Assembly: GCF_963678975.1 (NCBI RefSeq)
Contig: NC_089275.1
Coordinates: 32,797,977 to 32,861,976, forward strand
Origin: Dysidea avara
Lineage: Eukaryota; Porifera; Demospongiae; Dictyoceratida; Dysideidae
Direction: 5' to 3'
Length of the DNA stretch: 64,000 nt
Shown: positions 1 to 64,000 of the stretch, one piece after another
Layout of the letters: each line of letters begins with the position of its first letter
How positions within the stretch are numbered: position 1 is the stretch's first letter
Made by a program: the position numbers and the translations under genes
Notes under the pieces: model-generated
What the model was told of the DNA's origin: nothing
Seen by the model: the letters and a program-made list of their open reading frames with translations, nothing else
The model's database searches: none

Positions 1-1565
1 TACAGATGGTACTATATATTCACAAAATAATACACAGTGATCTTTGTAACAAGCGCATTTTGCATGGGTACAACTAGGCCAGCTACTTGCCTTTTAGACT
101 ACTATAGGAGTTACAATGCATGAATCATGGCTAAGGAAGTACAGACATGTTTAGCATACTCTGCTCTCTGTGTGTGGGTGTGTGTGTGTGGGTGTGGGTG
201 TGAGTGGATGTGTACAACTGCATAATGGATAGAACATAGCTTAAAGTGGCCACTTTGTAGGGCCAGTAACCTGTATTTGAGATGCACATTTTGTAATGCA
301 GTTTATGTGTAATTCTGGTACCATGGTTTTCATTAAAGTGGCACCACTGCATGTTGTAGTGTAAGGTAGCATTGCATAGCTGTGTTAAAGTTGTAGTGTC
401 TGTGTTTAACTCTATAGCTATAGTATTCACATTTTAATCAAGCTGGGTTTTATCAAGAGATTGTAAGCACCGAAGGCTCCTGGTTTTAGCAAGCTGTTCA
501 TGTGTTAACTCATTAACTGTGACTTAAGGTTTAAAATGGTGTTTCTCACAAGTAATTTCTTACTTAAAGTTTCATTTTAAAATTGTTTGTAACTGTCAAA
601 AAATTTGAATGAAGTTTAACCCAAGTTACTTTAGCAACTGTATATGTACAATGGGATTTTCTTTGATAGTGTGATACTGACCTGATGGTAGTGGGCTAGG
701 TGTGAGGCACCTCCAGTCTAGCGGGTACAGCTGATATCACCAGCATTCGTGATCAAGGACAGAAAGGGTGGCAATAATTAGAAATGGGGTAATCATTAAC
801 TGGAGAATAATTGTTGTGCATGCGTCAGACAAAACACGCGTAGAAAAGTGTCTAAAGGCATGGCAAGGCTGTTTGTCCCTCCCTAACTCCCTCCCTTTGG
901 TACTGGCAAATTAAAAACACTTCAAGACAATAGCAAAGGGGTCTGGATATGGGACTAGCTTAGAACCCAACAAAATAAATTATTTAAAGTGTAGCCTGGA
1001 ATTTCTCAATTAAGACTTCTAATGGGGGTGTGGGGGAATAAGTACACCACAGGAAGTCTCAGTTGGGAGACTTAGGCAATTCCACTTCCCTCATTATCCA
1101 TCCTGAGCTTAGTTCAGGATGTGAAAGTGCAGGTGTTTCACCTAGGAGCCTGTTGAAATTCTTGTGGCTTCCACAGAATACTAGAACCCCCCAATAATTC
1201 CTACTACGTGTCTTAGTAAAGCATGCAGTATTAAGTAGGGTTTTGTTTTGAACATGGACCTATTATAAGGCTTATAGTGAAACCCTGCACACCTTACCAA
1301 AACAATCACCGTCTGTTGACGGTGGCAACTGACTCACAACAGGATCAGACTAGCAGCGTATGGTCTAACAGCTAGGAGCTACATTAAATGATATTAATCG
1401 TTGAGATGTTTTATCCCAGTCTGTGGTAAATTCTATAACACAACAATGTACAGTATAATATGGAATTATGGATAATCAGGGTATTCTGTAATAATGTTTC
1501 AGGTCAAGAAAGATTCTAGATAATGTTTTCTAAACCACTTAAATATGATGATGATGATGATATGT
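1..1565. other. Intergenic stretch, no gene seen
   Basis: I found no exon-like open frame with splice sites or conserved residues here. A GT-rich microsatellite with GGGTGT interruptions lies near 168-212, and a short hairpin (CATCCTGA / TCAGGATG) near 1100-1122. The remainder is AT-rich unique-looking DNA. Confidence 0.5.
168..212. repeat. GT/GGGTGT microsatellite
   Basis: The stretch is a run of TG dinucleotides interrupted by GGGTG. On the minus strand it reads as a Thr-His tract, which explains a spurious short open frame. Confidence 0.85.
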
Positions 1566-1873
1566 ATCTATAGCAAAACAGCCAAGGGGTGTGGCCCCCA
1601 AAAAGCCATGGTGAAAAAAGATGTGAAATCCAATGGTGGCAGCCAAAAAATGGCTGTGATGGTATGTAGGTTAATGGCATAACTTTTAATTCAGATGAGT
1701 TTGTGTTGCCTTCTCCAAGTTTCACTAGGATTCAGCACCAAATTCACCTGCATTGTTGTTTGCCATTAACCTACAAAATCACAGCCATTTCCTGGCCGCC
1801 ACCCTGGATTTCACATTTTTTCACTGTGGCTTTTTGGGGCCACACCCTTTTTTCATAGCTTGGCTGTAGATAT
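1566..1873. mobile_element. Foldback MITE, family A, copy 1
   Basis: The two halves are near reverse complements. The left end reads AAAACAGCCAAGG and the right end CTTGGCTGT. Inside both are a GTGGCCCC block, GATGTGAAATCCA and the motif AATGGCTGTGAT followed by a block containing GTAGGTTAATGG. Three relatives lie near 22665, 27325 and 59369. There is no coding capacity. The superfamily is not clear, because the flanking ATCT/AGAT is itself palindromic and hides any target duplication. Confidence 0.8.
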
Positions 1874-2829
1874 CATACAGTACAATAGTGCTGTATGTTA
1901 GGGACATCGAAGGTATGGGGGCGATCCGTGATATAATATAATCCAAAAACCTGCCACGATTTTTCCTCACAATGACATGACAGTATTGGTTGGGTAAATC
2001 CAAGCCCAAAAGTGTCTTCAGATCGACCCGAAACATTTGCGTAAAGTTGCTACAAAATTTAGAAAAAAATTATTCAACAGAATTTTCTATTGCCTGCCTG
2101 CCTGACGCCTTCAGTCAAGTGTAGCGGAAAAGTGGCTACAGTTACAGCCCTAATTCTTTCACAGAAACGTTTCTAGTTCACTTAAGAGAAAACCTTTGGT
2201 ATGTTGATAAGCATACAATGCTTGCACTATTGTCTTACCTTTTATCCTTCTTTACCATGGCCATCAGTCAAGGTTCTACCGCTGAGTGTTAATAGACTAC
2301 AGTACAGCTTCCATACCAGTGTATATTACATCAAACTATTGGAATACACGTGGTCGCTGGTTGCACCAAAAACACAAGCGTACGTGACTCGCTGTTGATA
2401 TCGATCAGAGAGAGCAACTCGAGGCTCACGGTGAACTATATAGCAATGTGTAAGTCAATAAATATAGTTTAATTAGTAACAATGTTAAACCGAATTGCGG
2501 GGTAACTCAGGTCCTGCTTTACAGTTTATTCGGATCTGACTCTACGTGCTAAATTAAATGTGAACATGTCACTACACGTCATAGCGTAGCTCTGCTTCTT
2601 TTGTGAGCCACGCCCACTTATTTAAATTACTGTCTGTAGACATATGGTAGCCACGCCCATTCATCAGTCCGTAGGTATGCACGAATCCATGTCCATTATT
2701 GTCTGCAGGCTTATGTAGAGCCACGCCCACTGATCAGTTGTTATTGTATGAGTCATAATCTAGTATAATAGTGCTGTGATTAACTCAGCAGATATTTAGT
2801 GGTCATGAGCTTGCAAAAAAAATTTCACA
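1874..2829. other. Intergenic: dispersed repeat and CCACGCCC cluster
   Basis: About 1920-2110 is a diverged reverse-complement relative of 51780-52010; both share CACTTTTGGGCTT, AACCAATACTGTCA and a GCCTGCCTGCCTG-type block. At 2608-2738 the motif GCCACGCCCA occurs three times, 50-70 bp apart. No gene was recognised. Confidence 0.45.
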
Positions 2830-3136
2830 AACAAGTATAAGAAAAAAATTGGAATTTTAAATTAGATTAGGGACAGTGTATAATGCTACAATAAAAAGTA
2901 CTGTAACAAGCTGGATTGGAGTAGTACGTAATGTCCAAATACTGTAAAACAATAAGAAGTGAATATCCCTACTGTGCTACACTCAATGCACAGTAGGGAT
3001 ATTCATTTCTTATTGTTTTACAGTATTTGTACATTACGTACTACTCCGATCCAGCTTGTTTCTTCAGTACTTTTTATTGCAGCATTATACACTGTCTCTA
3101 ATCTAATTTAAAATTCCAATTTTTTCTTATACTTGT
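2830..3136. repeat. Long near-perfect palindrome (hairpin)
   Basis: A left arm starting AACAAGTATAAG and a right arm ending CTTATACTTGTT are reverse complements over roughly 145 bp each, with only scattered mismatches. The centre is a short loop near 2976-2990. It contains no gene. The length and symmetry suggest a foldback MITE or a recent inverted duplication. Confidence 0.85.
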
Positions 3137-3139
3137 TAG

Positions 3140-3900
3140 TATTTGTATACTCCAAAGCCGGCCACAGGCTGGCTTTGGAGCTTCTGTTACTTGTTTTTTT
3201 CTTTACGGTAGAAAGGAGAAGGAGATCAAGAGCTGAATTCTTTCGTGGATATTTCCATTTTTGCTTATAATGATGCAATTTATTTTAAATTAATACTGTA
3301 TGAAAATTATTACATGAACTCTCTACTACAAGTTGGCTGGCTTGTAGCAGAAATCTCTACAATGTAACTAGTTTGTAGCTGAACTCTCTACAGAGTGACT
3401 TCCAATGTAGCTGGACTTTCTACAGGGTGACTTGTTGTAGCTGATGGAACTGAACTCTCTGCAGGGTGACTTGTTTGTCTCTATGATGAGTATCCACCTA
3501 TACACCGATTTTCAGCTCATTCCTATAAGCAGCTTGCCTAGTAGGTGTGGTAACTAAAGCGTTTTTATCATGACAAAACTCAATTGTGTGATTGTTACAC
3601 TCTGTTACTTATGCATTGTATCTTTGTGGTTGTAATCTCAATTTCTTTCAAACCACCAAAAGGCACTACTACAATGGTAAATCTAACTGCAAGCCAATTT
3701 TCAATTGTTATTGTTATTAAAGCTTTACAGTCGCCAGCACTGAAGGTCTGACAGCAACATGTGCTGCAATTTACATTGTAGGCGTGACAGAAGATTGATC
3801 TTACTGTATTTGGTCATAACTCCGTGAATCTTGATCGGAAAATTGGCACTGAGATTTGCTTCAATAACCTTTAAATGCCTTTAAATGTGCCGAATGTCAG
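3140..3900 (+). mobile_element. Composite satellite-bearing element, copy I (partial)
   Basis: The order is a GCCGGCC hairpin (3151-3180), a T-rich stretch, a short run of the GTAGCTGAACTCTCTACAG satellite (about 3310-3480), then a conserved block containing ACCGATTTTCAGCTC and TTTCTTTCAAACCACCAAAA. The same order occurs at 59.7-60.9 kb and, inverted, at 23.2-27.3 kb. The 3' terminal hairpin seen in the other copies is missing here. Confidence 0.6.
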
Positions 3901-3929
3901 CTTGATTGGAATTATGTATGTGTTTTATG

Positions 3930-4278
3930 TAGAGGTGTGCGATGACAAACTTAGACTTATCTCGATATTTCCTTTTGAACTTATCTCGATTATCTAACAT
4001 ATCTAGATAATTGAAACAAGTGTTAACTATAAAATAATGCTACCAGTAAAGTGAGCAAATTACAATTTGGAGAGTATAAAAATTGAAAAATGTTAGTTTA
4101 ACACTGTACCCAAATGATGGGAGAATTGGAAATGCCGACACCATCAGATATATTCTTTGGTATACAAGTAATTTACGGAAGTTTACTATTATCTAGATAA
4201 ATAAACCCATCATCCTTATCTCGATAAGCCTTATGATATCTCGATAATCGGATATATCTAGATAATCGCACACCTCTA
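3930..4278. mobile_element. hAT-type MITE with 8-bp TSD GTTTTATG
   Basis: The termini are TAGAGGTGTGCGAT and ATCGCACACCTCTA. They are flanked by perfect 8-bp direct repeats GTTTTATG at 3922-3929 and 4279-4286. The interior is rich in TCTCGATA / TATCTAGATA motifs. TA-starting G-rich termini and an 8-bp duplication are typical of hAT. It has no transposase, so it is non-autonomous. Confidence 0.9.
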
Positions 4279-4286
4279 GTTTTATG

Positions 4287-5286
4287 GCAGATTTTGCAAA
4301 GTGTGCAAAAACAGAAGTAGAAGTAGCGATGTCCAACCAAAATTCAAATTTCATGATTTTAACATACTCCGCTTCTGGTAAAGATAACCTTTAAAGTGCT
4401 CAGTTCAAATTGCAAGCAAATATCATCTACTGGGTAAAAGTTATGGCTAATAATACGTAAGCATGACATTGTCGTACCACTTTAATATGGTACCAGCACC
4501 AAAATTGAATCACACACTTTGCCTTCTAAATTCATTTTAGATGATGTTAAATTGATGGAATTTTTACCATATATTAATATACGTACTCTTCAACATAAAG
4601 GTAACAAATATTTCAAAGATGCTAATTAAATTGCAACCTTAATTCTGTCATTTGGAAAGATTAACAGGTGGTAATGCAGAAGTTACAGCCTGCATTAACC
4701 TTGGTCATGACAAACAGCTTCAAAATGTGCTACCAGTGGACTCATCCACTAGACAAGTATGCTTGATGCTTCTATAACTGGTACATATGCTCTAGTAGTA
4801 TAGAATTGCAATTTATAACCATAAAATGCATGTAGCTGCATTGGCAGCTACAGTATTATGTGACTGGATTTTGGCAAAAATGTTCTAAATCAGACATTAG
4901 AAGTTTCAAAATAAATGATTTTAAAGAATTCAAGTCAGCATAACTTGCCAAGGATAGCAAGTACGCATATGAAATTTACACAAAAGATGAATCAATCTGT
5001 TACCTTTCAGACCACTTCCAGTACTTGTAGAGTTTCCCGCCAAATAAGATGGATGGGCAAGAGATAGACTTAAAAATGGAGGCAGACCTAAATTGAAGTC
5101 CAGACACAAGATTACAGGGCTGTGCTGGCTTCTCTGTGGCTGATATGTAGCAAAATCAACAGAAAAAATGTTTGGTCAACAATATCAGGCCATCCACCAG
5201 CTTATCACTGATTCTTGCCAAGCCAGGCGCTTCACAAAGCCAGAAACTGCCATTCGAGCTCGCCACACTACCCAGAAAAGACATCT
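4287..5286. other. Intergenic, no feature recognised
   Basis: About 1 kb of AT-rich DNA. I saw no conserved open frame, no paired splice sites and no strong repeat. Confidence 0.4.
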
Positions 5287-5294
5287 GTTATAAC

Positions 5295-5941
5295 TAGGGC
5301 TGCACCGATTCCACATTTTACCGATATTTCAAATACCAAGTACTCAGCTGGGAAGTATCTGCAAGTACAAGTACCGATACCAAGTACCTTAAAGTAGCTA
5401 CTTCATAGTGCACACATTTATTATATGGTGCATTTCATGGTATTCTTGTACACGTTTTCGGTATGGTTCATGTTTATAATGAAGTAGCCAATCAAGATTC
5501 ACAAAGAAAGAAGTCATTGAAATGCAAACTAGTGGATATTCCAGTATTCTTCTGGAGAAGTGTAGATAATATCATAATGGTGCTTACAAAAATTCTACTA
5601 CTGAAACAGTCACTTCTACCTGATTGCTCTATTAGAGTTATTGACTGTTCTATTAGAGTATATCGATCTTTTTCTCAGTAAAGCGTTTTCACACGTATAT
5701 AGATTTCAGCATAGATCAGTAATTTTGCTGGTAGTTAGCTAGTAGTGTTATACTTCAGTGATACTTTTAGGCGTCCACTGTGCTAGTAAAATAAGCAAGT
5801 AGCTAAACGAACGTTATTTTATTCTCCTCTCATGTGATAAGAATCGGTATTTGCAACAATATAATGGCCGATTCCGATACTTCATGAAAACAGCAGTATC
5901 GGCCCGATACCGATACCGATACTAGAATCGGTGCAGCCCTA
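5295..5941. mobile_element. hAT-type MITE with 8-bp TSD GTTATAAC
   Basis: The termini TAGGGCTGCACCGATT and AATCGGTGCAGCCCTA are flanked on both sides by GTTATAAC (5287-5294 and 5942-5949). Subterminal regions carry repeats of CCGATACCGATAC and AAGTACC. The element is 647 bp with no transposase domain; the short open frame at 5463-5681 shows no recognisable motif. Confidence 0.92.
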
Positions 5942-5949
5942 GTTATAAC

Positions 5950-6706
5950 CAGCCTCAAGTATAGTTTGAGTAATGCTGAGGGTTGACACTATTAAATATT
6001 AATATATTTTTTAGTATGATAGTGTAGCTATCCACTGGTGGTGTTAGTTTGATTTTGTCTAATGTGTTATTTGGATTGGTTTTGTAAAACCTGGTCACAT
6101 ATATAACTGCTATACCACACCAGTGTTTAGGTTGTAAGAACCAGCTGCGCGTGATGAACCCATAACTACCTTTGATTATACAATTTTTTTACGTATTCAC
6201 CTTTTTAGAATGCGTGCAGCAGAAAGACAAATATCTATGTATACAATTGGAATGCTTACAATCATTGTGAGCTGCTTCTTACATTATAAATTTGGGGTAT
6301 GAATACAAACACAAACAAACTTTGAGAGGCTTAATGACACTATGAATAAGACAATTAATAATGATATGTGTCTAGCAACTCAGAAACTTGTGCACATGCA
6401 TTTCCAAGCCATTGTCTAGTTTTCACAACTAAAATTGGCATTTAAAACACTCACCTTCATAAAATCTAAACATTTATGGATGTTTCAATGCCCAGATTCG
6501 AAATCAACATCCCTGGTTTACTAAGAGAGCATCAAACCACTTATCTCTGCTATTATTTTCCCAGAACGAAGTCTTACAATGATGGTCAGTGGTGCCATTG
6601 TTTCATTCCTGCTTATTTGAGTTCCCATAGAAAATGTATGGGAATATTTCATGCACATTTAGATAGTTTGGTCTGAGTAGGGAAATCCTAAGATTATTTG
6701 TGAATA
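5950..6706. other. Intergenic, no feature recognised
   Basis: AT-rich DNA without a convincing exon. A short open frame at 6476-6676 has no recognisable motif and no splice context. Confidence 0.4.
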
Positions 6707-7505
6707 CCGTAGATTCCCTAAAAATTCGGCAGAAATAAATTAATTCAGATCGTGTGTGGCCGAACAATTAGGAAAAAAAATGTGCCAGCCCAGTGCCATT
6801 GTCGAATTTTTAGGGATCTATCCCTAACACAGTCTGCACGCTTCATGGCTATACTATTTGCGATCCATTTACTGCTTACTTTCTGGATTTCTTTCTACGG
6901 GGACTAACAGGAACGCCTTGAGGCAGAGCTGACGATACTACAACACTCACTTGGCCGCAGCGCTATATGATTGCCTACATTATCCAGGAGGGATGGTCAA
7001 TGTCAGTACTACATCACTTTTGAATACAATCACCCAGACGTAATATTAAGGATTTCAACAAGTAATAAAAAAATAGAAACCACAATCAATAGTATTATTG
7101 AACTATCTCGTGATAAATCTCGCTACCAGATGCTGCATGAAATGTTCCATGGCTAACAAAGCATTATCTGAGCATGTTGTAAGGAGATGTGGGGCCAGGA
7201 GAGATTTTATCCTGTGAACAGAAACGAAGATCGTTTTGCGGTAGTCGTGATGTCACACGGTGATATCGTTGGGTACGTTCCCTGAACAATTTCACACTTG
7301 GTGTTTCATCCAGCATCAATTGTGTGAGGTCACTGGGAATCCTCAATACTCAAGAGACCTTCGTCAACTAGTGTTCCAAGTGCCGAAAATTAGCGCGCTT
7401 ATAATTAGAAACTTTCCTGTGCTTGCCGAAATTTAGAGCACATTGCGTTCAAAGCACGGGGAGTGCCGAATATTTAGAGATGCCAAAATTTTAGGGAATC
7501 TACGG
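6707..7505. mobile_element. TA-flanked DNA transposon remnant, CCGTAGATTCCC ends
   Basis: Left end CCGTAGATTCCCTAAAA, right end TTTTAGGGAATCTACGG, each bordered by TA (6705-6706 and 7506-7507). Interior copies of GCCGAA...TTTAGAG-type sequence echo the termini. The TA duplication and CCGTA start match the large pogo-like element at 44300. The element is 799 bp and probably non-autonomous; its small open frames are unrecognised. Confidence 0.8.
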
Positions 7506-7629
7506 TATAACTGTTTTGCAAGTTTAATTATCGTTCAACCCTACCCTAACTAAAGATAGGACATTGTTTGCAATAGATTGAGTGGGGAGGTTGGACATTG
7601 CTAGTAGAAGAAAAAAAAAAACAAAGACA

Positions 7630-7850
7630 AAACCTGAAACTTTTACCATGAATGGCTGAAGTGCAAATTGGTATATGGACTCCCATACCTGGCGGGAATC
7701 TCTACAGCAAAGTTGGTTCCAATCAGTCAGCAGAGCTACATATGTGTGAAAATCATGTTTTCTTTCTTTCTGTCAATACACTCACAGTGTGGCACGTCAG
7801 CTTCTTGGGCCGCACGACACACTACCATGTGTCTTGATGTATATGAATAG
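7630..7850 (+). mobile_element. 3' fragment of the composite element
   Basis: This matches the 3' end seen at 60.66-60.88 kb and, inverted, at 23.18-23.3 kb. Shared pieces are GCAAAGTTGGTTCC, GAAAATCATGTTTTC, CTTCTTGGGCC and a terminal hairpin ACACACTACCATGTGT. No satellite or 5' hairpin is attached. The overlapping short open frames are not genes. Confidence 0.65.
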
Positions 7851-8930
7851 TATTTAAAGGAACATAATGTTTTAACATACATTATAAAACTTTGTGTGGG
7901 CGAGATCAAAGGAAAAGGTGTACTTTAAATTTCATAAAGTACACTCTCAGCCAGCTAACTGCTTCATCAACCACAAAGAGTGCTTTATTGGTTCAATAAA
8001 GCACTCTGCGGTGCAATAAAGCACTCTTTGTGGGCAATAAAGCACAGTTTCCCACATGCCTTAGTGTAGGCTAATAGCCTACGGGGCTCACACCAGTATG
8101 ACTAATCACCCAAGCCAGTGAAAGCTGATAGCCTCGCCGCACTTAGTGATCAATCACCCCAGCCAATACGAGTTCTACCACTGGATTGCTTTTATAGACA
8201 TACCTAAATGCCTTGATGATGGGTGGGAGAAGGTAACGTTGTTGTTACGTTTGTTAATGCAAACGGACAAGTCCTGGAGATATCACGGAAACATTTTACC
8301 ATATGACTCACAATAGAATCGATTGTGGGTTGCGAGCAAAACCTGCCAAAAGACACAATGAACATATACCATGCCAAACTATGGTGAACTACACGTGAGT
8401 TACTTTGTTAAACTGGTTTGTGTGTGTGTTCAGTCTGCTAATAGTTCATGCAATACGTGTTAACTATGAGTTCTAGTGTATGGTGAAGCTACACGAGTAG
8501 AAAGTTCCATAAATCATTGAAAGCATAGCCTTGCTCGTACTATATGAAAAATATAGTACTCGGCAGTTAGCCTCGATGCTAATAAAGCACTTGGCTTCGC
8601 CTCGTGCTTTATTAGCATCTCAGCCACGTGCCTCGTACTTTATTTTACATATAGCACTCGCGGTTATGCTTTAAGATATGCGAAGTGTATGATCCATTGA
8701 GTCCAATGATAACATTACGCAAGTTTAGAAATTTGATATTTGAGTATTTAGAGATCATAGAAATTTTAAAGGCAAGGAAACATAATTCTAGCCATGACAG
8801 AAGTAGGGATTAAATTCCCACTAGTATAGCTGCATGTTTAGATTACCTCACTTGTTTCCTTACCTTTTATGCCTATGATCCATACTCAAATATAAAATTT
8901 CTAATTTTCCTTACACTTGTTTGTTCCCTT
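7851..8930. repeat. Region of short inverted and tandem repeats
   Basis: CAATAAAGCACTCT recurs three times at about 7985-8045. At 8520-8670 nested inverted repeats surround GCTAATAAAGCAC...GTGCTTTATTAGC, with AGCATAGCC and GGTTATGCT as outer arms. At 8719-8783 and 8848-8925 a ~65-bp inverted pair (containing AGAAATTTGATATTTGAGT and its complement) looks like a small MITE. No gene was seen. Confidence 0.6.
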
Positions 8931-9029
8931 TTTGTAATTTATTACTGGTGAACCAATGCATACCACATCAAAAGATAGAATAGCTCTAACTAGACTTAAA
9001 GAGCACCCCAACTATCAATTCCTAGAAGT

Positions 9030-9620
9030 AGCTTTGTTCCACCTGTTATATAGTACAAATGAAAAACAGTACAAGAAGTGCCTCTGTAGTCAATCCAGGC
9101 ACTACAGAAATTGTAATTAAACATGTGTGCTGACTATCAATTACTGGAAAGCATTGTTGCAATTTAGCTTCATCTTCACCCAGACTGCAAGATCCTGCAA
9201 GAATATGCCAGAAAAGGTCCTTTTTTATTGCAAGAAAAAATTTTCAAGTGCTGTATTCTTGCAGGATTGTGCAGGAAAAGGTACTTTTTTATTGCAAGAT
9301 CTTGCATTTTTCTTCTTGCAAGATGGTTTCTTCTGGGAAGCTTTGTTTCACCCATTATACAGCATTCCAAGTGAAGAACAGTACAAGAAGCACCTCTGCA
9401 GTCAATCCATGGCCAGTCACTATACAGAAATTCTGATTAAACACGTGTCCTGACTATCGATTTATGGGAAGCAAATGGCCATTCCACTTCGTTTTCAGGT
9501 ATGTTCTATCTGCTATACAGTGTTACAAACAAAGAACAGTACAAGAAGCATTTCTGTAATCTATCTAGTCACTATGATGATTCTCGTAACAGCCAGCTTC
9601 CACAATGTGTTATCACAAAT
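9030..9620 (+). repeat. Three copies of a ~100-bp exon-like repeat
   Basis: Copies lie near 9048, 9355 and 9514. Each reads, in one frame, as NEKQYKKCLCSQS, SEEQYKKHLCSQS and NKEQYKKHFCNLS. A fourth relative at about 51640-51722 reads NEEQLEKCLSNQS. Protein-level similarity across copies suggests an old exon or a decayed coding repeat. The frames soon hit stops, so I do not call a gene. Confidence 0.45.
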
Positions 9621-10264
9621 CAAAACTTTTGCGGTAGTGGAGAAAGAAATGGGACACAAACATAATACATGCATTGTAGCTGCTGAAGTTGGTGAAAAGG
9701 CATGTTTTGGGGCAAAGTGACGTTGAACTGTGAAGAAATCAAGCCTGTAGTGTTAACCATAGTTGAGTTATGCTTGGTTGAAGGAATCACTCAGTTAGTC
9801 AATAATTTACAGTAGTTAATCAGTTAATAGAAATTGCAGCTAAATAGAAAGTTTAATTTCCAAAGAAATTTGTTGGAAGGGTTTGGGGTCACTCCAAAGG
9901 TATTTTTGTGCTTGGCTATGCCTATTCGATATATTGGCCCAGATTGAATGCTCTAATAGAGCAGTCAACCACCCTGAGAACAGTCAAGTTTTGTTACTCT
10001 TAAAAATGTTAACATAAGTAGATACTTAATTTACCTGTACCAGTATAGTAAAAGCAGTGTATAAGATCTAAACTTATAACCTCAAAATTCCTGGAGTCAT
10101 GCTCTCATACAACCAGAATGGCATCATGTTCGTTGTACAGTTTAAAGTTTGCATTGCTCCACCCCTTTACTCTTTGGCCTGCTTCTGATACTGTGTCAGC
10201 AGAAGCAAGCTTAAGCAGCCTATATCATTAAATTCCTAACATATGCTTTAAAATAAAAATATTT

Positions 10265-11553
10265 GGTAGAAATAATAGACCAGTTCATTTAATGTGACAG
10301 TATTTTAATTGCTGTGGTATTTGCTATTGTGCAATACTGGATGCTGTGGTTAGCCATGAAAATGTACAGAAACCATTGGGAAACGGACAACCACGGGAAC
10401 TAAATCCTTTGTTACACAGAAAATAAAGAAGATATCCATGTTTTGAAAACAGCATGAAAACCTACATTAATTTCTACACCTAATGGTGGTTGTCTGCTGC
10501 TTCTAGGTATAGTGATTGGCAAGCTATGAGCCGCTGAAGTTGAAAGCGCCTGGCAAAAAGTTGTCTAGTGACAGAGCATGCAAGCAGGTGCTTGTTTCTA
10601 TGTTCACATGGAATAACAACATTAAGACAAGCGTTAGGATCACCTGGATAGTGTTTGCTGACTTGCTAAACATGGTGTTTGCTTGTTGGCCCGTTAAGTC
10701 AATAGTAGCCTTTATCTGTGACGCGAACCACAGAAAGCTCTACCACAAAGCTTTGCCAATCAGTTCTGAATGGTTTTCAAGTACAAACTCACTATTACCA
10801 GCCATGGAAAGCGTTGTGCAGCAAAATCTTAAACTTTGCGGCTTTCTAACTCGCTCATCCTTTACCCTATTCACAGCAGATAACCATGAAGCGAAAGAGA
10901 AATTAATGTACAGTAGGGGACTTTAAAAAGTTTACTCAAAAAGAACTATTGTAATACTATTGGTAATACTATTAGTAATTACCATTGGTTTTTACGATTG
11001 CCTTAGTAATTACAATAGTAATTACGATTGCTTGTGTTGTGTTGTATGTTGTACAGGTATTGTTTTGTTAATTGACTGCTACATAACAGCTACTAAGTTA
11101 CAAATTTCACTGCCCTTGCTGTTATCAAGCTTGTTGTCAGCTGGTAGTTACACATTTAATTTGTTCTTGCCCCTCTGTGTGTGGTTGTGCATGCAACTGG
11201 CAACTAGACTTGTTTTGTTTTAAACATGTAAACATATGTAAACATGATAGTAATTACGATATGTTTGGTTTTTACCATTACAAAGGTCATCGTAAAACTA
11301 TTACATTACAATGGTCTTTACAAAACCAAATGTAAACTTTTTAAAGTCACCTACTGTAGTTTCGTTCTGTGTACAGAGAATTGGAACATACCGTATACTT
11401 TGTAAGTAACGGAGACTTAACCATCGATAATCATCGTTTTCCCAATGGCTTCAATACATTTTTATGGGCATCCCCGGCATCCAGTTGTTACGTCATAGCA
11501 ATTAACACTAATTGCATTTTTAAGGTCCTTAAATGAACTGGTCTATTACTACC
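10265..11553. mobile_element. TIR element containing a nested MITE
   Basis: The outer inverted ends contain TAATAGACCAGTTCATTTAA (about 10274) and its complement (about 11528-11548). Inside, the nested element at 10911-11356 accounts for part of the length. A 136-codon open frame at 10516-10926 has no ATG near its start and no recognised motif. No clear target duplication is visible. Confidence 0.6.
10911..11356. mobile_element. TA-flanked MITE, CAGTAGG ends
   Basis: The inverted ends are CAGTAGGGGACTTTAAAAAG and CTTTTTAAAGTCACCTACTG, each bordered by TA (10909-10910 and 11357-11358). The interior has repeats of GTAATACTATT and GTAATTAC. It is 446 bp, non-coding and Tc1/mariner-like by its TA duplication. 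Confidence 0.8.
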
Positions 11554-12010
11554 ATGTTTCATTTCAGACCACATTATATTATTTTTAATTTCTATTTCTG
11601 ACCCCCCTAGATTTAAGTATGCATACAACAGAAGATTTTGAAACCAGTCGCCAAAAATCCTCGAGCTGCCTATCTTATATTATGTTACATGTGATCACTC
11701 CTCAAAAGACAACAAATTAAATGTATAACAGCTTTATGTAGGTAATCATGCTTTTAATTTTATCATGTATTAAGCTGAAGTGCTAAAAGCTAATCTAGTA
11801 AAGTTGTAATTATGCTAAATGATTTGCACTTTCTGATTGGATAATAACTAATGTCATTAATATTACTGTATTAAAGAAATCATGTTAAATGTATACCTGA
11901 CTGCTCTATTAGAGTTACCGACTACTTTATTAGAGTGCTTTGATCTTTTACATAACATACATTTTCACAAGCAAGGACTTACAGTATAGCATGTGATTCA
12001 ATTATGCTAG

Positions 12011-12348
12011 CATTGCGGCGGGTGCTTCAAGCCCTCATTATCACAAAATGAGACAAGAATACTCATTTAATTTTTCAGTTATTTATTACGGTGTAAGACT
12101 CCAGATAAAAATATTGTTAGACGTTAATGTTGTTTTTATTTCACAGTTTGTGTGCATTACTGATTACTTCTTCAAACGGTGTTCAGAAGAATGCAGAAGG
12201 GTAAGCTTTTTGTTATTGATTGCACTGTGTAAATAGAGCTTTGTACCTGCATGTGCAGTAAAAGTTAGCTATATATACCTTATCTATACAGTAGCAGTAG
12301 CAGCAGTAGTAGTAGCAGTAGTAGTAGTAGCAGCAGTAGTATAGTAGC

Positions 12349-12392
<44 letters not shown>

Positions 12393-12470
12393 CAGTAGTA
12401 GTAGTAGTAGAAGTAGTAGTAGTAGTAGTAGCAGTAGCAGCAGTAGTAGTAGCAGTAGTAGTATAGTAGC

Positions 12471-12505
<35 letters not shown>

Positions 12506-12611
12506 CAGTAGTAGTAGTAGTAGTAATAGTAGTAGTAGTAGTAGCAGTAGTAGTAGTAGTAGTAGTAGTAGAAGTAGTAGTAGTAGTAGTAGTAGCAGTA
12601 GCAGTAGCAGT

Positions 12612-12682
<71 letters not shown>

Positions 12683-12712
12683 CAGTAGCAGTAGCAGTAG
12701 CAGTAGCAGTAG

Positions 12713-12760
<48 letters not shown>

Positions 12761-15700
12761 CCCGGATAAATCATTTCGCACTGAAAACAATTTAGCTTGT
12801 CAAGCTCGTGCGATTATTAACTCGAAGTTGCTATCTGATCATGAGCTACAGGATATACAGCAGCGCCAAAGAGCAGATGATGAACAATTACCAAATGAAA
12901 GTAAACTTGAAACATCCCCGGAGGGCTCATTGCAAATGAGAGATACTTCTATTGATGCTGTGTTGCGTCCTGTGCCATTGGAGGACGAACCAAGTGAGTT
13001 TGTACAGTTAGTGGGCTGTGTGGAGGACTGTTTGTCTGATGTTACTATTACCGAGGAGCTGAAAATTGCGTTTAAGCAGTTACATAGCTGTCTTTTGGAG
13101 ATTGACACTTTGGACCTTGCTGAGAGGCAGGCATTGCCAAAATTGATTGACAACAAAGTTGGTAAGAAGTGGCTACACATGATGAATAAGTGTATAGATG
13201 AATGTGTTCAGAAACAAATTATTTCAATCTCTCAGTGTGATTGTTTAATATATGCAGGTGCAATGGCGGTCATCAGGTTGTCTGGCCAACATGTTGAAAA
13301 AGGTGGGAGGAGGGGTCGACAGGATGTTTGGAAACTCCGTCTGGAGTCACAGATAAAGAAATTTAGAAAGCACATATCACAACTGTTGGCTATCCATCAA
13401 TCTCCTGTGTTAACTGCTCGATTGCGACATTTGAAAGCTCACTTGTTTAAACTCTATCATATAATGGATAACCCAACTTTTTTAATTGCTATAGAAACAT
13501 TGAAACAGAAAGTAACTAGCTTAGCTACTAGAATACGGAGATACCAGACTAGATTACTTAGATTTTGGCAAAACAACACCTTCAGGAGAAATCAGAAAGT
13601 GTTCTATCGCAGTTTTAGTCCTGATTCTAAACATAATTACGTTGGAACTCCTGATAATTTAGACCTGATAACCTTTTGGAAAAGTATTTTTGAACGAAAT
13701 GCTTCTGCTAACTTGGATGGCTCCTGGCTGACGCAATTGAAGGAAAAGTTTAATAAGGAAAATATACTTGATGGAGCCATACCAGCTATAACATCAGAGG
13801 TGTTTGCTGTTGCTATTCGCAAATTGAGGAATTGGGCTTCTCCAGGTCCTGATGGCATCCAGGGATTCTGGTGGAAGCGGTTCTCCTCGGTTCATGACTT
13901 TTTGTGTAGTGACTTTCACAAGTTACTTGTAGGGGACATGGCTATACCTCATTGGTTCCCCATTGGTCGGACCTTGTTAATTCCAAAGTGTCATGATTTG
14001 TCTAACCCCCAGAACTATCGACCAATTACCTGTCTAAATATTGTTTATAAACTATGGACCAGCTGTCTTACCTTTCTAGTATCTCAACATTGTGAACACC
14101 ATCAACGTATCCACCCTGCTCAGAAAGGATGTTGCAGAGGCCAGTATGGATGTGCTGATCACCTTCTATTGACTAATAGTGTATGGCGTCAAGTGAGATG
14201 TAAAAACAGATCCCTGGCTGTTGCCTGGATTGATTATAAAAAAGCATATGACTCTGTCCCACACAACTGGCTTCTGGAGTGCATGCGTTTGTTTAACTTT
14301 CCACCTGTACTGGTGGCTTGCTTGGAGAGATTGTTGCCATTGTGGAGGACCACTTTATATTTACAACTACCTAAAAGTGCCACAACACAATTATCCAAAG
14401 TGTCTGTTAAGTGTGGTATTTTTCAAGGAGACACCCTGAGTCCATTGTTATTTTGCTTGGCTCTAAACCCACTTAGTTATTTGTTAGATGCTCTTAAGGG
14501 ATATAAGATGTCTTCAAGGTCGAATTTAACACATCTGATGTATATGGATGACATTAAACTATTTGCACAGAATGATAAGTGTTTACAGCCGCTTATAGAC
14601 ATTGTCAGAAAGTTTTCTGATGACATTCAAATGCAGTTTGGATTCCAAAAATGTGCCAAGATGTCTGCAACCAGAGGGAAAATTGGTCTGACTGGGCCTT
14701 TACCAACTCTAGATAATGTGATTAATGAACTCGATTATGGCCAAACCTATCGATACCTGGGGTTTCCTGAGGCTGGCGGTATTGATCATGCTGCTAGCAA
14801 GTCAATTATAACTACTGAACTTCACAGACGATTGAAACTGGTATGGGGATCTTTGCTTTGTGGGCCACTTAAAGTGCGTGCTACCAACAGCTTTTGCATT
14901 CCGTTGCTCTCTTACGGATTTGGTATTGTTGACTGGACCAAAACGGAGATTGCCCAGTTCGATATCACTGTCCGTAAGGTACTTACTGCTGCCAATAGCC
15001 ATCATCCACGTGCGGCTGTTGAAAGGTTGTACTTGACTCGTAGAATGGGGGGAAGAGGTTTAGTGAACATTGAACAACTTTATCAACGACGTTTGGTTTT
15101 ATTGGCCCACCATCTGCGGGCATCGAGGGATGATCTTGTACAGGCCTGCTGTGAGCTGATGTTGCAGAGTCCCTCACGTAGGTCTGTATTTTCTATGGCT
15201 GATGATGTTGCTTCTTCACTAGCTTTATGTGATGTGTTGAATTTTAGCTCGGACCAGTTAAGGACCGCTGTGGTAACTTCTCAGAGGAAGAAACTTTTGA
15301 ACACATTGTATGCCAAACCATTGCATGGTAAATTCTTTACATGGGTACATTCATCCGTTATTAACACTGCACGTAGTTTTCGATGGTTGCAGTGTTCGAT
15401 GCATGGTGAGTCCGAGAGCAGCATATTTGCTATCCAAGATCAGGTCTTATGTACAAGATCTTATCAGGCCAAAATAATGAAAATACCTGTCCAATCCATC
15501 TTGTGTCGTTTGTGTCAGGAGCATGAAGAGTCAATTCAACATCTGTTATCTGGCTGCCCTGCACTTGCATCAACAAGCTATCTTCGTCGACATGACATGG
15601 TGGGCCGGGTTCTCCATTGGCATCTGAGTAAGTGTTTCAAGTTACCATTATCTGCTAAGCACTGGTATGACCATCAGCCCTTGCCGGTGGTTGAGAATGA

Positions 15701-16311
15701 TTCTGCAAAGGTCCTATGGGACTTTAGTTTACAAACTGATGGTCATGTTCCTTCGAATCGACCTGACCTTGTACTGTTCCTGAAACATGAACATAGAATA
15801 ATGTTTTTTGAAGTATCTTGTCCTGCGGACGTTAATGTACCTAATAAGGAGCAGGAGAAACTAACCAAATACCAACCACTTATCCGGGAGTTTTCTGAGT
15901 GTCATGGTCAGCCTGTTAGCATCATACCTGTTGTTTTTGGTCATTCAGGTGTGGTATCAGTTAATCACACCTGGCTGTTTCTGTCAGTTAGGATTACTTG
16001 AAGCAAATCCCAAATTACAATGAGAACTTGTTTAATAGCCTCCAGAAAGCTGCTATCTTGGGGACCGTAAACATCTTAACATCTTTGAACATTGGCTGTA
16101 CTTAGGCTTATGCTTGTATTGTCATTGTATTTCTGTACATACTGTACATGTGTGTCAATTCATTTGAATGAAAAGTAGTAGTAGTAGTAGTAGAAGTAGC
16201 AGTAGCAGTAGCAGTAGCAGTAGCAGTAGCAGTAGTAGCAGTAGCAGTAGTAGCAGTAGCAGTAGTAGTAGCAGTAGTAGCAGTAGTAGGAGCAGTAGCA
16301 GTAGCAGTAGC

Positions 16312-16373
<62 letters not shown>

Positions 16374-19300
16374 CAGTAGTAGTACCACTACAGTAGTAGT
16401 AGCTATAAATTAGACTAATGGAATCCATAGTTTACCGTACATCACTGCATATGCTGGTTGCTTCTTTTTGATATTACCATGCTCACTTTACAATTGCGGC
16501 ATCTTGTTTGTGCTGTCTTTAATCTTCGATGTTTGCTCACAAAACTCACCTCACAACCTGACCAAAATTTGAGCTCGCATGTTCAATTGTGACCAAATTT
16601 TGGAAAATCACCCATATGGGTGCATTTGACACCTAAAATATTTAATGATCAAATTAAAAACCTTATAGTGCAAATCTATTATTTTGTTGATGGTTATAAC
16701 TTGTAGGCCATTCTTAATACCTTAAATTACAAGAAAATTCTTGAAATGTTTTTAAAATTGTACCCTACTCTTATTAACAACCCACTAAACATGAAGATTC
16801 TAATTATTTCATGCATGCCCATATGGGTGACTTTCCAAAATTCAGTCACAATTGCAAACTTATGTTACAGGTACTTATGAATGCAACTGAGGAAACTGGA
16901 TGCTGCTTTAATGCTTTCGTTGCTGCCACCAGTGGTTATAGGTGAGCAGTATTGATTATACATGTATGTTTTTTAGTTTTGTACATTATACCCAAACTAG
17001 TGAAGATGTCCGAGATCAAATTGAATATGCAATTCTCACAAGAGAGATATATCCTCTTTGTAACGTTGAATCAGCTGGATTCTGTGAGGGTGTAAGTGTA
17101 TAATATTAAAATGTAGCACACATGCAAAGAATTAAAATTATGTTTTTTTGTGTGCAGGTGCCAGGTCCACAAGTTACTAGCGATGCTGAGAGATGCGTTA
17201 CAACTTCCAATAATTTCTTTGCTTACAATGATACCTGTTTGAGCAACTTCCTCACGTTGAGTGAAGGATCTTCAACTAGTGAAATATCAGATACAGCCTT
17301 TGATATTTGCACAAACTGTCGAAGCCGTTTGAGTGGGTTTGGTAAATATTTACAGCAATGCCGAGTGTATGATGATGATGATGACGATGACGATGATGAT
17401 GATGTGTGTTGATTGTGTTGTAAACAGTAGAATTTTCTGCTAATAGGAATGTTGGTAATAAAAATCATGCAGCAATAATTCATACAGCTTTGTTTCAGTG
17501 CTATTCTTTTATCATAGTCATCACACAGCCCAAATGCAGCGCAATTCTTTAAGAAATTCTGAATTTTAAAAGCTTGTAACTGGTGCCCATATACATAGCT
17601 TTTGTGCAACTGGTCATGTATATAATTATACAGTGGAACCCCTCTAAGACAGACACCATTGGGGAAATGAAATAATTATGTCCTTTATTGGGGGTGTCCT
17701 TATTTAAGGGGTTTTCTAAAATTTTTAAATAATCAGTTTTAAAGCATGAGACTAGACCAAGTGGCGAAGCAAGATGGGTTATGGAACCATGTGAACCAGA
17801 TATGATTAGTTTAATAGCAACAGAAGTGATGTTATTGAACATGGGTTACCTATGGTATGTGGCCTCTACTACACTATCCAGACAATTAGGCACCACAAAA
17901 ATTTTATACATGCTCCCATAAAAATTTCTCCAGATTACTCTGTATTTGATTAGTAATCAAGATGGTTGGCTGGCTATACAGATTATGAGTGAGTAGTTTA
18001 TCCTGTAGTGCAGTTTATTCTTAAAGTGTACCATGAAGCTACTATTTTCAGAAGACCTGGCACCTGGGTAAGAACATTAACAGCAGTACTTGTATATGCA
18101 TTCATATGGCTTCTCATAACTTCAGTACTTTATCTCGCACTTAACACAAATTTGTAGAATGGGCAATACAGAGACAGTGCTTTCTGCATTAAATGATGTT
18201 GTTCGACTGACAAAGAACCTTTGTTACTTGTGTTCGCAATTAGTGAGGTGTTGTACTGTAGTGCTTGCCATGTCTGGGAATTGTGCAGTGTCCGGTTTAC
18301 GGAATAGAGAGGTGTCCACTATTAAAGCGGAATAATACACACAGGTATTGGTAGTTGCATTTAGGGCTTTATTAATTGTCCGTTATAAAGAGGCTGTCCA
18401 CCATTCAGGGGTGCCCGTTAAGAGGGCTTCCACTTTATGATGTGCACTGTATATTTAGTGTACAGTATTTCTTAGCAATCATCAAAATTAATGTTTCCAT
18501 AAAATATGATTACATTGAATAGGACGATGATGATGATTACATGGACGTACCGAATTTAATTACTGGCACGCTTTGTAGACTGGATACTACCAACACAAGT
18601 TGCTATTCTCGTATTATGACTAATTCCCAATATTTCTCTGTGGCTGCTGCATTTGTAAGTGTTAGATTAATTCATATTGGCATACATGATATTACTGAAG
18701 TCATAATAACTGAAGGAACACAATATGTGACCTGGTCTGACAAAACCAGTCTTTCCAATTAGCACAACTTGACAACTCATAACTAGTCTTCAAGTTACAA
18801 GTAGATTCATTAAAAAGAAGTTATGACCTACCAAATATGGATATTTGGAAAAGCTATCAGACTGATTTTGTGAAATTGGGTCACACATGTGGTTTTGCAG
18901 TGTATATAGCAGGAAAATTAGTTGTACGAAGCTTTGGTGAATTCCCCAGAATAGCAAGAAAAAGTTGGCGAATTTAAATATTATAGCTAATACAGATTTG
19001 TCTTGGATGAAACATTTGGCAAAACACCACTCACTTGCAAACTTCGCCTAAGTATACTGCTAAACTTTCCTGTTACATGGTATATATATACATAGCTGAT
19101 AGCAAACTTTGGATTAATATTAATATTGCACAGCAGCCTATATAGTTCTATTATTTATATACACCACTTCTTATGTATACTGTAGCTAATGCATTTATGT
19201 GTGCAGCAGTTACAGTGTAATTATTGTTCATAGGATGATGATGGTGAATGTGAATCTGTGGAAGATGAGGAATGTTCTGCTGAATGCCAACAGGTAAAGC

Positions 19301-21929
19301 AGTTATGTTTCTGAACCATATGTCACAGTCACAAGGGAAATTATCATTCCTAACTTCACCATAGCATGTAGATCTGTAGGGATTGTTTTATTGCTATACA
19401 AGCTGTTCAGGTTTGTGGGTAGCCCGTATGGTAACCAGCTGCATGGTTACAAGAATTCATGGGTTGGTCTGAAGGCTATGGATAATAGCTTCATGGTTAC
19501 AAGAATTCATGGGTTGGTCTGAAGGCTATGGATAATAGGAGGTGGGAGGGCAGTTAAAGGTTTATCTCTAAATTGCATGTGCTAATAGGCACTGTATTAA
19601 TTTATTTTTTTATACTTGCAGTTCCTTCAAACCAATTTTAATACCCTTGGCTGCTGTCTAGCAGAGTTTGGGAGATCTCTGCTGTAAGTTCATTTACTGT
19701 ACTTAACTTGTTTGCCATATGTGACTAAATTCTTATCCTCCACTTTTTTACATTACCTGCTTGCTTAATTTCAGCTTTGTTTGTGCAAGGTGTTGAGAGT
19801 GCTTTCTAAAGAAGCATTCTTTATGCCAAAAGTATTATAACAGTTAAACTGCCACTATTATATAACACCAGTACTGTATTAAGCTGTTTAAGTAGTCAAA
19901 AAGTAATGTATTACACAGATTAGATACTCATGTTGTAAATTCACTGCTTACCAACAATGAAAACTACCTGTGCAGGATGACATTGGAGTGACTACTGTAA
20001 TGTGACTGTGCTAGGTCATGTCTCACAGAGTGAATATAAAATCGTGGTAAATATATAGCTAGGGTTTCTGGGATGCAATGGTACTATCATTTTTTTTCTT
20101 TTATTACTACCAATAATAAGATTGTTTCTGGAAGTACTTAATCAAACACTCATACTTATAAATGTATTGACATTAACATTAATGCAGCCACCACTTTTGA
20201 TCGTACAACCTTTTAATCCTGGATTTTTGGGGAGTAGAATTCTTTTTTGCACAGCTTGGCTGTATTCATAATTATGTAGACCGTGCTTTTGAGCCACAGT
20301 GAAAGCTGGAGTTCGTTACACTCAAATCATGTTAGCAAGATTATGATAATACAGGATTATGTTGAGGCTTGAAGGCTGATTGTTAAACAGTATTTTGAAT
20401 TTCCTGACTGCTGTACTTGAATAGGTGACAGTCACTATAGCTGTATTAGGGTATCTTGTAAATAATCAGTTGTAATTTCTAATTCTTTAATTACATTTTA
20501 GTAATGCATGCATGATATGTTCATTATTTTCTTTCTTTGGGTGCATGGAATGCTCATTTTAATTATAAAGTTATAATTTATATCCTGGGGTGTAATGCTT
20601 GACGTTTAATTTTCAGGATGAAAGCAGCATATTTTGCACAAGCCGAGCATAAAATTAATATAATTAGTTAAAAAGTATTGGAGTGCAGTTTAAACTACTA
20701 TTAGACCACAGCAAGATGAAATACTTCAATTTCATTGGCTGTTTACAGCTATCTGAATCCTGTAGATCCCTTGTTTATGTCTCAGCAGATCCCTGTCTCT
20801 GGGGCGATACAAAACACGGCAATTACGCATCTGTAACATTGGTAATGCATAGACATTTAATCGTCATTTAACTGGATAGCAAGTGCCATTACAAGTTACA
20901 GGGAGGTGTATTGGGCTTGTTTCTACTAATCAACATTACATTTCTCATGTCACAAGCAGCTGCGAAGGTAAAACAAACAGCAGCAAAGGTACAGCAGACA
21001 TTAAAACACCAGGTTCTACGGAATTTAGAACCCCACATGCAGACCCTATAGTAGCGCCCTCACTTACGACAACACACGGCCTTTCAGGTTTATAAATTCC
21101 GTAGAACCCTGTATTTCGATGTCTAACTATTATGTATATACATATATTTCTTTTATACACTCATTTGGTATTTTAATGAAGCTAACTTAAATTTGTGCAT
21201 AATTGTATTTTCAGAGGCTCTCAGGAGTTGAACAAAATTTCATCATTATGCAATGTTCCACTCAGTTCCACAAGATGTGAAGTAAGTAGCTGCATAATCC
21301 TCCTACTGTATTGACCAGTTACATTATAAATCCATGCCAAAACAGCCATTTAATAAGCTGGTTGCTAGGGATGCCACAATAGTTGTGACATATTGTGACA
21401 TAAAATCTCATGACATAGTATGTCATGGCCCATTTATGTCATGACAGAGAAATAGCACATAAATTTGGTTACTTTGGTATACAAATTTAAATATTGGGAC
21501 CAAAAACTATGTGTATTATACTCTTGAAAGTATAGAAGTTTTGTCGAAATCACCAAAGGGAATATGTTTTGCTAGATTTTTTCTAGAGCAAGTTGTGTTG
21601 TGACATATGTATGATATATCGTGACATAAATGCTTGTGACATATGACATAAACATTTCTATGTCATGGCATTCCTACTGGTTGCAGCCTTGAGAGTTTAT
21701 TATAAATCAGTGGTGGGAGCCATGAAATTGTTTCAGTACAGTACTACATTTTTAAAGCCTCACTTTTTGTACTGTATGTATATGTGACCGGATAATGATG
21801 AAATGGTTCATTATGGATATATTTTATTGTTTTTCACTGTAGCAAATTGGTGGTGGCGGAGCTGATATGGTGAAGGGACTTGGACTAATAACTCTGCTGT
21901 TGTTTACAGTAATAGCTATGCTCATCTAA
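12011..21929 (+). CDS. Spliced gene: Cys-rich acidic surface protein, 5' end unresolved
   Basis: Exons inferred from splice sites with consistent phase: possible 12011-12092, then 12147-12200, 16871-16941, 16977-17091, 17158-17403, 18523-18654, 19234-19293, 19622-19683, 21215-21281 and 21843-21929 (stop TAA). The product has paired Cys motifs: CSEEC then GCCFNAF in one half, CSAEC then GCCLAEF in the other, each followed by a PLCNV or SLCNV exon. It ends GGGGAD plus ~18 hydrophobic residues, which fits a GPI-anchor signal or C-terminal membrane segment. Asp tracts from GAT repeats sit at three exon edges. I do not recognise the family. The signal peptide and first exons are not identified, and the donor at 17404 (GTGTGT) is weak. 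The retrotransposon at 12.8-16.0 kb lies in the 4.7-kb intron. Confidence 0.55.
12290..12760. repeat. (TAG/CAG)n microsatellite, 5' side of retrotransposon
   Basis: About 470 bp of TAG units with interspersed CAG and a few TAGGAG/GAAG variants. The TAG phase shifts at about 12341 and 12463. From 12462 onward the AGT/AGC phase is open and in frame with the reverse transcriptase, giving a serine run of about 100 codons. Minus-strand poly-Leu and poly-Tyr frames are artefacts of this repeat. Confidence 0.95.
12761..16176 (+). mobile_element. Non-LTR retrotransposon (RLE class) inserted in (TAG)n
   Basis: The element begins abruptly after TAGTAGTAG with CCCGGATAAATC and ends with GAATGAAAAG before another TAG array. 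It has no poly(A) tail, encodes one large ORF, and has a ~170-bp 3' UTR. Absence of poly(A), a single ORF and a restriction-like endonuclease are hallmarks of the R2/R4/NeSL group. Dong (R4 clade) of silkworm is a known relative type that targets (TAA)n repeats. Whether the 5' end is complete is unknown; the exact borders within the repeat are ambiguous by a few bases. Confidence 0.85.
12762..16001 (+). CDS. Reverse transcriptase with C-terminal restriction-like endonuclease
   Basis: A single intact open frame makes the enzyme for target-primed reverse transcription. Numbering from codon 12828: N-terminal region without recognised domain (1-270); RT fingers and palm with SPGPDGIQG, LIPKCHDLSNPQNYRPI, KKAYDSVPH, GIFQGDTLSPLLF and catalytic YMDD at 572-575; thumb (~640-800); CX2CX8HX4C knuckle at 893-910; then RPD at 978-980 with Glu 995 in FFEVSCP and KY further on, matching the PD-(D/E)XK-like RLE. 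The first in-frame ATG is at 12936, and the frame is open upstream through the poly-Ser microsatellite to 12462. So the start is uncertain and the 5' end may be truncated. No stop or frameshift was seen, which suggests a young copy. Confidence 0.93.
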   Translation, partial: PDKSFRTENNLACQARAIINSKLLSDHELQDIQQRQRADDEQLPNESKLETSPEGSLQMRDTSIDAVLRPVPLEDEPSEFVQLVGCVEDCLSDVTITEELKIAFKQLHSCLLEIDTLDLAERQALPKLIDNKVGKKWLHMMNKCIDECVQKQIISISQCDCLIYAGAMAVIRLSGQHVEKGGRRGRQDVWKLRLESQIKKFRKHISQLLAIHQSPVLTARLRHLKAHLFKLYHIMDNPTFLIAIETLKQKVTSLATRIRRYQTRLLRFWQNNTFRRNQKVFYRSFSPDSKHNYVGTPDNLDLITFWKSIFERNASANLDGSWLTQLKEKFNKENILDGAIPAITSEVFAVAIRKLRNWASPGPDGIQGFWWKRFSSVHDFLCSDFHKLLVGDMAIPHWFPIGRTLLIPKCHDLSNPQNYRPITCLNIVYKLWTSCLTFLVSQHCEHHQRIHPAQKGCCRGQYGCADHLLLTNSVWRQVRCKNRSLAVAWIDYKKAYDSVPHNWLLECMRLFNFPPVLVACLERLLPLWRTTLYLQLPKSATTQLSKVSVKCGIFQGDTLSPLLFCLALNPLSYLLDALKGYKMSSRSNLTHLMYMDDIKLFAQNDKCLQPLIDIVRKFSDDIQMQFGFQKCAKMSATRGKIGLTGPLPTLDNVINELDYGQTYRYLGFPEAGGIDHAASKSIITTELHRRLKLVWGSLLCGPLKVRATNSFCIPLLSYGFGIVDWTKTEIAQFDITVRKVLTAANSHHPRAAVERLYLTRRMGGRGLVNIEQLYQRRLVLLAHHLRASRDDLVQACCELMLQSPSRRSVFSMADDVASSLALCDVLNFSSDQLRTAVVTSQRKKLLNTLYAKPLHGKFFTWVHSSVINTARSFRWLQCSMHGESESSIFAIQDQVLCTRSYQAKIMKIPVQSILCRLCQEHEESIQHLLSGCPALASTSYLRRHDMVGRVLHWHLSKCFKLPLSAKHWYDHQPLPVVENDSAKVLWDFSLQTDGHVPSNRPDLVLFLKHEHRIMFFEVSCPADVNVPNKEQEKLTKYQPLIREFSECHGQPVSIIPVVFGHSGVVSVNHTWLFLSVRIT
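16174..16385. repeat. (TAG/CAG)n microsatellite, 3' side of retrotransposon
   Basis: About 210 bp of TAG units with alternating CAG, followed by TACCACTACAGTAGTAGTAG. Its composition matches the 5' array, consistent with one original array split by insertion. Poly-Ser, poly-Leu and poly-Thr frames here are artefacts. Confidence 0.95.
16584..16854. mobile_element. Small MITE, CAATTGTGAC ends
   Basis: The left end reads CAATTGTGACCAAATTTTGG, followed by a block ending CACCCATATGGG. The right end is its near complement ending GTCACAATTG. It is 271 bp, non-coding and intronic. The ends resemble those at 30539-31174 (TTGTGACCCTATTTTGG), so the two may be related families. Confidence 0.75.
17631..18435. 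mobile_element. TA-flanked MITE/remnant, CAGTGGAA ends
   Basis: The left end is CAGTGGAACCCCTCTAAGAC, the right end the diverged complement of AAGTGGAAGCCCTCTTAACG, each next to TA (17629-17630 and 18436-18437). Additional inward copies (GGGTGTCCTTATT, GAGGTGTCCACTATTAAAG) repeat the terminal theme. This resembles Tigger/pogo-type ends. It lies in an intron of the Cys-rich gene. Confidence 0.65.
21366..21676. mobile_element. hAT-type MITE with 8-bp TSD CTGGTTGC
   Basis: The termini TAGGGATGCCA and TGGCATTCCTA are flanked by perfect CTGGTTGC duplications (21358-21365 and 21677-21684). The inside is filled with TGTGACATA / TATGTCATG motifs. It lies in the last intron of the Cys-rich gene. Confidence 0.9.
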
Positions 21930-22664
21930 CTTACTATGCCTACAAGCGACTGTGTTGGCTGTATAATTACCACTAGGTATTGTACATGCACATTTGTTAT
22001 TTAGGAACACATACAAGCAACAAGTTTAGCATTTAGTATATTTTTGTAATGTTACACACTAACTTTTGTTTTTTTGTTAGCTGACGTACCACAGATTGGC
22101 AAAACATGCAGATTGTATAGACATCAATATAGTTATTGTTGTACTGTATTACCGCAGTCAACTCAGTGGTGCACAGATCTAGGTGTTTGAAAAGATAGTT
22201 TTGGAAATTGTAACCAGTACCTGAATCAGTAGTAATCAATGTTTGCGAAGTGGGGAGTCTGGGAGTATGCTCTGAAAGAGATTTTGTGATATATCGATTT
22301 TGGAAGTATGAGATGGCATCTTAGACTATTTTAAGTGTATATATATGGTTCAAGCAATTAAGCTTCTGAAACTTCTGCTGAGTATGAGAGAGTAGAAAAT
22401 TAAGTGGCTATCTATAGCCTTTGCTATGTGATTTGGCATTATCAAAATATGGGCATTCCTGATTGAGTACATTTTTAAACTATAAAAATACCACACAATG
22501 TAAGCTAGCCATTTGTAATATATGCAGCTGACAATAAGACCTTGGTATTTGTTTTACAGGAATTATATATGTAATGGTTGTAACACGGGCATGAGGGCTT
22601 TGCCTGATATGTATGCCAGAGGGCATACATATAAGGCAAAGCTCGAATACCCTGTGCTACAGCT
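21930..22664. other. 3' flank of the Cys-rich gene, otherwise empty
   Basis: This would contain the 3' UTR of the upstream gene. I saw no canonical AATAAA close to the stop and no further gene. A small palindrome around CATACATATAAGGC / GCCTGATATGTATG lies near 22600-22640. Confidence 0.4.
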
Positions 22665-23018
22665 AATCTAATCAAAAACAGCCAAGCTGTAAAAAAAAAA
22701 AAAAAGTGTGGCCCCCAAAAAGGCCATGGTGAAAAAAGATGTGAAATCCAAGGTGGCAGCAAGGAAATGGCTGTGATGGTAGGTTAATGGTAAAAATTTT
22801 AATAACGAGTCATGACAATTCAGGTGAATTTGTGTTGCCTCCTCCAAGTTTCACTAGGATACAGCAGCAAATTCACCTGAATTGTCATTATTAATTTTTT
22901 TACCATTAACCTACCATCACAGCCATTTCTTGGCCACCACCTTGGATTTTACATCTTTTTCACCGTGGTCTTTTGGGGGGCTGCACCTTTCTTACGGCTT
23001 GGCTGTTTTTGATTAGAT
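22665..23018. mobile_element. Foldback MITE, family A, copy 2
   Basis: Ends ATCTAATCAAAAACAGCC and GGCTGTTTTTGATTAGAT. The arms contain GGCCCCCAAAAAGGCCATGG and AATGGCTGTGATGGTAGG and fold back over most of the length. An A-run and poly-T tract explain the Phe-rich false frame. Confidence 0.85.
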
Positions 23019-23024
23019 ATCACT

Positions 23025-24004
23025 TCTTTTTGTATTTGTATATCCCAAAGTTGGCCACAAGCCGGCTTTGTTAACCATCCTTTTTCTTTACCACAAGAAT
23101 AAAAAAGACAAAGCAGATTTTAATATTTCAACTATTTTTGATTTTATCAGTAATTCTACAAATTATATACATATCAAGACACACGATAGTGTGTCGTGCG
23201 GCCCAAGAAGCCGGCGCGCCACACCGTGAGTATATTAACAGGAAGAAAGAAAACGCAATTTTCACACCTATGTAGCTCTGTGATCCCTTATCTGATTGGA
23301 ACCAAATTTGCTAGAGACATGCCGCCCAGTTAGGGGAGTCTACATACCAAATTTGAAGAAAATCGCTCCAGCCATTTCCGAGATACGAGCGAACAAAATT
23401 TCGTTTTAATTTCTTCGTTTTCTTCTTCTTCATCTTCTTCATTTCGCACACTTCGCAAAATTCGCCATAAAACACGAATGCGTGCTCGGATTGGGCTGAA
23501 ATTTGGCACACTTAAAGGGCTCATTAAGGCGGATCTCCGTACCAACTTTGGTAGGAATCCGATGAACATTCACGGAGTTATGACCGATTATTTGCGTAAA
23601 ATAAGGTCGAAGGTCTGTCACGCCTACAGGGTAAACCCCTTGAAGGAATCAATATGTAGATGGAGCAACCATCGTAGGAGTGCCTTTTTGTGGTTTGAAA
23701 GGAATCGAGATAAAGACCATGGAGATATGACACAAAACCCAACCTGTGTCAAAATTACGCGATCGATTTTTATGAATAAATAAATTATTAGTTTTCGTGT
23801 CTACCAGACAAACCGCTTAGAGCAACGAGCTGAAAATCTGTATGTAGCTGGAATAATCATCATAGAAAGTTCTTGCAGTAGTACAGAAGAATCGGATTAC
23901 AAATTACTGAGTTATGATTCGAAAGGCAACTACGTGCAGAAATGCGAGATCGAGATACTCTAATAGAACAGTCACCCTAATAAAGCATTCAGTTGCATGT
24001 ATAA
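23025..24004 (-). mobile_element. Non-satellite part of composite element, copy II
   Basis: On the minus strand this gives the 3' part: GAAATTTGG-type blocks, CTTCTTGGGCCGCACG, then a terminal hairpin GACACACTATCGTGTGTC (23181-23199 region). At 23034-23068 a separate GGCC hairpin of the opposite orientation abuts MITE copy 2. Overlapping minus- and plus-strand open frames at 23.3-23.8 kb have no recognised motif. The plus-strand one resembles the minus-strand frame at 60.3-60.76 kb, as expected for copies of one repeat. Confidence 0.55.
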
Positions 24005-27000
24005 TTTACTCAGTTATATTACATTGCAAGTTATTCTGTAGGGAATTCAGCTACAAACAAGTCACCCTGTAGTCAGATCAGCTAGAAGAAGGTACCTAAT
24101 AGAGAGTTCATCTACAAAGAAGCCATCATGTAGAGAGTTCAGCTCAAATAAATCACCCTGTAGAGAATTCAGCTACAAACAAATTGTCCTGTAGAGAGAT
24201 CAGCTAGAAGAAGTTACCTTGTAGAGAGTTCAGTTACAAAGAAACAATCATGCAAAGAGTTTAGCTGCAAACAAATCACCCAGTAGAAAGTTCCGCTATG
24301 AACAGATCACACTGTAAAGAGTTCAGTTAGAAACAAGTCATCCTGTAGATAGATCAGCTAGAAGAAGTCACTTTGTAGAGAGTTCGGCTACAAAGAAACC
24401 ACCATGTAAGAGAGTTCAGTTGTAAACAAACCACTCTGTACAGACTTCAGCTACGAACAGATCACCCTGTAGAGAGATCAGCTCGAAACAAGTCATCCTG
24501 TAGAAAGTTCAGCTAGAAGAAGTAACATTGTGGAGAGTTCAGCTACAAACAAATCACCATGTAGAGAGTTCAGCTAGAAACAAGTCACCCTGTAGAGAGA
24601 TCAGTTAGAAACAAGTCACCTGTAGAGAGTTCAGCTAGACGAAGTTACATTGTAGAGAGTTCAGCTACAAAGAAACTACCATGTAGAGAGCTCAGCAGCA
24701 AACAAATCACGCTGTAGAGAATTCAGCTACAAACAAATCACCCTGTAGAAAGATCAGCTAGAAGAAGTTACCTTGTAGAGAGTTCAGCTACAAACAAATC
24801 ACCCTGTAGAGGGTTCAGCTACAAACAAGTCACCCTGTAGAGAGTTCAGCTAGAAGAAGTTACATTGTAGAGAGTTCAGCTACAAAGAAACTACCATGTA
24901 CAGAGTTCAGCTGCAAGCAAATTGCCCTGTAGAGAGATCAGCTAGAAGAAGTTACATTGTAGAGAGTTCAGCTACAAAGAAACTACCATGTAGAGAGTTC
25001 AGCTGCAAACAAATTGCCCTGTAGAGAATTCAGCTACAAACAAATCACCCTTTAGAGAGTTCAGCTAGAAACAAGTCACCCTGTAGAGAGTTCAGCTAGA
25101 AGAAGTTACATTGTAGAGAGTTCAGCTACAAAGAAACTACCATGTACAGAGTTCAGCTGCAAACAAATTGCCCTGTAGAGAATTCAACTACAAACAAATC
25201 ACCCTGTAGAGAGTTCAGCTAGAAACAAATTACCCTGTAGAGAGTTCAGCTAGAAGAAGTTACGTTGTAGAGAGTTCAGCTACAAAGAAACTACCATGTA
25301 GAGAGTTCAGCTGCAAACAAATTGCCCTGTACAGAATTCAACTACAAACAAATCACCCTGTCGAAAGATCAGCTAGAAGAAGTTACCTTGTAGAGAGTTC
25401 AGCTAGAACAAATCACCCTGTAGAGAGTTCAGCTAGAAACAAGTCACCATGTAGAGAGTTCAGCTAGAAGAAGTTACATTGTAGAGAGTTCAGCTACAAA
25501 GAAACTACCATGTACAGAGTTCAGCTGCAAACAAATTGCCCTGTAGAGAGTTCAGCTAGAAGAAGTTACATTGTAGAGAGTTCAGCTACAAAGAAACTAC
25601 CATGTACAGAGTTCAGCTGCAAACAAATTGCCCTGTAGAGAGATCAGCTAGAAGAAGTTACATTGTAGAGAGTTCAGCTACAAAGAAACTACCATGTAGA
25701 GAGTTCAGCTGCAAACAAATTGCTCTGTAGAGAATTCAGCTACAAACAAATCACCCTGTAGAGAGTTCAGCTAGAAACAAGTCACCCTGTAGAGAGTTCA
25801 GCTAGAAGAAGTTACATTGTAGAGAGTTCAGCTACAAAGAAACTACCATGTAGAGAGTTCAGCTGCAAACAAATTGCCCTGTAGAGAATTCAGCTACAAA
25901 CACATCACCCTGTAGAGAGTTCAGCTAGAAACAAGTCACCCTGTAGAGAGTTCAGCTAGAAGAAGTTACAATGTAGAGAGTTCAGCTACAAAGAAACTAC
26001 CATGTACAGAGTTCAGCTGCAAACAAATTGCCCTATAGAGAGATCAGCTACAAACAAATCACCCTGTAGAAAGATCAGCTAGAAGAAGTTACCTTGTAGA
26101 GAATTCAGCCACAAACAAATCACCCTGTAGAGAGTTCAGCTAGAAGAAGATACATTGTAGAGAGTTCAGCTACAAAGAAACTACCATGTAGAGAGTTCAG
26201 CTGCAAACAAATTGCCCTGTAGAGAATTCAGCTACAAACAAATCACCCTTTAGAGAGTTCAGCTAGAAACAAGTCACCCTGTAGAGAGTTCAGCTAACAT
26301 TGTAGAGAGTTCAGCTACAAAGAAACTACCATGTACAGAGTTCAGCTGCAAACAAATTGCCCTGTACAGAATTCAGCTACAAACAAATCACCCTGTAGAA
26401 AGATCAGCTAGAAGAAGTTACCTTGTAGAGCGTTCAGCTAGAAACAAATCACCCTGTAGAGAGTTCAGCTAGAAACAAGTCACCCTGTAGAGAGTTGAGT
26501 TAGAAGAAGTTACATTGTAGAGAGTTCAGCTACAAAGAAACTACCATGTAGAGAGTTCAGCTGCAAACAAATTGCCCTGTAGAAAATTCAGCTACAAACA
26601 AATCACCCTGTAGAAAGATCAGCTAGAAGAAGTTACCTTGTAGAGAATTCAGCTACAAACAAATCACCCTGTAGAGAGTTCAGCTAGAAACAAGTTACAC
26701 TGTAGAGAGATCAGCTAGAAACAAGTCACCCTGTAGAGAGTTCAGCTAGAAGAAGTTACATTGTAAAGATTTCAGCTACAAAGAAACTACCATGTACAGA
26801 GTTCAGCTGCAAACAAATTGCCCTGTACAGAATTCAGCTAACAACAAATCAGCCTGTAGAAAGATCAGCTAGAAGAAGTTACCTTGTAGAGAGTTCAGCT
26901 AGAAGCAAATCATCCTGTAGAGAGTTCAGCTAGAAACAAGTCATCCTGTAGAGAGATCAGCTAGAAACAAGCCACCCGTAGAGAGTTCAGCTAGAAGAAG

Positions 27001-27222
27001 TTACATTCAGCAGTTTAGCTGCAAACAAATCACCCTGTAGAGAATTCAGCTACAAACAAATTACCCTGTAGAAAGATCAGCTAGAAGAAGTTACCTTGTA
27101 GAGAGTTCAGCTACAAACAAATCACCCTGTAGAGCGTTCAGCTACAAACAAGTCATCCGGTAGAGAGATCAGCTAGAAGGATCACCTTGCAGAGAGGTCA
27201 GCTACAAAGAAATCACCCTACT
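24005..27222. repeat. 30-31-bp satellite array with higher-order structure
   Basis: About 105 monomers of the type GTAGAGAGTTCAGCTACAAA plus ~11 bases. Monomer variants (GAAGAAGTTACATT, AAGAAACTACCAT, GCAAACAAATTGCCCT, ACAAACAAATCACCCT, AAACAAGTCACCCT) recur in fixed order. They form 3-monomer (~92 bp) and 5-monomer (~154 bp) higher-order units, which indicates recent unequal amplification. There is no gene. Confidence 0.95.
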
Positions 27223-27267
27223 TCATCTTTTCTTCTTCCTGTAGTAAAGAAAAAATGACAGGTTAAA

Positions 27268-27302
27268 ATCCCTAAAGCCGGCCATAGGCCGGCTTTGGGG
27301 TA
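27268..27302. repeat. GGCCGGC hairpin at satellite edge
   Basis: AAAGCCGGCC ATA GGCCGGCTTT is a 10-bp perfect stem. Relatives lie at 3151-3180, 23034-23068 and 59716-59745, always next to the satellite or its element. It is the likely 5' terminus of the composite element. Confidence 0.7.
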
Positions 27303-27324
27303 TACAAATACAAAAAGAAGTGAA

Positions 27325-27652
27325 ATCTAATCCAAAACAGCCAAGCTGTAAAAAAAGAGTGCGGCCCTGAGAAAGGCTATGGTGAAAAAAGATGTGAAAT
27401 CCAAGGTGGCGGCCAAGAAATGGCTGTGATGGTAGGTTAATGGTAAAAATTTTAATAACATCAATTCAGGTGAATTTGGTGCCGCTTGGTCTTGGCACAA
27501 AATTCACCTGAATTGTCGTTATTAAAATTTTTACCATTAACCTACCATCACAGCCATTTCTTGGCCGCCACCTTGGATTTCACATCTTTTTTCACCATAG
27601 CCTTTCTCAGGGCGCACTCTTTTTTTACAGCTTGGCTGTTTTGGATTAGATA
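27325..27652. mobile_element. Foldback MITE, family A, copy 3
   Basis: Ends ATCTAATCCAAAACAGCC and GGCTGTTTTGGATTAGAT. It is a nearly perfect foldback with arms of about 150 bp. It separates the two oppositely oriented satellite arrays. Confidence 0.9.
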
Positions 27653-27724
27653 TTTATTACATGTCTATTATTCCCTACTGGATAACTTGTTCGCAGCTGA
27701 TCTCTGTACTAAGGGGCTTGAAAT

Positions 27725-29432
27725 GTAGCTGAACTCTCTACAGGGTGATTTGCTTGTAGGGGAGCTCTATACAGGATTCTCTCTAGAGGGTGAATTGTTT
27801 CTAGCTGATCTCTCTACAGGAGGTGATATGTTTGTAACTGATCTCTCTATAGGGTGATTTGTTTGTAGTTGAAATCTTTACAGGGTGATTTGTTTGCAGC
27901 TGAATTCTCTTCAGGGCAATTTATCTGTAGCTGAACTCTCTACTGGATGGTTTCTTTGTAGCTGATCTCTCTACAAGGTGACTTTTTCTACTGCAGGATG
28001 ACTTGTATCAGCTGAACTATCTATATACAGGATGATCTGTTTGTAGCTGAAATCTCTACAGGGTGATTTGTTTGTAGCTTAATTCTCTACAGGGTGACTT
28101 GTTTCTAGCTGATCTGACTCTCTATAGGGTAACTTGTTTGTAACTGAACTCTCTACAGAGTGGGTTCTTTGTAGCTGAACTCTCTACAAGGTGACTTCTT
28201 CTAGCTGCTCTCTCTATAAAGTGACCTTTAATTATCTAGCTGAACACTCTACAGGGTGATTTGTTGTAGCTGAACTATCTACAGGGTGATTTGTTTGCAG
28301 CTGAAATCTCTTGTAACTGATGTCTCTGTAGGGTAACTTGTTTGTAGCTGAACTCTCTGCAGGGTGGTTTCTTTATAGCTGAACTCACTGCAAGGTGATT
28401 TCTTCTAGCCGATTTCTCTACAGGGTGACCTGTTTCTAGCTGATCTCTCTAGTGGGTGACTTGTTTGTAGCTGAACTCTGTACAGGGTGATTTGTTTTTA
28501 GCAAGAACTCTCAGCAGGATGGTTTTTTTGTAGCTGAACTCTCTGTAAGATGATTTATTCTACCTGATCGCTTTACTGGGTGACTTGTTTCAAGCTGCAC
28601 TCCTTCTAGGGTGATTTGTTCATAGCTGAACTCTCTACAGGGTGACTTGTGTCTAGCTGAACTCCCTACAGGGTGATCTGTTGGTAGCTGAACTCTCTAC
28701 AGGGTGACTTGTGTCTAGTTGAACTCTCGGTGATTTGTTTGCAGCTGAACTCTCTACAGGGTGATTTGTTTGTAACTGAATTCTCTACAAAGTGACTTGT
28801 TTCTAGCTGATCTCTCTCTCTACGGGGTGATTTTTTTTGTAGCTGAACTCTGCAGGGTGATTTGTTTCTAGCTGAACTCACTACAGGGTGACTTCTTTCT
28901 AGCTGATCTCTCTGTTTGTGGCTAAACTCTCTCCAGGATGGTTTTTTGTAGCTTAACTCTCTATAAAGTGACTACTGCTACTTTACAGCATGAATTGTTT
29001 CTACTCAAACTCTCTACAGGGTGATCTGTCAAGGTGATCTATTTGTAACTGAGCTCTCTACAGGGTGATCTGTCAAGGTGATCTATTTGTAGCTGAGCTC
29101 TCTACAGGGTGACTTGTTTCTAGCTGATCTCTCTATAGGATGACTTGTTTCTAGCCGAATTCTTACAGGATGGTTTCTTTGTAGCCGAACTCTCTACAGG
29201 ATGGTTTATTTATAACTGAACTCCTGCAAGGTGACTTCTTATAGCTGAACTCTCAACAGGGTGAATTGTTTGTAATTAAACTCTCTACAAGGTGATTTTT
29301 TAATCTCTACAGGGTGATTTGTTTGTAGTTGAACTCTCTACCAGGTGATTTGTTATCTCTACAAGGTGATTTGTTATCTCTACAGGGTGGTTTGTTTGTA
29401 GCTGAACTCTCTACAGGGTGACTTGTTTAAGT
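27725..29432. repeat. Satellite array, inverted relative to 24.0-27.2 kb
   Basis: Monomers read as CTCTCTACAGGGTGATTTGT plus TTGTAGCTGAA, the reverse complement of the first array. They are more diverged, with partial units and no obvious higher-order phase. Together with the first array and the MITE between them, this forms a ~5.4-kb imperfect giant inverted repeat. Confidence 0.93.
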
Positions 29433-29499
29433 TATCTTAATTTAATAATAACTTTATGCCAACAGACAGAAAGTATATAGCTACACTTCACATAATTAT

Positions 29500-29895
29500 T
29501 TACTTAAATTGGGTGATTTGTTCATCCCCAAAACCAAACATTTTCTTGTCTTAGACAATAATACAAGTGATTTAATTGACGAAAAGCACAAAGAACACAT
29601 GATTAAACTCTCAAGAATCTCTTTTCATCTATTTAGATTGTAACAATGGAGATCTTTGTCAACAAAGTGATTTGTCACACCTAATCACTTTACAATTCTA
29701 TAAACTGATAATGAAAAGTTAGTTTGTTATGTATTAGACAGTAAATTAGCCATATCTTTGGAATGCTTCATTGTATCATCACAAAATTTTCACGCAAGGT
29801 AGATAACCACTCAATGTTTCATTGTAGGTATAAAAAAGAAATTTGGCCAATGTGCCCAAATGTATGGTTTTCCGAAATAGGGCCACATTTATACA
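29500..29895. repeat. Partial direct copy of the 30.8-31.17 kb repeat
   Basis: About 390 bp starting GGGTGATTTGTTCATC and ending TTTTCCGAAATAGGGCCAC matches 30780-31170 at high identity in direct orientation. Only the right half of the element is present, joined to the satellite edge. Confidence 0.8.
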
Positions 29896-30538
29896 CTTAG
29901 GTGACTCACAATGCTAAAGACTTAAACAAAAATATTACCAAATTTAATATTAAATTTGCAAAAAAAAAATTTCTGTGGGGGCATGCCCCCAGACCCTCCT
30001 AAATAGAGCATGCTCCGCATGCCGAGTGTGCTTTGTATGCATGCTATAATAGGTAGTTGTATTAACTGGTTGTCGCTTTTCTTAGCCAACCAACCAACCA
30101 TTCATATGCTAGCACCCCCTTCTGAAATCCTAGATCTGCCCCTGCTATATGCCAGCAATAGCAAGTGTAAGTTTACAGATTTTTTTTGGTGAAAATGATT
30201 ACCACACCCTTGAAGTATGCAACAGAACTTTGGAAACCTGTCACCAAAATTCCTGGAGCCACCCTTGGTTTTATATATGCATGACAAGCAAGAATTAGTT
30301 TGTACCTCTAACAGCTAAATAGCACTATGATATATAACTAATTACTTCAGTGTTAAGATTAATTTTCCTTGTTATACTCTGCTCTGCATGCATGGGAGAT
30401 TCTTTAGCTGTAGCTGTGTTCAGATATCTCAACCTGTTAAATACATGTGAGGCTAAAATTTATGTAAGAGTGGTATTTATTGCTATACGAAGTCATTTTT
30501 TCTCCATTTATAATTTAATGACATGAGATATAAACTAT

Positions 30539-31174
30539 AATTGTGACCCTATTTTGGAAAACCATACATCTAGGCACATGCAAAATTTGTGGGAACTATA
30601 AATTGAAAATTTCAGTGATTTTTTTAAAATTAGTTTTTTTACATATTCTGATAAAGCAACTATTAAGCCTTCTTGCTGTGAAATTTTACACCCATAGCTT
30701 CTTTTGTCTAGGAGATATACTGAATTATATCAGACCATGTAGTAGTTTCACATTGCGTGGGACAACAATTAACTTACAAATTAGGTGAATTGTTCATTCC
30801 CAAAACCAAACATTTTCCTGTCTTTACACAATATTACAAGTGATTTAATTGAGAAAAAGCACAAAGAACACATGATTAAACTCTTAAGAATCTCTTTTCA
30901 TTAATTTTAAATTGAAAGAATGGTGATCTTTGTCAACAAAGTGATTTGTCATCAATTTGTCACATCTGATCACTATTCAGTTCTATAAACTGATAATAAA
31001 AAGTTAGTTTGTAATGTATTAGACAGTAAATTGGCCATATCTTTGGAATGCTTCAACATATCGTCACAAAATTTTCACACAATGTAGATAACCACTCAGT
31101 GCTTCATTGTAGCTGTAAAAAACAAAATTGGCCAATGTTCCCAGATGTATGGTTTTCCAAAATAGGGTCACAAT
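30539..31174. mobile_element. TIR element with TTGTGACCC ends
   Basis: The left end AATTGTGACCCTATTTTGG and right end CCAAAATAGGGTCACAATT are inverted repeats extending ~30 bp (to ACCATACATCT). It is 636 bp with no transposase. The right 390 bp is duplicated at 29500-29895. The boundary sequence is symmetric, so a target duplication cannot be separated from the ends. Confidence 0.75.
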
Positions 31175-31204
31175 TTGTCATGAATTAGATGGAAACTACA
31201 CATG

Positions 31205-32329
31205 TGAGATAACTAGCAAAATAATGCATGTGTGCCTCGGAGCTAAGGTGGCATGTTTTAAATGTATAGCACAAGGATCTAGTAGGCATATAAGGTTTAG
31301 AACATTTTGCTGGGCAAGTGTCTAATTGTCAAGTAAAGTGATGTAGTGTTTTTGTGTCAAGCATTTCTCAACCTAAAATCACATTTTAGATAGATTTGTA
31401 ATTTAAGACAACCAATTAGCTAACATTTAACTACGTAAATTACTCAGAAAGTCTTGAACTGTTTTGAATGAACTGCTGTGGAATGTTACGGGTCTTAAAG
31501 CTTTTGTGTATAAAGATTTGTGCTTAAGTATCCCATATGATCTTTCTGTAAGTACTCTCAACATTTGGTACTCTCAACATGCTGATAAGGCGTCAGCTGT
31601 CTTAGAGGCATTGCCTGTAAACTTCTATTTGTATTGTCTCAGGAAGCATAATGTAACTATCTCCTCACTCTATTTCTGTATTAAGAGTAAAGTGAAGTAT
31701 TGTGTGAACTGATGCAATTAAAGTCTGACATTTCCTCTTGCTCCCTGAAATGCCATATATAGTATATAACAGTGTTATAATGTAAGTGTTGTAATTGTTA
31801 AACAATAACTAAATCAAAAATAGTTTTTGTAGTAGCTTACAAATTATTGTTAACAATACCTAATAACATTTTAATCCTACACAACAAATAATAACAAGAA
31901 TTCTAAAATCCTTTTTTGTAACATTAGGAAAATTATTGTGCTGGAAATGAATTTATCAATGCACTTTTGACTTACAGAAAGATCATATGGGATACTTAAG
32001 CACAAATCTTTATACACAAAAGCTTTAAGACCCCTAACATTCCATAGCAGTTCATTCAAAACAGTTCAAGACTTTCTGAGTAATTTACGTAGTTAAATGT
32101 TAGCTAATTGGTTGTCTTAAATTACAAATCTATCTAAAATGTGATTTTAGGTTGAGAATGCTTGACACAAAAACACTACATCACTTTACTTGACAATTAG
32201 ACACTTGCCCAGCAAAATGTTCTAAACCTTATATGCCTACTAGATCCTTGTGCTATACATTTAAAACATGCCACCTTAGCTCCGAGACACACATGCATTA
32301 TTTTGCTAGTTATCTCATACCATTCATCT
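31205..32329. repeat. Large inverted duplication, ~355-bp arms
   Basis: 31205-31555 and 31970-32329 are reverse complements with few differences. Both contain GAATGAACTGCT, CTTTTGTGTATAAAG and CCCATATGATCTTTCTG. The ~415-bp centre is unrelated. Identical-looking 30-residue frames on opposite strands (MNELLWNV...) come from this duplication and have no supporting exon context. Confidence 0.85.
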
Positions 32330-32850
32330 ATCAAGACAGACATTTCAATTATGTCCAGGAATGATGATGCTAACTTTTTTTGTGGAGTTATATCAGATGG
32401 TGACTGAATCCATCAAGAAATACCTAGTAGTGACTGAATTCATCATCAAGTAAGGAAAATTCATGGCCACAGATCTGCAGTATTATACAGTACAACTAGT
32501 TTACGGATTAGTAGCAATCAGCACGTTATTCTGTTTTATGACAAAAAGTTTGTCAGCAGCTAATTAAGTACTACAAAATGTTGACACTCCTGCATCTTTT
32601 CATGTTCCAGAAGCCAACATACTGCTAACTGATCAATGTGTGAAAGCATGCAGCATCTATATCAGTAACATACACAAGCAGAGCTGCTATATAGCCAGAG
32701 CTGCCAACACTTCACTAATGCACTGCTTTTATAACTATTATCTATAGTAGAGAAAAATAAAATATATATATAATATATGATGTTAACATAAAATTATATG
32801 TAAAGAAAATATAATACAGTCAATTTTAAAGCAAAACTAAAATCCATAGG
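32330..32850. other. 3' flank of the TIR-SLOG gene
   Basis: AT-rich sequence with ATATAT runs near 32760-32780. It contains no gene that I can support. It presumably holds the 3' UTR of the minus-strand gene. Confidence 0.4.
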
Positions 32851-34221
32851 TTATTTCTTTTTAGTCGGTTCTTTTATGCTAACAACATTCTTGAAGCACA
32901 CTTCCACAATATGGATCAAACTGTCTACGATATCAGCTACTGTTGCTGACTCATCACCAAGAACAGACCAAACAGACTCACTCACTCCAGGAGGACGCTG
33001 GAATATGCTACTAGGGGCATTGAACTTACCTCCAGCTGTTCCACCTGTGCACTTAACTGGGATAACAATTGCTCCATTCCACGCCAATTGCTGTACTTCA
33101 TAGGCAGCTCCCGGACCACCTTCGATGAGAATGCAAATGTTCATGACACGTGAGGTAGCAGTATTGCATTGCCGCACTGAATTACCTAAAAAGATCGTTT
33201 CACCATATGGAACTGGCTCCATTGTACCATCAGCTCTTTGTCTGATCTGTCGAGACTTGTCAGCTGAATCCTTCACAGCTACAGCATGAAAGAGGTTGAG
33301 GGGTAAGCCAAGCTTCTTGCGTTGGCCCTGAAAACTTTTTGCTACCACATCTCCAATACCAAAATATCCTCCAGTCACAACAAAATTCGATTCTCGTTTT
33401 GCAAGTTCTTTTCCAAGGAGTTTACAAATTGCTTCACCGTTTGGACTGTAGAATTGACTACCTCCTGAAATGTACACACAGTTCCCTTCAGGCAATTGAG
33501 AAAACAACTCCTGCTGTAACCGTTTCAGCTCCCTCTCTTCTCGTTTTCCAGTGCTGATGCTGTCAGGTTTGAGAGCTTGCTTAACTCGTTTGAGTAGTAT
33601 TTCATCAAAGGTTTCACCTCGACCATCAATGAATTCCTCTGTTCCCACCAAAATGGACACCCAGTATGGCATCTCAACTACCTCGTACAAAACAGGTATC
33701 ATCTTCTTCCGGTGTTGGGAGAAATAAACCAACTGCTCACAAGTTACATCACTACAGAAATCCTTTGATATGATACACACGACCACACTACAATCCCTAA
33801 CTTTCTTTTGGAAGACAGAACTGTTAGTACTGACAGTTCCCTTAGTTTCAAGCTCTAGACTAGACCAAACAGAATATTTGTTCTTTTCCAGGTATTCTTT
33901 GACATAACTGTGGAATGATGCTTGTGTTGAATGGCAAATAGTGACCACAAGAGGCATGTCTAATTGGCGTACATTTGGTTTCTTTTGTTGTACCTTAGCA
34001 GGTTTAGGAGCCATGGCTTCCTGGTTCTGTTCCATCACTTCTGCTATTCCTGCTGCTATTTTAGAAGCCGACCTCTCCACAGATCCCTTTACCTCCCACT
34101 GTATATACTGGACACCAGAAAACTGTATAGCTAGACAGTTTGGGGGCCAGTGAGGATTGAGGTTGAGTGGAATAATAAACTTTCCCAGACTATCCGCATG
34201 TTTCACCTCAAGGTTTGTCAC
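32851..34221 (-). CDS. TIR-TIR-SLOG protein, 3' part (rest of TIR1, TIR2, SLOG)
   Basis: A 456-residue frame starting at a GTG that is probably not a real start. Residues 1-58 complete the first TIR (TNLEVKHA carries a candidate Glu; GKFIIPLNL). Residues 89-216 form a second TIR-like domain: LVVTICHSTQ start, CEQLVYF with Glu 162 at the NADase position, KKMIPVLYE strand. Residues 247-440 are a SLOG/LOG-type Rossmann fold: VYISGGSQF, VVTGGYFGIGDVVAKSF, then ILIEGGPGAAYEV, which matches the LOG PGGxGTxxE nucleotide-binding loop with changes. SLOG domains bind nucleotide-derived signals in known families; TIR domains can make such signals from NAD+. No introns are visible. It ends in a Lys-rich tail and TAA at 32851. 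Cytosolic location is inferred, as no signal peptide or membrane segment is present. Confidence 0.85.
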   Translation of the reverse strand: MTNLEVKHADSLGKFIIPLNLNPHWPPNCLAIQFSGVQYIQWEVKGSVERSASKIAAGIAEVMEQNQEAMAPKPAKVQQKKPNVRQLDMPLVVTICHSTQASFHSYVKEYLEKNKYSVWSSLELETKGTVSTNSSVFQKKVRDCSVVVCIISKDFCSDVTCEQLVYFSQHRKKMIPVLYEVVEMPYWVSILVGTEEFIDGRGETFDEILLKRVKQALKPDSISTGKREERELKRLQQELFSQLPEGNCVYISGGSQFYSPNGEAICKLLGKELAKRESNFVVTGGYFGIGDVVAKSFQGQRKKLGLPLNLFHAVAVKDSADKSRQIRQRADGTMEPVPYGETIFLGNSVRQCNTATSRVMNICILIEGGPGAAYEVQQLAWNGAIVIPVKCTGGTAGGKFNAPSSIFQRPPGVSESVWSVLGDESATVADIVDSLIHIVEVCFKNVVSIKEPTKKK

Positions 34222-34247
34222 ACTGGTCTCACCATAGTGACTGCTAA

Positions 34248-35138
34248 CTATGGAACAAACACAGCAGCTTTCTGAAGGTATTTGTTGGTATAATCCTGTT
34301 CAGGTGACTCGCTGCTAGAAAATACCCCGCTAGTGTCTTGTGATTGACCATCAGTGTAGACTTTAAAGCCGAGCTTCTTTAGTGCAAGCTGCAAAGCAGA
34401 TGCGTGAGTACCAGCCTCGCCACTAACATAACTCAAGTAAATTTTCTTCTGAGCCACTGCCTCTGTAACAGATGGCTTCTTGGCTACCACAGATGATAAT
34501 GCTTCTGGTGCACCACCAACTGTTTCTACTGCAGATTTAAGAGTGACGTAAATCTGACCATTATCAACAACGTCAAGTAAGGTCAAGCTATCTTCTTGTG
34601 ATGGACTAACTGGATATTTCAAATTGCCACACATGAACAAGTACTCTGAATCACCTACTGTGAGTATGTCACTGCGCGCTACTTGGGTTTGGATGGCCTC
34701 ACGGACTTTACTGAGTGGAGAACTCAAGAAGGAAGCGATCACTCCCATATTAGTACCATCTGGGTGTAAAATAACACCGTACAATGGGGGATGTGACCGC
34801 GTTATGTGCTCTGCTACATACAACACACCATCCTCTGCTAAATCAGCTGGCTTTAACGAGCTCAACAATTCTTCCTGGGTGATGGGGTATCCTTCTTTAG
34901 TGACGAAATGGAAGGGGAAATCGTCAGGAAGCATGGGCTTGATGACTCCCACGAAATCTTTAAGTGTTGTCTGATCATCCTTGCCCGGCTCGTCCTTGCC
35001 TTCAGCTGGCCAATCGTAAGCCGCAGTTCCTATAGGCGTTGAGCGCAAATCCACCGACTGGAGCGAAATCTTGATGAACTTTTTTGCCATTTTAACCACA
35101 GCTACGCACCCCAGGCCACCATTAACTTCCATATTCAT
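34248..35138 (-). CDS. TIR-TIR-SLOG protein, 5' part (beta-grasp-like repeats, first half of TIR1)
   Basis: The frame opens at a GTG (35177), but the plausible ATGs are 35138, 35132 and 35090. The last (MAKKFIK) has A at -3 and G at +4. Two similar units, FPFHFVTKEGYPITQEELL and EYLFMCGNLKYPVSPSQED, each end G-x-x-YV. I read them as a duplicated beta-grasp or ubiquitin-like fold, an inference from pattern only. TIR1 begins at KKIYLSYVSG and stops at AAVFVP with an in-frame TAG at 34248. The sequence just downstream in the -1 frame (VSSHYGETS then TNLEVKHA) continues the TIR fold. A single missing base near 34250 therefore breaks the gene. It could be a real inactivating change, an assembly error or programmed frameshifting. 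Confidence 0.8.
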   Translation of the reverse strand: MNMEVNGGLGCVAVVKMAKKFIKISLQSVDLRSTPIGTAAYDWPAEGKDEPGKDDQTTLKDFVGVIKPMLPDDFPFHFVTKEGYPITQEELLSSLKPADLAEDGVLYVAEHITRSHPPLYGVILHPDGTNMGVIASFLSSPLSKVREAIQTQVARSDILTVGDSEYLFMCGNLKYPVSPSQEDSLTLLDVVDNGQIYVTLKSAVETVGGAPEALSSVVAKKPSVTEAVAQKKIYLSYVSGEAGTHASALQLALKKLGFKVYTDGQSQDTSGVFSSSESPEQDYTNKYLQKAAVFVP

Positions 35139-35247
35139 AACTCTGTGGTACTTGATTGAATCAAAAGTGTTATTCACACATTGAAATCAGCGCATTTTTC
35201 TGCACAAGATGATACTAATTTGTGGTCAATTTGGCGCAAGCAGTAAA

Positions 35248-35272
35248 TTACGTCATTCGTAGCCATGGCAAC
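35248..35272. promoter_or_regulatory. CRE-like and RFX-like sites upstream of TIR-SLOG
   Basis: TTACGTCA (35248-35255) matches a CREB/ATF-type site. CCATGGCAAC (35263-35272) matches an RFX X-box half. They lie 110-180 bp upstream of the candidate start codons of the minus-strand gene. Pattern match only. Confidence 0.35.
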
Positions 35273-35579
35273 GATCGTTCTTTTACTTCAATGAGAACAG
35301 AAAACTAACTGTAAGTTATTTGTAGACAATGGTATTGAGTTCTTTGTAGTACGTAAAGTCTATGAAGTAGTGAAAGTTCTTGTTCATCGCATTTAGGCTA
35401 GTTTTCTAATTAATGCTCTTCGTATTATATTTACATGCTTTTTAACTTGTTCACTGTTTACTTTTGGTTGAAAATAGGCTCTTTAGTATGCCTGATATTG
35501 TTATGGGAATAGTAGATAATATTATTTAATGTAAGAACCATGTGAAAGCTGAATAGTGTGTACCTTTTTTCATTAATTA

Positions 35580-35942
35580 GGCCACTCCAAATATATTCTC
35601 TGTTTCCCGTCCTGGGCTCAGGCATATTTGCATGCGGGCGGGCGGTCCATTTCCATTATTCCATTGTAAAATTGGCAGCCTTTTAAGCCATAATTTGCCT
35701 GGCACAACTGTAAAAAGCTGCATAAAAAGCACGCTTAAGCTTGTACCTTCCTTTTAAGTTGCAAAATAACACAAACGCGGCACTGCTGACACTTGAGTTA
35801 ACACTTTTGCAAGATGGCTTTACTGAGCCTGTACAGAATGCAAGAATAACTGGAAAATAATGGAAGAATACGGAACATTTTGAGGTGACAGTAATCAGAT
35901 GCGGGTGGTGGACGGGAAACAGAGAATTTATTTGGAGTGGCC
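35580..35942. mobile_element. Harbinger-type MITE, copy 1 (TSD TTA)
   Basis: The termini GGCCACTCCAAATA and TATTTGGAGTGGCC, continued inward by CTCTGTTTCCCGTCC / GGACGGGAAACAGAG, are flanked by TTA at 35577-35579 and 35943-35945. A 3-bp TWA duplication and GG-start ends fit PIF/Harbinger. It is 363 bp, non-coding, and GC-rich internally (GCGGGCGGGCGG). Confidence 0.88.
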
Positions 35943-35945
35943 TTA

Positions 35946-36760
35946 TTTGTGTCACCTTAAATCCACTGAGGGATGCTATTTTGTGTGCTGTGTAACAAAT
36001 AATTGTTGTGTATGACTAAATCTGCCTGGACAGATAGCAGGTTAATGTAATACCACAGACCAGAGCCTAACAAAAGGTTAATTACTTTGCACGTCAAATC
36101 TAATTTCACGTATGGGCATTTTCATATTGTAGAGTACTGTTCACCAATTAAGATAAAAATTGTAAAGTGATTTACTCTACTGAAGGTGTAAAGTATTGTG
36201 TAGAGCAGTAAAAGACCACACAGGTATGGGAACACCTTGAGAAAACAGAAATAAACAGTTTTAGAGAAGCCATTTAACATGCCTAAATGTGAACGTCCAT
36301 AACTTTTACTATATTTTAGAACTTCCAAAAATCCAGTAAACAATTTTTTAGTCTACTCATATACTTTGTACAAATGCAATACCATCATGATGAATCCTTA
36401 AATGTCTATTTGAATTCACCCACGCAAACACGAATATTTCAATATAAATCCTGATAGAAGCAATTTTCTAGAAATCCGGTAAACAGTTTTGTAGCAAAAG
36501 GTCAAGGTAATGTTGTGTATGACATTACAAAAGCTTGTTATAAAATATGCAGCAGAAATGTCTATTTAAGTAAAATCACCAAGTTTAGTACAAAGCCATG
36601 CAATAGAGTGCATACACATTTGAACAGCTTCACAATTAATTGTTAGTATAACTAATTACTATACATTCATATTCTGCAATATCAAGTGGGAGTTATGCAT
36701 TGTGTTAGATTAGTGCAGTTATTGTAAATGTGGAAGTTTATGGTGTCCTGCACTATCAAG
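35946..36760. other. Intergenic, no feature recognised
   Basis: AT-rich DNA. Two diverged internal copies of a TTCCAAAAATCCAGTAAAC / CTAGAAATCCGGTAAAC phrase lie at about 36325 and 36465. No gene was seen. Confidence 0.4.
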
Positions 36761-36761
36761 C

Positions 36762-37246
36762 AGTACGGTAGTACCATAGATAATATAGTACAATAGGGAT
36801 TCGCAACAGTGACGTCATTTCCGTAGGAACTAATAGTTTTATGTACGGACAATCCTCGTTACAGGTTTGATTGGTCTTGGTTACGGGCTCAGAATCAGCC
36901 TCGCTTCACAAAATATAACCTTCATACAAATCTTCAGTCATTGGGGACTTAGTTGACGCTTAAAATACCTTGTCACAATCCTTAGTAATAACGCCACAAA
37001 AATTATTGGTGCCACACCTGAGCAACCATAGCGGAGAAGCTCTGAGACAAACTGGCTGCAAACTGCCATGATTTGATAACGCTCACTTAATTTAATAGTA
37101 AATAGGAAACTGTCAAGGTAAATTCAAGAAGAAATAAAGTATAGTTGGTGAGATATCGCCACTCAAAGTCCCTACCCGTAACAAGGATTGTCCGTAGTGA
37201 CGTTACTGTTGCGAATCCCTGTACTATATTATCTATGGTAGTACTG
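36762..37246. mobile_element. TIR element with CATAGATAATATAGTAC ends
   Basis: The left end ACCATAGATAATATAGTAC is followed by AGGGATTCGCAACAG. The right end is the complement (CTGTTGCGAATCCCT, GTACTATATTATCTATGGT). A second inward inverted pair is GTACGGACAATCCTCGTTAC / GTAACAAGGATTGTCCGTA. It has no transposase. Confidence 0.8.
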
Positions 37247-37252
37247 TTTACA

Positions 37253-37425
37253 GGTTTTTGCAATTGAATTCGTCGCCTTTGCGATTGAATTCGTCCCGTT
37301 TGCAATTGAATTCGTCCCGTTTGCAATTGAATTCGTCAGTTTTGCAATTGAATTCGTCGGTTTTGCAGTTGAATTAGTCGGTTTTGCAATAGAATTCGTC
37401 CCGTTTGCATTACAATTCGTCATAA
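37253..37425. repeat. 21-bp tandem array, orientation 1
   Basis: Eight units of GAATTCGTCCCGTTTGCAAT plus T, with GTC[GCC/CCG/AGT/GGT] variants. 21 bp is a multiple of three, so all frames stay open and give false ORFs. It abuts the TIR element at 36762-37246. Confidence 0.92.
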
Positions 37426-37744
37426 ACAAAACGGCTCCAAGAAACCAACCCGTTCATTAAGAGATGAACTATTTATGCCTTGGAGAGTTACACTTGAGAC
37501 ACTAGAAAGTAATTGAAGTTGGTAGTACGCGCAGTTGATAGCTGTCTGACAAGTTAATTAACTTGCTCGCGAGTGACCACACCCATCGCGAATGGCGTAG
37601 TAGAGTTTGGAATGTTGCTGGATAGGCTGTAGAGGAAGAATTATTGCCTTATAAAGAGTTGTTTACTACTGTTGTACTTGAACAAGTTCTTGTAGCAGCT
37701 GCTACATCATGTTTTCGTGTTTCCTCCAGCTGCCATTCTTGTTA

Positions 37745-37940
37745 CGGACGAATTTAACTGCAAAAGCGACGAATTCGATTGCAAAAGCGACGAATTCAAT
37801 TGCAAACGGGACGAATTCAATTGCAAAACCGACGAATTCAATTGCAAACGGGACGAATTCAATTGCAAAAGCGACGAACTCAATTGCAAACGGGACGAAT
37901 TCAATTGCAAAGTCGCCGAATTCAATTGCAAAAACCTGTA
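37745..37940. repeat. 21-bp tandem array, orientation 2
   Basis: Nine units of ACGAATTCAATTGCAAACGG plus G, the reverse complement of the array at 37253. About 320 bp of unrelated sequence separates the two arrays. In the plus frame it reads as repeated DEFNCK residues, but no start, splice site or signal peptide supports a gene. Confidence 0.92.
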
Positions 37941-38339
37941 AGTAGGAATCCCCCGAAATAACACGCGCTGCCAAAAATATCGCCTTTTAAAAACTAGCTT
38001 AGAAATGTCTTACGTGGCAAAAATCACCTTTACAGAATGATATTAGTCCATCTAGCATCAAATGTAGCGTTAAAAACAGTATTGCCAACCAAATGTTAAC
38101 AGTTTTCTGCTGAAATCACTTTTTGATTCAATTCAGAGGATCTAATTGTCATGGCAGCATGCTTTTAGACCCCTAGTGTGGCATCTACACACTGGTGTAT
38201 GCCAACCTGATTGCATCCCTCAATATGTATGTAGCACTGCAGATCAATAGTCAGCAACTGTAGGGATTTTTATTTTATTATTTTTATTTGCAATCACTGC
38301 AGTGCATAACTTTTTCGTTATTTTGAGCACTGAGGCAAG
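37941..38339. other. Intergenic, no feature recognised
   Basis: No exon or repeat boundary could be supported in this ~400-bp stretch. Confidence 0.35.
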
Positions 38340-38629
38340 GGTTGAAACCAGGTCGGGTACTACAAATGTTGGTTTTGGTGTTTGCCATAATATGAGTTGT
38401 TGTCTATCTAATGTTATAGCATGTTGTTGCCTATCAATGTTGACTTGTTTCTTTTCTAAGGAAATATGGAAAGTTAGCACCTTTGTGGTTTCCAGATAAT
38501 GTATGAACACATTGACCTTATTAAACAGGTAGTATTAGGTTGGTCACGTTCAAGTTGGTTGGTGACTTTGTTGCATAAAGTGTCAATAGGCCATAGAGAT
38601 CATCTTCCAAATTTTACCTACTGACATAA

Positions 38630-38702
38630 TACACACACACAAACACACACTACACTGCACTACACTACACTACACTGCACTACACTACACTACACACACG
38701 AA
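38630..38702. repeat. CA / CACTA simple repeat
   Basis: An ACACAC run passing into repeated CTACACTACACTGCA units. Confidence 0.9.
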
Positions 38703-40955
38703 GTCACATACACTGTGTACATGCATATTTGAGCAGGTTTCACTGTTAACAGATTGCTGAGTCTTGTCTTGGAGTTTTTGTGGTTGATGACATTAATGAG
38801 ACCAGACAATAAAGTAAGTTTTTTCTCAGTTACTTAGTAGAAATATTTTATTGAATAGTACACCTTCATAATGTAGAGGTATACTAGTTCATAACCTGGC
38901 CCAAAATACACTATTGGTGGTTGGTCCTAAAGTGTCTATGTTATACTGCAATTACTACATACTAGCAAACTCACCAACCATACAAGGTAGTTGAAAACTT
39001 TGTTTGCTCTTCTCTCAGCAAAGAAGGAGACCAGCATGGATTGTATGGTGGTGAACTAATGTTAATAATCAAATGTTTACCTGTGGTATTTGCTATTGTC
39101 TGTTGTTACCTACTATATGACACATTTTAGTAAGTTTACTGTCTATCAAATGGTAACAAGTGTTATTGTTAAGCTAAAGATGAGGTGTGTAGTGAATTAT
39201 GAAATGGTTACCAGAAGCTTTATCTATCGAATGTTAGTGTGTGTTGTTACCTGACATATTTACTTACAATATTACCTATCAATGGTTAGACAAAGTCACT
39301 GACTACCAAATGGTAACCAATGTATTAATTTGTAAAGCTAATGCTAATGTGTGGCATTCAATACCAAATGTTTACACCTATAGTATTATTTTGCTGTCAA
39401 ATGTTAGTCAAAAAAGTAACAGGAAAATTTTTTGGCAGCCAGGGTATCATACGTTGTAGATGGCATGCGCATTGGATACCTCCTAACAAGTGGTAACAAA
39501 GGTCATCTGTGTCATCCGGGGTATGGTAAGGGTCTTATTATAGATTGTATAGCACCATCTATTGCCTTGTTGTCGTGTCATTATGTAGTATGTTAAGTAT
39601 GCTTATGTGAAATACGTTGTTGTTTTTTTAATTTCAATAATGGTTCCTCTCTCTCTTTTACAGTCAGGGAGTACAATGAACCACCAAATAAGAGGTGGTA
39701 ACCTCTTATTATCTGGTATAAGAGGATTAAAACATTGGTACAACACATTCTGTCAATTCCGTACCACTGGGAACCTCAATCCTGGTTTCTATGCTTGATC
39801 CAGGCAGCAAGTTTTGCCTCAGACACTTTGGAGATTGTCTCGAGTAGTGAGCATCACAACAAGGGATTGGTAAGTATTGAAATGTGTGTATGTGTATTTG
39901 ACAAAAAATTTCAGGATGATGATAAAGCTGTAAAACTAGAAAGTTACTGTGAGTGATGTATAATCTATAATAGGAGAGGATATGCAGAGGGTGTGTGTGT
40001 GCATGTGATGTTTTATTGGACTGTGTGCGTGTGAAGCATATTCTTAGTGTATTCATATGCAAGATACTGTATGATTTGAATCGTATATTTAGATTAAAGT
40101 GAGTTACTTTGAGTCTTCCTTATTTTTTCCTAGGAATATATTGGGGAATACTTGTGTTATATTGCCTTCTTTCTATTTAGTTAAGTAATAATTGGACAGG
40201 CCCTTCCAACATGTTGGAAAGAAACTAAGGTGGTATGGAAATACTTTTGGAGAGGAACTAAACGTTACTATGGTAATGTAAACTTGACTTGTAGGTTGTA
40301 TGTGTACAGACAAAAGTTCTGTAATTCCATATATTGTTATGGTGCTATTTTTGTACTGGTGATACTCCTGATGTTGGTGGGGAAGGTTGGAATTATGTTG
40401 AAGATTGTAGTTTTTGTTCTATTTCTATGTAGGAGGTCAACACATCAACCAGGGGTCTCTGGATTGACTCGAGGATTGGGTGGTCTGTCAAGTCCCAGTT
40501 GCTATCCAACTGTTGGAGTAGGCTGGCTTATTTCTTGAGTATGTTCATTTGTTTCAGGTTTAAAGTGGTTACCAGCTGACGAGTCCCGCCACTTAAAATA
40601 ATAGGGATGAAAAGTCTTTTAGTAAGACTTCCTGGTTAACATCACAGTATATTCAATTAATCACTTGACCAACTAATGAATAATCAATACTGTCCTCAAC
40701 CAGGGTTACTGTCCTATAGTGAGGGATACTGTCTGTTTGTTTTGGACCTACTTGACATGGTCATCATTAGTGAGTTCAACTTACAGTATAAATATGTCAC
40801 TTTATTTACAACCTGAAGCTTCACGGTTGGCATCATGAGAATGCAACGCTGCGTCTAGGCCAACCTTTCAAACACTACAATGGATATTATTTCACATCTG
40901 ATCCAAACAACCCAGCATATAGCAACTTTGTAACATTTGTGTAAAGCATGCATGG

Positions 40956-41255
40956 TAGGGCTGTGCGATAATAGTAAAACCTGTATCTCGATAAGTGACA
41001 ACCATTGTATTGCGATAATAGATAATAATGTAATATTATAAGCACATGCACAGTTTTACATATTTGTTGACATAAAGTTCTTGTCAAGTCAGAAATTTAC
41101 CTGCTCCTTATTAATTCAATACCTTTCCAAAGGTTTTTCATCTGACTGTGGTTGATGTACACTAGATTACGGAGATTTGCTATTATCTCGATAATGAAAA
41201 TCATTATCTAATTTACGATAGGTGATTTGGGTATCTAAATTATCTCCCAGCCCTA
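40956..41255. mobile_element. hAT-type MITE, near-perfect 8-bp TSD ATGCATGG/C
   Basis: The termini TAGGGCTGTGCGATA and its diverged partner ending CAGCCCTA are flanked by ATGCATGG (40948-40955) and ATGCATGC (41256-41263). Internal ATCTCGATAA motifs resemble those of the element at 3930, so the two are probably related families. Confidence 0.82.
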
Positions 41256-41643
41256 ATGCATGCACATGAAGTTTTATTTGTATCATAAAAGAAAATATTA
41301 TTTTATTTTGCAACCATTCAAACTATAACACGTAACAACTATAACTGTTGATCGTACAATTGATACAGCAACGGTGTCTTCGTCATGATGACAGTTATCT
41401 TTCTTGGGAGCTTCATTTCTGGCATCAGTTGTTTTTTATTGGGCTAGAGAAAAACATAGCACTCTTAACACAATAAAGTATTTCTACTACATCACTAAGT
41501 AACTGAGACAACACTTACTTACTCACTTTATTGTCTGTAGTCATTTCTTGTAGCCTGAGGGTAATAGGATTGGTCTCATTAATGCCATCAACCACAAACA
41601 AGACTCAGCAATCTGTTAACAGTGAAACGAGAGTAAAACCTGT

Positions 41644-41706
41644 TTGTATGTGTGCTTGTGAGTGTGTGTGTATGTGCTTGCGTGTGTGTGTGTGTGTGTG
41701 CACGTG
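41644..41706. repeat. GT-rich microsatellite
   Basis: TGTGTGTG with TGCTTG interruptions. It falls inside the right arm of the inverted duplication, opposite the CA repeat of the left arm. Confidence 0.85.
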
Positions 41707-42249
41707 TCGGTAGGTAAAATTTGGAAGATGATCTCTATGACCTATTGACACTTTATGCAACAAAGTCACCAGCTAACTTGAATGTGACCAACCTAATACC
41801 ACCTGTTTAATAAGGTCAATGTGTTCATACATTATCTGGAAACCACAAAGGTGCTAACTTTCCATATTTCCTTAGTAATGAAACAAGTCAATAAAACATT
41901 AGATAGACAACAACTCATATTATGGCAAATACCAAAGCCAACATTTGTAGTATGGCTACATTAGGCAGGTCACTTTGTTCACAAATGACACATTATAATT
42001 GGTAGCCATTGCATGGTGTAAGCATTCCTACACATTGCAATACACAAAATGGGCATGACGCCATGTATAATCGTGATCAGTGGATGTGGCTCACAAATAA
42101 AGCTGGGACGAGGCTATGGTGCGTGCTAATACACTTCTACATCATCCAACAAAATAATACATTTTACATGTAATCTGGTCCGACCAAGTTAAACTCAAAT
42201 ATTGTACAAGTACAGATGACCTGACCTGGTTTCAACCCTGGCATGGACC

Positions 42250-43456
42250 CACATAAACATAGCAGTCACCGCAAACTTGAATACACACACACAAACAAAC
42301 AAACACACTATTAACTAGACAGATGCTAAACAGCACCATGGAGGTGTGAGGCTTTCCATGCCGGATATGTAAACTTTGTGGAACGGTCAGGCATTCATAC
42401 TGACAGTTGAAGTGAGGAAGCCTGTACACATACGATCATGTGAATCAAGGAAATTTTTAAAAGGCGATACTAGGATATGTAGTTCTTAGATCGCCATAGT
42501 TGAATATGTGTAGTGTGTATAGTACAATACAAAGAAATGATCAAGTGTACTTAATTAGGTTATAATAGTGTAAGTTGTACGCCTAATTGTACGTGTGTAG
42601 AGAGTGGACACACATTGTCACATCCCACATACTTCTGATTGGGCGGTGGATACTCAACTTATTTCTACCTAAGTCGTCCTCGACATAGAGGCACATGTAA
42701 GCAGAATTGTCTAATGACTATTACAATTCCCCACCACTGCTTGACCTGATTGAGTGTGACACTGCATTACTTAGGACATTACTTTAATTTACTCTTCCTT
42801 AGGGGACAGAATTGCTGCTAACACTACATTGGAGTTAAACAACTCAGAAAATGATTGCCTCAGCCCTACACATACATGAGGCTATGCTTAGTGTACACAT
42901 ATACTGTGCCAGTGACATAAACCAGTTATGTACCTTACATACTGAAGCTATCAAGCTAGCTCAGCGCTATCTGGTGGTAAACAGATATATACCATCTTGT
43001 GATCTAGATACCCGTCCTGTCCATGGTTAAACCATAACCACCAAAAGGTCATTCCAAGAGTTAATAATAAGACAGGTTTCATTCGTTATGTTTTGTTACG
43101 CGGAGAAACACGGTTGAGCATGAGTTATTCAACTCACGTGAGTAGGGGCGCGCCCATAAAGTCTGCACATAACGAGACTCAAAATTCGATATAAACTGGA
43201 CATGAGTCTAAGCGCCTGCGCTAGAAGAGTGTTTCAGCAACGACGGATGTCGACCCGCCTTCTCAGTATTCCGTAAGTACGTATTAAGGATGAGGGTGAC
43301 TCAATCAAATCGCCAATCTGCGGCATTCTCTGCAGTGGACAACACGTGAGTTAACTTCATCTTGTATAAAAACGTGTTGGTGCATACAGCGCCGGTTTAA
43401 GATTTTGCAAGCTTTATGCTGATCTCCCAGGCTATCATGCAAGTGTTAGTCTGTTA
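42250..43456. other. Intergenic with a possible first exon
   Basis: Mostly featureless. Near 43240-43350 the DNA becomes more CpG-rich. An ATG at 43248 (MSTRLLSIP) ends at a good donor GTAAGTACG, and CTCTGCAG at 43329-43336 could be its acceptor. I see no downstream exons before the transposon block, so this stays a weak hint. Confidence 0.25.
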
Positions 43457-43845
43457 GGCCACTCCAAATAAATTCTCTGTTTCCCGTCCTGGACTCAGGC
43501 ATATTTGCATGCGGGCGGGCGGTCCATTTCCATTATTTCATTATAGCATTGGCAGCTTTTCAAGCCATTATTTACCTGCATGGCAATTGGCAAACCACAA
43601 AAAGCTGCATAAAAGCATGCTTAAGCGGCTTGCAAAATAGCACAAACGTGAAGTCCGTGCCGACGTGATAGCAGTGCATGCTGACACGTGAGCCGACACT
43701 TTTTCAAGACAGCTTTTACTGAATCTGTCAGTATGCAAAATAACCGGAGAATAATGGAAGAATACGAAATAATGGAATAATTTAGAGCTGACATTAACCA
43801 GATGCGGACGGTGGACGGGAAACAGAGAATTTATTTGGAGTGGCC
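43457..43845. mobile_element. Harbinger-type MITE, copy 2 (TSD TTA)
   Basis: Same family as 35580-35942: GGCCACTCCAAATAAATTC and GAATTTATTTGGAGTGGCC ends, flanked by TTA at 43454-43456 and 43846-43848. It is 389 bp. The two copies differ internally by small indels. Confidence 0.9.
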
Positions 43846-44198
43846 TTAAGTACTATTCCACCTAACCTCTCTTCATCTCTCAGTAGACCAGATTTTGGTA
43901 TTGGTTTCTATAATGATGCCATCATTTCATTTGACTGAACTTTTCTGCATGCTATTATTATTTTTGTATTGTAATTTAATAGTGTAAGTCTTGCCAAGGC
44001 TCCTGTACTGTCCGCCCAGTGCATGGTACCACCCCTGTACTTAAATTGTATATTGTCTTTAAAAAACAAAACATCTAGATCTCTCCCTGTTAGCTGGTAA
44101 CAGTAGAAATCAGCTCATTATTGCTTGACCTTCAATGTACTGGCCTGTATGCCCAGCTTGTTACAATAGACAAATTTCATAATAATGAAAAAATCAAC

Positions 44199-44299
44199 TG
44201 TTGCCCCTAGCAACCTGAATTTCAAATTATTTGTAGGTGTCAATGTCTTAAGTCACCCCTCCAAGTTTTAAAAGGATAGCATATGTAAGTCATGAGATA
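44199..44299 (+). repeat. Flanking repeat, copy 1 of 3
   Basis: The block from TTGCCCCTAGCAACCTGAAT to AAAGGATAGCATATGTAAGTC recurs in reverse complement at about 50786-50900 and, more diverged, at 50564-50660. The pogo-like element inserted at its edge. Confidence 0.75.
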
Positions 44300-44527
44300 C
44301 CGTATAGTAAAAAACTTTGACGGTAAAAAAGTTTGGCGAATTTGACGGTAAAAAAGTTTGGCGAATGCCCGCAGTTTGAAAATTGACGGAAAAAACATTG
44401 GCGATTGGGTGGCTTTTGTGAAATTACGTAATGGCATACAACAAGGCACGTGGACTCTCGTAAACTGGTTTGGTCAAACCGGAACCACGTGCTAGTGAAA
44501 GCGTGTAGTTTGCTGTAGTCTCCTGCG

Positions 44528-45628
44528 ATGCCAAGATTGTTGTTTCGTTTTTCAGTGGACTCTAGCAGCAGAGGTTATCATGAGTACCAAAGTATATGGC
44601 CGAATCCAACCGCATACGATGAACTTTTATGCGAACGAGAACCTGGAAATAGTCACGATACACATGCCGTTGCCATCAAGAAATATATTTCTGGAGTACT
44701 TTCGACTGTGGGACACGTTCCTAGGAAGATTTCTAAAGTGAGCTCAATCTTTATAAGGCGTGGTGGCACGATTCAGTGTAGGGTAAATGGGCACCAACGT
44801 TATTCAGCTGACCTTGAGCAAGGAGGATTAGAAATTCCTTGTATTTTAACCTACATTATAGATGACCAAAAGGAATGGGCAAAGACACAGGAAACCATCA
44901 ATGTAAAGTTGGGCATAAAAACTGCAGATTGTGTGGATGATTTAGTTAATTTGGACTTTCTTGCTAATGCCAGTGCTGAGTCAACTGCACCACCAGTTGC
45001 TATGGAATCTATAGATGGGTCTGTATCAATGGTGGATTTAACTGCTCAATGCAGCACTCAAGATCAGGTTGATCAGTCACCACCAAAAAAGAAGCCAAAA
45101 AACTTTTGTGAAGAAGACATAATAATGGGCCAAGAACTCTCTAATCTTGAGATCAATCTTTCACAGGAGTTGCTAAAAGCTCAATATCCAAAAGTGAGTG
45201 GACTTCAGTCTACACTTTTTCAAGAAAGAAATCAGCTTTTTCCAAATGGTTTCCTCACTAACTGCATCCAAATTGTTCACTGTCAAGCAAGGCATCACTG
45301 GGTTACAGCTTCGACTATAAACTGCAAGTTAGGTGAAGTGAAGGTTTTTGATACGTTGTTCAATCACTGTGATCAAGAAACAACTGGAATAATTCACAAA
45401 CTCTTTGCTACAGCAAATTTTCCAAAGTTCACCATAACAATGCGACGTTGTCAAAAGCAGAAAGGAGGGATGGATTGTGGGCTGTTCTCTATTGCTAATG
45501 CTACAGCTTTGGCTTTTGGATTACACCCAAGCAAGCAAAAGTATAAACAGTCGGCAATGAGAATGCACCTAGTCCGCTGTTTTGCTGCAAAACAAATGAC
45601 TCCATTTTCACAGCATGCAATTAAATAA
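44528..45628 (+). CDS. HIRAN domain plus Ulp1/C48-like cysteine protease (transposon cargo)
   Basis: 366 residues in one exon. Residues ~5-110 form a HIRAN domain (REPGNSHDTHAVAI, VGHVPRKIS), a fold known to bind DNA ends. Residues 185-191 (PPKKKPK) look like a nuclear localisation signal. Residues ~215-355 resemble the catalytic half of Ulp1/SENP-type C48 peptidases: HHW (His 257), VFD (Asp 275), QKGGMDCG (Gln 311, Cys 317), with the expected Gln-x5-Cys spacing. All catalytic positions are kept, so activity is plausible; the substrate (SUMO-like or other) is unknown. It converges on the transposase gene with 110 bp between stop codons, an interval holding AATAAA near 45705 for this gene. Start chosen: ATG at 44528, 228 bp inside the left terminal repeat. 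Confidence 0.88.
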   Translation: MPRLLFRFSVDSSSRGYHEYQSIWPNPTAYDELLCEREPGNSHDTHAVAIKKYISGVLSTVGHVPRKISKVSSIFIRRGGTIQCRVNGHQRYSADLEQGGLEIPCILTYIIDDQKEWAKTQETINVKLGIKTADCVDDLVNLDFLANASAESTAPPVAMESIDGSVSMVDLTAQCSTQDQVDQSPPKKKPKNFCEEDIIMGQELSNLEINLSQELLKAQYPKVSGLQSTLFQERNQLFPNGFLTNCIQIVHCQARHHWVTASTINCKLGEVKVFDTLFNHCDQETTGIIHKLFATANFPKFTITMRRCQKQKGGMDCGLFSIANATALAFGLHPSKQKYKQSAMRMHLVRCFAAKQMTPFSQHAIK

Positions 45629-45738
45629 TGTGGATATATACCCCACTACTTCTCATGCTTTGCTATAGTGTATGTTATGATTCATTAAATAATTTATTGC
45701 ATTAATAAAATTATCATTAAAATCAAATACTGGTTGAG

Positions 45739-46780
45739 TTAAAGTAGAATTCCAGCTTCCCTGAAGCCATTTATAATGATGTCAGGTTTGCTTTTAATGT
45801 AGTCATAGCAAGATTTCATCCACCCAGCTCCCAATGGCTTGACTGTGCTAAGTTTTAAATCAACAGGTTTGTGTTTCGACTCTCCTTGCAACTGTGTACA
45901 TACTTTCTTGGCATACCAGGTCTGAAGCTCGTTTCGTAAGTGAGATTTCACTGATTTGTTCACACTCAAATCTAGTGGTTGCAACCTATCGGTGTAGTTT
46001 GCTGGAACCAATACAACATTAATGTTATTTTGATCGAGGAGAGTGAGGATTGCATGAGTACACTGGGCTTTGAAATTATCAAAGGTAAGCAATGCTGGAT
46101 AATCACTAGCAAACTTTAATTCTTCCCTCTTCTTATGGATGTATGGTAGAATAATGTAGGTAATGTACTCTTTCATCGTGTCCTCATTTGACCAATGATT
46201 AGCAGAAAATGTTATGTGCCAATCCGACGGAAAGTCATAATGTGGAAGGCAACATGTTGTTTTCCCTTGATAAACTAATTGAGGTGGCAAAAACTCTCCA
46301 CTCATGGAACCTGCAAAAACAGCAGTTAGCTGTCTTTTGTCGTCTTTGCCTACCAATTCAACCCGTTTTGCCCCTTCTTCAGCCATCGTCCAATCTGAAA
46401 CTGGAACATAATGTATTCCAGTTTGATCAAAATTAATTATAAGCTCCTTAGGAATTTCATCCATTGATACCACTACCTTCATGTCTAAAACGTAGTCTCT
46501 CTTGATTTCTTCAAAGTCCTCAACAGAGATTTTAGCTTTTGTTGTAGCCTTCCTCCTCACAAACCCCATTCGCCGTAACAGATACTTTGCCCATCCTTCT
46601 GTCAAAGCGATTTGTTGTAATAAGTTGGCATCTTTGTGCATGAGTCTACCCTCAGCACTAGCTATAACAACAGCAGTGTTGATAACAAGGCCCTTAGCTC
46701 TTAGAACCCCAACATACTCCCTGACCTGTTTATCGATTTCTTCACCCAGCTTGAGTGGTCGTCCAGTCTTTTTCAGACAG
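45739..46780 (-). CDS. pogo-like DDE transposase, 3' part
   Basis: The native part begins at the AGTTCT junction (46781-46786); the open frame upstream to 47034 is read from the nested element and is not native. It carries a CENP-B-type DNA-binding region (GRPLKLGEEIDKQVREYV, then EGWAKYLLRRMGFVRRKA), then a DDE catalytic core: Asp in NFDQTG, Asp in LLTFDNFKAQ, Asp in LQPLDLSVNK, with 35 residues between the last two (DD35D). A C-terminal tail follows to TAA at 45739. The core has no internal stop. It would cut and rejoin the 44300-50485 ends, but is separated from its N-terminus by a 3.1-kb insertion and so is probably non-functional in this copy. Confidence 0.9.
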
Positions 46781-46786
46781 AGTTCT

Positions 46787-49700
46787 GTCACGGAAATATT
46801 GGTCCGGGTAAATTCGGTCCAGCCGGACCGATTTTGGAAACCAAAACTGGTCCGGCCGGACCAAATTTGGTTGACCAAGTTTAGTCCAGCCGGGCCATTT
46901 TTGGCATCCAAAATTGGTCCGGCCTGACTAAAATTGGTCCGGTCCAAACTAGGTTGGCCACATGCACTGGACCCTAGACCACTTGGACCAACTATAGTTT
47001 TGGTTAGTCCGCGGGTGTACCCGGCATTGTGCATGTGGACAGGTCTGTGAAATGGCTACTCTAGGAAACACTACCACTCGTGTTACATCTCACTATTAAT
47101 CTCCCATTACAAGTACATGAAACCTTACAACCACAGTCATTACCTATATGTGTCAATTACAGGAGATCATGTGTAGTGCATGCATAAGTCTGTGTGTACT
47201 ATCAGTGTTACAGGTCGGTCCATGCTAAGTTTTTTTTGTGACGGATCACTGCAGCCGACTTAGCCTGGAAACTATATAATGAGTAGCGTAGTTTCGATTC
47301 CCGACTTGATTTAGCTACGGAAAATGCATATTACAGTAGTACAGAAACTATTCTAGCTATATGTCGTAGCTATATATGCAGCGATGAACACACACCACAC
47401 AGTCGCAAAATTAATGCTGTTTTAATTTAAAGCAGTGTGAGATGATAAAAGTCCTGCATTCTTCTTCTCCATGTCAATAGCTAGCTGTCCGAGTGGGAAG
47501 TAGAGGTTTTCTTCCCGCATACATCAACTCAAATGCATGGTCAATACTGCATGGACTCATGGTGTGCAATGTTGCATGCAAAAACACAGGTATCAAGATA
47601 TTCTTTTATGACTATATATTCATAGCTAATTTTTGTTTATTGCATCTAATTTATGTATGTATATGTATGTGGTTGGGTGGGTGGGTGTACAGGCTTCTAA
47701 GCCTCAACCCAAATCACATCATAATCACATCATTCTTCCCAAGTATGTTTTTATATGCTCAATAAACTTCACAAGCATCATCGGCTCTGCAGTGTTTGAT
47801 TGAATCTTTCATCCAGCCTGTTAGTATTGATTATGACAAACAACTATAGCAACATGGCGGAAATCACTGATGGTGGACAATATATAAAATCTATCAGTCA
47901 TTAAAACATGTCTTATCTTCAACTTCTGCAAATAGCTCAGAATTTAATTTGTTAATTCTGACCCATGCGCACATTGTCATAAACAGCTACACATATCATC
48001 TCAGGGACTGATCCAGAGGGGGTGGATGGGGTGGCTAGCCACCCACCATGCATGGCCTTGCAGCCACTCAGATTTGCATTATTGAATAATGCCAAATATT
48101 ACTGATCATGAACACTCTTTCGTTATAATCAATATAAACTAAATCCCTGCATTGCATCAGATTCCAATGCTAGCTGGCTATAACCTTACAGTAATTCACC
48201 CTAAGATGTGGAATAATGCGACTGCCCCAAACTTTTAAGTTGGCTAAGTAGTGAAAAACATACTGAGAATATTATAGCTGTAACCTTTAAGGTGATGTTT
48301 CTTCTTGTGGGGCATGTCATTAGTAGGAGATGATAGTTCACATTTAGTTATTCAATGGAGTAAATCTAAACTATCATCTCCTACATATCGCATATGACAG
48401 AGGAATGTGCAGTATGTGCACAGGAGTTACAGATGTATTACACTTTGTCTTAACCATACATTAAATTAGGCCAGGCAAACTTGATTACTAGTTTCTCATC
48501 CACAAAAATCAGTTCAGATTTCCATGTGGGTGGGAGGTCATTTTTCATTATTCATTAGTAAAGAAAATGCTCCAAATCAAGCTGTCTAGTATATAACTAA
48601 AACCTTTTAAGAACTATTACTTACGTATTAGCTACCACCTTTTCTGAGGTGCAAGTGACATTTGCTGTGCTGTAAAATGATAACCAGCCTTCCTAACATC
48701 AAAATACGTGTGCACGTGATTGATAACAGCAATAATGAAATTAGAGGCAGTGGGGTAGGGATGTGGGTGGGGATGAGAAACAATTAATCAAGTTTGCCAG
48801 GCCTTATTATGTTCACAAGGGCATGCTACTAACTATGTGCTGCACTATACTAGCTATAGATGATAATATTGTCAGTCCTTCCTCCCTGATGTAACTACCA
48901 AGACATTCAATACTCTCATCTTAAAATCTGGGCCAGCCACCTACCTTGGTTTATTTCTGGATCAGTGTCTGCATCTCCTACTGGTATATGTGCACAGGTG
49001 AAAATTAGTAAAATTTTAAAGTTGGTTAAGTAGTGAAAAGCATACAGGGAATATTATAGCTATAACTTTTAAGGAAATGTTTATACCATTAGGAACATGT
49101 GATCAGTAGGAGATGATATAGTTCACATTAAGCTATTTAATGGAGCAAACCTAAGCTATCATCTCCTAGTGACTCCTACATATCACATACAAGAGAGGAA
49201 TGTGTAGTATGTACACATGCAGGTGTTACAGAATGATGTATTGTTCTAACCATTAGTGTTAACTCATGATCAGACATTATATGTGCATAAGAGCACAGTG
49301 CACATGCTACTGTGCATGCGCTTCACTGTACAAGCCAGACAATAACAGTGTCTGCTCTTCCCTGATGTAAATAATAAGACATTCAGGACTCTCAACTTAA
49401 AATCTGGGCTAGGCTGGGTAGCCACCCACCTTTATTTATTTCTGGATCAGTGCCTGGTGATGAATGTTATAGGTGACTGCTCTATTAGAGTATCTCGATC
49501 TTAAGCACCTCCAATGCAGCTAGCTAATCCCATGCATGCAATGATCCGTGCCCTTGTTGGATAACCTTTTAAGCACAAATCCATGCAGTGATAATGCCTG
49601 CAATGCTCATTATTCGCGTTCAAGATTGATAAATGAGAATAGCTATAGCTAAGTTGGCTGCAGTGTTCCGTCACAAACAACTTATAGCTATGCATCATTG

Positions 49701-49916
49701 GCTGCATGCGTTAGTGGTCCACCCGGAACAATTTTGGTCGACCAATATTGGTCTGAGTGGCCAGAAGTACATGTGGCCAACTAGGTTTGGGCCGGACCAA
49801 TTTTGGTCAGGTCGGACCAATTTCGGATGCTAAAAATGGTCTGGGCGGACTAAATTTGGTCGACTGAAAATGGTCCGGCCGGACCGATTTTTGCCCCGGA
49901 CCAAAATTTTCGTTAC
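46787..49916. mobile_element. Nested 3.1-kb inverted-repeat element, TSD AGTTCT
   Basis: Ends GTCACGGAAATATTGGTCC and (complement of the right end) GTAACGAAAATTTTGGTCC match at 16 of 19 positions. Inverted GGTCCGGCCGGACC-type repeats extend ~190 bp inward on each side. AGTTCT lies at 46781-46786 and 49917-49922. Removing the element and one AGTTCT makes the two transposase parts in frame, which confirms the borders. There is no transposase inside; a ~220-bp segment (48233-48440) is repeated directly at 49016-49230. The superfamily is uncertain: a 6-bp duplication is unusual and does not fit hAT or Tc1. Confidence 0.88.
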
Positions 49917-50341
49917 AGTTCTCGTGATTCTTCCTGTTCAGAATCGTCATTCACAGTGCAAACAGATTCATTATTTGCCAAGTCTGCCTTATATTTATTC
50001 TTCCACCTCCTAACAGTAGGTTCTTTCAAAGACGCAAATTGATCAGGGTATTTGCTGGCAAAATATCTCATCGAAGCGGTTGTTCCAAACTGTGCCGCTC
50101 GCTTTGCGATAGCAAATCTTTGGGCATCACTCACTTTTATGTAGTTACCCCTGCTGGAATCAGCATCACTGGAGGATTTCGTTGACAGCGGAGGTTGTAG
50201 CTTAGACGATACCCTTTCATTGGCCGCTTCGATTGCTCCCGGTGGAACTTTGCTGCTTAACGGTCCATGTGGAGCAGGTAGAGCAATATCTTCTGTCTTC
50301 TCTTTTGGTAGCGGTTTGAAATATTGAAGGATAGACTTCAT
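49917..50341 (-). CDS. pogo-like transposase, 5' part (N-terminal DNA-binding half)
   Basis: Starts at ATG 50341 (MKSILQYFKP) and reaches the nested element after EESRE; the TAA at 49913 belongs to the insertion. A Ser/Pro-rich leader is followed by a helix-turn-helix-like region with DAQRFAIAKRAAQFG and LKEPTVRRWKNKYKADL, typical of the N-terminus of CENP-B/pogo transposases. It joins in frame with the 45739-46780 part once the insertion is ignored, giving a protein of about 490 residues. The start lies about 145 bp inside the right terminal repeat. Confidence 0.85.
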
Positions 50342-50563
50342 CACAATCCATCAACGTGGCCACTCGATTTTGATCATGTGATAACTGAAAAGAAAAAAAA
50401 AATGGCGGTAAAAAACTTTGGCGAATCGAACCTTATTCGCCAAGTTCGCCAAAGTTTTTTACCGTCAAAGTTTTTTACTATACGGTATGACATTTTGAAG
50501 TTGCAATTTTCATATACATTGTCAGTGATAGGGGCAACAGTCGCCCCTTCTCGGTAATCACAC

Positions 50564-50900
50564 AAATCATGGGATTCAAAGAATGTCATATCCTGTGACC
50601 TATATGCACTATCCATTTAAAACTTGGAGAGATTATTGTTGACATTCACACCTACAAATTTTGTAAAATTGAGATATATGTACTTTTGAACTCTTGGTTT
50701 TTGCATATGTTGAAATACCTCATTTATTTGATTGCCCAGAAGGCAACTGTAGCCCTCTCACATAGATATATATGGGAAATCCACAAATTTCAAAATGTCA
50801 CATCTTATGACATATATGCTATCCTTTCAAAATTTGGAGAAGTTACTTTAGACATTATCACCTAAAAACAATGGGAAATTCAGGTTGCTAGGGGCAATGG
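50564..50900 (-). repeat. Flanking repeat, copies 2 and 3
   Basis: Two tandem reverse-complement relatives of 44199-44299: a diverged one at about 50564-50660 and a closer one at 50786-50900 (ending CAGGTTGCTAGGGGCAATGG). They show that the pogo-like element sits within an older inverted repeat. Confidence 0.7.
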
Positions 50901-50934
50901 TTATTTCTATATGCTATAAAGCCTTATTACGGAA

Positions 50935-51310
50935 TTGTCTATTGAGATTGGTTGCTTAGGGCACTTTAAACCTGCAACACTGTCTAACATATCTCATGCA
51001 TGCGAGTTACCATCCAGAGCTATTAAACCATTGCTTGATCAAGCTGCCAGAATTGGAATATCCTGCTCATACAAAATTTTCAATGTTCACTCCTCAGAAC
51101 TGTGGGATCTGAAAGATCTGTTAAACTAATCAATTAATAATTGATGTAAGTGTGTGTTGTTTCTTTTTGTGTGTTCATGTGTGTGTAGTTAGTTACCTTG
51201 CCAGGGCTCCAGCTGCTTTAAAGCTCCTTGGGACCCTTGCATCTAGACCCATTACTTCCTGTACATTTGTCTTTCAAGAACCATAAGACATATAAATCAA
51301 TCAATCATCA
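50935..51310 (+). pseudogene. Probable 3' end of a 5'-truncated LINE
   Basis: A 64-codon open frame without ATG ends LLDQAARIGISCSYKIFN...DLKDLLN and a TAA at 51127. It is followed by a 3' UTR-like stretch and an ATAAATCAATCAATCATCAT tail. A truncated 5' end plus a simple-repeat tail is typical of LINE insertions. The family assignment is from pattern memory only. A diverged relative of its 3' UTR may lie at 43985-44060. Confidence 0.45.
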
Positions 51311-52396
51311 TGATCAAAAAAGGGGTAGTCACTGTCTTTTGAAACATGGGTTCAAGATTCAATCAAGAGCTATTTTATTGTGAATTATGCAATCAAGATG
51401 TCCGCTAAAGTGGAAGCTCACTTTTTAGAATTTACTAGGTTGATGATCAAGAATCAAGGCCCTTGTAATGGTGAAATCAAGCAATCAAGGCATAATCAAA
51501 CTTCTTGATCCCGGTCACAAGTGTATCAACTGGCAGTGTGGAAGTGGGCTCAAATACATTGCAAAGTATTTAACATTCAAATGTATAGCGTCCACGCTGG
51601 AAGGGCTTTTGCAGCAGGCGTGTATATCTCTAATCAATAAGCCTGTTACAAATGAAGAACAGTTGGAGAAGTGCCTCTCTAATCAATCCAATCACCATGG
51701 AAAAATGGACAATTCTGCCTGACAGGTGTCTTTTGACATACCACAGTACGTACAATGAACACATCGTGGAGTTATGTTTATCTGAAGATGTTAGTTAGTC
51801 AGTCAGTCAGGCAGCAGAAAATTCCCTGGATAATTTTTTTAAAAATTTCACAGCAACCTATCTGAAGTGTTTTTGGCCGATCTGGAGACACTTTTGGGCT
51901 TAATTCTACCTAACCAATACTGTCAAGGTGCCTTGAAGCTATTGTGAAATTGATCTCTGGTCAACATTTTTTGTGAAAAGGTGCTAACCTTCATGATCCC
52001 TAATATACAGTACTACTGTATTGTATGATATTGTATTTCCTTGGTTAAATGCCACGCCTTCAATAGTAGCCACACTTGTGTAGTTCCACAATCAGCTTTA
52101 AAGACAATTCTTAAAACATCATTTTTGAGCAATGAGTAGTGGTTGAGCTTGAATAGTTGCTGCATCAATTTTTAAACTAAATGTTGTGGTGTTTAACCAA
52201 GTAAATACAGTAGTCACTATCATATTATTAGCCTATGCATGGTAGAGCTTGTGGAAATATCCACCTAAAGGTCCAATTCCTTGTTTCCCATCCACCGCCT
52301 GGATCTATTTTTGATTTCTGCATCAGTATTTATTATGAATTTCTAAATAATTTGAAATACATTGTAACTCTTCATAATTTTATTGGTAGAACATAA
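51311..52396. other. Intergenic with two dispersed repeats
   Basis: 51468-51722 contains the fourth copy of the EEQLEKCLSNQS exon-like repeat. 51780-52010 is related in reverse complement to 1920-2110. No gene was supported. Confidence 0.4.
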
Positions 52397-53914
52397 TCTA
52401 TATATATATAACTGAAATCTGTCTGTCTGCCCGTCCATCACACCGCTTACTCACCAAACTCAGCGCAAATCGTCACAATCAGTGCTGATAATCAAGCACT
52501 CATCATCCGGCTAATCTAAGATTGTCATCCCGACACGTATGCTTCCGTTCATTCTCTATAGCGCATAGAATGTCAAGGTGTAGAGAAAGCTTGAGCAACT
52601 TTGTAAACCACAGCACAAACTGTTTAAGTGGTAGAACGCTTGCGTGTAAGAGGTTGTGGGTTTAAATCCATCAATTGGCAATGTTTTTTCTTCTTTCTAA
52701 ACAGTACTTTTTTGTGCACACCTATTAAAAACTCACCTTTAGCTCATAGTATCTTGGCATGCAAAGCACGTATCGACGTGGGATTTTGGCAAAATTAAAC
52801 ACCCATCATCTGGCAACTCCAGCGTTGTTGTAGCAAATCAATACATGCTTTTGTTTGTCTTTTATAGGGCGATGAAGGCACTGGTGTAGGGTAGGATCAC
52901 TGAAAAGTTGAGCTACATTCCTGTCAAAAACCACAGACAAACACTTGTGGTGATTTGTGCACCTCCTTAACCCTAAGTTATTGTAACCAACTTGGCCCCA
53001 CCTCCTAAGTCATAACTATTTTTTTCATTTTTGGGACCTTTTTATGTACCTTTTTGTTCTATCTGTTCCATGCAAGTCTTCACCTGCAAACTCAGTTTTT
53101 CGGCCTTGGCACATAACTGCCTTACATCACAGGGACTTTTATACTGAGCACTTTTGTGGTAACCTGGAGAGTAGGCGAATTGCCAACATATTTTTACAGC
53201 ATCTGTTTGTTGGTCCAGTGTGTTGTATTACAGTAAGTAAAAGCTTCTTTAGAATATCTACATCTATGTTTTAAGCACATAGGTGTGCACTGACATGCAA
53301 AACTGTATGAGGCTTTGTTCAAATTTATCTCATTGCTGCTGTAGTAAATATTAGCAACTTGCATGATTGGGTAGGTACTGCTGTGCATCTGAAAATGATA
53401 TTACTGGAACCATGCAGATACTGTAGTTTACAATGAGGAACTGTGTGTGACCTGGCACAATAATGATCACAATAATGATCAGTTATTTTTAAAACTGGGT
53501 TTTTGTATGGCAAGAGGTATATATGTCACTACAACATTAAAACTGAAAGTGCATAGCATAGAACAAGTTCCGAACCTTTGCTTGCCATGCAGTAACTATA
53601 ATTGCAAAGTTGTGTTGGTTTTAAATTGTGTACAAGGTAATTTCTCTTTATTGACAGAAAGGTAAACATAACTATACCATGTGTACTATATGTACAATTG
53701 CCTTGACTGAACTACATTCCTTTCAGAACCACACACAAACAACTTTGGTGTTTTGCGTAATTAATTTCAGCAAGGAAACCTCACACTTTTTATAAAAGTA
53801 ACATCACCATGCACACTACATAGCTACATGATGCTTAATGCTTGGTCCCTGTTCCCAGCATTAACATGTTGAATGTTGAGATGGTCTTGCAAGTAGGGCA
53901 GGTACCAATGCTAG
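52397..53914 (+). mobile_element. Non-autonomous Helitron, tandem copy 1
   Basis: The 5' end is A|TCTATATATATATAACTG, the 3' end a short imperfect hairpin CTTGCAAGTAGGGCAGG, then TACCAATG and CTAG|T. A-T flanks, a TC start, a hairpin ~8 nt before a CTAG end and no target duplication are the standard Helitron signature. It contains a degenerate tRNA-like Pol III A/B box. There is no Rep/helicase gene. Confidence 0.82.
52621..52669 (+). promoter_or_regulatory. tRNA-like A and B boxes inside Helitron copy 1
   Basis: AAGTGGTAGAACGC resembles a tRNA D-arm/A box and GGTTTAAATCC a B box, but the spacing is about 6 nt too short and no cloverleaf closes. Matching B-box-like sequences occur in copy 2 (GGTTCAAATCC, 54181) and copy 3 (GGTTCGAAGTC, 55881). 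Likely a captured, decayed tRNA or SINE head, not a tRNA gene. Confidence 0.5.
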
Positions 53915-53920
53915 TACTTA

Positions 53921-55614
53921 TCTCTATATATAAAGCTGAAAAGCTGTTTGTCCATCCGTCACACCGCTTACTCACCAAACGTGGCATGAATCGGCACAAT
54001 CTGTGATGATAATGAAGCACCCATCATCCGGCTACTTTACGATTGTTATCACGAGTTTACGCATGCTTCCATTCGTACTCTACAGTGCGTAGAAGGCCAA
54101 GATATAGAGAAAACTTGAGCACCATTCCTGTGAATACCACAGTACATGTTAGAACACCTGACTAGCGATAAGAGGTCATGGGTTCAAATCCACGTGTTGA
54201 CAGATTGTTCTTTCTGTTCAGTACCTTTTTGTGCACACCTTTTTAAAACACATCTTTTAGCTCATTGTATCTTGGCATGCAAAGCACAGCACATATCGAC
54301 GTGGGACTTTAGCAAAATTAAACGCCCATTATCTGGCAACTCAAGTATTGTTGTAACAAATCAATATGTGCTTTCGTTTGCTCTTATACAGCGATAAAGG
54401 CACTGGTGTAGGGAAGGATCACTGAAAAGTTGAGCTACATTCCTGTCCAAACCACAGATAAACAACTGTGGTGATTTACACACCTACCTTAACCCCAAGT
54501 TATTATAACCAACCTAGGTTCAATCCCCACCTAGGTCATAGCTTTTTTCACTTTTGGGACCTTTTTGATGCACTTTTTTGTTCTATCTGTTCCATGCAAG
54601 TGTCCATCTACAAACTCTTATGCAGCACTGACACTTAACTACATCATAGAGACTTTTATAGCACTTTTGGGGTAGGGCAGGCAAATTTCCAACATATTTG
54701 TCCATCTATCTGTTGGTCCAGTGTGTTGTATTAGAGTAAACAAAAGCTTCTTTTACACTTACAGCTGCAGTATCCAGAATATCTACATCTTTCACATAGG
54801 TGTACACTGACATGCAAAACTGTTTGCTCAGATTTACCTCATTACTGCTGTAGTAAATAAGCAGCTTGCATGATTGTACAGATACTACTATGCATCTGAA
54901 AAAACATTATTAAACACCGTAGTTTACACAGAGGTATTGCGTGTGACCTGGCAAGGTGTTTTAAAACTGGTTTTTTTGTATGGCAAGAGGTATATGTGTC
55001 ACTACAACATTAAAACCGAAAGTGCATAGCATAGGACAAGTTCCAAACCTTTGCTTACCATGCAGTAACTATAATTGCAAATTGTGTTGGCTTTATAATT
55101 ATGCCCAAGTTCATTTCTCTTTGTTGACAGTAAGGTAAACATCATGAAGCTGCACTGTATACAATAATTGCCTTAGCTCGCATGCAGTCTAGCTAATTAG
55201 CCCTACATGCTCATTATTTCACTATATGTACTTGAAAATGGCATAAGGATCATGTAAAGCATTATCAACATGCATGCTACACAGCAAATATAGGGCACTA
55301 ATATTTACACTTGGTTCCCAAATATTTATTATTGTCGCATTAGTTGTTCTGCATGTAAAGTAGGTACCAATGCTTTTGTTTGTTCTTTACAGCATGTTGA
55401 AGTCACTGGTAGGGAAGACTCACTAAATAATTGAACTACATTCCTGTCAAAACCACAAACAAACAACTTTGGTGTTTTGCATCAGCAGGATGGCATAAGG
55501 TTTCCTTATGCTCTTTAAAAAGGTGACATCACCATGTACACTACATAGCTACATGAACAGTGCTGGTGTTTAATATGGAGATGGTCCTGCACGTAGGGCA
55601 GGTACCAATGCTAG
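53921..55614 (+). mobile_element. Non-autonomous Helitron, tandem copy 2
   Basis: The 5' end is A|TCTCTATATATAAAGCTG; the 3' end is hairpin CCTGCACGTAGGGCAGG, TACCAATG, CTAG|T. Only TACTTA separates it from copy 1. An internal decayed copy of its own 3' end (TAGGTACCAATGC without CTAG) lies near 55360. 1694 bp, no coding capacity. Confidence 0.85.
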
Positions 55615-57114
55615 TCTATATATAAAGCTAAAAATCTGTCCATCCATCACGCTGCTTGCTCACCAAACTCAGCAAGAATCAATGCAATCAGTGCTGATAA
55701 TGAAACATTCATCCTCCAGCTACTTCAAGTTTAGTATCACGAGTTCACGTGTACTTCTGTTCTTTCTCTGCACTGCGTAGAAAGCCAAGGTGTAGAGAAA
55801 TCTTGAGCAACCTTCCTTTGAAAACCACAGCATAAATTGTTCAAGTGGTAGAAATCCTGACCAGGGTGTTGGAGGTGGTGGGTTCGAAGTCACATGTTGG
55901 CACAGTTATAAACAGTACCCTTTTGTGCACACCTTTTTAAAACTCAATGTTTAGCTCATAGTATCTTGTAAAGCACATTTCGATGCAGATAATTTTAGCA
56001 AAATTAAACACTCATCATCTGGCAACTCGAGTGTTGTTGTGGTAAATCAATACGTGTTTTTGTTTGTTCTTTATAGGGCGAAGAAGGCACTGAAGGATTA
56101 CTGAAAAGTTGAGCTACATTCCTGTCTAAACCACAGACAAAACAACTGTGGTGATTTGCGCACCTCCCTTAACCCCAAGTGATTATAGCCAACCTGGGTT
56201 AAATCCCTGCCTAGGTCATAGCTTTTTTTTTCACTTTTGGGACCTTTTTGATGTACCTTTTCGTTCTATCTGTTCCACACAATTTTTTATCCACCAACTC
56301 TTATGCTTACAGTTTTTTCAGCACTGGCACATAGACTGTCTTACATCACAGGGACTCTTATAGTAGTACTTTTGTGGTAGGGCAGCCAAATTTCCACATA
56401 TTTGCCTACATACTGCTATAGAAAATAAGCAACTTGTATGATTGGGCAGGTACTACTGTGTATCTGAAAAATGATATTAATGGCATCCAAGCAGATACAC
56501 TGAGGAACTGTGTGTGCAATTACTCAACTATTTCACTAATCCTGCTTACATCTTTTCACTCTAGATCTGATCATTAAAGGTCATATAGGACATTTAAAAT
56601 TAGTGATGATGTTTAAATACCTGCATGGGGTTTTGTATGGCAAGAGGTATTAACTACAACATTAAAACTTAAAGTGCATAGCATAGGACAAGTTCTGAAC
56701 CTTTGCTTGCCATGCAATTGCAAATTGTGTTGGCTTTAAATTATGCACAAGTTCATTTCTGCAATGTAGGACACTGATATTTATGCTTGGTTCCCAATGT
56801 ATTATTATGTCACATTAGTTGTCCTGCATGTACAGCAGGTACCAATGCTTTTGTTTGTTCTTTACAGCACGTTGAAGGTACTAGTAGGGAAGACTCACTG
56901 AATAATCGAGCTACATTCCTGTCAAAACCACAAACAAACAACTTTGGTGTTTTGCAGCATTTAATTTCAGGATGGCATAAGTTCTATAAAAGTAACATCA
57001 TTATGCATGCTACATATCTACATGAACAGTGCCGGTGTTTAAATGCTTGGTCTCTGTTACCGACATTAAAACATGTGGAGATGGTCCTGCACATAGGGAA
57101 GGTACCAATGCTAG
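55615..57114 (+). mobile_element. Non-autonomous Helitron, tandem copy 3
   Basis: It starts TCTATATATAAAGC immediately after the CTAG of copy 2 and ends CCTGCACATAGGGAAGG, TACCAATG, CTAG|T. A decayed internal end (CCTGCATGTACAGCAGG then TACCAATGC) lies at about 56823. The direct head-to-tail junction fits rolling-circle read-through or insertion at the previous terminus. Confidence 0.85.
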
Positions 57115-58360
57115 TAACTTTATGTTAGAAACTCTTGGTAGAACTGTAGTAGAATAAATTTGAGCATAATACTTGAAAATAAGCAGCTTGAAAAGAATCA
57201 GATATGAAGTCTGCACCCTCCACCTAATCACTGGCAGGCAAAGAAACACGTGAAGTGTGCCTGCAATCAACCTTGTTTTACTTTGATGGTTGGAAACGTG
57301 GTGCAAAAATCAGAGATTTTCCTTCGTAATTTTCACATGATAGACAACACACAAAGCCACTGAGGCATTGTACTACTGTGGTAGCCATACCTTTTTTCAC
57401 AGTTTGGCTGTTTTGTCTAGATGTGCTTTCAAAACGAGGAGTAAGAACATACCAAATTAAAAAAAGAACTCCAGAATCCAATCTTTAATCTGCCAGCCTG
57501 CCTGACCACAGCTAGAGGCTAAACAATACATTGTATGGCCACCAATAGTATGCCACAACAACTAATTCATCAGTGGAATGTGCCTTTTGGGGTTCCAATG
57601 AATATGTGCCTTCTTTCCTTTTATCTTCAATCATGCCGGTCATCTTCTTCATGCAACAGATCGATATCAACTTTGGATGTCACAAAATTATTTAAAGCCC
57701 TTGCACTTGTAATACTAGTAGACACTTAGTAGATGTCATACCTGTAGCTACACGATAGAATTGACGATGCAACGTTGCGATCTAACTGCACAAATAATCA
57801 TAAAACACATTGGTATGCCCCATAGTAATCTAGCCATACTGATTGTGGTCTATCAGATCAACCACAGCTGTTATTGGTAGCACGTTGAAAAAGACAGTCA
57901 CACGTGTATATCATAGATACTATATATAAACTATAGTTTTAATTAACAGAGGCATAGCCAGGATTTTTTGAAGGGGAGTTCCAACAACAGTATTGAGTTA
58001 CTAGAAGCAGGGATCTGGTGGCACAGCCCCCAGCCGCTGAGAGACTTTCAATATTTAATAAATCAAAACTCAGCAAATTGCTATATTTTATGAAACAGTA
58101 CATTAAGTTTAATGCATATAAGTGCCCCTGGGATGAAGCTTAACAGCTACCATGTGGCATAACACATAGAGACACATATAGACATCTGTAAGTGATAGTT
58201 ATCCCATTGTTATAGGAACCATGAATTCACTGATACAAATGGAATGACTTACAATCAAAATGTAGCTAGCATGGATACATTTTGCATGCCCAAGACATAA
58301 ATTACTGGAGTTCTATATCTTCAAACACTGTACACCATAAGGTCGTGCTCAGTTTTTGCA
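57115..58360. other. Intergenic, no gene supported
   Basis: 57385-57420 holds a half end of the family A MITE (TTTTTTCACAGTTTGGCTG). Otherwise unremarkable. Confidence 0.4.
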
Positions 58361-58593
58361 TTTGTGACCGTATTAGACATAACCAGGCTTCCACACACAT
58401 CCAGTTTTATGACTTTGAAGAACCATAACTCAATGTAGGAGTATGCTATTAGTAACCTGTCATTTCACAATGCTAAGGAAAAATTGTGTCAAGATTTTAG
58501 ACAATTACTTACTTAGTAGTCAAGTTATGATTGGTTAAAGTCAAAGAATTGAATGTGTGTGGAAGCCTGGTTTTGTCAAATTTGGTCACATTT
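58361..58593. mobile_element. Small MITE, TTTGTGACCGTATTAG ends
   Basis: The left end TTTGTGACC...AACCAGGCTTCCACAC has its complement GTGTGGAAGCCTGGTT...GGTCACATTT on the right. About 230 bp, non-coding. The GTGAC ends recall 16584 and 30539. Confidence 0.75.
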
Positions 58594-59368
58594 AATGTTA
58601 GAATGTCTGAAAAACTTCACTAGTGAAGTACCTTAACATATATGGATATTTACATGTATGTTTTATTAGAGAATACGTGACTACTCTATTAGAGTATATA
58701 CTTGACTGCTCTATTAGAGTATATCGATGTTCTATCAATTGTTGTGCTGTTCCAGACACTATCACTCACTCATTTTGTCTGCCGTATTAGGTAGAGTCCT
58801 ACTGTAAACTCAAAAGTCTAAATTTTACAGAGGGGTTCTTGAACCCCTTGGAATCCCCCTTCCCTACCCCCCTGAATAAAGTACAAATCCAAGTAATAAA
58901 AATTAATGAAAGAAGAGATATGAATGCAACACAATTCTGTGGGCAAATACCAACTTTGGCATTGAAGAAAATTGTTCTGACATGCCAATGTAGCACAAAG
59001 CTATGTTATGTACCACCACTCATATATCTCTTGTTTTATCACTTAATTGGATCCTCAATAAGTTTTAAATACACAAAATCTCTGTAACCATAAAATTCCA
59101 TTTTTTTCCTTCATATTCTTGCTCTTGTTTATAATATATGCAATGTGACTCATGATATTTTTGTGTAGGCTGTCTACCAATAATCACAGACATGATGGCA
59201 ATACATTACAAGAGTATTAATCATCCACAAACATAGATCGCAAAATGTGCTTGCTGCCACATAAAAACACAGCCTATAGTAATATGGACTTTGGTATTAA
59301 AAGTTAAGAATACTCATATTCAGTTGGAAAATAGTCAAATTTTAGGCTATACGTACTGCATATATTAT
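58594..59368. other. Intergenic with paired CTCTATTAGAG motifs
   Basis: At 58678-58728 the motif ACT-CTATTAGAGTATAT occurs twice in a row. Nothing else was recognised. Confidence 0.4.
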
Positions 59369-59697
59369 TATCTAAACCAAAACAGCCAAGCTGTAAAAAC
59401 AGAGTGCAGCCCCCAAAAAGGCCAGCAGGGTGAAAAAAGATGTGAAATCAAAGGTGTTGGCCAAGAAATGGCTGTGATGTTAGGTTAATGGCTAAACTTT
59501 TAATAAGGACAATTCAGTGTGTTGCCTCCTCCAAGTTTCACTAGGATTTGGCACCAAATTCACCTGAATTGTTGTTATTAAAATTTTTGTCATTAACCTA
59601 CCATCACAGCCAACACCTTTGATTTCACATCTTTTTTCACCCTGGCCTTTTTGGGGGCCACACTTTCTTTTACAGCTTGGCTGTTTTGGTTTAGATA
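59369..59697. mobile_element. Foldback MITE, family A, copy 4
   Basis: Ends ATCTAAACCAAAACAGCC and GGCTGTTTTGGTTTAGAT. Same internal blocks as the other copies, with one arm partly deleted. It directly abuts the composite element at 59700. Confidence 0.85.
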
Positions 59698-59699
59698 TC

Positions 59700-60885
59700 A
59701 CTTCTTGTATTGCAAGCCACAAAGCCAGCCATAAACTGGCTTTGGTGCTTCCTTTTAACTTGTTTTTTTTTCTTGTTTTTTTTCTTTCTTTCTTTACTGC
59801 AGGGTTTATGGAACAAAAGAAGCAATTGTGTGTATAGCATTTATCTGATTAATATATGCATATTTTACACTGAATAAATTGAATGATTATCACATAAGTA
59901 ATAAGGTGACTTCTTACATAACTGAACTGTAGCTGAAACTCTCATTGTTTGTAGTTGAAGGGTGACTTTTTTCTAGCTGAACTCTCTAAATGGTGATTTG
60001 TTTTCAGCACATATTTTTACAGGGTAATTTGTTTGTAGCTGATCTCTATGCTCTAGTAGAGTATCTTGAACTTGCACTTGCTACAGTGCTAGGGGTGGTG
60101 GCAGGGGGTGCTGGATACCCCGGGATTTAAAAAATAATCTTTAATTATATAAATTTAAAATAAAACAAAACTTGCTACACCAAATTGGATTTCGTGTTAT
60201 AACTCCGTGGCTTTAAGTCTGATTCTTCTACACCATTGAAGAGCCTTTCTAAGATGATTATTCTATCTGTACAGCGATTTTCAAACATTACTCCAAGTGG
60301 TTTTTCTGGTAGGCGTGGCAAGTAGTCGTTTTTATTAGCTAATCTCGATTGCATAATTGTTACACACTGTTGGTCTTTTCATTGTATCTACGTGGTTTTT
60401 AGTTCGATTTCTTTCAAACCACAAAAAGGTTTGAGGTTCAATAGTTAACCTATTCACCCACCGATTTTCAGCTTCTTCCCATAAGTGGTTTACCCTGTAG
60501 GTGTGACAAAATATTGGAGTTATTTTTCGTGAATAATCGCTAATAACTCCTCCACTGTTTATCATATTTAAGCCAAACTTGGAACCAAGATTCACCTTTA
60601 TACTCCCCTTCTGTTTGTCAAATTTCGTGTGAAAAGAGGAAGGAAAAAAAATGCCAATTTTTGAAGTCACAATCTCGGGAAATGCTTGAAGCGATTTTGC
60701 TGAAATTTGTAATGTGGAGTACTGAAATTGGTGGGCGTGTCCACAGCAAAATTGGTTCATTTTGTAAAGACAGCACAGAGCTACGAATGCATGAAAATCA
60801 TGTTTTCTTTCTTCCTGTCAGTATACTCATGGTATTGTGTGCCGGCTTCTTGGGCCACACAACACACTATCATGTGTTGTGATAA
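59700..60885 (+). mobile_element. Composite satellite-bearing element, copy III (most complete short form)
   Basis: The order is a CAAAGCCAGCC...GGCTTTG hairpin (59716-59745), a poly-T tract, a few decayed satellite monomers (59900-60060), ACAGCGATTTTCAAAC, GATTTCTTTCAAACCACAAA, AAATGCCAATTTTTGAAG, GGCTTCTTGGGCCACACAAC and a terminal hairpin ACACACTATCATGTGT ending near 60882. Non-coding. The internal tandem repeats and terminal hairpin recall Helentron/HINE-type elements; that link is inference. Confidence 0.6.
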
Positions 60886-60911
60886 CTTTGGTTATAATGT
60901 TTTTATTTAGA

Positions 60912-63900
60912 ATGTGTTTCAAGATGATCTTTGTCATTATCCTGATGCTAGTGCTCACATACCACTCAACCCAAGCATTTGTAAGCCAGAGGGTTGTAAT
61001 CATTGATCAGAGAGGTTTTAATTCATTAAAATGTTGTACTGGTGATCAAGGATGTCATTGCTCTAATCTTTCTCTTGCTCTTGAGAACATAAAGAATGAT
61101 ACTGAGATTAAGCTATTGTCTGATATATCGTTACAACATGTTACAAAGTTTATGAACATATCAAATGTTACAATAACAGGTAATGATCACACTGTTCAGT
61201 GTAATCATCAAGGTGGTTTAGTGGGTGAGAATATCATCAATATTGTAATACAAGGTGTCACTTGGGATAAGTGTAATGGTATTAAAATTGTTAACTTTTC
61301 GAATACTGGGGTAATCAATTGCACGTTTCAGTATTCTGTAACATCTCCTGCTCTCACACTGGTAGGTCAAGATATGATCTTACTTGTTAACTCTACATTT
61401 TCATATAATGGTGAAGCGGTCCATGTATTTGCACCATCTATAATTGTTAGCAGTTGTACCTTTTATGGAAATGGCCTTGATAAATATCACCATTATGGGA
61501 CATTGTCCATTAATAGTTCATTTGCTTATATTAGTACAGCAGTCACTGTTACAGTAACTGAAACTGTCTTTGGTGGTAATTTTGGTGCTGGTATTATTTG
61601 TGATGGATTCTTTCATAGTCTGATTCAACTAAATGTTAGTTCTGCTACATTTGTCAACAATGCCCATTCTGCTGTCGAACTCCTGAGGTGTCACATGTTC
61701 CTGCTGGGTAGTGTTACCTTTAAATACAACAGTGTCGATAGAGATTTTGAGGTTTCTTCTGGTGGAGCTATTCATTCATCAGATAGTTTGCTGGATGTGT
61801 TTGGGTCTGTCACTTTCTTAAAGAATACTGCTACTAATGGAGGGGGTGCTATTTGCCTGCAATACTCAAATATGACTATTCATCGCGGAATTGTTTTGTT
61901 CTATCAAAACACTGCTTTTAATGGAGGGGCTCTTTCTCTGCTGGATGGTTCAGCACTGCATGTTAATCAAGCTGCTGGTTTTGAATTTGTGAACAATAGT
62001 GCATCTTATTATGGAGGAGGTGTGTATGTAGACATGACTTCTTGGTATGATGACTATGAAAGTGCAACATTATATTATTACAATTTGTTGACTACTTCAA
62101 ATCGATTCCAAAATAACAAAGCCAATAGAAGTGGAAATTATGCATATTTTGATAACTTTGTTAGTTGTACTCCCTGCATTCGCTGTGTTCAGCACAAGGA
62201 GTTATTTTCCTCCACACCTTGCAGTGTAACAATTTTTGATGCATCAGTGAATGCAAATGTATCCAACTCTTCATCCTATGGGGTTACTTTTTTAGCATCT
62301 GACTTGCAGTTTAATGCCATAGTTTTAGACTACTTCAATAATCTTGTAGGGCCATTTGATATTACCTTTACATGTAGTATGGGGTATGGGTTTTGTGGTG
62401 ATTTAAACTATGACCTTCATTGTGATGCTATATTTGACTTCACTTCATTGAAATATACCATCGACAGTATTCGCAGCAATGTCACTTTGATTTCATTTGA
62501 TTCATATTTAAGTTGTTGCCTTACTAATCCTGAGACTTTTACACTTTGTGTATCTTCTAATATAGCAGTTTCTGATGTATCTGTGCAGTGGCAACGACAA
62601 TCAAATGAATGTAATGATATAATGCATTACAGTAACTGTGAATTAGTGTCATGTCAGCATAAAAGTTCATTGCCACCTGGATGTAAGTGTCATGGTAGTG
62701 TCTTAACAATTTCACAAGGTTACTGGTATGACAATGGTTTGTATAACTTTGTAAAATTTTGTCCCATCATTTATTGCGAGTATTTTAACTGGAATGATAT
62801 ACTTTTTGAAGCTTTTCCAGATCGTGATCTTCAGTGCAGAAGTAATAGGTGTGGATATTCTTGTGGAGAATGCAAACATACTTATTCTATCAGTTATGGT
62901 ACAACTGACTGTATTCCATCCAAAGACTGCCTAATGTCTTCAGTTATGCTTAGTTACCTTGTGCTGTTTGTGGTTTCATTCTTTTACTGGTGTCTAGTCA
63001 TCACTTTTATATTTGTGATGTTACATTTCAAGTTTCAAGTTGGTGCAGGATATGCTTTCGGCATAATCTTCTTTTATAGTATACTGGAGCAAGTTTTTAG
63101 CGTGTTTAATCAAGTCTACCAGATATTACCATGTAGTATCAATAGAAACAATAATGTTAATAGTTGTAGTCTACCTTACTACATTTCAAATGTTCTCCCA
63201 TTTTTCTCCAGTATTGGTACTCTGCAACCTCCATTTATTCAGTATCTAAAACTGTGTTTGGGTGAAACAGAAATGATTGATCACAAGTTCTTGGTGTATA
63301 TCCATCCCTTGATTGTGTTCAGCATAGTAGTCACCATCTTTGTGTCAGCTAGAAGGTTTGTATTTGTGGCTCGATATTTTGGAAGATTTGTCAATAGTAG
63401 ATCCATAAGTTTGCTTGTGCTGCTTTCTTATAGTTCTGTTTCTTATACTTCAGTGCAAATGTTAAGACCATTAGCATCTTATCACGATGTCACTAAAATT
63501 TCTTTTGCTGGGTGGAGATCATACTGGTCACCACATATCAAATATTTTCACAGTCGTCATGCAGGCTATGCGACCATAGCAATATTATGTGAAGTAGTAA
63601 TTGGATTTGGTTTCCCTTTCTTACTACTATTCCAGCGATACTTGACTCGTCACCACGATATCAATTTCATGAGCATCAGGCCAATAATAGATCAACTACA
63701 AGCATGTTACAAAAATGAGTGTTACTGGTTTTCCACATACTATCTGATATGTCGACAAATTATCTATGGTGTTGATGTTCTATGTGACATTTCATTTGGA
63801 TTTTGGTTGGCTCAACAACAATTCACTATTGTAAAGCTTATTATACTGTTGATGTTCTGTGTTTTGATTGTGATGATCCACTTGTGGTTTCAGCCTTACA

Positions 63901-64000
63901 GAATAAAAAGTTTAAATATTTTAGATGGCACTATATTGTTAACATTAGTGTGTATGCTTATTAGTAGCTTGGATCTTTCTAGCCAAATGGTTGCTGTAGC
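60912..64000 (+). CDS. PMP-like beta-helix receptor with multi-pass membrane domain (3' partial)
   Basis: The frame is open from ATG 60912 to the window edge (1029 codons) without interruption. Residues 1-24 are a signal peptide (MIFVIILMLVLTYH core). Residues ~30-420 form a repetitive beta-helix-like ectodomain with FLKNTATNGGGAI, FYQNTAFNGGAL and FVNNSASYYGGGV, matching the FxxN...GGA[I/L] pattern of chlamydial PMP repeats. Residues ~415-672 are Cys-rich (CTPCIRCVQ, CGYSCGECKH). From residue ~677 there are at least eight hydrophobic segments, the first around YLVLFVVSFFYWCLVITF. Many NxS/T sites sit in the ectodomain. The topology suggests a surface receptor or adhesion protein; the function is unknown. 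The lack of introns over 3 kb suggests a retrocopy-derived or tandemly expanded family. The 3' end is outside the window. Confidence 0.88.
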   Translation, partial: MCFKMIFVIILMLVLTYHSTQAFVSQRVVIIDQRGFNSLKCCTGDQGCHCSNLSLALENIKNDTEIKLLSDISLQHVTKFMNISNVTITGNDHTVQCNHQGGLVGENIINIVIQGVTWDKCNGIKIVNFSNTGVINCTFQYSVTSPALTLVGQDMILLVNSTFSYNGEAVHVFAPSIIVSSCTFYGNGLDKYHHYGTLSINSSFAYISTAVTVTVTETVFGGNFGAGIICDGFFHSLIQLNVSSATFVNNAHSAVELLRCHMFLLGSVTFKYNSVDRDFEVSSGGAIHSSDSLLDVFGSVTFLKNTATNGGGAICLQYSNMTIHRGIVLFYQNTAFNGGALSLLDGSALHVNQAAGFEFVNNSASYYGGGVYVDMTSWYDDYESATLYYYNLLTTSNRFQNNKANRSGNYAYFDNFVSCTPCIRCVQHKELFSSTPCSVTIFDASVNANVSNSSSYGVTFLASDLQFNAIVLDYFNNLVGPFDITFTCSMGYGFCGDLNYDLHCDAIFDFTSLKYTIDSIRSNVTLISFDSYLSCCLTNPETFTLCVSSNIAVSDVSVQWQRQSNECNDIMHYSNCELVSCQHKSSLPPGCKCHGSVLTISQGYWYDNGLYNFVKFCPIIYCEYFNWNDILFEAFPDRDLQCRSNRCGYSCGECKHTYSISYGTTDCIPSKDCLMSSVMLSYLVLFVVSFFYWCLVITFIFVMLHFKFQVGAGYAFGIIFFYSILEQVFSVFNQVYQILPCSINRNNNVNSCSLPYYISNVLPFFSSIGTLQPPFIQYLKLCLGETEMIDHKFLVYIHPLIVFSIVVTIFVSARRFVFVARYFGRFVNSRSISLLVLLSYSSVSYTSVQMLRPLASYHDVTKISFAGWRSYWSPHIKYFHSRHAGYATIAILCEVVIGFGFPFLLLFQRYLTRHHDINFMSIRPIIDQLQACYKNECYWFSTYYLICRQIIYGVDVLCDISFGFWLAQQQFTIVKLIILLMFCVLIVMIHLWFQPYRIKSLNILDGTILLTLVCMLISSLDLSSQMVAV

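Follow-up and report, generated by a model that had tools for sequence, protein, structure and literature searches.

The window analysed here, meaning the whole 64,000-nucleotide stretch C4:32797977-32861976 of the 550.8-Mb genome of the sponge Dysidea avara, carries on its minus strand a coding region that fills positions 32851-35138 in two reading frames. In the direction of reading, it comprises an N-terminal region of unassigned fold, about 210 residues long from the conserved start (34458..35090), which differs between paralogues; a first TIR domain, TIR1 (34015..34448), interrupted by a frameshift at 34248-34251 and scoring 28.5 bits with Pfam TIR_2 when taken alone (cut-off 28); a second, TIR2 (33550..33954), matched by the same family at 38.4 bits alone; a charged linker, KREERELKRLQQEL, running from TIR2 to the next domain (33487..33549); and a C-terminal SLOG domain of apparent STALD/LDcluster4 type (32854..33486), with the stretches YISGGS, VVTGGYFGIG, SVRQ and EGGPGAAYE, closed by the stop codon of the reading frame (32851..32853). 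ORF1, of 309 residues (34248-35177), ends within TIR1 at a TAG (34248..34250) that stems from a one-base frameshift and is missing in all three of the intact paralogues described below. Downstream of it the coding region continues in another frame, from 34251 to 32851, and, as the two frames meet at 34251 and leave no room, an intron at the change of frame is ruled out. The conserved start codon is the ATG at 35090, and homology with paralogue B sets in 21 nt ahead of it. A first-pass annotation of this DNA had taken 32851-35138 to encode a single polypeptide: the minus-strand coding region does fill that stretch, its start at 35138 is not conserved, and the claim of one uninterrupted polypeptide falls in the window with the frameshift, the TAG at 34248-34250 and the relaxed constraint reported below.

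Pfam scans were run on the read-through window protein and on the second frame alone. The read-through protein matched TIR_2 twice (E 1.7e-15) and, above cut-off, DUF4062 over TIR1 (E 2.5e-7), together with two Pfam SLOG families below their cut-offs, STALD (8e-4) and LDcluster4 (0.026); neither scan returned ThsB_TIR. Elsewhere in the window lie a fold-back repeat (31205-32317, with arms of 189 and 161 nt that are 99% complementary), a homologue of which adjoins paralogue B on scaffold C3; a retroelement reverse transcriptase ORF (12855-15998, RVT_1 9e-25) behind a long serine-coding microsatellite; and a DDE_1 transposase ORF (2.5e-11) with an adjoining ORF (45742-47055 and 44519-45625), the latter with weak matches to HIRAN and Ulp1 protease, both below cut-off.

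The genome contains 27 matched pieces of Wnt genes, a family not known outside animals, and innexin matched it weakly at two places, just above cut-off. A search of the whole genome with the protein as query gave ten matches, namely the window copy, three long ones on C3, and six short ones with stops. The three long matches, paralogues A (C3:1483999-1486236, 745 residues), B (C3:1494989-1497235, 748 residues) and C (C3:1512450-1514666, 738 residues), are each a single uninterrupted open frame and together form a 31-kb cluster on a scaffold other than that of the window. All three have the same domain order, N-terminal region, TIR1, TIR2, linker and SLOG, so that the fusion is real and not an artefact of the damaged window copy, and the animal TIR-TIR-SLOG protein proposed in the first-pass annotation is borne out. 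Overall dN/dS is 0.19 for A-B, 0.26 for A-C and 0.27 for B-C; the corresponding values are 0.08, 0.15 and 0.12 for TIR1, 0.19, 0.12 and 0.19 for TIR2, and 0.19, 0.22 and 0.17 for SLOG. The TIR-TIR-SLOG design is thus maintained by purifying selection in A, B and C. The 5' flanks of the three genes are not common to one another. In its N-terminal region paralogue C (L012 6052-6666) has 55% identity to A and B (L009, L010), with dS of about 1, and in TIR1 94% identity to both, with dS of about 0.2, as would be expected if the TIR part had undergone gene conversion or the N-terminus had been swapped. Adjoining the intact cluster is a tubulin-family gene (C3:1470590-1471981; 463 residues, 4e-50, one open frame). 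Two further elements of this genome carry SLOG sequences. A near-identical element, with aligned pieces of up to 2.8 kb at 99.6-100%, occurs at four places (L005-L008, one on C1, two on C6 and one on C7) and holds a degenerate SLOG piece of the family with in-frame stops, which is a gene fragment captured by a mobile element. An adenosine deaminase-LOG/SLOG fusion (A_deaminase 2e-60, LDcluster4 1e-16) forms a 470-residue open frame on C8, near 32988437 (L043 646-2058).

The window copy is closest to paralogue B, with 93.8% identity over 745 positions, and homology with the paralogue-B locus, covering the gene and its 3' flank, extends over 30216..35111, broken into several pieces that include repeats. 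This shared 3' flank rules out a retrocopy; the 5' flank is not common beyond the 21 nt. With A as outgroup, the window branch carries 38 nonsynonymous and 33 synonymous changes and branch B 7 and 23 (Fisher P 0.008 for the comparison of the two), with 7 further changes ambiguous. Given the frameshift and the relaxed window branch, this duplicate, nearest to paralogue B, has probably become a pseudogene only recently. The frameshift could instead be an error of the assembly, a reading against which the relaxed constraint on this branch counts.

In none of A, B and C did the N-terminal region match a Pfam family up to E 10, and a search of PDB sequences gave chance-like matches only; used as a genome query at E<=1, that of paralogue C found the four copies only. 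The two beta-grasp-like repeats that the first-pass annotation had seen here find no support, with no Pfam match to E 10 and, for one half compared with the other, an hhalign probability of 4% (P 0.01).

The TIR domains were compared in an alignment of the four copies with 13 references, 12 TIRs of the same genome and the TIR of a Burkholderia protein discussed below; the genome TIR_2 search listed 22 matches, four of them the copies' own TIR2, and six partial or near-duplicate ones among the other 18 were left out. Aligned in this way, the catalytic column of TIR NADases holds Glu in TIR1 of all four copies (34207-34209, minus strand, in the window) and in 13/13 references, and Gln in TIR2 of all four (33733-33735). 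Two catalytic Glu residues had been claimed, and the one in LEVKHA of TIR1 does occupy the column; the Glu of CEQLVYF in TIR2 lies one residue earlier (33736-33738). A second alignment, made with an HMM, placed Gln at the column for TIR2 in three copies and a gap in one, and Glu for TIR1 in all three rows printed. As TIR2 lacks a Glu at the catalytic column, each chain would have at most one candidate NADase, TIR1. A Glu at that column also occurs in TIRs with no known enzyme role. Four residues before the Glu, TIR1 has Val where 8 of the 13 reference TIRs have Trp or Tyr, and it contains a long serine-rich loop; given these two features, TIR1 may be inactive.

The best PDB match of TIR2 was Hydra TRR-2 (E 0.02), followed further down by MyD88 (E 0.4-0.6); all of these are weak, and non-TIR proteins stand among them. 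The TIR1 profile found nothing among PDB sequences, and TIR1 of paralogue C alone found only a CCR4-NOT subunit (E 0.05-0.09). The protein could be a scaffold in which the TIRs serve as adaptors, as in MyD88, and the SLOG binds a protein or senses a metabolite, with no NADase activity. TIR2's best matches, weak as all of them are, and the missing aromatic residue before the TIR1 Glu are in keeping with such a role, against which stands the invariance of that Glu and of the SLOG pocket motifs in the four copies. We consider it less likely than the reading preferred below, and a serious rival to it.

The C-terminal domain belongs to the SLOG superfamily on its sequence. The first-pass annotation had assigned it there, with VVTGGYFGIG and EGGPGAAYE as motifs, both of which are present, and the profile check agrees: STALD, LDcluster4 and the PADLOC ThsA models match, and other Rossmann families come nowhere near their cut-offs, the best being an NCBIfam dehydrogenase (E 0.003; 16 bits, with the cut-off at 713), which was rejected. 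STALD (PF18185) scored 24.2 bits against a cut-off of 24 in paralogue B, the best member and the sole one with a score printed, and 23.0 bits, just below the cut-off, in the window SLOG piece; at E<=1 it was listed in 3/4 copies (best E 2.6e-5). LDcluster4 (PF18306) was listed at E<=1 in 4/4 copies (best E 2.1e-5) and did not reach its cut-off of 26.3 bits in either the window piece (18.2) or paralogue B (20.3). PADLOC ThsA (STALD) models matched the window SLOG piece at E 0.001-0.02, and PADLOC models gave nothing with a longer query piece, P0002. A SLOG of ThsA type is thus a possible assignment, with STALD and LDcluster4 about equal. The STALD pocket of ThsA is marked by Ser288, Phe357, Arg371 and Glu403 (PMC7272460). 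In the sponge family all four copies have a Ser after strand 1, a helix Arg and the Glu of GGxGxxxE, which correspond to Ser288, Arg371 and Glu403 by motif context, not by alignment with ThsA. The SLOG profile found no match among PDB sequences, and ThsA was not hit. LSDAT_euk (PF18139) was absent from Pfam scans of the window up to E 10 and of the four copies up to E 1; genome-wide profile searches with PF18185 and PF18139 matched neither here nor in 14 control genomes and carry no weight. TRPM channels have an LSDAT SLOG and bind ADP-ribose (PMC13143021). They share with the family an animal SLOG and differ from it in having a channel, and the match between TRPM2 and the window protein is very weak (E 1.4).

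STALD is a predicted sensor family (PMC7272460), and for some SLOGs a role in processing ADPr derivatives has been predicted (PMC9503650). As a LOG/YpsA-like glycosidase, the SLOG domain would process or remove the product of the TIR, which would accord with the retained GGxGxxxE-type motif, with LDcluster4 in 4/4 copies, a family matched as well by the LOG portion of the adenosine deaminase fusion, and with a TIGR00725 match that is weak and far below cut-off. The higher STALD bits in the window scans and in paralogue B point the other way, and we hold this to be the least probable of the explanations weighed here.

Against 72,556 plasmid records, P0002 had as its sole match a Burkholderia protein, at a non-significant E of 0.2. 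This protein (L015; Burkholderia stagnalis NZ_CP156686.1, a 3.2-Mb record) has a TIR (TIR_2 1.9e-15) directly before a SLOG, which matches LDcluster4 (9e-9) and, below cut-off, STALD (7e-4). In hhalign the family SLOG and the L015 SLOG align with P 8.8e-7, a value for a single pair that a database search had singled out, uncorrected for that choice, and the alignment pairs VPxGE, the GGxG stretch and TGGxA. With SLOG alone as query, six plasmid records matched, the best two being copies of a Rhizobium phaseoli SAV_2336-type protein (L016, E 0.04), which lies next to a MoxR ATPase; in this search the Burkholderia protein dropped to E 3. L016 is alike in its SLOG and has in Pfam a response-regulator match and no TIR. 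Both bacterial relatives have Ala for the Ser after strand 1, and LDcluster4 fits them better than STALD. L015 resembles the sponge family in placing a TIR directly before a SLOG in one chain, and differs from it in having one TIR, other parts, and a TIR with no hhalign match to the family TIRs; hhalign linked neither TIR1 with TIR2 nor either of them with the Burkholderia TIR (probability <1%), and a joint bacterial origin of TIR and SLOG is therefore unsupported. Viral contigs gave no pattern match for relatives, phages gave none at E 1 and two chance matches at E 10, and among bacterial and archaeal genome contigs 17 pattern matches with the window query and 27 with the Burkholderia query included no relatives.

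TIR and SLOG are a known bacterial pair, and the Pfam name of STALD reflects that pairing. Thoeris, with ThsA (SIR2-SLOG) and ThsB (TIR), resembles the sponge family in pairing TIR with SLOG and in having a SLOG of the kind whose ThsA/STALD models match here. The family differs in lacking SIR2, in having two TIRs, in joining TIR and SLOG in one chain and in its animal host, and the defining Thoeris set, a ThsA effector with ThsB as a TIR protein of its own, is not what it presents. An exon-by-exon search for SIR2_2, which matched in 2/14 control genomes, did not find it in this genome, which thus has no evident ThsA-like partner.

A protein that is producer and sensor in cis, as the first-pass annotation had suggested, in which TIR1 makes a (cyclic) ADP-ribose signal bound by the SLOG of the same chain, with positive feedback or self-limitation as the outcome, could draw on the catalytic-column Glu kept in TIR1, on the match of the SLOG to STALD/ThsA-type models and on the bacterial L015, in which a SLOG likewise follows a TIR. 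It has against it that TIR2, judged by its Glu, is not a second enzyme, that STALD is not clearly favoured over LDcluster4, and that TIR-STING and TIR-SAVED sense a signal from another protein, and we judge it quite unlikely. Less probable again is a self-contained animal ADP-ribose circuit in which a cADPR-type signal from TIR1 would be sensed, without SIR2, by the SLOG of the same or a neighbouring chain; in such a circuit TIR assembly would be switched all-or-none, and the variable N-terminal region would be the sensor.

In TIR-STING and TIR-SAVED, the TIR domains assemble and cleave NAD+ in response to a ligand produced by another protein. The sponge family is like them in having TIR ahead of a C-terminal nucleotide sensor, and unlike them in that the sensor is a SLOG, the TIRs are two and an extra N-terminal region is present. 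We tentatively prefer, at somewhat less than even chances, to read the family as a SLOG-gated TIR protein comparable to TIR-STING, with TIR1 as candidate NADase and TIR2 for assembly. Since the effector would then be fused, being the TIR itself, SLOG gating needs fewer assumptions than signalling in cis. The family protein would be soluble and looks intracellular; the ligand of its C-terminal SLOG would be a nucleotide, probably one derived from ADP-ribose, whose binding would control the assembly of both TIRs ahead of the SLOG. TIR1 would be the sole candidate NADase, TIR2 a degenerate TIR acting as assembly scaffold, and the variable N-terminal region an input or partner-binding part. The result would be a ligand-gated NADase as in TIR-STING and ThsA, with TIR in place of the SIR2 of ThsA. 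NADase activity, ligand, gating and an immune role are what we infer for the family. SARM1, an animal TIR NADase, offers a further comparison: TIR1 of the family likewise has a candidate catalytic Glu, and the family differs in that no ARM or SAM was found in it.

Entire clades of animal TIRs are uncharacterised, according to a eukaryote TIR atlas (PMC13142454). No description of an animal TIR-SLOG protein appeared among the literature matches listed, and an earlier mention is possible, for example in the 2015 work of Burroughs et al., reportedly the key SLOG survey. Should the TIR prove to cleave NAD+ under the control of the SLOG, an animal protein distinct from SARM1 and the Toll-like receptors would be working on the same nucleotide-signal principle as Thoeris in bacteria. 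As this genome holds three intact paralogues under constraint, both NAD+ cleavage and its gating are directly testable.
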